Origin: Candidatus Poribacteria bacterium | GTDB taxonomy: Bacteria; Poribacteria; WGA-4E; WGA-3G | Assembly (NCBI GenBank): GCA_022825665.1 | Contig: JAJDWI010000029.1 | Coordinates: 1 to 37,123 of the forward strand | Reading direction: 5' to 3' | DNA length: 37,123 bases | Shown: positions 1-37,123 of the stretch, piece by piece | Numbering within the stretch: position 1 is the first letter of the stretch | How the letters are laid out: each line of letters opens with the position of its first letter | Notes under the pieces: generated by a model | Database searches by the model: none | The model's input: only the letters and a program-made list of their open reading frames with translations | Told to the model about the DNA's origin: nothing | Translations under genes and position numbers: made by a program

Positions 1-52
1 CTTGTTTCGGAAGACAATTGAAATTCAGTTGCTTTTCAGTTGTGTCAGCCAT
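1..52 (-). CDS. Start of an off-window gene, 5' fragment only
   Basis: An ATG on the minus strand at 52-50 opens a frame that runs off the left edge after 17 codons (begins MADTTEKQLNFN). An AGAGG ribosome-binding sequence lies about 7 bases upstream, which supports a real start. Too little is visible to assign a family or function. The first base of the window belongs to an incomplete codon. The gene is divergent from the aminotransferase at 231, and the roughly 180 bases between them hold promoter space and a dispersed repeat. Confidence 0.5.
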   Translation of the reverse strand, partial: MADTTEKQLNFNCLPKQ

Positions 53-143
53 AAGAGAACCTCTAAGAAAAAATAGCACCTATATTATTGTTGATATATC
101 TATATATTACCATATTTATAGGTTTTACTCAATATGACTTCTA

Positions 144-186
144 TGGGAAAAGAGCATATCAATTTTCTTACACCGAACTCACGTTA
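144..186 (+). repeat. Dispersed intergenic repeat, copy 1
   Basis: This stretch closely matches 29812-29855 on the same strand. The shared core is CTTACACCGAACTCACGTTAA-like, preceded by a GGAAAAGA...CAT...TTT segment. Only a few substitutions and two single-base indels separate the copies. A shorter piece, CTCACGTTAAC, recurs at 22676-22686 next to the MITE-like element. The repeat sits 45 bases before the aminotransferase start. Its role is unknown: it may be the end of a degenerate mobile element or a leader element. Confidence 0.6.
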
Positions 187-230
187 AAAGTCCTAAATTA
201 TTTATGAAAATCAATATAAATTGACAATTG

Positions 231-1568
231 ATGAAAATTCGTGATGTATTGCTATCTGAATATGGCGTAGCTTCAAGTGTTCCATCTGCAGTTAACCAAA
301 TGATGACAGATTTTGCGGTTGGATTTCGTGATGGAATCGATATTAACCTCGGTGTAGGATATGTCAATGAAAACACAATCCCACGTAAACTAATCCAGAA
401 TGCATATCAAGCGGTACTTGCTAATCCCAAAAAGTACCGAGCCTCACTCAATTATGGTGGTGCGCAAGGTTCTCCTAATCTGATTGAGTCGATCAAAACA
501 TACCTTATTAACAACCAAATTGAAGGTATAACACAAGACACATTTTCCCAGAGAGATATAGTAATTGGAGCAAACGGCGCGACAAGTCTGTTGGAAAGTA
601 TCACACATCTTCTCCCGATAGGTATTGTGGTCACTACCGACCCAATGTACTATATCTATTGCAATGATCTCGAAAGAAAAGGCTTTACAATTGTTACGAT
701 ACTAGAAGACAATAAGGGACTGCAAACCGATCTTTTGAGAGAAAAACTAAATGCGTTAGGCAGAGAAAAAGAGAATATTCAGTTCTTCTATGTTGTTACG
801 GTAAACAACCCAAGTTGCACTATTTTCTCCAATCACAGAAAGAAAACATTAGTTGAAATTGTTACACAACTTTCTTACGAAGTAGGTCGCAAAATACCTC
901 TTTTTTTTGACAATGCATATAGTGACCTTGTGCATGACAACACCGTTGAACGATTGGAGTCGGCATTCCTTTATGATGAAATTGGTATCGTTTACGAAAT
1001 TGGCACATTGTCAAAGATAATTGCTCCTGGTTTGCGTATCGGATACCTTATCGGTCCAAAAGGTGCATTTCTCAACAGCATAATACAACGAACAAGTGAT
1101 ATTGGATTCAGTGCTCCACTCATCAATCAGGAAATAGCGAGTTATCTACTTGATAACGACATTGAAGCACAAATTCAGAAGGTCAATAAAGGATATAAAA
1201 GAAAGGCTATACAGGTCAAAACATGGATACATGTATTATTGGGTGAGAACCTACAAGAATGTCGTGGTGGGAGTGCTGGATTCTATTATTACCTGACTTT
1301 AGCGAATACCATAACTGACTCATCCTCCGATTTTTTCAAGTATTTAACACGAACAACCGGAGATGAAGTAATTGATGGTCATAATGACAATCCACATCCA
1401 AAGGTGATTTATATCCCTGGAGAACACTGTGTGCATCCAAGTGGTGAGATGGTTGACATTGGGAAAAGGCAGTTGCGTATCTCTTACGGATTTGAGGAAC
1501 TACCGCAAATTCACGCAGCGTTGAAACACATGAAGGATGCAATAACATATAGTTGTGAGCAAATATAA
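231..1568 (+). CDS. PLP-dependent aminotransferase, class I/II
   Basis: Fold-type I aminotransferase of about 445 residues, using pyridoxal phosphate to move an amino group between an amino acid and a keto acid; the substrate is not evident. Numbering from the TTG one codon upstream: an NNP motif near 193-195, the cofactor aspartate and tyrosine in DNAYSDL (228-231), the Schiff-base lysine in the SKIIAPGLRIGY stretch (K263), and the C-terminal substrate-carboxylate arginine in LRISYGF. The ATG at 231 is preferred over the in-frame TTG at 228. There is no DNA-binding domain, so it is not a full MocR regulator, although the core resembles that branch. It is followed by about 220 bases of AT-rich non-coding DNA, so it is probably monocistronic. 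Confidence 0.9.
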   Translation: MKIRDVLLSEYGVASSVPSAVNQMMTDFAVGFRDGIDINLGVGYVNENTIPRKLIQNAYQAVLANPKKYRASLNYGGAQGSPNLIESIKTYLINNQIEGITQDTFSQRDIVIGANGATSLLESITHLLPIGIVVTTDPMYYIYCNDLERKGFTIVTILEDNKGLQTDLLREKLNALGREKENIQFFYVVTVNNPSCTIFSNHRKKTLVEIVTQLSYEVGRKIPLFFDNAYSDLVHDNTVERLESAFLYDEIGIVYEIGTLSKIIAPGLRIGYLIGPKGAFLNSIIQRTSDIGFSAPLINQEIASYLLDNDIEAQIQKVNKGYKRKAIQVKTWIHVLLGENLQECRGGSAGFYYYLTLANTITDSSSDFFKYLTRTTGDEVIDGHNDNPHPKVIYIPGEHCVHPSGEMVDIGKRQLRISYGFEELPQIHAALKHMKDAITYSCEQI

Positions 1569-1620
1569 TTATAGTGAACAATAATATTATCTGAACATAA
1601 ATTGAAGAATTTTGAAAGTC

Positions 1621-1649
1621 TTGACTTTCGTCAAAAAATAACGTATTCT
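1621..1649 (+). promoter_or_regulatory. Sigma-70-like promoter
   Basis: TTGACT (1621-1626), a 17-base spacer and TATTCT (1644-1649) form a good -35/-10 pair. The -35 overlaps a small hairpin (GAAAGTC/GACTTTC, 1614-1629) just after the aminotransferase. A transcript starting near 1657 would have about 135 bases of leader before the TTG start at 1794. Confidence 0.4.
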
Positions 1650-1793
1650 ATATAAAATAAAATGTTTCACGTATATAGCAATGCTTACAAAATTATTTTT
1701 GAAATATTACAAAAAAGCGTGTTAAAATATATCGCAGTGTTAATAGTTGTCACACTCGATAATCTATAACATGCGAATGAAAGGACTACCGAG

Positions 1794-2180
1794 TTGGAGT
1801 GGCCAGACTTTTATCCAGAAAATTGTCCTCCTGAGGAGGGTGAACCCGCTTCTGGTATAGTATATAGACTTGTACGAAACGATCCACCACAAACGATAGA
1901 TTTTACAACGTACTATGAAGAGAATCCAAAATTTTTTGAGGGTAATCCTCATCTAATTTGTAAAGGTTGTGGAGTTTCAGTTTACAGAGATCCGAAAGAC
2001 ATTACGCGACTCAAGAAAAGATATAAAAAATTTAAAAACCGACATATTGCTGAAGGGGAGCTTAATCCTGCTCTTGGTGTGATTCTACACACACCATCTC
2101 CAAGGATTATATCTCATCATACTTGGTGGGTTCCAGTTGGAACAAAGCATTGGGTTGTTTTTAAGGTAATAAGTGAATAG
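1794..2180 (+). CDS. Small hypothetical protein with CKGCG motif
   Basis: A 128-residue acidic/aromatic protein that I do not recognise. The start is a TTG with AAAGGA 8 bases upstream; no in-frame ATG gives a sensible longer product. Visible features are an acidic, proline-rich N-terminus, a CxxC pair (ICKGCG, around residues 56-59), a basic helix-like stretch (about 68-83) and a tryptophan/histidine-rich C-terminal segment (HHTWWVPVG...HWVVF). The CxxC is too isolated to call a zinc ribbon. It ends 30 bases before the 203-aa gene on the same strand and is probably cotranscribed with it. A toxin/immunity-like pair is possible but not shown. Confidence 0.6.
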   Translation: MEWPDFYPENCPPEEGEPASGIVYRLVRNDPPQTIDFTTYYEENPKFFEGNPHLICKGCGVSVYRDPKDITRLKKRYKKFKNRHIAEGELNPALGVILHTPSPRIISHHTWWVPVGTKHWVVFKVISE

Positions 2181-2209
2181 AGAATAGTATTACAGATAGG
2201 AGGTATGAG

Positions 2210-2821
2210 ATGGCTGATATACTTAATATCCCAAAGTTAGGTAAACTTGAAATTGTAGAAATCTATGATTACTACGATCAACCTGTACTCTTCTCATGCA
2301 AAAATACAGATGGTGATCTTTATCTTGTTGTTGCTGCTGATGAAAACGACCAGTATGAAACATGGCTCTATGCGCAAATTTCCGTTGACCGTCTCAATCT
2401 CATACGATCTGACACAATTGACTTACATGATGCATTTGCGGATACTGAAGATGGTAATGTATTTCAGGTAAAGTTTCCATACGACGATACAACACCTCTG
2501 ACTGAACAAGTCAAATCAAGTCAAATATCTGAGGATATGATCCCAGATTCTGGTGAATATCTTGAACTTAGACCGAAAGGACCACCGTTACCATTCACAA
2601 TCACCGGTGCGTTAATTGGTGTTTTATTAAGATCAAAAACATTTGAAATAGAAACTATAGAAAGAACCTATACTGGAATCATTACAGACGAAGCCTTTGA
2701 GACTGTGAAAAACGCAACACTGAGCAGAGAATATACTGCGGAAATACAAGAGGTAAGTCAAAGAAGTGGATCTTCAGATTTAATTACCAACCCAACATAC
2801 TTGCTTATTAGTCTCAGGTGA
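2210..2821 (+). CDS. DUF6575-like hypothetical protein
   Basis: A 203-residue soluble acidic protein. The first half (pattern 'KLEIVEIYDYYDQPVLFSC' followed by TWLYAQISVDRL and IDLHDAF) resembles, from memory, the DUF6575 family of bacterial proteins of unknown function. The C-terminal third looks alpha/beta and is not recognised. The start is secure, with a strong TAGGAGGT SD 5 bases before the ATG. The gene follows the TTG-started 128-aa gene with a 30-base gap, so the two are likely one operon. DUF6575 genes tend to occur as small accessory genes beside other uncharacterised ORFs. The family assignment is tentative. Confidence 0.65.
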   Translation: MADILNIPKLGKLEIVEIYDYYDQPVLFSCKNTDGDLYLVVAADENDQYETWLYAQISVDRLNLIRSDTIDLHDAFADTEDGNVFQVKFPYDDTTPLTEQVKSSQISEDMIPDSGEYLELRPKGPPLPFTITGALIGVLLRSKTFEIETIERTYTGIITDEAFETVKNATLSREYTAEIQEVSQRSGSSDLITNPTYLLISLR

Positions 2822-2924
2822 TAATCAATAAGACACAATGAATCTAGGAAATATAAACGCGGTGATCGTAAATCGGAATCTGTATGTACTATCATAATAT
2901 ATGAAGATTCAGAAAGGAAATAAA

Positions 2925-3686
2925 ATGCGTTTGAAAGACAAAGTTGTCCTTATCGGTGGTGCAGGTTCTAACATGAGTCGTGCGACAGCACTGCTTTTTG
3001 CACAAGAAGGCGCGCAGATAGCACTTGCTGCACGCACATCTGAAAAGATGGTAGAAACCGCAGAACGTATCCAAGCTAACGGTGGCGATGTCGTTATGCA
3101 TCAGACAGATTTAACCGATGCTGCACAAGTAGACACCCTTATTGATACTGTAGTTACGGAATATGGTGGAATAGACTGTTTTATCCATGCTGCAGGAGGG
3201 TTCTTCTCTACTGAACACGATATTACCAAAATGGATCCTGAATATTGGGATGGAGCATTACAAAACAACTTGCGAACCCTTTTCAATCCTGTGCGTCGAC
3301 TTGTTCCAATTTTAGAGGAACGCGATGGCGGTTGTATTATCACTATTTCAGCAGGAGCACGTGTGCGACAAGATGCTAACGCTGCTTATGCTGCAGCAAA
3401 AGCAGGAATGGTAGCAACAGCAAAGAATCTTGCGAAGGAATTGTATGAGAAAAATATCCGTGTTCATGCATTATGTCCAGGGATTATATGGGATCCTTTG
3501 CCAGAAGGAGAAATTGCGCCAGTAACAACGCAGTTAGAACGTTTGGGTAATCCGATTGATGTCGCGTATGGTGCGTTATGGTTATGTTCTGATGAGGCAG
3601 CGTGGGTAACGGGGTTGGAACTAACGATTGATGGAGGGGATTCGTTGTTCATTGATTCACCAATTCGAAGGAAGGTATTGGCGTAA
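2925..3686 (+). CDS. Short-chain dehydrogenase/reductase (SDR)
   Basis: A 253-residue classical SDR, an NAD(P)-dependent oxidoreductase for a small alcohol/ketone substrate that cannot be predicted here. The nucleotide-binding loop is an altered TGxxxGxG (GGAGSNMS, 11-18), with HAAGG in place of NNAG (88-92). The catalytic tetrad is intact: Asn 114/115, Ser142, Tyr155 and Lys159 (YAAAK). The C-terminus has the usual 'TG.ELTIDGG'. I chose the ATG at 2925 because AAAGGA lies 6 bases upstream; the in-frame ATG at 2901 has no SD and adds eight residues not expected for the family. Substitution of the last Gly of the cofactor loop is mildly unusual. It is convergent with the tiny ORFs at 3735-4133. 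Confidence 0.9.
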   Translation: MRLKDKVVLIGGAGSNMSRATALLFAQEGAQIALAARTSEKMVETAERIQANGGDVVMHQTDLTDAAQVDTLIDTVVTEYGGIDCFIHAAGGFFSTEHDITKMDPEYWDGALQNNLRTLFNPVRRLVPILEERDGGCIITISAGARVRQDANAAYAAAKAGMVATAKNLAKELYEKNIRVHALCPGIIWDPLPEGEIAPVTTQLERLGNPIDVAYGALWLCSDEAAWVTGLELTIDGGDSLFIDSPIRRKVLA

Positions 3687-3734
3687 TCTGGAACAAACCA
3701 CTGTTCTATGTAAGGGTTAAGGAAATACCTGCTT

Positions 3735-3854
3735 TCATTTCACTTCTTCATTGTTTTTCCGTATGTATTCTAAAGTTATCCTAATTTCTCGAAGTTCTTT
3801 CTTAAGTGAATAAATTCCAACAACAATAAAGATATTCAATACTATAAGTATCAT
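3735..3854 (-). CDS. Tiny single-pass membrane protein, 39 aa
   Basis: Translation of the gap gives a clean 39-residue ORF. Residues 1-15 are a hydrophobic segment (MILIVLNIFIVVGIY) and residues 17-39 are a charged amphipathic helix (SLKKELREIRITLEYIRKN...). An AGAGGA SD sits about 9 bases upstream of the ATG. This layout, one N-terminal membrane helix followed by a short cytoplasmic coiled-coil-like tail, is shared with the 51-aa ORF at 3978-4133 on the same strand. It lies downstream of thiF in the same direction and may be the last gene of that cluster. Function unknown. The composition is strongly protein-like, but expression is unproven. Confidence 0.55.
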   Translation of the reverse strand: MILIVLNIFIVVGIYSLKKELREIRITLEYIRKNNEEVK

Positions 3855-3977
3855 AGGTCAGTATCCTCTATCAATGTATGACTGTGTATGGCTGCACACA
3901 ATGAGAATCTGTGCTATAGAACTGTGTTAATTGTTAATGTGTTAATGAGAAATTATTTTCAACTGTGTTACAGTTAA

Positions 3978-4133
3978 CTAAGAATTGTTGTCCTTTTGAT
4001 CAAGATGTTCTTCTATCTTGGACAAACTTTCTCCAATGTCATGCATAACTTTAAATATACGATCTAACTGGATTGCAATTATCAGCAACCAAAAAGAAAT
4101 GAGAAAAATTGCGATCACAATTGCGGTTGGCAT
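3978..4133 (-). CDS. Tiny single-pass membrane protein, 51 aa
   Basis: A 51-residue ORF found in the gap after thiF. Residues 3-21 form a strongly hydrophobic transmembrane helix (begins MPTAIVIAIFLISFWLLIIA). The rest is an amphipathic charged tail with heptad-like spacing (IFKVMHDIGESLSKIEEHLDQ). A GGAGAGA lies about 10 bases upstream. It begins 46 bases after the thiF stop and ends 123 bases before the similar 39-aa ORF. The two resemble small regulatory or scaffold microproteins of the inner membrane. No family is recognised. It could be cotranscribed with the ThiF operon or have its own promoter. Confidence 0.6.
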   Translation of the reverse strand: MPTAIVIAIFLISFWLLIIAIQLDRIFKVMHDIGESLSKIEEHLDQKDNNS

Positions 4134-4179
4134 AGTATAATATTCTCTCCATTATGATAATTGAATTAGATAATAAAAC

Positions 4180-4986
4180 CTACAACCGCACTTCACAGAA
4201 TTCTTCATAATCAATAAGATCTTTTATAGTTGGGTTTTCGCCACACATGGGGCAGCTGCTGTCTTGACGGAGTTTCAACCGTTTGAAATCCATCGTTAGT
4301 GCGTTAAACAGTAGGAGTGTTCCCATCAACGTTTCTCCAATATCTAAAAGGACTTTTATTGCTTCAACAGCTTGAATAGTTCCAATAATACCGGGTAGCA
4401 CACCAAAGACACCCGCTTCTTGACAACTCGGTGCCATTCCTGCTGGCGGTGGTTCTGGAAAGATACAACGATAGCAAGGACCCTTACTGGGATAAATAAC
4501 GGTTACTTGACCTTCAAATTGGAATATGCTTCCATGCACAATCGGTTTTCCAAGCATTACACAAGCGTCATTGATTAGATACCGTGTAGGGAAGTTGTCG
4601 CAGCCATCAACAATTAAATCATACTGTTCCAAGATACCAAAGGCATTTTCTGAGTTGATTCGTTCGTTGTGAGGAATGACCTTAACATCAGGATTCATCT
4701 CTGAGATTGTTGCTTCTGCAGACTTCGTTTTTGGTATACCGATATCGCTTGTACCGTGTAAGATTTGACGTTGTAAGTTACTTAGGTCAACAACGTCATC
4801 ATCAATAATACCAAGTGTTCCCACCCCAGCCGCTGCAAGGTAGACACCAATTGGAGATCCGAGTCCTCCCGCACCTATAAGTAAAACTTTAGACTCAAGT
4901 AGTTTCGTCTGTCCAATCCCGCCTACCTCTTTGAGGATAATATGCCTACTATATCGCTCAATCTGCTCATTGGAGAAATTATACAT
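4180..4986 (-). CDS. E1-like adenylating enzyme (ThiF/MoeB/HesA family)
   Basis: A 268-residue E1-like enzyme. These adenylate the C-terminal Gly-Gly of a ubiquitin-fold sulfur carrier (ThiS, MoaD) or modifier. Seen: the ATP loop GAGGLGS (38-44), DDDVVDLSNLQRQ (62-73), the DGCDNFPTR helix (127-135), a candidate catalytic cysteine C188 in 'APSCQEAGVFGVLPG', and two zinc CxxC pairs (C171/C174 and C245/C248). There is no rhodanese domain. The ATG at 4986 with GGAGG 5 bases upstream is the start; the longer frame to 5055 overlaps the upstream gene. It begins one base after that gene's stop, so translation is probably coupled. No moa, thi or cysteine-biosynthesis genes are near, so the usual cofactor role is unsupported here. 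Confidence 0.92.
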   Translation of the reverse strand: MYNFSNEQIERYSRHIILKEVGGIGQTKLLESKVLLIGAGGLGSPIGVYLAAAGVGTLGIIDDDVVDLSNLQRQILHGTSDIGIPKTKSAEATISEMNPDVKVIPHNERINSENAFGILEQYDLIVDGCDNFPTRYLINDACVMLGKPIVHGSIFQFEGQVTVIYPSKGPCYRCIFPEPPPAGMAPSCQEAGVFGVLPGIIGTIQAVEAIKVLLDIGETLMGTLLLFNALTMDFKRLKLRQDSSCPMCGENPTIKDLIDYEEFCEVRL

Positions 4987-4987
4987 A

Positions 4988-5566
4988 TTATCCTCCGAGA
5001 TTAGCGATAAGTTCTGAAATTGGTTTGTCTGAGTTGGCGGAAATACGCACGGCAAAACGTTCGCGGATATCTTCAGATGTGCGTTCTATCGTAAAATCAC
5101 TATCTCCATACATCTGTTTAAGTACAGGTTCAAGGTCAGCTTGAATTGCTTCTGCTGTCTCTGTGGTATTGGGTGCAAGGTTCCGGTTGTTTATCATAAA
5201 TAGGAGATCTGCCCCGTTAAAACGGATCGCATTTTCCATTTCTTCAGAGGCTTCAAGTAGTTCACATTTAGAAAGCACCTCAGTAAGAGCTTGACGAATT
5301 TTATCGGTGTTATCTCCATCAACATCATGCTTCCTATTATAAAGAAAACCTTGTTGATGGAATGCGTTGTCAATGCTATAGTTGGCTTGTTTCAAAATCA
5401 ATAGTACACCAGGACCAGCGTCAACGTGGGAGTAGTCCGCATAGTTTAGGTAATCCTCGGAATCCGCTTCTTCAATCCAACGGTTAAAAACCTTAATGAA
5501 GTTGGTGTGGTTAATAATGCTATCTTCGGTTGCAAAAACCTTGATGTTTATCTGCTGTAAATCCAT
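4988..5566 (-). CDS. Conserved hypothetical protein with C-terminal Gly-Gly, partner of the E1-like enzyme
   Basis: A 192-residue soluble protein. I know similar sequences only as unnamed conserved proteins ('...NYADYSHVDAGPGVLLI', '...GFLYNRKHDVDGD', '...RNLAPNTTETAEAI' blocks). The N-terminus (strand, then a helix containing FNRWIEE) and the central GPGVLLI strand suggest an alpha/beta fold; C101 is its only cysteine. It ends ...SELIANLGG, a Gly-Gly tail like that of ThiS, MoaD and ubiquitin, and its stop is one base from the E1-like gene. Caveat: the two Gly codons (GGAGGA) are also the SD for that gene, so the tail may be forced by translation coupling. It is preceded by the 81-aa gene with a 77-base gap. 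Confidence 0.8.
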   Translation of the reverse strand: MDLQQINIKVFATEDSIINHTNFIKVFNRWIEEADSEDYLNYADYSHVDAGPGVLLILKQANYSIDNAFHQQGFLYNRKHDVDGDNTDKIRQALTEVLSKCELLEASEEMENAIRFNGADLLFMINNRNLAPNTTETAEAIQADLEPVLKQMYGDSDFTIERTSEDIRERFAVRISANSDKPISELIANLGG

Positions 5567-5643
5567 TCGGTGAAAATAATCCTTTCGTGAGTTTAGGTAA
5601 ATTGAAGATATTATCTAACTCTTGAATATTTATCGGAGCTCAA

Positions 5644-5889
5644 TTATGCAAGTGGAAGTTCTCCGACATTTTGTCCGTCAACGCTTATAACGGTAACTTT
5701 AGCTGCATCTATCCAGTATATTTCTCCTGCCTTATCACAAACGCAGACCATAGCGTATTCACCTTCGTCTACATCTGCCATAAGATTACCAAAAAAGATA
5801 TTCGGCTTTGAAGACTGGAATACCCCAAAACCTGTCCCGAGTAAGCAGTAACTTTTGCCTGTATTATCATGTCTTACAATCGTTGCCAT
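5644..5889 (-). CDS. Small conserved beta-rich protein, first gene of the E1-like cluster
   Basis: An 81-residue protein (begins MATIVRHDNTGKSYCLLGTG) with a predicted small beta-barrel look: short strands split by Gly/Asp turns, and a WIDAAKVTVISVDG C-terminal strand pair. No catalytic signature is seen. AGAGGA lies 6 bases before the ATG, and a near-consensus promoter is at 6016-6044. I recall comparable small proteins next to ThiF-like genes in other bacteria but cannot name a family. It is the probable lead gene of a minus-strand operon with the 192-aa protein and the E1-like enzyme. It could be a binding adaptor or a carrier, but it lacks a Gly-Gly end. Confidence 0.75.
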   Translation of the reverse strand: MATIVRHDNTGKSYCLLGTGFGVFQSSKPNIFFGNLMADVDEGEYAMVCVCDKAGEIYWIDAAKVTVISVDGQNVGELPLA

Positions 5890-6015
5890 CTATTTTCCTC
5901 TAATATGTATTTTATAAACTGTGAATAGTAAGTAATTTTGGTAAGTAATTTAAATTGAATTAATAAATGAAGATGTGATTTTATTTCCTATTTATAGTAG
6001 TGGATATTAAAATCT

Positions 6016-6044
6016 ATTATACTGTAAATTGTATGAAAAGTCAA
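6016..6044 (-). promoter_or_regulatory. Near-consensus promoter of the E1-like cluster
   Basis: Read on the minus strand: TTGACT (6044-6039), a 17-base spacer, then a perfect TATAAT (6021-6016). Transcription would begin near 6009 and leave about 120 bases of AT-rich leader before the ATG at 5889. It is back to back with the plus-strand promoter at 6075-6103. Confidence 0.65.
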
Positions 6045-6074
6045 ACAGTAATCATCCTAATATGCTACATTCTA

Positions 6075-6103
6075 TTGCAATATTAGATGATATATGATAT
6101 AGT
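6075..6103 (+). promoter_or_regulatory. Promoter of the Gfo/Idh/MocA - isomerase pair
   Basis: TTGCAA (6075-6080), 17 bases, TATAGT (6098-6103). The leader to the ATG at 6145 would be about 35 bases. An imperfect inverted repeat (CATCCTAATAT...ATATTAGATG, about 6052-6091) overlaps the -35 and could be an operator. Confidence 0.5.
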
Positions 6104-6144
6104 GAAACAGAAACTACCACACTGTTTTGAGGAGATTAGCACAA

Positions 6145-7185
6145 ATGTTAAATTGGGGCGTAATAGGACCAGGAGGCATTGCTCATGTATTCTGCAACGG
6201 CGTGCGATTTACTGATACTGGACAAATCCTTGCTGTTGCAAGCCGTACTGAATCGCGGGCAGAAAAATTTGCGAATGTTTTTGATATACCACGACATTAT
6301 AGTTCTTATGAAGCATTATTAGCAGACGATGATATTGATGCCGTATATATTGCAACAATCCATCCATACCATGCAGAATGGGTAATAAAGTCTGCTGAGG
6401 CAAAAAAGCATGTTCTGGTTGAAAAACCAATTAGTATAGACCATACTACTGCAGCGAAAATGGTTGATGCAGCGCGTGAAAATGACGTGTTTCTAATGGA
6501 AGCATTTATGTATCGTTGTCATCCGCAGATACAACGTATGGTTGACTTGATACAGGATGGAGAAATCGGTGAAGTTCGTTTCATTCAGGCAACATTTGGG
6601 TTTCAAGCGAATTTCAATCCTGATAGTAGACTTTTCAATCGTGAAATGGGTGGTGGTGGCATCCTTGATATTGGGTGTTATACTGCCTCAATGGCGCGCA
6701 AAGTTGCAGGTGCTGCTGCAAACAAACTCTTTTTAGATCCGATTTCGGTGAAGGCACATGGAAAATTGGGTCCTACAGGAGTTGACCATATCGCTGCGGC
6801 AACCCTAAAATTTGAGAATGAGATTATTGCTGAGATAGTTTGTGCTGTGGAGTGTAATATCGGGAGTAACGTCATTATCTACGGGTCTGGTGGGACAATA
6901 ACAATTCCAAGTCCTTGGCTTCCATCCTCACCATGTCGTGGTTCAAGAACGGCATTACCATTAGATACAACCTTTCCACCAAGTCAACTTGTGCTAAACT
7001 CCTATCAAGGTGGAGGGACATCTGAGATTACCGTTGAGGTAGACCGCGATCTTTTTACCTACGAAGCAGACATGGTTGCAAACCACATTTCTGAAAGACA
7101 AGCACCTGCTATGTCATGGGACGACACATTGGGTAATATGAAGGTATTAGATTCTTGGCGTGAAGAGATAGGTGTTGTTTATTAA
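6145..7185 (+). CDS. Gfo/Idh/MocA family oxidoreductase
   Basis: A 346-residue NAD(P)-dependent sugar or cyclitol dehydrogenase. The N-terminal Rossmann loop is GVIGPGGIAH (5-13). The family EKP motif is at 93-95 (K94 catalytic). The MEAFMYRCHPQ signature (118-128) is the form seen in the dihydrodiol/xylose-dehydrogenase and glucose-fructose-oxidoreductase branch. GGGGILDIGCY (169-179) carries the second conserved Asp/Tyr. There is no signal peptide, so it is cytoplasmic. The ATG at 6145 has AGGAG about 10 bases upstream; the TTG at 6127 would place the SD inside the gene. It is followed 37 bases later by a sugar isomerase, a pairing common in inositol/sugar catabolism. The exact substrate is unknown. 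Confidence 0.9.
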   Translation: MLNWGVIGPGGIAHVFCNGVRFTDTGQILAVASRTESRAEKFANVFDIPRHYSSYEALLADDDIDAVYIATIHPYHAEWVIKSAEAKKHVLVEKPISIDHTTAAKMVDAARENDVFLMEAFMYRCHPQIQRMVDLIQDGEIGEVRFIQATFGFQANFNPDSRLFNREMGGGGILDIGCYTASMARKVAGAAANKLFLDPISVKAHGKLGPTGVDHIAAATLKFENEIIAEIVCAVECNIGSNVIIYGSGGTITIPSPWLPSSPCRGSRTALPLDTTFPPSQLVLNSYQGGGTSEITVEVDRDLFTYEADMVANHISERQAPAMSWDDTLGNMKVLDSWREEIGVVY

Positions 7186-7222
7186 ACTCATTTAACTTTA
7201 GGAACAGAGGACAGAAATTAAT

Positions 7223-7996
7223 ATGTTGACAGTTTGTTACGATCCATATTCTGGGACATTAGGAAGATTTACACGTGCAGAGATTTTTGACCTTGTTGCC
7301 GAAGCAGGTTATGAAGGTATTAACATTCCTGTGAATTCTGCTTTTCTTGGTGAGATCTCTTCCACAGAAATTGAGGATGCAGTGAACCTTGCCAATAAAT
7401 ACAACCTTGTTGCACCGACGATCGGTTTCGGAAACCACATTTTAACAACCCCTAACCGTAAAAATGAAGCATTGCAACACTTTGAAATTGTGCTTGATGT
7501 TGCCCGACAATTCAACGCGGAATTCATTGGAATATGGGTCAATCCTTCAGCAGATGTGTCGCGACAAGAATCACTGGATGCCCTTGAAGATAACTTATCC
7601 AAGATGATACCTGCTTGCAATGACCACAACATCAAAATTACGCTTGAGTTCGAAAAAGGATGTCCGCTTGATAACTATCGTGAAGGTGTTGAGTTTATTG
7701 CGGACACTGGTTTACCTGTCTACCTGACGTGCGATACATATCACCTATTCAACGATGGTGCGGAACCTGTCGCAGCAGCACTTGCCATGAAAGAGTGTTT
7801 AGGAGATGGGCATGTCTCAGGAAGTAATCGCGGTGAACCGGGTGGCGGTGTTTTCGATTTTGAAACATTTGCAAAAGGATTGAAGGAAATCAATTATACT
7901 GGACCACTTGTTGTCCAATATAAGATGGACGATGTTGCGAGTATTAAACGGAGCTGCGAGTTCACACATAAATTCAGAGATATGATTCAGTCATAA
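7223..7996 (+). CDS. Sugar phosphate isomerase/epimerase-like TIM barrel
   Basis: A 257-residue protein of the xylose-isomerase-like / AP-endonuclease-2 superfamily. Expected metal ligands are visible: ITLEFE (E142/E144), CDTYH (D171, H174), H197 in the GHVSGSNRGEPG segment, and E205. Such enzymes isomerise or epimerise ketoses, or act on inositol-derived keto-sugars. It lies 37 bases after the Gfo/Idh/MocA gene on the same strand, which suggests one catabolic operon from the promoter at 6075-6103. AGAGG lies about 12 bases before the ATG. It converges with the glycosyltransferase at 8029 with only 32 bases between, and no convincing terminator hairpin is seen there. Confidence 0.87.
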   Translation: MLTVCYDPYSGTLGRFTRAEIFDLVAEAGYEGINIPVNSAFLGEISSTEIEDAVNLANKYNLVAPTIGFGNHILTTPNRKNEALQHFEIVLDVARQFNAEFIGIWVNPSADVSRQESLDALEDNLSKMIPACNDHNIKITLEFEKGCPLDNYREGVEFIADTGLPVYLTCDTYHLFNDGAEPVAAALAMKECLGDGHVSGSNRGEPGGGVFDFETFAKGLKEINYTGPLVVQYKMDDVASIKRSCEFTHKFRDMIQS

Positions 7997-8028
7997 TGAG
8001 CAACAAAAGCTGAATGTCCTGTAACTTC

Positions 8029-9729
8029 TTATGGATCAGGAATCAAAGGTATTATGTTATTCGGACCTGGTTCATATAAATAAGCGTCTCTTCCCTTAAA
8101 ATATTCATTATATACGCTTTTCCAATCACTAAATGTTAATCCCCATCTGGGTGCCGGACCGAGTTTAAAATACACGACATCTGCTTCTTCCAGGCTCGTA
8201 TAAGGAAAATCTCCAACAGGAGCATCGCGTGTTCCATTTATAAAAATGACGGCATGGTGAATATCAAAGTCTTTGACCCTTTGTGGTAGCCTCTGATAGA
8301 AAGGTATAGAACCCCAATTCTGATATACCTTTCCAATGCGTACATAACTCCATACAGTGTTGATACTTAGCAGTAAAAGGCATATCCCCACAGCATAAGC
8401 GAGTTTATTTGTCCAGATAGGTTTTTTGAACCGTTCATATAGGATAAACATCCCTCGTGCTGCTAACGGAATAAAACCGATAAAAATTGATTCAGCATAA
8501 TAACGCGCGTTAACAGGTGTAATTCCCCATGTTGATCCTTCAAAATAGAAAAATGCATACAACAAGAGACTACCTAATATTAGGGAAATACATAGGACAT
8601 CGTATCTATTACGAGAGGAATGGAAAAATGGAATGAGGACAAGGAACCAAGGTATCAGTAGTGGTAAAAAGTCAAAGAAGAACCTAACCGTAGGTTTAGC
8701 ATCTCTAATGAGTCTCGGATGGTAGTTACCCCATCCAAGTGCGTTGAAACTGATACATGGAAGTATGTGCTGCCATGTTCTCTTAACTGACCATTCTGGT
8801 TTAAATTCCCATGCCCGTTCAATGTCTGGATAGTACCCTTCTGTGCGTTTACCGAACCCAACTTTATCATAAGGTTGTGCGGCAGTATGCGTAAACTTGA
8901 ACGGATTTCCAGTAAAATTATGATTCCATGCCATACACACTAATACCCACATAACAAAGGGTATCATGAAAATGCCTAACCGATTGATTAATTGTTTCTG
9001 TGTAGGGACATTTACATCTTTCTGTTCATCTTCCTCCCTTGAGTCATTTATCAATCTGGATTTATATAGATGATAAAGAGCGAATCCTGCCCCTACGACC
9101 CCGAAAACGATAGCAGAGAGTGGGCGCGTGTTGAATGCATACCCTAACCCACAACCTGCAAGTAGTGGATATATAAAATTCCCTTTACAATTTAAGGTGC
9201 GTACCAATGCAAAAAGAAACAAGACAAGGAAAAATCTGCTAACTGGTTCACTGAACCACGTGGCTCCCAAACCAGATGTTGCGGGAGAGATAAGTGCAAT
9301 CACAGCAGCGATATATGCTATAGGTTTTCCGTAGGTATCTTTGACGAGAAGGAAAAGTAGAAACAGTGCACCTCCTGTTGCAAGTGCGGGAATAAGCCAT
9401 GGAATGTTAAAAAAGACACCAAACATCAACATTAAGGCATTACCGAATGGATACTTTGAATACCATTTTCCATTCAGCATATTGATATGTGGAGAGGGTG
9501 AAAGTCCGTATTCTGGCATCGGTCCACCGTTTGGATCCTCTACCACTTCCCCATTCAAAGTACGCGGTGGTACCGGAACAGAAATTTTACCTTGTGCAAA
9601 TAACTTCGCTTGAAATAGATATGATGCAGTATCAGGTTCAAAATAGGTGAATTTGAGACAAACACTGCATAAGATTATTGATAGAACTACTCCAAGTATA
9701 GAGATGATAAATATATATTTGTATTTCAT
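8029..9729 (-). CDS. Membrane glycosyltransferase, GT-C/PMT-like
   Basis: A 566-residue polytopic protein with about ten or more hydrophobic helices. After the first helix (about 5-25) the loop carries EPDTASYLFQAKLF with an acidic E31/D33 pair, matching the catalytic first-loop acid of dolichyl/undecaprenyl-phosphate-sugar transferases (ArnT/PMT type). A second loop has WYSKYPFGNAL (89-99), like the K/RYPPG motif of the family. The C-terminal third is a soluble periplasmic domain. It probably transfers a lipid-linked sugar to a glycan or protein on the outer face of the inner membrane. It stands alone on its strand. Donor and acceptor are unknown. Confidence 0.8.
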   Translation of the reverse strand: MKYKYIFIISILGVVLSIILCSVCLKFTYFEPDTASYLFQAKLFAQGKISVPVPPRTLNGEVVEDPNGGPMPEYGLSPSPHINMLNGKWYSKYPFGNALMLMFGVFFNIPWLIPALATGGALFLLFLLVKDTYGKPIAYIAAVIALISPATSGLGATWFSEPVSRFFLVLFLFALVRTLNCKGNFIYPLLAGCGLGYAFNTRPLSAIVFGVVGAGFALYHLYKSRLINDSREEDEQKDVNVPTQKQLINRLGIFMIPFVMWVLVCMAWNHNFTGNPFKFTHTAAQPYDKVGFGKRTEGYYPDIERAWEFKPEWSVKRTWQHILPCISFNALGWGNYHPRLIRDAKPTVRFFFDFLPLLIPWFLVLIPFFHSSRNRYDVLCISLILGSLLLYAFFYFEGSTWGITPVNARYYAESIFIGFIPLAARGMFILYERFKKPIWTNKLAYAVGICLLLLSINTVWSYVRIGKVYQNWGSIPFYQRLPQRVKDFDIHHAVIFINGTRDAPVGDFPYTSLEEADVVYFKLGPAPRWGLTFSDWKSVYNEYFKGRDAYLYEPGPNNIIPLIPDP

Positions 9730-9755
9730 TGCTTGATTGCTTCAGATGATTTTAG

Positions 9756-9819
9756 TCTCCTAATTCATTAGTTTTTCAGTTGACACGCATACTTAATATG
9801 ATACAATATCATTAGGAGA
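9756..9819 (+). promoter_or_regulatory. Consensus promoter inside a 9-bp inverted repeat
   Basis: TTGACA (9780-9785), a 16-base spacer and TACAAT (9802-9807) form a strong sigma-70-type promoter for the DUF5069 gene, whose start lies about 43 bases beyond the expected transcription start. The promoter is bracketed by exact 9-base inverted repeats TCTCCTAAT (9756-9764) and ATTAGGAGA (9811-9819). The right arm lies across the start site, so the pair may be an operator. The AGGAG in it is too far from the ATG to be the SD, which is GAAAGGAAAG just before 9857. Confidence 0.55.
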
Positions 9820-9856
9820 TATAATACCACATTTCAAAATTGAAAGGAAAGAAATT

Positions 9857-11140
9857 ATGGATTTGACACGACAACCCCCACGTCGTCCTTCTAACCTTGG
9901 TGTTGCAGGGATTGTAGGGGCAGCACGTATGACAGACAAGGCACGCGCACACAACAATGAGACACTCGGAGAATTTGTCTATGGAAGATATTCAGGTTTA
10001 GATCGTAGAATATTAGAATTCTTAGATATTTCTGCGGATGATTTTGCTGAGGCAGCAGACGATAAAGACGATGCCACACTCAGTGCTTGGATGCTTGAGC
10101 AAGGAAAAAAGACTGACGATGAGATTGATGTGTTCAACAAATCAGAATTAGAACGACTACCAACTGATAAAAAACATCAACAATTGCTGGAAGAACGTCT
10201 TGCGAAGTATGCACCCGATCGGACTGATATTAAGACCGTACTACAGTCCATAGAACTTGATGATTGGGGATGTTTCTGGCAAGTAGATCTTACCACAAGA
10301 CCACCTCGTAGTGCGCGATCTAAAGATATTGCTGGTATCTGTGGCGTTGCCCGTATGGCAGACAAAGCACGCGCAGAACGTGCTGGTCAAATCGGAGACT
10401 ATAAATACGGTGATATTTCTGGACAAGATGTACGTATTTTAGAATTCCTGGGTGTTTCTGCAGATGATTTTCAGGATGCAGCAGTTAAAAATCCAAACGA
10501 CATTGAACTCAGTGAGTGGATCCAGGAAAATTGTGATAAATCACAAGAAGAGATTGATACATACAATCACATCATGGTAAACCGTGGTCCTGATGACACG
10601 ACAAAGGAACGGTTTGAAGCGCGCCGACAAGAAGTAGATCCAACACGTCCTGATATTACAACATGGGTTGCCCTTCAAGACTTGGATGACGAGTTGAGTT
10701 TCGGCATTGTTGATCTTAATCGCCGTGCACCGCGTAGTCCCTATAATACCGATGTTTACGGTATGGTTCATCTTGCACGATTGGTTGACAAAGGAAGAGC
10801 ATTTAATGGTAACACATTAGGTGAGTACTTTTATGCTGAGGATTCTGGTATGGATAGGATGGCACTCGGTTTTCTCGGTGTGTCTGCTGATGAATTTACT
10901 GAAGCACTCAAAACATTATCAACCGATACAGAAGTAGTGGAATGGTTAAAGGACAACTATTCAAAGAGTGAAGCAGACATCAATGCGTTTAATGAGAAAA
11001 TGACGCAATTAGGTCCTGAAACCGATCGCCATAGAGCGATGATGGCGAGAATGCTCAAAAAGGTCGCACCAGATCGGACTGACATAAACACTTGGTTTGC
11101 AATGATGGAACTTGATGACGAGAAAACGTTTGCATTGTAG
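9857..11140 (+). CDS. Triple-domain DUF5069 protein
   Basis: A 427-residue soluble protein made of three copies of a domain of about 142 residues I recognise as DUF5069, which is normally a single-domain protein of 130-150 residues. Repeats start at residues 1, 143 and 285. Each begins DL-(T/N)-x-(Q/R)-(P/A)-PR(R/S), then has a DKARA/DKGRA block (28-31, 169-172, 311-314), LG(E/D)-(F/Y)-x-Y, RILEFL(D/G)(I/V)SADDF or a variant, a W-L/I-x-E/D segment, and ends 'P-x-R-T/P-D-I-x-T-(W/V)...L-DD'. The repeats are diverged, so the fusion is old. Function of DUF5069 is unknown. The gene is expressed from a strong promoter at 9780-9807 and stands alone. Confidence 0.85.
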   Translation: MDLTRQPPRRPSNLGVAGIVGAARMTDKARAHNNETLGEFVYGRYSGLDRRILEFLDISADDFAEAADDKDDATLSAWMLEQGKKTDDEIDVFNKSELERLPTDKKHQQLLEERLAKYAPDRTDIKTVLQSIELDDWGCFWQVDLTTRPPRSARSKDIAGICGVARMADKARAERAGQIGDYKYGDISGQDVRILEFLGVSADDFQDAAVKNPNDIELSEWIQENCDKSQEEIDTYNHIMVNRGPDDTTKERFEARRQEVDPTRPDITTWVALQDLDDELSFGIVDLNRRAPRSPYNTDVYGMVHLARLVDKGRAFNGNTLGEYFYAEDSGMDRMALGFLGVSADEFTEALKTLSTDTEVVEWLKDNYSKSEADINAFNEKMTQLGPETDRHRAMMARMLKKVAPDRTDINTWFAMMELDDEKTFAL

Positions 11141-11244
11141 AACCCAGAACATTCAACGCTGCAACTCACACTTGAATGAAATAGTAATTTAGATATTGGC
11201 AGTTATATAGGAACTGGGATGTTATTATTAAGGATTAACAGTAA

Positions 11245-11601
11245 ATGACAGATGATTCTCAAAATATTTCTTCTGTCAGAATTGCTGATGATGCACTTGT
11301 AGTTAGGGGAGGTCAAAACCGAATACAAGATTTGCAACGTGGAATAGGAACACATCCGAGTGGAATTCGTGGTGTATCAGTAGAAAGTGCAGAAGGTGTA
11401 TCAATTATTGAACTATCACGTACTATTCCTCACCGTCAAATTGGGGTGACCACTGTAGGTGAAATTCGGGAACTTGGTGGTGATGTTATAAGAACTTCAG
11501 GCAGGAGTGTATTTCATGCAACGTTGACAGGTCTTACACCGGAGAAATCAAGTATGCTTCTTACACCAACAATTCTAAATCCCTCAAGGAGAGAAAGATG
11601 A
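11245..11601 (+). CDS. Small conserved hypothetical, first of an overlapping pair
   Basis: A 118-residue protein with conserved-looking blocks: VRIADDALVVRGGQNR (11-26), GTHPSGIRGVSVES (35-48), IPHRQIGVTTVGEIRELGGDVIRTSGRS (61-88) and HATLTGLTPEKSSMLLTP (91-108). The last block (NHATLTGLTP-like) is familiar from unnamed proteins encoded next to the partner gene in other bacteria. No catalytic motif is certain; the RTSGRSVFHATLTG stretch (Arg, Ser, His) could be a ligand site. AAGGA lies about 10 bases before the ATG. Its stop overlaps the ATG of the 92-aa gene (ATGATGA), so the two are translationally coupled, as in toxin-antitoxin or enzyme/regulator pairs. Confidence 0.7.
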   Translation: MTDDSQNISSVRIADDALVVRGGQNRIQDLQRGIGTHPSGIRGVSVESAEGVSIIELSRTIPHRQIGVTTVGEIRELGGDVIRTSGRSVFHATLTGLTPEKSSMLLTPTILNPSRRER

Positions 11602-11876
11602 TGAAAAAGAGCAGAGTCTTTGCAGATTTTCATAACGCTGACGCAAAGGGTAGATTACGTTTGAATTGCAACGGTACCCTTGAAGACCTTGCTTCTCAGA
11701 AAATTACTTTGCGTGACAGTCAACACATCGTTCTATATAGTGAAGAATTAGAAGTGGACGGCATAGTGCATTATTCGGATGAAGAGGAGATATGGGTTGC
11801 TATAATTGATTGGAATGCTATCCGTGAAGTTCATACAGATGGATCTAAAAACTTTATAACAACCAAACTTCTATGA
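11598..11876 (+). CDS. Small conserved hypothetical, second of an overlapping pair
   Basis: A 92-residue protein with core 'VFADFHNADAKGRLRLN', then LEDLASQKITLRDSQHIVLYSEELEVDGIV and WVAIIDWNAIREV. It looks like a small beta-barrel fold with a final WxAxIDW strand. I know it as a conserved partner of the preceding gene but not by family name. The start is at 11598 or 11601 (tandem ATGs) after AAGGAGAG; the first overlaps the upstream stop by four bases. The pair architecture suggests they act together. Type II toxin-antitoxin function is a guess. Confidence 0.7.
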   Translation: MMKKSRVFADFHNADAKGRLRLNCNGTLEDLASQKITLRDSQHIVLYSEELEVDGIVHYSDEEEIWVAIIDWNAIREVHTDGSKNFITTKLL

Positions 11877-11925
11877 TTTGTATTATGTTTTGTGCAAACA
11901 ACCATGCTTAATGGAGCACACCATC

Positions 11926-13194
11926 ATGAAAAATCTTGAAGCAATTGCAGATGTTAAATCAGGTAAGAGAACAGATGCTGATGCTGTATGGTGGGGATTT
12001 GACCCTGAGGATGCAACAGAAGGATTGCAAGCAGCTATCGACTCTGGTGCAAGACGTTTGATTGTCCCGAATATACGTGCTGATTGGATAATCCGACCAA
12101 TTAGACTTGTCAGTAATCAGGAAATAATCTTTGAACGGGGTACAGTCGTGTCTGCTAAACGAGGTGAATATCGCGGTAAAGGGGATTCAATGTTCACTGC
12201 ACAAGATGTGGAGAACCTGACGATACGCGGCTATGGTGCTACCTTCCGCATGTGGAAACAGGACTATATCACAGGACTCGTGCTTGAACAGATGGGATGG
12301 CAACGTTGGTATGGACAATACCCAAAGGCTGAATGGCGTATGACCCTTGCTATTCGTGGGTCTAAGAATGTTAATGTCTTCGGTTTGACACTCAAAGATA
12401 GTGGTGGAGATGGGATTTATGTAAATGGTAGTAAGGAACTTAGGCACTCAGAAAACGTGAATCTACGCGATATCATCTGTGAAAACCACTATCGGCAGGG
12501 AATTAGTGTAATAAGCGCGGAAAATCTAATAGTTGAAAATTGCACCTTCTCAAACACGTGGGGAACACCACCTTGTTCCGGTTTAGACATAGAACCTGAC
12601 TTAGCAGATCAACGGATCAAAAATGTGCATTTTTCCGGTTGCCAGTTCATTGATAATGCTGGTGACGGAATTGAGGTGTTCTTAGCACATGTCACAGATG
12701 AATCTGAAGATGTGACCATACGATTTGATAATTGCTATATTAGCAGCAAACACGGTGCTGGTATTCGCGTATCAAAAATCAGAGATAAGGGTCCTGGTGG
12801 GTACATCGAATTTAACAACTGTACAGTAGAAAATACACTCACTTACGGTATTAAAGTTCAGGAAAAATCGGTTAAAGGTGCCCGTGTCACCTTCAATAAT
12901 TGTGCTGTTATCAATGCTGCGACTGATCGAGAATTTGGTGGTGAATGGTCTCCGATATCATTATCTTTACCACAAACGAATATAGTTCAAACTATGGGTG
13001 GTATCGATTTCATTGATTGTTTCGTTGAAGATAACAAGGATCGTCCTGTAGTAAACTATACACAACAGGATAGCGATCTTCCACTTCAGGATGTAACAGG
13101 CAATATCACAGTGCTAAATCCTAACGGTGTTCATGCGGAATTGGGTAAAGACGGTGAGAAACTTCCGCTGATTGTCAAATCATACAGTCAATAA
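11926..13194 (+). CDS. Right-handed parallel beta-helix protein
   Basis: A 422-residue protein with the pectate-lyase-like / GH28-like beta-helix pattern: rungs of 20-30 residues such as 'NVNVFGLTLKDSGGDGIYVNG', 'NVNLRDIICENHYRQGISVISA', 'NLIVENCTFSNT', 'IKNVHFSGCQFIDNAGDGIEV', 'IEFNNCTVENTLTYGIKV'. The N-terminal part (DATEGLQAAIDSGARRLIVP) matches the usual cap that begins such proteins. It may bind or cleave a polysaccharide. No signal peptide is visible, so its location is uncertain. The ATG at 11926 has GGAG 9 bases upstream; the frame open from 11878 has no good start. Confidence 0.82.
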   Translation: MKNLEAIADVKSGKRTDADAVWWGFDPEDATEGLQAAIDSGARRLIVPNIRADWIIRPIRLVSNQEIIFERGTVVSAKRGEYRGKGDSMFTAQDVENLTIRGYGATFRMWKQDYITGLVLEQMGWQRWYGQYPKAEWRMTLAIRGSKNVNVFGLTLKDSGGDGIYVNGSKELRHSENVNLRDIICENHYRQGISVISAENLIVENCTFSNTWGTPPCSGLDIEPDLADQRIKNVHFSGCQFIDNAGDGIEVFLAHVTDESEDVTIRFDNCYISSKHGAGIRVSKIRDKGPGGYIEFNNCTVENTLTYGIKVQEKSVKGARVTFNNCAVINAATDREFGGEWSPISLSLPQTNIVQTMGGIDFIDCFVEDNKDRPVVNYTQQDSDLPLQDVTGNITVLNPNGVHAELGKDGEKLPLIVKSYSQ

Positions 13195-13261
13195 GGTCTA
13201 TCACATATCTTTATGATAGATGCAGTGGAATATAGTCCCATAGATTGACGGAGAAAAGACA

Positions 13262-13681
13262 TTGTTTCTATATCATGGAAGTAAGCAGTTGTTTCCGAAA
13301 TTAAAAAAACGTAAAACTTTAGCACCACCGGGAAGACCTCCTGAAGAAGCTTTAGAGGCAATCTATCTTACGCCAGACTTTTTGTTCGCATTGGCATGCG
13401 CTGCAAGACCACCTGGCACATCAAATATAGATTTGACAAAACGAACCATTTGCTTTCAATATCCCGATCAGTTTGAACCAAACGAGACGATTTACATCTA
13501 TTTTGTAGACCCCACAAAAATCTCAGAGGACAAGAAAATCTATATTGATTCGTTTCAGATTGCCGTGACTGAGGACGAGATAATACCGAATAAGGTTGAA
13601 ACATATAAGTCTGGTGATCTGTTAAATTACTATCGTGTTATTGATAATTGGGATGACTCAGATCAAGACAAATCGGTTTAA
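13262..13681 (+). CDS. Small protein with ADP-ribosyltransferase-like N-terminus
   Basis: A 139-residue protein opening FLYHGSKQLFPKLKKRK, then IYLTPDFLFALACAARPPG (about 34-52). LYHGS followed by a Thr-Pro-D...FALA block is the pattern of small bacterial ADP-ribosyltransferase-fold (ART/KptA/PARP-like) proteins, where the His and a downstream Tyr/Thr contact NAD. The expected third acidic residue could be E74 (PNETIYIYFVD), but this is unproven. The start is a TTG with GGAG 8 bases upstream. It lies 67 bases after the beta-helix gene and 36 before the propeller gene on the same strand. A toxin, DNA/RNA-modifying or tRNA 2'-phosphotransferase-like role are options. Confidence 0.5.
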   Translation: MFLYHGSKQLFPKLKKRKTLAPPGRPPEEALEAIYLTPDFLFALACAARPPGTSNIDLTKRTICFQYPDQFEPNETIYIYFVDPTKISEDKKIYIDSFQIAVTEDEIIPNKVETYKSGDLLNYYRVIDNWDDSDQDKSV

Positions 13682-13717
13682 TGGATATACCTACGACATA
13701 ACAAAGGAGAACACATA

Positions 13718-14671
13718 ATGTTTTTTGCAACAAACAACGCCATCTATACCGTTGATAATAATGGGGATGGTGAACCTACTCAAATCTATGAAGGCATAGA
13801 CCATCAAGAGCATGGTACTATGGTCTCACTGTCAAACGGTCAAGCCGTAGCAACTGCTTTATCGAATGGAACACTACTGATACTATCAGAAGATAATGAG
13901 AAACGAATTCCAACAGGTATAGAGGATCCAATCGCTTCGTTACTGGTTGTTCGTGAGGATCCGTTGACGTTGCTTATTGGAACGGATGAGGGTGCTTACG
14001 TCTATCGTCTCATTGCAGAAGAAGGTCCTGCTGAACGTGTTAAGTCGTTTGATGAATTAGAATGTCGGAAAGATTGGTATACACCTTGGGGCGGTCCACC
14101 CGCTGTGCGAACCTTAGCGAAAACTAAAGATGGTTTCTGTTACGCAGATATTCATGTTGGGAGTATCATGCGTTCACCCGATGAAGGGATTTCTTGGGAA
14201 CCTGTCACACCAGATCTGAATAAGGATGTCCACCAAGTAGCAACGTGTCCGGCAGACGATAATCAAGTTTTTGCGAATACCGCAAACGGTGTCTATGTCA
14301 GTACTGACCGAGGAAACTCGTGGATAAACAGGATTGAAGGATTACCGGTTCGCTACGGAACTGCCATTGCGGTTGATCCTGCTGACCCAAACTTAATGAT
14401 TGCTACAGTTCAAAAAGGACCAAGGGGTGGTGGAGCTTGGCTCTGCCGTTCTGAGAATGGCGGTGCAACGTGGACTGAACTCAACGATCAGTTTACAGAA
14501 TCCACTGATCGGATCCGCACAGGTTATATTGCGTTTACATCTGATGGAACGGCATGGGCAGTTATTGGAAAGACTCTGTACATCGGAAAAAATCAAGCCA
14601 CCGATTGGCGTCCGTTCTGGACAGCACCCGAGGACGATGGTGATTATCCTTTCCAAACTCTTGCCGCTTAG
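13718..14671 (+). CDS. BNR/Asp-box beta-propeller protein
   Basis: A 317-residue protein with repeated Asp-box motifs (S/T-x-D/N-x-G-x-[ST]-W): RSPDEGISW (around 150), STDRGNSW (around 190) and SENGGATW (around 244). These are typical of sialidase-like and photosystem-assembly-like (Ycf48) propellers. The N-terminal part has propeller-type strands (IYTVDNNGDGEPTQIYEG, LIGTDEGAYVYRL). Sialidase catalytic residues are not evident, so it may bind rather than cleave. There is no signal peptide. AAGGAGA lies 7 bases before the ATG. It shares a strand with the VOC gene that follows 37 bases later, so they may be cotranscribed. Confidence 0.8.
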   Translation: MFFATNNAIYTVDNNGDGEPTQIYEGIDHQEHGTMVSLSNGQAVATALSNGTLLILSEDNEKRIPTGIEDPIASLLVVREDPLTLLIGTDEGAYVYRLIAEEGPAERVKSFDELECRKDWYTPWGGPPAVRTLAKTKDGFCYADIHVGSIMRSPDEGISWEPVTPDLNKDVHQVATCPADDNQVFANTANGVYVSTDRGNSWINRIEGLPVRYGTAIAVDPADPNLMIATVQKGPRGGGAWLCRSENGGATWTELNDQFTESTDRIRTGYIAFTSDGTAWAVIGKTLYIGKNQATDWRPFWTAPEDDGDYPFQTLAA

Positions 14672-14708
14672 TACACCATAGTAAATTCAAGGAGAGGATA
14701 TTGTAGGT

Positions 14709-15074
14709 ATGAATATATTAGGAATTGACTTCACTTACTTTGCAGTAAGCGATATGCAGAAATCCATTGAATTTTATCGTGATGTACTTGGTATTCCACT
14801 GGCTTGTTTGGTGCATGATGGCAAATGGGCAGAATTTGAGATAAATCCCGGAACACTTGCTTTAGGACAAGGATTTGGTCCTACACAACCCGGTGGTGGA
14901 ACGGTTGCGTTTGCGGTTGAAGATGTAAAGGCTGCTATAGAGGAATTGGAACAAGTTGGGATTAAACTACATTCACCTTTGGGAGAGTCACCAGTTTGTT
15001 ATTGGGTTGTTGTGCAGGATCCTGACGGAAATGGAATTATTATACATCAGCGAAAGGATAAGACAGTCGGTTGA
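14709..15074 (+). CDS. VOC (glyoxalase/dioxygenase-fold) family protein
   Basis: A 121-residue vicinal-oxygen-chelate domain. The first beta-alpha-beta module has 'FAVSDMQKSIEFYRDVLGI' and the second 'VAFAVEDVKAAIEELEQVGI', ending 'VQDPDGNGIIIHQR', the standard pattern. A metal-binding acidic residue is plausible near E43 (AEFEIN), and His116 is near the end. It could be a small-molecule lyase, resistance protein or dioxygenase. The first ATG is preceded by AAGGAGAGG about 14 bases upstream. The gene follows the propeller gene on the same strand. Confidence 0.88.
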   Translation: MNILGIDFTYFAVSDMQKSIEFYRDVLGIPLACLVHDGKWAEFEINPGTLALGQGFGPTQPGGGTVAFAVEDVKAAIEELEQVGIKLHSPLGESPVCYWVVVQDPDGNGIIIHQRKDKTVG

Positions 15075-15181
15075 ATTATTGGATTAGTAATTACAACTTT
15101 GGAATTTACTAACATCATTCTATCGCAAACTTTTATATCTATGAGCAAAATCTGATATGTCATCTGGTATAGTTAGAATAG

Positions 15182-15242
15182 TAAGAATTCTTATTCTTTT
15201 GATAAAACCGAACTTTACAAATCGTAAATATTGTTGTATAAT
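15182..15242 (+). promoter_or_regulatory. Promoter of the DUF433 gene with upstream palindrome
   Basis: TTTACA (15214-15219), a 17-base spacer and TATAAT (15237-15242) preceded by TG (extended -10) make a near-consensus promoter. About 20 bases upstream of the -35 is a perfect 12-base palindrome TAAGAATTCTTA (15182-15193), a plausible operator. DUF433-type antitoxins often autoregulate their operons, so it may be bound by the first gene product. Confidence 0.6.
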
Positions 15243-15283
15243 TGCTAAGAAATATTAGTTAGAATTCGTAGGAGGTAGTATGA

Positions 15284-15535
15284 ATGAATTACAGAGATAT
15301 TATTACCATAGAACCTGGAAAACGAGGTGGTAAGCCTTGTATTAGAGGTATGAGAATAACTGTTTATGATGTTTTAGACTACCTTGCATCAGGTATGACA
15401 ACAAACGAAATTCTTGACGATTTTCCCTATTTAACCGAGACAGACATACGTGCATGTCTTGCGTATGCAGCAGATACCGATAACTTTACCTACCGTAATA
15501 CTTTATTAGAACAAAGGAATATAACCGTTTTATGA
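15284..15535 (+). CDS. DUF433 antitoxin-like protein, without its PIN-like toxin
   Basis: An 83-residue protein of the DUF433 (VapB45-like) family. It shows 'IITIEPGKRGGKPCIRGMRITVYDVLDYLASGMTTNEIL' followed by 'FPYLTETDIRACLAYAAD', the standard family core with a winged-helix-like DNA-binding fold. A strong AGGAGGT SD (15270-15276) lies 7 bases before the ATG at 15284; an ATG at 15280 is in another frame. DUF433 genes usually overlap a DUF5615 PIN-like toxin gene. Here the overlapping (ATGA) downstream gene is a lipoprotein and no toxin is present within 2 kb, so this is a solitary antitoxin or regulator. Confidence 0.87.
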   Translation: MNYRDIITIEPGKRGGKPCIRGMRITVYDVLDYLASGMTTNEILDDFPYLTETDIRACLAYAADTDNFTYRNTLLEQRNITVL

Positions 15536-16023
15536 AAACAATCGCAAAATTCACTTATCTATTCACTATTACTATTTTAGTTGTGGTACTTTCCGGATGC
15601 GAACGGTTACCACAAGTGTTAGAGTCACATATCCCAGCTGTGGAGCGTGACCATGTTTGGCCTGTTGATCAGAACGGTATTGAGGTGCCGGTACCTGGCA
15701 CATGGGTGTTAATGTCTCATACACATCTCAATTCTACCTCAACAATCGGTGAAAGTTTCACCTTACCTGCAGATCCACAACCTATTCTACAAACATCTGA
15801 TGGCACATACACAGATGGTGAAGGAATCCTTTGGACAAAAATAAGACTTATCACCGCTGAAGGGGATAGATGGCAATTCCTTGAACGCGTAGATACAAGT
15901 GTCACTCCAAATCAACTCCACGCTGTTGTCACCGTTGATGACAACGGTATTCCAATACTCGAATATGCTGAATATCCTTTTGATTTGCCAAAATATAACG
16001 TGCAAATCTGGGAAAAACAGTAA
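15532..16023 (+). CDS. Predicted lipoprotein
   Basis: A 163-residue protein with a type II signal peptide: a basic start (MKTIAKF), hydrophobic 8-20, and lipobox LSGC with Cys23 as the lipidation site. The mature part is short and strand-rich (for example WQFLERVDTSV), with no recognised domain. The ATG overlaps the DUF433 stop (ATGA), a strong sign of translational coupling. It precedes the MFS gene by 17 bases on the same strand. The link between a DUF433 regulator, a lipoprotein and a transporter is unusual. Substrate and role unknown. Confidence 0.75.
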   Translation: MKTIAKFTYLFTITILVVVLSGCERLPQVLESHIPAVERDHVWPVDQNGIEVPVPGTWVLMSHTHLNSTSTIGESFTLPADPQPILQTSDGTYTDGEGILWTKIRLITAEGDRWQFLERVDTSVTPNQLHAVVTVDDNGIPILEYAEYPFDLPKYNVQIWEKQ

Positions 16024-16040
16024 GATTATACAGTGAACCA

Positions 16041-17315
16041 ATGCGAATACCGATGCTCTTCCGTTTTTCACTCTATGGATTCTTAAAAAACCAACGTTAC
16101 TACGATCCGTTCTTGATCTTAGCGTTTCTTGAGAAAGGTCTATCCTTTTTCCAAATAGGGATCCTAATCGGTTTTCGTGAAATATGTACCAATCTATTTG
16201 AAATACCCTCTGGTGCAGTTGCTGACCTTTATGGTAGACGACGCGCCATGATTTTTTCGTTCTGTGCATATATTGCATCATTTGCTACCTTCGCACTCAG
16301 TGAATCATTTGCTATATTGTTTATGGCAATGTTCTTCTTCGGATTAGGCGACGCTTTTCGCACTGGTACGCACAAAGCCATGATTTTCGATTGGCTCCGG
16401 ATGCAGGATAGATTAGAGGAAAAAACTAAGGTATACGGTTTTACACGATCTTGGTCACAGATGGGTTCAGCACTTTCTGTTCTTATCGCGGGTGCTTTAG
16501 TTTTTTATCGTGGTAATTTCATTGACATCTTCTGGTATTCTATTATTCCTTATGGCATAAACATAATCAATTTCCTCGGTTATCCAAGACAGTTAGACGG
16601 AGATCGAGATAGTGAATTTTCGCTGAAAGCCGTTGCATCATTACTTGGTAAAGCTTTGAAAACAGCAGTTCTTTTTCCTCCACTCCGCAGACTTGTTTTT
16701 GAGGGTATGGGTTTTGAGGGTATGTATAAAGCCAGTAAGGACTTCCTGCAGCCGATACTCAAACAGACAGCAATCGCTCTTCCAGTTCTGTTAGTTTTGG
16801 ACGATTCTAAACGGGCAGCTTTGCTTGTTGCAGGCGTATATTTTGCACTCTATATGTTATCCTCCTTTGCTTCACGGAATTCTCATAGACTCTCTGATTG
16901 GAGAGGCGGTGAAGAGGGTGCATCACAATTGATGTGGTGGATGGATTTAGTTCTTTTCGCCTTGTTAATTCCAGCACTGTGGTTTAATTGGCTTCCTGCA
17001 GTAATTGGGCTCTTCGTAGGTTTAGCTATCCTTCAGAACTTCTGGAGACCAGTGCTAATTAGCAGATTTGATGCACAATCCACCCCAGATATGGGTGCAA
17101 CAGTGTTATCTATTGAAGCGCAAGCTAAGTCCTTAGCCACAATCATCTTTGCTCCACTACTTGGATGGTTAGTAGATGCATTCGGCAGTTTTGCTACCGC
17201 GGGGGTTGCGAAGTTTGCCCCTATAGGTATTGTTGGAACATTTATCGCAGCAGCAATCCTTATCGCATATCACAACGAGTTGGAAGAAAATCCTGCATAT
17301 AACAGCGCAGATTAA
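16041..17315 (+). CDS. Major facilitator superfamily transporter
   Basis: A 424-residue inner-membrane protein with about 12 predicted helices. The first cytoplasmic loop motif is GAVADLYGRRRAM (about 58-70), a form of MFS motif A (GxxxDRxGRR). The N-terminal helix region has a 'YDPFLILAFLEKGLSFFQIGILIGF' pattern seen in drug- or nutrient-efflux MFS proteins. It probably exports or imports a small solute by proton coupling; substrate unknown. It starts 17 bases after the lipoprotein stop, so it is likely the third gene of the DUF433 operon, and it is followed 17 bases later by an AlkB-like gene. Confidence 0.88.
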   Translation: MRIPMLFRFSLYGFLKNQRYYDPFLILAFLEKGLSFFQIGILIGFREICTNLFEIPSGAVADLYGRRRAMIFSFCAYIASFATFALSESFAILFMAMFFFGLGDAFRTGTHKAMIFDWLRMQDRLEEKTKVYGFTRSWSQMGSALSVLIAGALVFYRGNFIDIFWYSIIPYGINIINFLGYPRQLDGDRDSEFSLKAVASLLGKALKTAVLFPPLRRLVFEGMGFEGMYKASKDFLQPILKQTAIALPVLLVLDDSKRAALLVAGVYFALYMLSSFASRNSHRLSDWRGGEEGASQLMWWMDLVLFALLIPALWFNWLPAVIGLFVGLAILQNFWRPVLISRFDAQSTPDMGATVLSIEAQAKSLATIIFAPLLGWLVDAFGSFATAGVAKFAPIGIVGTFIAAAILIAYHNELEENPAYNSAD

Positions 17316-17332
17316 TATCATAAATGGAATAG

Positions 17333-17971
17333 ATGATGGAACAAATATCTTTATTTCCTTTATTAGACACGCAGTTTCTTCAACCGCAACCTACCCCGAA
17401 CAATCAACACGCTGTTGATACCGTTCATGGTTTTCGTTATATTTCAGATTACCTGTCTGACCTCCAACACGAATGGTTGTTAAATCACATTGATCAACAG
17501 GAGTGGGATACATTTTATCAGCGACGTGTTCAACATTACGGTAAAAGCTATAACTTCAATGATCAGCAGGATGGACAGGATAAGGAGGTCGATCCGTTTC
17601 CTGAGTGGGTAAATAGACTTTGTATCAAACTACACAACGATGGATATATGCCGAAAATAGCAAATCAAGTACTTGTAAGTGAATACGAACCCGGACAAGG
17701 TATTGGTGATCATACAGATAAAGAAGCATGTTTCATGGATACGATTGTTATATTGAGTTTGGGATCAAGTTGTGTAATGGATTTGACAAACGTAAAAGAT
17801 AGATCAAAGAGGGTTCCGCTCTGGCTTGCACCGAGGAGTTTGACTGTATTGAGTGCGGATGCGAAAAACAGATGGATGCACGGTATACCCAGCAGAAAAT
17901 CGGATATGTGGGATGGTCGAAAATATGAACGGCAGCGACGTGTATCGCTTAGCTTTAGGAGTTTGGTATAG
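17333..17971 (+). CDS. AlkB-like 2-oxoglutarate/Fe(II) dioxygenase
   Basis: A 212-residue enzyme of the AlkB superfamily. Iron ligands are the HxD in GDHTDKE (H127, D129) and H183 (RWMHGIP). The 2-oxoglutarate-binding arginines are in RRVSLSFR (R203 and R209). The N-terminal substrate lid with 'FYQRRVQHYGKSYNF' (about 61-75) is like bacterial and eukaryotic AlkB homologues that repair alkylated bases or modify RNA or protein. Tandem ATGs at 17333/17336 leave the start uncertain by one residue. It follows the MFS gene by 17 bases, so both may be on one transcript. Substrate unknown. Confidence 0.88.
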   Translation: MMEQISLFPLLDTQFLQPQPTPNNQHAVDTVHGFRYISDYLSDLQHEWLLNHIDQQEWDTFYQRRVQHYGKSYNFNDQQDGQDKEVDPFPEWVNRLCIKLHNDGYMPKIANQVLVSEYEPGQGIGDHTDKEACFMDTIVILSLGSSCVMDLTNVKDRSKRVPLWLAPRSLTVLSADAKNRWMHGIPSRKSDMWDGRKYERQRRVSLSFRSLV

Positions 17972-18455
17972 GTTTTGTTGATTGCATATATAATCGTTTA
18001 GAAATGTAGTGCTGAAACTACATAGAGCTGCTTAGATGGAAATGACTTGACATATATGGTCTTGTTTGTAATGATATTAATTTAACTATTACCTTGTGCA
18101 AATTAGTTTGATGTAAAATAGCCTGGGTATGATAATAAAATAGTATTATGTGTCAGAAGGAGATCATTTTTATAAGGTGATATTTATATTGGTTACGTTC
18201 TAAAGATTCAGAGTTTTCAGAGTCAGACGGAAAATTTCACAATTTCTTCATGTGCCACGAACCTATATTCTGTCTGGTTCTAAAGGGTATTTATGACTTT
18301 TTTAGTCAAGAATGACTCTGAAAATTCAGGTTGTTTTATCGATAGCAATAACCATGGATTTTAGAATGTGGATTCAGTCGATTCCAATAGCTACTTATTC
18401 CTAATTCACGTTACAATTATAAACTATACAGAATACTTCTGGAAGGTGGTAAAAA
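17972..18455 (+). other. Non-coding gap with a long inverted repeat
   Basis: No ORF with a credible start is seen in these 484 bases. An inverted repeat with 15-base arms and one mismatch (GAGTTTTCAGAGTCA at 18211-18225 and TGACTCTGAAAATTC at 18313-18327) could form a stem with an 87-base loop. GTTCTAAAG also occurs twice, once before each arm. The end holds the SD (GGAAGGTGG) of the TPR gene. Confidence 0.5.
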
Positions 18456-19583
18456 ATGAATGAAAAAGTAAAAGATGAGTCATTGCAGACACCTGATCCT
18501 ACCGATGATGAAGCGATAAACGGATCGAATGAAATACCGGAAGTTAATTCCTCAATACAGCAGCAATTCAACGAATTACGTAGTACGTATCTTGATGAAA
18601 GATCAAGGTCAATTAATCGCTGGTTGTCCTTTACCAGTATAGTTCTTGTATTCTTTACACTACTTATTCCTTTGGTGACTGGTGTTGCAGGGTATTTAAT
18701 CTATATGAAGTTTGGCGATCTACAATCCCAAATGTTGGATCATGTCAAAGCAGCGGAACAACATGCTGCTGACGCTAAAACATCTGCTACTGAAACTACA
18801 AAATACCGTAAGGAAATTCAGCAGAACAATGCCAGAATACAAGCAATCGTTTCACAGTTAACCAGTAAAGATTTTAGCAATCCAAATAAGGTCGAAACAT
18901 TAAATACTTCGATACAAGACATTCTTAAGAATCCTGAATTATCACTGGAAGACAGAGCAATTATTGAAGCATATAAAATGCAACGAGACGGGAGTGTCGT
19001 AGATGCGATAGAGAAATGGAGATCTATCGCCAATACTGCCAAAGGTGTTGATAATGATTTAGTAGCACGGGCATTTTTCTCTATTGGTTTTCTACACTCC
19101 GAAGAGAATGAAACTGATCAAGCACTCTCTGCTTATGACGAGGCAATTAGACTGAATCCAGATTATGCACAAGCATACAACAGTCGAGGTATTGTAAAAA
19201 GCAAATTGGGTGAACCTACTAATGCAATTGTTGACTATACCGAAGCAATACGACTTAAACCGGATTTTACAGAGGCATACATCAATCGTGGTAATGCAAA
19301 ACGGTCGTTAGGTAAACATCGTGATGCAATTATTGATTATGATGAAGCGATCCGTCTTAATCCGAACTCTGCAGCAGCTTACACACATCGTGGTGTATCA
19401 GAAAACGAACTTGGTAACCATCAGGATGCTATTGCAGACCATGACAAGGCAATTAGTCTACAACCCAATTACGCTGATGCTTATATCAATCGGGGTACAG
19501 CTAAACGTGCTCTCGGACAACATGAAGAAGCTAGAGCAGATATGAATAAGGCAATTGACCTCGGAAAACAGCAAGAGGATTGA
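18456..19583 (+). CDS. Membrane-anchored TPR protein
   Basis: A 375-residue protein: an acidic N-terminal tail, a transmembrane helix at about 58-83, a coiled-coil-like region rich in Ala/Lys/Glu (about 88-160), then five TPRs of 34 residues (about 205-373) with the canonical 'A-x-x-x-R-G-x-x-x-x-x-L-G-x-x-x-x-A-I-x-D-(Y/H)-(D/T)-x-A-I-x-L' pattern. Such proteins scaffold complexes at the membrane. It lies 78 bases upstream of the HigA-like/TPR/nuclease-fold gene on the same strand, whose middle part also has TPR-like helices, so the two may act together. SD GGAAGGTGG is clear. Confidence 0.86.
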   Translation: MNEKVKDESLQTPDPTDDEAINGSNEIPEVNSSIQQQFNELRSTYLDERSRSINRWLSFTSIVLVFFTLLIPLVTGVAGYLIYMKFGDLQSQMLDHVKAAEQHAADAKTSATETTKYRKEIQQNNARIQAIVSQLTSKDFSNPNKVETLNTSIQDILKNPELSLEDRAIIEAYKMQRDGSVVDAIEKWRSIANTAKGVDNDLVARAFFSIGFLHSEENETDQALSAYDEAIRLNPDYAQAYNSRGIVKSKLGEPTNAIVDYTEAIRLKPDFTEAYINRGNAKRSLGKHRDAIIDYDEAIRLNPNSAAAYTHRGVSENELGNHQDAIADHDKAISLQPNYADAYINRGTAKRALGQHEEARADMNKAIDLGKQQED

Positions 19584-19661
19584 GATGCTTGAGAAGTAGT
19601 TGTTATTCATGAAGTGCTGACACATGCTGAATATAATGCATGGAATAAGAAAAGGTAATGT

Positions 19662-20759
19662 ATGATGTTAACTGAAATGCCGATACCTGAAAATTTGTTA
19701 TCAACGTTTTCACCATTAGTGCCACCTGTCTTAAGGGAACACAACAGCATGCCAGAACGGACATTGCCTGCGTCAACACAACCTTTTACCAAGGAATTTG
19801 TTTATGTTACACCTTATCCTGAAAGTGCTGCACAATGGCTTATCAATTTATTAGACATTTTCGCTGGCATAGTAAATCGGAATAAAGACCTTAGTAGTGT
19901 TGTAATAACCGAAACGGAATACAAACAACTTTCAGGAGTCCTTGATGATTTGATCTACAGTGTCGGTGAAGATGAAACCCATCCTTTGTCGGCAACTATG
20001 ACACTGGTCAGCCTACTTATTAAGATGTATGAGGATCAACACTTTCCAAAGTTAGATTCACTTTTTCCAGAACTTGCAGAAAGTGCTACCGTTGGAAACA
20101 CTTGGGAAATTAGTGATTCATCTACGACCCTATCAGGACAGATTGACACTGATTTTGTTATTGTTCTTTTTTCGATTGGTTGTCTACTTTGGCAGGGAGG
20201 TAAGTCAGAAAAAGCTATTTCTGCATACGACTTGGCAATTTCTATAAAATCTGATTATGCCAGTATTCACACAAGTCGGGGTGAAGCAAAGTCCAGTTTA
20301 ACTGACCTTAGGGGTGCAAAGACAGATTTACAAAACGCCTTGAAACTTGCAGAAAAGCAGGGAAAAGATGACTTCGGTATCGTTATTAAGGAACGGCTTA
20401 AGGAACTTGATGTAGTAGAAGCTGCTGTTGCTTATCTTTCTGACTCAAAATTCTCAAAGTATTCAATTATCAGAGAGTGTAGAATTCAAATAGGAACACT
20501 TTATAACAGAGTTGACTTTGCGCTTTGTGACGCAGAAGGAAACTTTATCACTATAGTAGAGTGCAAATTGGGTACAAGTTCCGATCATGGTGAATATAGC
20601 CATGAACCTTTGAAGAGTTATCTCTGTGCAACTGACACGGTATTTGGTATATTTGCTTCAAGCACAAATCCAGATTCATGGGTTTTCTATGAGAATTTGC
20701 GTCACAATCGGTTTCGGCAAATTACGCGTGCTGAATATGAAATGCAGGTACTTACGTAG
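19662..20759 (+). CDS. HigA-N-like + TPR + PD-(D/E)XK nuclease-fold protein
   Basis: A 365-residue composite protein. Residues about 78-136 (ITETEYKQLSGVLDDLI..., ...PLSATMTLVSLLIKMYEDQHFP) match the N-terminal part of HigA-type antitoxins but without the following HTH. Residues about 165-230 look TPR-like. Residues about 265-360 look like a restriction-endonuclease-like (HsdR N-terminal type) domain, with E272, D285 in 'VDFALCD' and E300-x-K302 in IVECK as the PD-(D/E)XK active-site pattern. It may act as a nuclease or nuclease-like sensor with the adjacent membrane TPR protein. Start ATG 19662 or 19665, with AAAAGG upstream. Fold calls are by eye. Confidence 0.65.
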   Translation: MMLTEMPIPENLLSTFSPLVPPVLREHNSMPERTLPASTQPFTKEFVYVTPYPESAAQWLINLLDIFAGIVNRNKDLSSVVITETEYKQLSGVLDDLIYSVGEDETHPLSATMTLVSLLIKMYEDQHFPKLDSLFPELAESATVGNTWEISDSSTTLSGQIDTDFVIVLFSIGCLLWQGGKSEKAISAYDLAISIKSDYASIHTSRGEAKSSLTDLRGAKTDLQNALKLAEKQGKDDFGIVIKERLKELDVVEAAVAYLSDSKFSKYSIIRECRIQIGTLYNRVDFALCDAEGNFITIVECKLGTSSDHGEYSHEPLKSYLCATDTVFGIFASSTNPDSWVFYENLRHNRFRQITRAEYEMQVLT

Positions 20760-20869
20760 ATATGATCTGACAAAGTTGATCAACACTCTGGTCTGGCATT
20801 ACTACCAGCATGAACCTCTTGTCCTCGTAATTATGTGTAATTTACGATACAGAAGTTAACATTTTGCAA

Positions 20870-21265
20870 TCAAAGTGGTTTGGCAAAACAGAGGACATAA
20901 CCGTCGTGATCCTTCAATTCAAAAGCACGGAGACCGTCATCAGTATTTTCCAAAGGTTCATGGAATTCTAATCCACGTGATTGATATTCTGCATAGAGAC
21001 CGTCGGGGTTTGGTGTATAAATAAATGCATCCCATCGTGCCCACTCATGTCGTGTGTGGTTTGGGACTGGGTGAATATATTCAGTTATTTCCTTGAGCAG
21101 TATTTTCACATTATCACGGCTGACGATTCCAAAAAATGGATCGTCTTCTGGAACAAGTAAATCAGTCTCGAATCCGAGTTTATTATTATAGAATTCTATA
21201 GACTCTGCCAGATTGTCAACAATGAAAAATGGGTAGATTCTCTCAAGTTTTACATCTTCTTGCAT
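20870..21265 (-). CDS. VOC (glyoxalase-fold) family protein
   Basis: A 131-residue vicinal-oxygen-chelate protein with 'PFFIVDNLAESIEFYNNKLGFETD' and C-terminal 'LEFHEPLENTDDGLRAFELKDHDGYVLCFAKP', typical of the bleomycin-resistance/glyoxalase group. Possible metal ligands are near H-R-H (64-70) and E117 (FELKDHDG). I chose the ATG at 21265 because GAGGAG lies about 6-8 bases upstream; the frame to 21280 has no SD. It is divergent from a Gfo/Idh/MocA gene, with only 49 bases shared for both promoters. Confidence 0.87.
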   Translation of the reverse strand: MQEDVKLERIYPFFIVDNLAESIEFYNNKLGFETDLLVPEDDPFFGIVSRDNVKILLKEITEYIHPVPNHTRHEWARWDAFIYTPNPDGLYAEYQSRGLEFHEPLENTDDGLRAFELKDHDGYVLCFAKPL

Positions 21266-21314
21266 CAATATTCTCCTCATATATAGTTGAATGAATTAGA
21301 AAGGTGGACATTTC

Positions 21315-22289
21315 ATGGCAATACTCAGATGGGGTATACTCGGTTGTGGTAATGTTGCTGAACATAAAGGTGGTCCTCCTCTTTATACCGTTGACGGATC
21401 AGAACTCATTGCTGTGATGCGGCGGGATCGTGAAAAAGCAGAAGCATTTGCAGAAAAGCATGGTGCAAAACGTGTGTATACCGATGTTGATAAACTCCTT
21501 GCTGATGACGAAATCAATGCTGTTTACATTGCAACCCATCCATATCTCCACTGTGAACAAACTATCCGTGCTGCACAAGCAGGTAAACACGTTCTCTGCG
21601 AAAAACCGATGGCGATGACTGTGGAAGAGTGTCAACGCATGGTTGATGCCTGCAATGATGCGGGTGTTACCTTGATGATTGCTTATTATCGTAACCACTA
21701 TCCAAATATTGTCAAGATGAAATCGTTAATGACAGAAGGTGCAATTGGAGATATAGTTCTTGCACGTCTCAACTGTACCGGTTTTTATAATCCAAATCGT
21801 CAGGATTTGAAGAATTGGCGTATTAATCTTGAGATGAGTGGCGGTGGGGTATTGATGGACATCGGTAGTCATCGGATAAGTTTGCTTGCGTATTTGATGG
21901 GAGAGATTGAATCTGTCAGAGGCTATGCTGAGACTGTTCATCAGGATATTCCTGTTGATGATTCTGCTGTTTTTACGCTCCGCTTTGATAGTGGTTCCCA
22001 TGCAATCGCTAATATCAACTGGAATGTTGGCATCGGAATTGACGATGTTGAGGTCTACGGGACGACTGGAAGTTTAAGATGTTCTCCTCTCAATTCAGGG
22101 AATCTGACACTTGTTACAAAATCCGATGGACAGGTTGAGATGCCTCAAGAACCTTTGCCATATACGCATACAGGACTTGTTGAGAATTTTGTTCAACATA
22201 TCAAGACTGGAACACCGATACGTTGTTCAGGTGAATTGGGTCTAAAGACTAACGCTATTATAGCACAGATATACAACGACAGTAATTGA
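21315..22289 (+). CDS. Gfo/Idh/MocA family oxidoreductase
   Basis: A 324-residue NAD(P)-dependent dehydrogenase. The Rossmann loop is GILGCGNVAE (7-16), EKPMAM carries the catalytic lysine (96-101), and the GGGVLMDIGSHRISLL segment has the conserved D-x-G-x-H. The 'AYYRNHYP' block replaces the MEAFMYR block of the gene at 6145, so the two are paralogues of different branches, probably with different sugar, cyclitol or biliverdin-like substrates. SD AGAAAGGTGG lies before the ATG. It is divergent from the VOC gene. Non-coding repeats follow its stop. Confidence 0.9.
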   Translation: MAILRWGILGCGNVAEHKGGPPLYTVDGSELIAVMRRDREKAEAFAEKHGAKRVYTDVDKLLADDEINAVYIATHPYLHCEQTIRAAQAGKHVLCEKPMAMTVEECQRMVDACNDAGVTLMIAYYRNHYPNIVKMKSLMTEGAIGDIVLARLNCTGFYNPNRQDLKNWRINLEMSGGGVLMDIGSHRISLLAYLMGEIESVRGYAETVHQDIPVDDSAVFTLRFDSGSHAIANINWNVGIGIDDVEVYGTTGSLRCSPLNSGNLTLVTKSDGQVEMPQEPLPYTHTGLVENFVQHIKTGTPIRCSGELGLKTNAIIAQIYNDSN

Positions 22290-22291
22290 GT

Positions 22292-22370
22292 TATAGTAAA
22301 ATCGGTAATTTACTATTGAAGTCCAGCGCGCTTACATGAAGATTAATTTTTAAATTCGGTAATTTTATAG
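22292..22370 (+). repeat. AT-rich dispersed repeat before the MITE-like element
   Basis: Two related motifs, TATAGTAAAATCGGTAATT (22292-22310) and TAAATTCGGTAATTTTATAG (22351-22370), lie in direct and partly inverted order just before the MITE-like element. An inverted copy (reverse-complement form TATAGTAAAATTCGTAATT) occurs around 29781-29803 beside a degenerate terminal-repeat copy. Confidence 0.55.
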
Positions 22371-22379
22371 AAAGATCCA

Positions 22380-22650
22380 GTGCGGTTAGGAAACCGCACC
22401 ATAAGCGTCAATTTAGTGCGCAACCTTAGGGCATCTGATACACCTGTCGCCCCGCTGGGGCTTGCTATTAATAGGATCAACGATTACTATACACCTTTCG
22501 CCCCGCTGGGGCTATAGTGTACATGTCACGGGCTTGCTACGGGCGGGGAGACCCCGCCCCTACGAGAATGTCCGAGGCGCAATGAATTGCGCGACTACGA
22601 ACGCGTTTTCTCCTTAAATTGACGCTTATGGTGTAGTTTCCTAACCACAC
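22380..22650 (+). mobile_element. MITE-like palindrome-rich element, 271 bp
   Basis: Terminal inverted repeats of 36 bp (22380-22415 and 22615-22650) match with three mismatches. The left one contains its own hairpin (GTGCGGTT-AGGA-AACCGCAC). Inside are a 23-bp direct repeat with core CGCCCCGCTGGGGCT (22440-22462 and 22491-22513), a GC-rich hairpin GGGCGGGG-AGA-CCCCGCCC (22541-22559) and a palindrome GCGCAAT-GA-ATTGCGC (22577-22592). It has no ORF, and its GC content is clearly above the AT-rich flanks. No clear target-site duplication is seen. It may be a non-autonomous transposon or a folded transcribed repeat. Confidence 0.6.
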
Positions 22651-22686
22651 CGCAAACAAAAATTCGTTCCCTGATCTCACGTTAAC

Positions 22687-23625
22687 TTAGGCATGCGGTG
22701 CCTTTTCTGGATTTACCAACTGATTAATGTATGCTTCCTGATATGTTTCCCAACTCTCCGTTGGTGCAATATCAAAAAGTCCTGAAGTCCAGACTTTAGG
22801 TCTCTTTTGAATCCGCATCAACATATCGCGAGCATTAAGATAGCGACAATAATCATGAAGATTCTCTATTGAGATGTTATTATTTATCAATGTTTGCAGC
22901 CATTCATTGCGTGGATAGTGCTTATCCAATTCGTCTAACGGAAGATATTTACCACTGTATTTCAATATTTCAACGCCATTGAGAACGTAGGTATTGCTGA
23001 TTGTTGACATATCATGCCGCTGGTTGTACTCAGCATTATAACGTTCCATCAGCATCCGCACAGTATCTTCAACACGTGTTTCCGATTCAACATGTGTCCT
23101 TACCGTGTAGTGGCTATCTGAATCATTTCTGATTTCATCCATTCGTTCACGAATTCTATCAACACGTTCATCGGAATTTTCTTTATATTCTTCCGTTTTT
23201 TTACGGATTCTTTCAATTTTTTCTTTTGCTATCTCATGGTTATGTCCCATCTGTTCATGTATTCGCTCCATCTGTTCTTCTGCCTTTTCTCTGGACTGTT
23301 CAATTCGTTCTTGAATCCTTTCAATATCCTCCTCAATTCTGCGTCCATATTCTTCGGATTCTTCATGTAATCTTCTTATCTGTTCTTCAACCTTCCTATG
23401 GTATTCTTCTAAACCGTCTTGCATTCTACGGATCTGTTCCTCAGCCGATTCAGTTTCTCTCTCAATTTCACTCTGTATTCTCTCAATCTGTTCTTCGGAT
23501 TTATTCTTTTGTTCCTCTAATTGATTGTGTATTCTTTCAACTGATTCTTCATTTGATTGCTCAAATTCTTCTAATCGATTTTGAATTTCGTTAATAAGTT
23601 CTTCAGCGTGTTCTAATATACTCAT
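22687..23625 (-). CDS. Coiled-coil protein of nine 18-residue repeats with a C-terminal domain
   Basis: A 312-residue protein. Residues 8-169 are nine gapless 18-residue repeats of the form EEQ-I-E/R-R-I/M-Q/H-x-x-(I/L/M)-E-E-x-x-x-x-(A/S), predicted as one long charged helix. Eighteen residues equal five alpha-helical turns and an 11+7 hydrophobic spacing, which gives a straight rather than left-handed supercoil. Residues about 175-312 are a compact domain rich in aromatics and Tyr (for example 'NTYVLNGVEILKYSGKYLPL') that I do not recognise. It is downstream of the PhyH-HEAT gene on the same strand, with a hairpin between. It may be a spacer, filament or scaffold. No signal peptide or membrane helix. 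Confidence 0.8.
   Translation of the reverse strand: MSILEHAEELINEIQNRLEEFEQSNEESVERIHNQLEEQKNKSEEQIERIQSEIERETESAEEQIRRMQDGLEEYHRKVEEQIRRLHEESEEYGRRIEEDIERIQERIEQSREKAEEQMERIHEQMGHNHEIAKEKIERIRKKTEEYKENSDERVDRIRERMDEIRNDSDSHYTVRTHVESETRVEDTVRMLMERYNAEYNQRHDMSTISNTYVLNGVEILKYSGKYLPLDELDKHYPRNEWLQTLINNNISIENLHDYCRYLNARDMLMRIQKRPKVWTSGLFDIAPTESWETYQEAYINQLVNPEKAPHA
23119..23604 (-). repeat. Nine tandem 54-bp coding repeats
   Basis: The nine 18-residue repeats of the coiled-coil protein are encoded as exact 54-base periods with no insertion or deletion across 486 bases. The consensus starts EEQIERIQ. Units diverge in sequence more than in length, which suggests selection on the period. Repeats of this kind can expand or contract by recombination. 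Confidence 0.75.
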
Positions 23626-23656
23626 TTTATATTCCTCCTAAATTTTCATTATGAAT

Positions 23657-23691
23657 GTAGGTCAGAGCAAGCAAAACGACCTCTGACCTAC
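23657..23691 (-). terminator. Hairpin between PhyH-HEAT and coiled-coil genes
   Basis: An exact 11-bp inverted repeat GTAGGTCAGAG / CTCTGACCTAC with a 13-base loop lies between the stop of the PhyH-HEAT gene (23725) and the start of the coiled-coil gene (23625). It is not followed by a T-run on the minus strand, so it may be an attenuator or RNA-processing hairpin rather than a strong terminator. Confidence 0.5.
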
Positions 23692-23724
23692 GTATATATT
23701 TCAAAATATGTAAACTCAACAACT

Positions 23725-25272
23725 TTAGTGTGTACTCTTTTTATGAGTGATAGCACACCATCGCGCCATAAGCAGATAATCTAAAAGTGCAGATTCCGCT
23801 TCTGGAGTTCCAATTCGTCTAAGAGCGTGGATAGAATTATCCCGGACATAACGATTTTTATCAGAAAGCGATTCCTTCAAAACCGGAATTGCATCACTGG
23901 ATGCTGGACCAATCTGACCTAACGCCAAAGCAGATTCAAAACGGACTTGTACATCCTCATCGTTAGCCAACATATCAATTAACGTTGGTACAGCAGATGC
24001 AGCCGGTGCACCAATTGCTCCGAATGCCTCTGGGATATATCTACGCACCTCAACTTTGCTATCCTTCGAATGAGCCATTAGCGTTGAAACTGCTGGTTCC
24101 GCAGAACTCCCAATCTGTGCCAAAGCATAAGATGCTTGATGTCGCACCTCATCATTTTCGTGTTCCATTGCATCACAAAGTGCTGATACTGCTGGAGCAC
24201 CAACAGCTGCTAATCCATAGGCTGCCATTCGTCGAGCAGAACCATTTTCATCTTCAAGTTTCTCTATTAATGCTGATACTGCTGGAGCACCAATTTCCCC
24301 CAATGCATAAGCAGCATTCAGTCGGACAGGTTCATAGTCATCACCTAATGCATTACTCAGCATCGGGACAGCATCGGCGGCAGATTCGCCTAACAATCCC
24401 AGTGCATCTACTGCTTCTGAGCGAACGATAGGATCTTTATCACTCAATGCTTCTATGTAGGTTGACAATTTTCCGTTGGCTTCTTCTACTGAATGTCCGT
24501 TTGTTCCACCTACCATCCAATTCCATACATGTCGCCATGTGGTTTCATGACGCTGTGCTGCAGGGTTGCCGTTTATATCAAGACCATCAGTGTTCCACGT
24601 GGAATCCTCCGAGTTCCATTCTGGTTCTTGGGGTTCATCCATTCGGATAAACTGAAACTTCATCATATAACGGGTTTTGTCGGTCTGGTTTGCCATAGCA
24701 CGATGCCATAGGTCAAAATGGATAAGTGTGACCGTACCTGCTTCACCACTGAGTGCCACTTCTCCATTGTTATCCTCCGTTAACCTATGATCGTAATATT
24801 GCGTTCCTGACAGGATTGATGAGGGACCCATTTCAAGTGGAGTATCTTGAGGGTAATAGAATGCCATTGCCCAACGTGGTCGGTGTTGACGGACTTTCTG
24901 ATGCCCCCAATAACTATCCTTGTGAAATCCCTGCCCTCCGCTATGGGGACCATTCCGATGCGGATGTCGATGTGAGTGCATCACATAATTCTGTCCCAAA
25001 ATACTCGTAAAGGCACCACGGACAGTCGGATCATCAAAAACAGCCTGTAACTCTGGAACTCGTGGTAAGATATTATTACCTAAGTTTCCTTCATTTTCTG
25101 AATATTCTTGCGTTTTACGGTAAATCGTTTCATGAACACTACGGGGCAAATCCGTTTTTACTGTAACGTAACCGTTTACGATAAAATCGCGCATCTGTTT
25201 ATCACTGAAAAGTGAGGTAGATGGAGGGTTTTGCCCATGGTCAGATTCAAGTAGGTTTGAATGTGTTTGCAT
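23725..25272 (-). CDS. Phytanoyl-CoA-dioxygenase-like domain fused to HEAT repeats
   Basis: About 515 residues. The N-terminal half is a PhyH-type Fe(II)/2-oxoglutarate dioxygenase: the iron ligands appear as HxD in GFHKDSYWG (H117, D119) and the distal His in DLWHRAMAN (H190), with R201 (KTRYMMKFQ) for 2-oxoglutarate. Residues about 265-505 are seven HEAT repeats ('VR...A.ALG.IG..A..AVP.L...L'). The dioxygenase probably hydroxylates a small substrate; the HEAT part binds a partner. Three tandem ATGs (25278, 25275, 25272) exist; 25272 is 8 bases after GGAG and is preferred. The order dioxygenase-HEAT is a known but uncommon fusion. Confidence 0.87.
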   Translation of the reverse strand: MQTHSNLLESDHGQNPPSTSLFSDKQMRDFIVNGYVTVKTDLPRSVHETIYRKTQEYSENEGNLGNNILPRVPELQAVFDDPTVRGAFTSILGQNYVMHSHRHPHRNGPHSGGQGFHKDSYWGHQKVRQHRPRWAMAFYYPQDTPLEMGPSSILSGTQYYDHRLTEDNNGEVALSGEAGTVTLIHFDLWHRAMANQTDKTRYMMKFQFIRMDEPQEPEWNSEDSTWNTDGLDINGNPAAQRHETTWRHVWNWMVGGTNGHSVEEANGKLSTYIEALSDKDPIVRSEAVDALGLLGESAADAVPMLSNALGDDYEPVRLNAAYALGEIGAPAVSALIEKLEDENGSARRMAAYGLAAVGAPAVSALCDAMEHENDEVRHQASYALAQIGSSAEPAVSTLMAHSKDSKVEVRRYIPEAFGAIGAPAASAVPTLIDMLANDEDVQVRFESALALGQIGPASSDAIPVLKESLSDKNRYVRDNSIHALRRIGTPEAESALLDYLLMARWCAITHKKSTH

Positions 25273-25387
25273 CATCATATCTCCGTTTCTATAAAATATA
25301 AGACAATTAAACAACAATTATCATAAGTTTTGGTCGAGTGCTTTAACATTCTATTACTATTTTACCCAACTTATCATTATTTGTCAT

Positions 25388-25690
25388 CTGACATACTCCC
25401 AAGTCTAAAGACTTGGGGTTCTTCGTTCTTACATTAGAGTTTGCCTCTAACTGACGTTTCCTGCTTCATCTAACACTGCTACAAAGTGTAGTCTAACACG
25501 TTATCCACAGGCGTTTAGCCTCTCGGCATGCCCTGCCGCGAGGTCGACACAAGTGTCTGTCAGATAGTAAAGCCATCTGAAGTCTATGCATAGAGAGTGC
25601 CACATATTTCAGCAAAAGTCAAGGACTTTTCAACAATGGAGACATGAGCCGTGTCTACATCCTCGACCTAAAGGAACGGGGTTTTGACAC
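25388..25690 (-). mobile_element. tnpB-less IS200/IS605-type derivative with omega-RNA-like end
   Basis: Bases 25388-25544 match, with most positions identical, the right end of the tnpB element at 35997-36154. They include the terminal hairpin (CCCAAGTCT-AA-AGACTTGGG, 25398-25417) and the last codons of tnpB. After 25544 the homology stops. The rest holds small hairpins (GACAC-AA-GTGTC; AAAAGTC-AAG-GACTTTT) and an end with CCTCGACCTAAAGGAACGGGG (about 25662-25682), like the opposite (left) end of this IS group. So it is either an internally deleted element with both ends or a solo end. No transposase ORF remains. From 25691 to the next start I see no gene. Confidence 0.65.
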
Positions 25691-25943
25691 GGAACGCTTG
25701 ATAATATTTTTGTTATTAAATGGAAATTTATTCAAAAACCTCAACACAGTTTACAGAATCGCATTTATTGTGTATGATAAAAGTAGAATTAGTATATAGA
25801 ATCCATAAACATTTCAATGATTTGGATACCTGACTTAAAGGGATAGTCAAAATTATATGTTTTATCTTTGTATTTGAGATGTATCCTTATGTTAGAAAAT
25901 CATTGCTCATGCAACGAAAACAACACTATACCATAACCTCTTC

Positions 25944-27878
25944 TTGAAAAGTGAGATAATATTGATTCAACAACAGACACGGACAAGTTTATCTTGGCGC
26001 GCAGTTATCATTGGGTTGGTGTGCGCCACTATTGAATGTCTCCTCGCTCCATATAACGATTATGTGATCCGCAACATTTTCCTTGCTGGTGGACATTTTC
26101 CTGTCGGTCCGTTTTTTGTACTTACAATGTTCGTGTTGGGTATTAATGTTGTCTTAAAACAGATTCATCCCCCTTCAGCATTTTCACCAGGTGAACTGAT
26201 AACGATCTGGTGCATCATGCTTGCCCCCGCAGGAATCCCGTCATCAGGTATGATGCGTTACGCGATCAGTCCAATGATCGCATACAAATATTTTGCTACT
26301 CCAGAAAACGATTGGGAGTCGTTGTTCTACCACTATATCCCACACTGGCGTGTAGTCCAAGATGAATCTGCGATTAGTTCTTTTTATGAAGGTTTATTTG
26401 CAGGAGAGGCAGTGCCGTGGGGTGCATGGATAACACCTATATTCATCTGGAGTATTTATGTCCTCGTTGTCTATTTTGTGATGATCTGCCTTTCTTCATT
26501 ACTCCGTAAACAGTGGGTAGAATATGAACGTTGTGCATTTCCACTTGTAAAACTTCCTGTTGAAATGTCGGTACAAGGCAGTGGACGACTCGGACCGCTC
26601 TTTAAAAACAGTCTGTTCTGGTTCGGATTTGCATTCCCCGTGTTTCTTCACACTATGAATGGACTCCATACATTTTTCCCAACCATCCCACATATTCCAC
26701 GCGACTTTTGGCTCAATTCATATCTTACAGAAAGACCGTGGAGCGCGTTGCGTCCTTTTCAGGTAGTCATATTTTGGTCTATGGTAGGATTTAGTTATCT
26801 GCTTACTTTAGAGGTATCATTCAGCATCTGGTTTTTCTTTATATTCTACAAGCTGCAATGCCTTATCGGTGTCCTACTCGGTTTTCAACTTACATCTGGA
26901 CCCGGTGTACAATGGACAGGAAAGTCATTTAGTGCTTCACAGGAAGCGGGTGCTTGTCTGGTATTTGTAAGTATTGCTTTATGGAAAACAAGGCATCACA
27001 TAAAAAACATGTTCCAGACTCGCTCCTCTGATGAGGCATTACCTTATGGAGTTACGGTCTTTGGACTTATCGGTGGTATCTGTGTGCTCGTATTTTTCAA
27101 TCACCTCATGGGTATGTCTATTATCTTCGCTTTAGGGTTTGTCCTGTTTCTACTTGCAATGTATGTCGTCTTGACATGGCAGGTGATAAACGGCGGAATC
27201 CCGTTCATCAATCCATCATTTTCTCCACAAAGTTTCTTTCTCACTACCCTCGGCACATCAAAGATACATCCATCATCATTGACATCGTTAATGATGCATC
27301 CGGTGTGTCTAACGCTGGATCTACGAGAATTTATGATGCCGAACATCATGAACGGATTGAAGGCAGCTGACGAAGCACGTGTTAAACGACGACAACTCTT
27401 GATGGCAATGGCTGTTGCTATGGTGATCGGTCTTGTAGTTTCCTATTACTCTGCCCTCAAAGTTGGCTATGCCCACGGGGCACCATATATGGGTGGTAGT
27501 TGGTTTATGCGACAACTGGAAGGATTACTCACAAGTCCGAAAACCACCACAAATTGGACAAATACGGGGTTTATACTATTCGGTGGAGGGTTTACAGGTT
27601 GGTTGATGTGGATGCGGCAAACTTTTGTTTGGTGGCCCCTGCATCCCATCGGTTATACGATGTTAAGTTCGTGGGCAACATTCAAACTTTGGTTCTCAAT
27701 CTTTTTGGGATGGGGAATGAAATTTGCAATCGTGAAATACGGAGGACTGAAAGCATATCGACAAGCACGTCCTGTGTTTCTCGGTTTGGTTATCGGAGAG
27801 ATGTTATGTGCGGGATTGTGGGCAATAGTAGGTATGACTACAGGGATTAGCAGCGGATATAGGATACTACCTGATTGA
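25944..27878 (+). CDS. DUF6785-like polytopic membrane protein
   Basis: A 644-residue protein with about 12-14 predicted membrane helices. The N-terminal block (VIIGLVCATIECLLAPYNDYVIRNIFLAGGHFP..., FSPGELITIWCIMLAPAGIPSSGMMRY..., YFATPENDWESLF...) and the 'W.EYERCAFPLVKLPVEM' segment match DUF6785/DUF6784 proteins, large membrane proteins of unknown function found mainly in planctomycete-, verrucomicrobial- and poribacterial-type genomes. The fold may be OPT-transporter-like. The start is TTG: 25944, or 25962 with GTGAG 6 bases upstream. It is convergent with the LamG genes, and a strong hairpin lies 10 bases after its stop. Confidence 0.82.
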   Translation: MKSEIILIQQQTRTSLSWRAVIIGLVCATIECLLAPYNDYVIRNIFLAGGHFPVGPFFVLTMFVLGINVVLKQIHPPSAFSPGELITIWCIMLAPAGIPSSGMMRYAISPMIAYKYFATPENDWESLFYHYIPHWRVVQDESAISSFYEGLFAGEAVPWGAWITPIFIWSIYVLVVYFVMICLSSLLRKQWVEYERCAFPLVKLPVEMSVQGSGRLGPLFKNSLFWFGFAFPVFLHTMNGLHTFFPTIPHIPRDFWLNSYLTERPWSALRPFQVVIFWSMVGFSYLLTLEVSFSIWFFFIFYKLQCLIGVLLGFQLTSGPGVQWTGKSFSASQEAGACLVFVSIALWKTRHHIKNMFQTRSSDEALPYGVTVFGLIGGICVLVFFNHLMGMSIIFALGFVLFLLAMYVVLTWQVINGGIPFINPSFSPQSFFLTTLGTSKIHPSSLTSLMMHPVCLTLDLREFMMPNIMNGLKAADEARVKRRQLLMAMAVAMVIGLVVSYYSALKVGYAHGAPYMGGSWFMRQLEGLLTSPKTTTNWTNTGFILFGGGFTGWLMWMRQTFVWWPLHPIGYTMLSSWATFKLWFSIFLGWGMKFAIVKYGGLKAYRQARPVFLGLVIGEMLCAGLWAIVGMTTGISSGYRILPD

Positions 27879-27888
27879 CAGACATAAC

Positions 27889-27921
27889 AAAGACCAGCAG
27901 TCAATATAACTGCTGGTCTTT
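27889..27921 (+). terminator. Bidirectional intrinsic terminator hairpin
   Basis: A perfect 12-bp stem AAAGACCAGCAG / CTGCTGGTCTTT with a 9-base loop sits between the convergent DUF6785-like gene (stop at 27878) and the LamG-like gene (stop at 27939). The stem has A/T ends in both directions, so it can serve both transcripts. Confidence 0.8.
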
Positions 27922-27938
27922 GAATAATGTTCAAGAAA

Positions 27939-28703
27939 TTATTTGGACTTAAGCGAACCCCACTGTGTTGCGAGTTTACCTTTGGGTTCAACGGGTGTGA
28001 GTCCACCTTCATGCAAAGACATCACTTCGTCAGCTGACAGGGCAACGTTGTAAAGTCGGGATTCTTCAATATGAGCACTAAGATTACCAGGACCGCTAAG
28101 TCCATTCACATGTCGTCTACCCCAAATCGCTTCTGAATCCCCTGCTTCCCATGTTCTGAGATCACCCCTTCTGAAACTTCCCATACTATCTCCGTTTCGA
28201 TATCCAGTGATTTCATATTGGTTGTTGTCATTTCTATATGTTATTGCAACCATGTGCAATACACCTGTTTCCGATTCAGTGTGCACATTCGGAAAATCTG
28301 CTGTACGACGGAAATGGCTACTTCCGGGCATCCACTGTCTTTCCACCCTTTCTGCCCAAACGATTCCGCAAAATTGATCCGTTGACACCTCATCCAACGT
28401 TAGGGCAGATCCGCTTGTTCTTGCGAGACTATCCAAACTGACCCAAGAAACCAAGGTAAGTTCGGTAATGTCGGGACCTGTGTATTCCAAGGAATGTGCC
28501 CATTTATCCGTTGAAACAACCAACTGTCCATCTTCTATTGTGGCACCATGAAGGACGACATCCCCAAAGTTACCTGTTTCTTCTTCTGCACTATCAAACC
28601 GCCACCAACCGACAAGGTTATCTTCTTGCACCTGTGCCAACACTAACATCGGCATACCAAGCATTAATATTACTGCACATAGACAGTACATTTTTATTCT
28701 CAT
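27939..28703 (-). CDS. Secreted LamG/concanavalin-A-like protein, copy 2
   Basis: A 254-residue exported protein with a Sec signal peptide (MRIKMYCLCAVILMLGMPML, cleavage near VLA-Q). The mature part begins AQVQEDNLVGWWRFD and carries a single concanavalin A-like/LamG jelly roll ('TLVSWVSLDSL', 'HMVAITYRNDNNQYEITGYRNG', 'HIEESRLYNVALSADEVMSL'), a sugar- or protein-binding fold. It is a paralogue of the next gene upstream (28773-29543) with the same layout. AAAGGAG lies 7 bases before the ATG at 28703; the longer frame to 28766 would spoil the signal peptide. Tandem duplication is likely. Confidence 0.87.
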   Translation of the reverse strand: MRIKMYCLCAVILMLGMPMLVLAQVQEDNLVGWWRFDSAEEETGNFGDVVLHGATIEDGQLVVSTDKWAHSLEYTGPDITELTLVSWVSLDSLARTSGSALTLDEVSTDQFCGIVWAERVERQWMPGSSHFRRTADFPNVHTESETGVLHMVAITYRNDNNQYEITGYRNGDSMGSFRRGDLRTWEAGDSEAIWGRRHVNGLSGPGNLSAHIEESRLYNVALSADEVMSLHEGGLTPVEPKGKLATQWGSLKSK

Positions 28704-28733
28704 GGAAACAACTCCTTTCATTTTATCGTATTT

Positions 28734-28764
28734 GAATAGGCGTACTAACAAAGCACGCCTATTC
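28734..28764 (-). terminator. Hairpin between the tandem LamG genes
   Basis: A 10-bp exact stem GAATAGGCGT / ACGCCTATTC with an 11-base loop, just after the stop of the upstream copy (28773). It may be a partial terminator or a processing site. There is no long T-run on the minus strand, so read-through to the second copy is possible. Confidence 0.5.
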
Positions 28765-28772
28765 ATTAAATA

Positions 28773-29543
28773 TTATCGCCTTTTTATTTGTGCCCAGCGG
28801 GTAGCAAGTTTATCTCGTGGCTCAACGGGAAGGTCTCCTTTATACATTGCAATAACCTCGTCCTCAGTCAATGCAACATTGTAGATACGAGATTCTTCTA
28901 TATCTGCAGTTATAGAATTGCTAACTGGATTAGCAACACCGCCTGTATGTCTGGCTCCCCAGATTGCCTCAGCATTTGCACTTGTCCAGGTTCTGGCATC
29001 TCCCTTTTTGAAACTACCCATGCTTTTGTCATTACGGTAGCCAGTAATCTTGTACATACCTCCCTCAAGTTGATAGGTGATAGCAATTAAAACATTCTCA
29101 CCCACTTTATCTTCATTCACTACATTTGGGAAATCCTCAGTACGTCGAAAATGACTACTTCCCGGCATCCATTGTTTCGCTTGCCTTTCGGCATAAACAA
29201 TCGCAACAAACTGATCAACATCGGTTCTATCCAATGAAAGCGCAGCACCGTGTGTATGAGCAAGATCATTTAAAGTTACCCAACTCGCTAATGTTACATC
29301 CGTGATATCAGGACCTGTATATTTAATGGAATTTGCCCATTTGTCTCGTTCAAGAACCAGTTTTCCATCTTGAATTGTGGCACCTCGGAGCGTAATATCC
29401 TCCCAATTACCTGTTTCGTCTGTTCCATCATCAAAAAGCCACCAACCGACAAGGTTATCTTCTTGCACTTGTGCAAAGGCTGATATTGTTACGGTCAACA
29501 TCAGCAACACAATCATTACTGTACAGATATTATAGACTTTCAT
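28773..29543 (-). CDS. Secreted LamG/concanavalin-A-like protein, copy 1
   Basis: A 256-residue exported protein with a signal peptide (MKVYNICTVMIVLLMLTVTI, cleavage near AFA-Q), then AQVQEDNLVGWWLFD. The single LamG-like domain ('TLASWVTLNDL', 'KQWMPGSSHFRRTEDFPN', 'ADIEESRIYNVALTEDEVIAMY') is strongly similar along its length to the copy at 27939. Both end with a short basic tail (KLATRWAQIKRR; KLATQWGSLKSK). I chose the ATG at 29543 because AAGGAG lies about 9 bases before it; the frame to 29594 adds a non-signal leader. The pair probably binds carbohydrate outside the cell. Confidence 0.87.
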   Translation of the reverse strand: MKVYNICTVMIVLLMLTVTISAFAQVQEDNLVGWWLFDDGTDETGNWEDITLRGATIQDGKLVLERDKWANSIKYTGPDITDVTLASWVTLNDLAHTHGAALSLDRTDVDQFVAIVYAERQAKQWMPGSSHFRRTEDFPNVVNEDKVGENVLIAITYQLEGGMYKITGYRNDKSMGSFKKGDARTWTSANAEAIWGARHTGGVANPVSNSITADIEESRIYNVALTEDEVIAMYKGDLPVEPRDKLATRWAQIKRR

Positions 29544-29717
29544 CTCCAAAATCTCCTTATAGATAATAAAGGTTTGGTAGTTGTCTTTCATCAAAGGCTC
29601 TTAATTGGTTCATTCTAATCTTAAAAATAAAGTAATACAGTATAACAGGTATTTAACAAAAGAATCAAACCATATTTTTTATAGTGAAATCCAAAAATAT
29701 GTTCACACTCCCCAGTA

Positions 29718-29855
29718 GATGCGGTTTCTAACTGCACTATTTATACAGGTTAGGTAACCGAACTTACCAAAGTGTTGAAGGAATTACGAATTTTACTATA
29801 AGGTAATATTCGGAAAAAGAACATGTCATCTTTCTTACACCGAAACTCATGTTAA
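29718..29855 (-). repeat. Composite dispersed repeats upstream of the HIBADH-like gene
   Basis: In the 478-base gap between 29544 and 30021 three repeat modules occur. 29718-29738 in reverse complement resembles the terminal repeat of the MITE-like element (AGTGCAGTTAGAAACCGCAT). 29781-29803 in reverse complement matches the TATAGTAAAATTCGTAATT motif seen at 22292. 29812-29855 on the plus strand matches 144-186. The order AT-motif then terminal-repeat-like motif is the same as at 22292-22415 but inverted. No gene is visible in this gap. Confidence 0.5.
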
Positions 29856-30021
29856 CTATTACTATTTGATTTGATTTTTCTTTTTAATACATTGTCAATA
29901 TTTTATTTTTCTTGCATAGTGGTTTTCTTGTTGCTAAAATCCTGATACACAATATCTCAGTTTTTGTCTCAACAAGGTAGTTTTGCTATTTTCAAATTAT
30001 CATAATCAGTGTGAGGGAACA

Positions 30022-30912
30022 ATGAATATAGAACGACATACTAAGATTGGTTTTATTGGACTTGGTAACATGGGGAGTCGAATGGCGAAAAACCTGCATA
30101 ATGCAGGATTTCAGATTATTGGAAACGATATTGTTCAAGAAAAATGTAATCTACTTACAAATATTGGTGCGAAGGCAGCACTTGATACTAATCAAGTTGT
30201 TAAAGAATGTGAAATAATTATGACCAGTTTGCGTTCTTCAGATGTGTTTTTACAAGTTGCGGAACAGTTCTTTGTACCAAATGTAGAGGAAGGAAAAATA
30301 TTCATTGATTTAGGAACAACTGAGGTGAGGGAAACACGAGGATTGACGGAATCCTTAGCCAACCAAGGTGGAATATTGATTGATGCCCCTGTGAGTGGTG
30401 GACCACATGGTGCGGAAACAGGAACTTTACGAATGTTTGTTGGTGGTGATGAACAGACAGTTGAAAAATGCAGACCAATCTTGGAAGTGCTTGGAGATCC
30501 AAAATATATAGTCTATTGCGGTCCAAGTGGTTCCGGACAGATTGTTAAGGGTGTAAATCAATTAGTAATGGGTCTTAGTGCTGCAGCGTATATGGAAGCG
30601 ATGGCTTTTGGGGTATGTGCAGGTGTAGATCCAAAAGCGATACGTCAGGCGGTTGGTGCTGACAGTGGATGGCGCGGAGAGTTTGACAGAATCGCGAACC
30701 GTATTGTTGAAGGTAATGGAAAAACACTCGTAGTGAAATATCCAGAACTACCATACTTTCTGAATGAGGCAGAAGAATCTGGATTTGAGATCCCATTAAC
30801 GGCAGCATTACATGAATTTTGTAAGAAAGGCAGTTATGAAATGTTAGACAATATGAAAAGACCGTCACGTTCTTTCTGGCACGAATTGACTAAGGATTCT
30901 GACATAGAATAG
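30022..30912 (+). CDS. 3-Hydroxyisobutyrate dehydrogenase-like oxidoreductase
   Basis: A 296-residue NAD(P)-dependent beta-hydroxyacid dehydrogenase. Cofactor loop GFIGLGNMGSRMAKNL (10-25), substrate motif DAPVSGGPHGAETGTL (121-136), catalytic K176 in GSGQIVKGVNQ (171-180). The family reduces or oxidises 3-hydroxyisobutyrate, tartronate semialdehyde or related acids. The C-terminal helical domain is complete. The ATG at 30022 has GAGGGA 5 bases upstream and gives the expected family length; the longer frame to 29983 adds a non-homologous leader. It is convergent with the FGE-like gene, 40 bases between the stops. Confidence 0.9.
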   Translation: MNIERHTKIGFIGLGNMGSRMAKNLHNAGFQIIGNDIVQEKCNLLTNIGAKAALDTNQVVKECEIIMTSLRSSDVFLQVAEQFFVPNVEEGKIFIDLGTTEVRETRGLTESLANQGGILIDAPVSGGPHGAETGTLRMFVGGDEQTVEKCRPILEVLGDPKYIVYCGPSGSGQIVKGVNQLVMGLSAAAYMEAMAFGVCAGVDPKAIRQAVGADSGWRGEFDRIANRIVEGNGKTLVVKYPELPYFLNEAEESGFEIPLTAALHEFCKKGSYEMLDNMKRPSRSFWHELTKDSDIE

Positions 30913-30952
30913 TGATGCTGACTGAAAGTTTACTTCTATTATGTAATTTCAA

Positions 30953-32041
30953 CTACTGTTTTATTGACTTTGCACATCGAAAACCAGTGAGATGACTCGT
31001 GCTTGCGGGGTCGTTTCCCCGACGATATGTGATGGTTATTCGGGGTCTACCACTTTCCACCCATGACCCACCGCGTAAGGAACGAGAAGTACCTATGCTC
31101 TTATAGTTGTTTGCAACTTCTTCAATACTTACTGCATCTGAAAATGGATTATCTCTTTGCGGATCAACATAATAATCTTTGTCGTATTTATCAAGACACC
31201 ATTCCAAGACATTTCCTATCATATCATATAGTTCATATCCATTAGGAGGGTAATCTCCGACTGGTGTTGTACTTCCTGTAATCCCAACATTTAAACTGTA
31301 ATTTACTTTGCTATCATCAATTGAATTCCCCCACGGATATTTTTGACCTTCAACGCCTCCACGTGCGGCTTTTTCCCATTCTGCTTCAGTTGGTAACCGT
31401 TTGTTCACCCACTGGGCGTATGCTGATGCTGCATACCAACTGACATAGTTAACTGGATGGTCAGCTTTTCCATTTGGAAAAGAATCGTTTGTCCAATTCA
31501 CGAGGTAATTACCGTCATGAAACCTTGGATTGATACTATCTTTTTTCCAATCAGGATTGGCATCAACGAATTCCTTATATTGAGCATTTGTCACCTCATA
31601 TATGTCAATATAGAATGCGTTTATATATACAGTATTCCCTTCCTGTTCTACATTACCCGCGTCACCACTGATACTGCCTAACTGGAATTCTCCTTCAGGT
31701 ATTAGTACCATTCCCTCTGGTATTCCTGCATCTTTCTCGACGGTGTAGATTATCCTTCTGTTCCCACCGTCCCAGTTAAGTTCAACTTCAAGCTTACCTA
31801 ATGAGAAAGGTCCAGAAATAGTAATAGTTTCCTCATTTTGCGTAACTTCACCGTGTGAAACCGTTAGGTTGTCTGGAGAAAGGTTGAATGTAACTGTGAT
31901 AGTAGAATCAATTGATATTGTGGTGCCGTTGGGTGGATCTACAGACAGTATTTCTATAGATTCATCTTCACCACAACTGATAATAGAAACCGTTATAAAT
32001 AATGTAAAAATGACTGGTAATAAGGATATTATCTTTCTCAA
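30953..32041 (-). CDS. FGE-sulfatase-like lipoprotein without the FGE cysteines
   Basis: A 362-residue protein: a type II signal peptide (lipobox IISC, Cys23), a short Ig-like strand-rich region (about 30-115), then a formylglycine-generating-enzyme-like domain (about 118-360) with 'VLIPEGEFQLGS', 'YEVTNAQYKEF', 'HPVNYVSWYAASAYAQWVNKRLPTEAEWEKAARGG', 'YPWGN', 'MIGNVLEWCLDKY' and 'RSLRGGSWVESGRPRITITYRRGND'. The two catalytic cysteines expected after RGGSW are absent, so it should not make formylglycine. It may act as a lectin or in another FGE-like role on the cell surface. The start is TTG at 32041 (AGGAGA 4 bases upstream). It is 59 bases from the ABC ATPase gene. Confidence 0.85.
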   Translation of the reverse strand: MRKIISLLPVIFTLFITVSIISCGEDESIEILSVDPPNGTTISIDSTITVTFNLSPDNLTVSHGEVTQNEETITISGPFSLGKLEVELNWDGGNRRIIYTVEKDAGIPEGMVLIPEGEFQLGSISGDAGNVEQEGNTVYINAFYIDIYEVTNAQYKEFVDANPDWKKDSINPRFHDGNYLVNWTNDSFPNGKADHPVNYVSWYAASAYAQWVNKRLPTEAEWEKAARGGVEGQKYPWGNSIDDSKVNYSLNVGITGSTTPVGDYPPNGYELYDMIGNVLEWCLDKYDKDYYVDPQRDNPFSDAVSIEEVANNYKSIGTSRSLRGGSWVESGRPRITITYRRGNDPASTSHLTGFRCAKSIKQ

Positions 32042-32100
32042 AACATCTCCTGTAATTATCCTAATTGCATTAGATCTATAAGTGTATATAGATGTAATAC

Positions 32101-32871
32101 TCAAGTTGTGTCAAATACGTGTTGCATTTCAACCTTCAACTCTGCATATATTGATCTCTTCAATGCAATAAGGTCTCTTTCTATTATATCCCTTGGTCGG
32201 GAAATAGGAACGTAAATTTCTGCTTTTATTGTTGCTGGTCTGGCAGTTAGTATATATATTTTATCAGCGAGTAATAGTGCTTCTTCTATGTCGTGTGTAA
32301 TGAGAAGTATTGTCTGTTTGCTTTTCTGCCAAATATCTAATAGAATCGTTTGCATCACTGTTCTTGTCATTGCATCTAATGCCCCGAATGGTTCATCTAA
32401 TAGGAGTATATCCTTCCTAAAAAGGAGCGTACGGATCAATGCAACACGTTGACGCATTCCTCCTGAAAGCTGATTCGGATAACTACTTGCAAACCCTTGT
32501 AGACCAAGTTGTTCTAACAATTTATTTGCTTCTGAAACAGCCCCAGAAAGTGGTTCCTTCTGAATTTCAGGTCCAATAAGGACATTCCTAAGTACTGTTC
32601 TCCATTCCAGCAGTAGGTCTTTCTGCTGCATATAACCAAACATTCCAGTATTTCCACTTATGTGTTTTCCATTGAGATAGATTTCTCCGATTTGTGGCGT
32701 TAGTAGACCAGAAATAATGTTGAACAATGTACTTTTTCCACACCCAGATGGTCCGAGTAATGCAACCAACTGACCTGTTTCAACAGTGAAGTTAATCTCA
32801 TTTAGCACAGGTAGTTGTTTCTTTTTTTGTTTAAAGTTATAAGAAAGATTAAATACTTCCAATGTTACCAT
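32101..32871 (-). CDS. ABC transporter ATP-binding protein (nitrate/sulfonate type)
   Basis: A 256-residue ATPase subunit: Walker A GPSGCGKST (about 43-51), Q-loop in 'MQQKDLLLEW', signature LSGGMRQR, Walker B DILLLDEPFGALD, H-loop ITHD. The pattern is that of SsuB/TauB/ThiZ-type importers of nitrate, alkanesulfonate or pyrimidine precursors. No permease or binding protein is next to it; its neighbours are an FGE-like lipoprotein downstream and a DUF58 gene upstream. It may serve a distant permease or be an orphan. The ATG at 32871 is preferred over the TTG at 32886; SD is weak. Confidence 0.88.
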   Translation of the reverse strand: MVTLEVFNLSYNFKQKKKQLPVLNEINFTVETGQLVALLGPSGCGKSTLFNIISGLLTPQIGEIYLNGKHISGNTGMFGYMQQKDLLLEWRTVLRNVLIGPEIQKEPLSGAVSEANKLLEQLGLQGFASSYPNQLSGGMRQRVALIRTLLFRKDILLLDEPFGALDAMTRTVMQTILLDIWQKSKQTILLITHDIEEALLLADKIYILTARPATIKAEIYVPISRPRDIIERDLIALKRSIYAELKVEMQHVFDTT

Positions 32872-32962
32872 ATATTTATATATCAAATAAAAGGATTGGA
32901 TTAATTTCAGATTGAGATATTGTTATATTGACCTGTTCAATTCAAAATGACTATGGTAGAAA

Positions 32963-33838
32963 TTAGTTCCGTGTTGCACGTTGACGAAAAAAACGCATAA
33001 GTGGTATGACATAAGACTCATCAGTATGAATTTCTATGGAATCAACTTTGCTTGAGCGAAATGCTTGCTGACGTTCTGCAGCTTTCTGTCGATTACTTTC
33101 GGTATATAATTGTTGTGCTTGTATTGAACGCGTGTCTACTGTGATCCGTTCACCAGTCTCTGCATCCTCTAACTCAATCATACCTACATTAGGTATATCA
33201 TATTCTCTACGATCTCTTAAGGATATTGCTATCAATGAATGTCTTTTACTTGTAATTTGAAGCTGCTTTTGATAATCTGCATCCATAAAATCTGACAATA
33301 GAAATAGCACACTGTGTGGTTTAAGGATTTGGTCTGCAAAAGATAATGCTTCGGATATATTTGTCCCCGATTTACTTGGTTTAAAACGTAAAATATCGCG
33401 AACAACACGCAAGACATGTCGTCTTCCCTTACGGGGTGCAACATAGTGTTCTACTGAATCCGTGAAGCAAATAAGTCCTACTTTATCATTATTCTTGATG
33501 GCAGAAAAAGCTAACAAGGCAGCAATCTCTGCTGAAATATTTGCTTTCGTATCCTGTTTACTACCGAAGGATGTAGAAGCACTCAGATCAATCAAAAGCA
33601 TCATGACGAGTTCTCTTTCTTCAACATACTTTTTTACATAAGCTTGTCCCATCCTTGCTGTGACATTCCAATCGATCCATCGTATTTCGTCTCCAGGTTG
33701 ATATTCTCTTACTTCATCAAATGTAATTCCTTGTCCCTTGAATACACTTTCATATTCACCTGCAAAGATTGTATTTACTAATCGGTTAGAAAATATATCA
33801 ATCTGTCGAATCTTTTTCAGAAGCTCTTTTTCATCCAT
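32963..33838 (-). CDS. DUF58 domain protein (MoxR-associated type)
   Basis: A 291-residue protein with the DUF58 signature 'GITFDEVREYQPGDEIRWIDWNVTARMGQAYVKKYVEE' (about 37-74) and a von-Willebrand-A-like domain with the metal-site motif DLSAST (84-89) and later LLSDFMDAD. DUF58 proteins normally lie next to a MoxR-type AAA ATPase and BatA-like proteins and are linked to envelope or oxidative-stress functions. Here no MoxR gene is seen in the window. The next minus-strand gene is the ABC ATPase, 91 bases away, so the pairing is incidental or remote. Divergent from the HAD gene with 106 bases between. Confidence 0.88.
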   Translation of the reverse strand: MDEKELLKKIRQIDIFSNRLVNTIFAGEYESVFKGQGITFDEVREYQPGDEIRWIDWNVTARMGQAYVKKYVEERELVMMLLIDLSASTSFGSKQDTKANISAEIAALLAFSAIKNNDKVGLICFTDSVEHYVAPRKGRRHVLRVVRDILRFKPSKSGTNISEALSFADQILKPHSVLFLLSDFMDADYQKQLQITSKRHSLIAISLRDRREYDIPNVGMIELEDAETGERITVDTRSIQAQQLYTESNRQKAAERQQAFRSSKVDSIEIHTDESYVIPLMRFFRQRATRN

Positions 33839-33944
33839 CAGATTTTTCTATATGAGTAGATTAATATTGCTAAATTGTTGAGATGTCAGTATATTATCAG
33901 AAACCCATTGAAAAATCAACATCTATATCAAAACAAGGGAACTA

Positions 33945-34781
33945 ATGCAGACACAATTATTAGAAGGAACTACGATTGAAATACATAACACAATTCAAAC
34001 TGGCAACATAAAACATGTAGTCTTCGATTTTGATGGTACTATTTCTCTGATAAGAGATGGATGGCAAAATGTCATGGTACCAATGATGGTTGAGTTTCTT
34101 CAATCGGAAACGGAAACTACTGAAACTCACGAAGAATTAGAGGCAATCGTCGTAGAATTTGTAGACAGACTAACAGGTAAACAGACAATATATCAGATGA
34201 TTCAGTTAAGTGAGGAAATTGAAAAACGTGGAGGGAAACCGAAGGAACCACTTGAGTATAAAGATGCATATAACCAAAGACTACTGCCTATTGTTGACCA
34301 AAGGATTTCTGACCTTGCAGATGGAAATATATCAGCAGAATCACTACGTGTTCCGATGTCACTTGAATTTTTGCAGAGTCTTCATGAGTTGGGGATAAAA
34401 TGCTACCTGGCAAGCGGTACAGATGTTGAATTCGTTAAAAATGAGGCGAAACTTCTCGGTGTAGCTGGATACTTCAATGGTGGTATTTATGGAGCACTGC
34501 GAGAATATAAGAAGTTCTCTAAAGCAATGGTTATTCAGAAGATTCTCACTGATTTTGGACTAAGTGGCAGTGAGCTTCTTATTGTTGGAGATGGATATGT
34601 AGAGATTGAAAACGCAAAAGCAGTGGGTGCTATTGCTATCGGTGTTGCATCTGTTGAAGATAATGTCTACAATATGAATGCTGATAAACGCGAACGACTG
34701 ATTCGTGTAGGTGCGGACATTATCGTTTCAGATTTCAGAGAAGGTAGTCAACTTCTCAAATATTTATTCAAAGAAATGTGA
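33945..34781 (+). CDS. HAD-superfamily hydrolase (phosphatase)
   Basis: A 278-residue Asp-nucleophile phosphatase. Motif I DFDGT (D28, D30), motif II in 'CYLASGTD' (Ser/Thr), lysine in the 'REYKKFSKAMVIQKIL' region, motif IV VGDG. A helical cap of about 100 residues lies between motifs I and II. Such enzymes remove phosphate from sugar phosphates, phosphoglycolate or nucleotides; the substrate here is unknown. GGGAA lies before the ATG. It is 57 bases upstream of the rhamnonate-dehydratase-like gene on the same strand, suggesting a role in acid-sugar use. Confidence 0.88.
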   Translation: MQTQLLEGTTIEIHNTIQTGNIKHVVFDFDGTISLIRDGWQNVMVPMMVEFLQSETETTETHEELEAIVVEFVDRLTGKQTIYQMIQLSEEIEKRGGKPKEPLEYKDAYNQRLLPIVDQRISDLADGNISAESLRVPMSLEFLQSLHELGIKCYLASGTDVEFVKNEAKLLGVAGYFNGGIYGALREYKKFSKAMVIQKILTDFGLSGSELLIVGDGYVEIENAKAVGAIAIGVASVEDNVYNMNADKRERLIRVGADIIVSDFREGSQLLKYLFKEM

Positions 34782-34838
34782 TTTTAGTAAGTTTGATATA
34801 TTGTAGGTTGAAAAGAGAATTTAATCTGAGGATGTAAT

Positions 34839-35999
34839 ATGAAGATTAAAGATGTTCGCGCTGTAGAAATCACATTAAATCCAAAACCGACAACCCTACC
34901 ACGGACACAAAGTAAAGCCAGAACGTATCGTCTAAACCGACCCATAGATCGTTATCGTACATCCGATGACAAGCACATTTCTGGTGCAAATTGGAGTAGA
35001 CCTGCTTGTATCGTTACTGCTGAAGATGGCACTTGGGGCTTTGGAATCTCATTGTACGGTGGACCCGTAAGTCGTATTATATCAGACCACTTTGCCCCTC
35101 AACTTGTTGGTGAGAACTGCATGGCTATAGAAAAGTTATGGGACATGATGGTACGATCTTCCGCTGCATTTGGAGCAACTGGATTAACGAGTTATGCTAT
35201 CAGCGCAGTCGATTGTGCCTTATGGGATCTAAAAGGAAAGATACTGAATCGACCAGTATATGAACTACTTGGTGGACCTCAGAAGGAGAAGATATTCTGT
35301 TATGCATCTGGTTTTGACCAAGAATGGTATATGGAATTGGGATTTAAAGCAACTAAACTATTCACACCCTACGGTCCTGAAGATGGCATAGAAGGATTAA
35401 TAAAACTCGAAGAATTAGTGGCTAATACACGTGAAGTAATTGGTGACAATGTTGAGTTAATGTTGGATGCATGGACTAACTTTGATGTAGAATACACCGT
35501 ACGTGTCTGTGAAGTCATGAAACCTTACAAGTTGAAGTGGATGGAAGATTATATCTCTGCTGATGATTTAGAGGGTTATAAATCTGTGAGGCAACGTTTA
35601 CCTTGGCAAACACTTGCAACTGGAGAACATTGGTATCTACCCACTGTCTTTGCGGCAGCTGCAGGACAAAGATTGGTAGATATTTTCCAACCCGACGTAT
35701 TATGGTGTGGTGGTATTACTGCAGCGATCAAAATCTGTCACATAGCTGAGGCGAATGGTATCTCAGTAATTACCCACGCTGGCATGAATTATCCTTATGG
35801 ACAACATCTGGCTTATGCCATGCCAGCAATCACTTGGGGTGAACGTTCCGAGGGTGTTTCAGCTCCTGGTGTTCCTCTTGAGGAAATGGTAAAATTACCC
35901 GGAACAGCAGTCATTAAAGATGGATATCTCGTGCCATCAGATGCTCCTGGTTTCGGACTTGAAATCAATGAAGAATGGATAGAAAGTGTGATGGCCTGA
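34839..35999 (+). CDS. Mandelate-racemase/enolase-superfamily acid-sugar dehydratase
   Basis: A 386-residue enolase-superfamily enzyme: N-terminal capping domain, then an (alpha/beta) barrel with K173 (KATK), metal ligands D210 (MLDAW), E236 (WMEDY) and E263 (TGEHWY), and H313/H323 in the HAGMNYPYGQH segment. The TGEHWY and HAGMNYPYGQH blocks resemble L-rhamnonate dehydratase, which makes a 2-keto-3-deoxy acid. The gene ends ...WIESVMA with a TGA that lies on the terminal bases of the right end of the tnpB element, so the stop may be supplied by the insertion and the native C-terminus may be slightly altered. Probably cotranscribed with the HAD gene. Confidence 0.87.
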   Translation: MKIKDVRAVEITLNPKPTTLPRTQSKARTYRLNRPIDRYRTSDDKHISGANWSRPACIVTAEDGTWGFGISLYGGPVSRIISDHFAPQLVGENCMAIEKLWDMMVRSSAAFGATGLTSYAISAVDCALWDLKGKILNRPVYELLGGPQKEKIFCYASGFDQEWYMELGFKATKLFTPYGPEDGIEGLIKLEELVANTREVIGDNVELMLDAWTNFDVEYTVRVCEVMKPYKLKWMEDYISADDLEGYKSVRQRLPWQTLATGEHWYLPTVFAAAAGQRLVDIFQPDVLWCGGITAAIKICHIAEANGISVITHAGMNYPYGQHLAYAMPAITWGERSEGVSAPGVPLEEMVKLPGTAVIKDGYLVPSDAPGFGLEINEEWIESVMA

Positions 36000-36154
36000 C
36001 ATACTCCCCCAGCTAAAGCATGGGGGTTCTTTTGTTCTTACATTAGAGTTTTATCTCTAAATGACATTTCCTGCTTCGTCTAACACTGCTACAAAGTGTA
36101 GGCTAACATGTTATCCACAGGCGTTTATGCTCTCGGCATGCCCTGCCGCGAGGT
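35997..36154 (-). ncRNA. Predicted omega-RNA / right-end RNA of the tnpB element
   Basis: In IS200/IS605 elements the 3' part of tnpB and the right end are transcribed as the omega (reRNA) guide RNA for the TnpB nuclease. This stretch begins at the last tnpB codons and ends at the right-end hairpin. It is conserved, with only scattered changes, in the tnpB-less copy at 25388-25544, including the non-coding part after the tnpB stop, which fits a functional RNA. The guide would be the bases just outside the end (about 35978-35996, minus strand), inside the enolase-family gene. No direct evidence of expression. Confidence 0.55.
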
Positions 36155-37123
36155 TTCTAAGGTTTATTGCAGCGTTGACATCTCTATCTATTGAAACATC
36201 ACATTGACTACAATGATATGTTCTTTCTGAAAGTGTTAGATCACTTTTCTTATACCCACAACTACTACAAGTTTTACTACTCGCATAGAATTGGTCTGCT
36301 TCAATGAAAGGTATTCCCAAAGTCTCTGCTTTTGTTTTGAGTTTTGACAGAAACCCGCCTAACGCACTATCTGATAATGCTTTGGCTAACTTCCTATTCT
36401 TTAGCATGTTTGTTATCTTCAGAGTTTCCACTGCAATCATGCCTGCTTGTTTGATTATAGCTGTGGTGGCTTTATGGTGCGCATCGCTACGGATACACGC
36501 GATTTTATAGTGAACACGGGCGACTTTATGTTTCTGCTTGAACCAGTTTTTAGACTTCAACACCTTTCTATTCAAGGCACGCTGCGCCCGTTTCAATTTA
36601 CGCTCATAGTGTTTCAAGGGTCTCGGATTATCGTATTTTATGCCATTATCCAAGGTTGCCAACGCGTTTATACCAACATCAATACCAACAACAGGTGAGG
36701 TTGATTGTTTGTCAACCTGCTCAGGTGCGCCGATGTCAATAATGAGAGATACAAACCATCTATGAGCTGTTCTGGATATTGTCACTTCCACGATTTCACC
36801 TTCAAAACGTAACGATTCAAACAGGTTTACCCACCCTATTTTGGGCAACTTGATCTTCTTTCCTTTCACCTCTACAGTTTGATTATTTGTTGTGAAACTT
36901 TGTTTTGAACCACGATGCTTATACTTCGGAAAATGAGATCGTTTAGATACCCAATGAGATATAGATGATGCAAGATTACCAAATATGCTTTTATTAGCTA
37001 CAACTTGATCCTGAGATTTCGTCCAAGCATATTCTTTCTTTGCAACGTTGAAACGCTTGTTAAGTTCAGATGCTGAAAGAAAGTTGTCTTTAGCTAACTC
37101 TGACTTAAAATCGGCAAGGGCGT
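36111..37123 (-). CDS. tnpB: TnpB-type RNA-guided nuclease, 5' end off-window
   Basis: The minus-strand frame is open from the window edge to the stop at 36111, giving at least 337 residues; a GTG at 36869 is internal, not a start. The 5' part reads like a TnpB N-terminus ('ALADFKSELAKDNFL', 'FPKYKHRGSKQSFTTNNQ', then KLPKIGWV). The RuvC catalytic acids are present (from the internal GTG: D64 in GIDVG, E148 in IAVETL, D230 in DRDVNAA), as are the zinc finger CxxC pairs C201/C204 and C220/C223. It is therefore probably an active-type nuclease. Its transcript would carry the right-end RNA. Confidence 0.9.
   Translation of the reverse strand, partial: ALADFKSELAKDNFLSASELNKRFNVAKKEYAWTKSQDQVVANKSIFGNLASSISHWVSKRSHFPKYKHRGSKQSFTTNNQTVEVKGKKIKLPKIGWVNLFESLRFEGEIVEVTISRTAHRWFVSLIIDIGAPEQVDKQSTSPVVGIDVGINALATLDNGIKYDNPRPLKHYERKLKRAQRALNRKVLKSKNWFKQKHKVARVHYKIACIRSDAHHKATTAIIKQAGMIAVETLKITNMLKNRKLAKALSDSALGGFLSKLKTKAETLGIPFIEADQFYASSKTCSSCGYKKSDLTLSERTYHCSQCDVSIDRDVNAAINLRNLAAGHAESINACG

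Follow-up and report, generated by a model that had tools for sequence, protein, structure and literature searches.

HigB of Escherichia coli is a ribosome-dependent mRNA interferase that cleaves translated mRNA and is counteracted by HigA. The usual HigA antitoxin has an HTH with which it binds its own promoter. The phage defense system PD-Lambda-2 combines a HigB-like component with a fusion of HigA to an enzyme (PMC9519451). In the HigBAC module, a phage tail protein acts as the trigger by way of the loss of a chaperone contact (PMC11980606). Across sponge symbionts as a group, toxin–antitoxin and restriction genes are overrepresented (PMC5649159), which for the present locus serves as background only. 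A search of the open-access literature found no description of a HigA with a TPR or PD-(D/E)XK tail, a result that does not prove the absence of one.

The window, the whole analyzed stretch of 37,123 nucleotides, is one complete contig (C102) of the 4.5-Mb genome of a sponge symbiont, and its relatives are Candidatus Poribacteria. Two adjacent open reading frames, P0001 and P0002, had been singled out in an earlier note on this DNA, and both their coordinates and their strand are verified (Table 1). P0001 had been described there as a membrane-anchored TPR protein, in agreement with the single hydrophobic segment in its hydropathy profile and with its TPRs (PF00515, E 1.8e-40). An ORF scan of the window places P0002 among metabolic genes, an MFS transporter, an AlkB-like dioxygenase, and a glyoxalase, the last being the next gene downstream and on the opposite strand. 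Members of the DUF433 family are often met as antitoxins, and the window encodes a DUF433 protein (PF04255, 15284-15535) with no obvious toxin gene beside it. An IS605 OrfB/TnpB-like gene (PF01385, PF07282) lies at 36111-36869, near the contig end. A DUF6575 protein (PF20215, E 2.9e-29) is encoded at 2210-2818, and this domain is listed among those recovered in an anti-phage selection (PMC9519451).

Table 1. Features of the P0001–P0002 locus (window positions)
Feature	Position	Strand	Description
P0001	18456..19583	+	375 aa, one transmembrane segment (~residues 55-84), five C-terminal TPRs; upstream neighbor
Deletion junction (approximate)	19597..19599	.	~550 bp lost relative to L016; alignment with L016:5284-6100
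higB remnant	19599..19658	+	last 19 codons and stop (VVIHEVLTHAEYNAWNKKR-stop); 3 bp separate it from the P0002 start codon
P0002	19662..20759	+	365 aa, HigA-N/TPR/PD-(D/E)XK composite; probable orphaned HigA-type antitoxin
HigA-like toxin-binding domain (putative)	19812..20087	+	P0002 residues 51-142, helical, no HTH
TPR helices	20121..20438	+	P0002 residues 154-259
HSDR_N_2-like PD-(D/E)XK domain	20439..20753	+	P0002 residues 260-364; PF13588 matches, fold model
Predicted active site	20514..20567	+	D285 (20514-20516), E300 (20559-20561), K302 (20565-20567)

The distance of 78 bases between the two genes stands as first given, but the gap is not a plain spacer, since it carries the C-terminal codons of a higB gene. 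In one frame it reads ...EVVVIHEVLTHAEYNAWNKKR-stop, and the stretch VVIHEVLTHAEYNAWNKKR-stop represents the last 19 HigB codons, with 94.7% identity to residues 95-113 of the HigB encoded at the related locus L016. The P0002 orthologue of L016 is 92% identical as protein, and the same gap position is occupied there by an intact 113-aa ORF ending in VVIHEVLTHAEYNAWNRKR. This ORF belongs to HigB_toxin (PF09907, E 1.7e-21), matches E. coli HigB in the PDB (5ycl/5ifg/6kml, E ~1e-7), and is hit by the PADLOC profile PD-Lambda-2_A (E 1.1e-15). In a DNA alignment with L016, ~550 bp are missing from the window, whose sequence is a MAG assembly. The left side of the break ends in a shared CTTGAGAAG just past the P0001 stop codon, and on the right side the alignment resumes at about codon 95 of higB, such that roughly the first 94 codons are gone. 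Because C-terminal higB codons are still present in the window, the difference stems from a deletion on the window side rather than from an insertion in L016. A promoter-like TTGAAA-17-TATAAT (11/12) lies ~150 bp upstream of the L016 higB, inside the deleted stretch, although sites of such quality turn up about as often as chance predicts. The deletion thus took this likely promoter along with most of higB. The genome of the window harbors two further HigB genes (C17, C140), each with its own HigA-type gene. At L004:1042-3082, also in this genome, a HigB and a 108-aa HigA-N antitoxin are followed by a small ORF and then by a 378-aa ORF that by eye resembles a DNA adenine methylase.

A HigB toxin gene (PF09907) adjoining the three-domain protein upstream, of which the window retains 19 codons, is intact in seven relatives (L016, L017, L018, L019, L027, L032, and L033), where it ends 3-6 bp before the next gene. 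L021 has an intact higB upstream of an antitoxin version without the nuclease tail. Across 14 orthologous loci, higB is lost or broken in seven, the window included. It is reduced to its last 33 codons in G046 (a single-contig 5.3-Mb genome) and to YDAWNRKR in G063, survives in G042 as its first 50 residues, which run on into the reading frame of the antitoxin, and carries a frameshift and a stop in G038; no higB was found at the locus in G032 and G061. The breakpoints differ among G046, G063, G042, and G038, which shows that the losses were separate. The antitoxin gene itself is split in L036. L028:1369-2658 is a fused remnant in which the first 50 HigB residues are joined in frame to the antitoxin gene.

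The proposal that P0002 begins with a HigA-like region lacking an HTH holds, with homology reached by way of Poribacterial HigA proteins. The HigA-N domain aligns with Poribacterial HigA over 49 columns (hhalign, 96.8%, E 2.3e-10), and its HMM matches individual Poribacterial HigA proteins with E-values of 1e-8 to 1e-11. These proteins are 132-148 aa long, lie beside HigB, and still have the C-terminal region found in E. coli HigA. Poribacterial HigA in turn matches E. coli HigA over nearly its full length (E 4e-19), as well as PDB 5ifg_B (E 1.5e-14). Compared directly, the HigA-N profile and E. coli HigA show no significant similarity, and against the PDB the profile finds no HigA, its only matches being spurious ones to Kelch and BAR domains. 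Homology is therefore established through the chain of intermediates. A family profile scan detects no HTH in P0002, the C-terminus being filled by the TPR and nuclease domains. PADLOC returns nothing for P0002, and NCBIfam gives TPR-related or chance matches only. Searches against plasmids and phages yield matches to the TPRs alone in two plasmids and none in phages. P0002 is very probably an HTH-less HigA-type antitoxin whose toxin gene was deleted, and it is predicted to possess antitoxin activity.

The TPR-like helices that had been noticed in P0002 are recovered by PF13181 (E 5.5e-6). AlphaFold2 models the whole protein with a mean pLDDT of 81, with three well-predicted domains and a disordered stretch of 50 residues at the start, and the nuclease domain alone with a pLDDT of 89. 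Because a whole-protein Foldseek search is swamped by TPR structures, the domain-only model was used instead; it matches 3ijm (E 1.1e-4), TT1808, Cas4, HsdR 3h1t, DrdV, and lambda exonuclease. These are restriction-endonuclease-like folds, and the prediction bears out the nuclease fold proposed for the C-terminus. PF13588 (HSDR_N_2) is matched by 32 of 33 members of the family (best E 2.2e-9); the window copy scores 24.2 bits, 0.8 bit below the curated cut-off of 25, and several relatives score above it. D285 and E300-x-K302 lie where the motif is expected, with D present in 37, E in 35, and K in 34 of 37 copies. E272 had also been named as a motif residue, and it is indeed conserved (34/37) but ill placed, as it lies in a β-hairpin after the helix. 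E253, inside the helix spanning residues 236-259, is E in 28 of 37 copies and D in three more, and is the likelier motif-I glutamate. Nuclease activity is predicted for P0002, and catalysis may not be essential, to judge from some close relatives that have lost catalytic residues (K302M in L017, E300A in L029). The same nuclease domain occurs elsewhere in Poribacteria, either by itself or in fusion with OB-fold, HHH, VWA, or DprA domains, and these settings suggest that it works on DNA. At L003:736-1995, a naturally dead copy is joined to an OB-fold protein, its E and K being replaced by K and Y. L090:1461-5461 encodes a type ISP restriction–modification enzyme (PF18135) with a HigA-N/TPR gene downstream.

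The antitoxin partners of HigB vary in architecture. Among 108 distinct HigB ORFs, a sample drawn from loci retrieved by following search lists rather than a census, the next gene encodes HigA-N plus TPR in 40 cases, HigA-N plus TPR plus nuclease in eight, and HigA-N without TPR in 41 (25 longer than 110 aa and 16 shorter). The remaining 19 have no recognized HigA-N partner, a class that includes HigA-like proteins of 124-127 aa missed by the profile and loci at which nothing but short ORFs had been selected. A tree of the HigB proteins from 86 pairs, which rests on few columns and has a number of open forks, requires 6 changes of antitoxin architecture as compared to 40 in shuffles. All TPR-bearing partners fall into one group (47 of 86 pairs, support 94/96), within which the nuclease-tailed partners cluster as a nested clade (99/95) that includes a single loss, in L021. 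The tree thus favors a single gain of the nuclease tail inside the group of TPR-type antitoxins and suggests the order HTH, HTH-less, TPR, and TPR plus nuclease. L115, L118, L120, and L121 combine HigB with a 75-aa antitoxin consisting of HigA-N only, which leaves no room for a DNA-binding domain. At L041, L045, L051, L084, and L089, HigA-N/TPR proteins occur without HigB; the gene for a TPR protein (405-796 aa or longer) lies 19-22 bp ahead of theirs, an arrangement that is possibly a HigB-free relative of the system.

The pairing put forward in the earlier note would make P0001 and P0002 a two-gene defense unit in which a membrane TPR sensor activates a cytosolic TPR-nuclease. The two genes are adjacent in the window, on one strand and 78 bp apart, and both products carry TPRs. 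Moreover, a related membrane TPR protein directly precedes a stand-alone HSDR_N_2-like protein of ~170-183 aa at three loci (L020:4476-6375, L022:3951-5856, and L059:101-1962), a recurring two-gene unit that is closer to that idea than the window pair. However, the short gap is a product of the higB deletion, and P0001 looks like the direct partner of P0002 because the gene between them is almost wholly gone. When the recurrence of the pair was checked, P0001 stood beside a higB or P0002-type gene in only four of the 24 genomes with a strong orthologue, namely the window, G040, G038, and G041. All four are of the window's own genus, and an intact or broken higB separates the two orthologues in the latter three. 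The other 20 have neither gene within 1.5 kb of P0001, while in G043 and G046 the P0001 and P0002 orthologues share a contig but lie several kb apart. Directly upstream of the P0002 orthologue in L017, L018, L027, and L032 is higB, not P0001. The expected defense-island setting is likewise missing among the window neighbors, and P0002 has no PADLOC match. A two-gene defense unit is therefore very improbable, and the membrane TPR protein plus nuclease was rejected as a functional unit on the adjacency counts and the higB remnant. P0001 is a separable neighbor at an old locus rather than a conserved partner; the conserved partner of P0002, judged by gene order in the relatives, is the HigB toxin missing from the window. 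A defense role is possible by analogy with HigB-type systems only.

The present state of P0002 is a separate matter. Half of its orthologues persist although no usable higB accompanies them, a pattern compatible with decay and also with a role independent of the toxin. P0002 may now be a stand-alone nuclease/TPR protein with HigA-N as a leftover, its function after the loss of higB being independent of the toxin. D, E, and K are mostly retained in the seven of 14 orthologous loci without a usable higB, the nuclease domain is found on its own as well as in the fusions described above, and overall dN/dS is low (dN 0.038 and dS 0.207 for P0002 of the window versus L016). In contrast, among the three domains dN is lowest in HigA-N (0.019), which remains associated with HigB at the other seven loci, and the catalytic losses in L017 and L029 also speak against a nuclease retained for its own sake. 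This reading is fairly unlikely. Decay of the orphan into a functionless remnant of a dying toxin–antitoxin locus is unlikely as well, and slightly more so. Toxin and promoter are gone from the window, higB was lost separately with different breakpoints in G046, G063, G042, and G038, the antitoxin gene is split in L036, and 13 amino acid changes are assignable to the window branch as compared to 9 on that of L016. However, the reading frame and active site are intact, and dN/dS is ~0.18 as the mean of both branches. The branch counts and dN/dS fit relaxed selection or its absence alike and neither show nor exclude it.

The window locus is best read as belonging to a new HigBA variant and as having decayed; in this variant, the HTH would have been replaced by TPRs and then by TPRs plus a nuclease domain. 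In the intact operon, the HigA-N domain would bind and silence HigB. The TPR array, in place of the HTH, would most likely sense or scaffold protein partners and so decide the release of HigB. The C-terminal PD-(D/E)XK domain would be a later addition acting on nucleic acid, whether by serving as an additional effector or by taking over the contact with DNA after HTH loss. These roles of the TPR and nuclease domains in regulation and effect are drawn by analogy and are tentative, falling somewhat short of probable. In the window, the orphan is probably transcribed by read-through from P0001 upstream and may act through its nuclease domain, neutralize related HigB toxins, or be starting to decay. 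A further proposal, distinctly unlikely, is that the Poribacterial HigBA lineage, in its branch with a catalytic nuclease, is a two-effector abortive defense. Binding of a stress or phage protein to the TPRs would free HigB to arrest translation, with the nuclease attacking nucleic acid at the same time, and some genomes would later have discarded the toxin, leaving the antitoxin-nuclease to work alone.

If the lineage is true, with the HTH gone, TPRs in its stead, a nuclease added, and the HigB tree tracking these changes, it shows an antitoxin turning into a sensor/effector. It also supplies testable toxin–antitoxin pairs, such as the L016 HigB and its antitoxin, and it cautions that a neat two-gene "pair" may be the scar of a deleted toxin.

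Compared with known systems, P0002 shares fold, motif, and profile match with the HSDR_N_2 (PF13588) PD-(D/E)XK nucleases. Its domain is, however, not joined to a type I restriction helicase, as the 365-aa protein has no helicase domain, and no HsdM or HsdS is found among the scanned neighbors. HigBAC likewise involves a HigB toxin whose release may depend on an infection-sensing helper. There the helper is a separate SecB-like protein, whereas here the antitoxin itself carries the TPRs, and no SecB family member occurs among the scanned neighboring ORFs of the window. In PD-Lambda-2, too, a HigB-like first component precedes a HigA-like protein that bears an additional enzyme domain at its C-terminus. 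In that system, the second protein carries an HTH and a peptidase, and defense requires a third gene (PMC9519451); in contrast, P0002 has neither HTH nor peptidase, and no third gene was found. Relative to HigBA of E. coli K-12 (PDB 5ifg, 6kml), P0002 lacks the HTH and ends in TPRs and a PD-(D/E)XK domain, and the window toxin is deleted, yet the two have in common the toxin-first order, the HigB family (PF09907), and the N-terminus of a HigA-type antitoxin.
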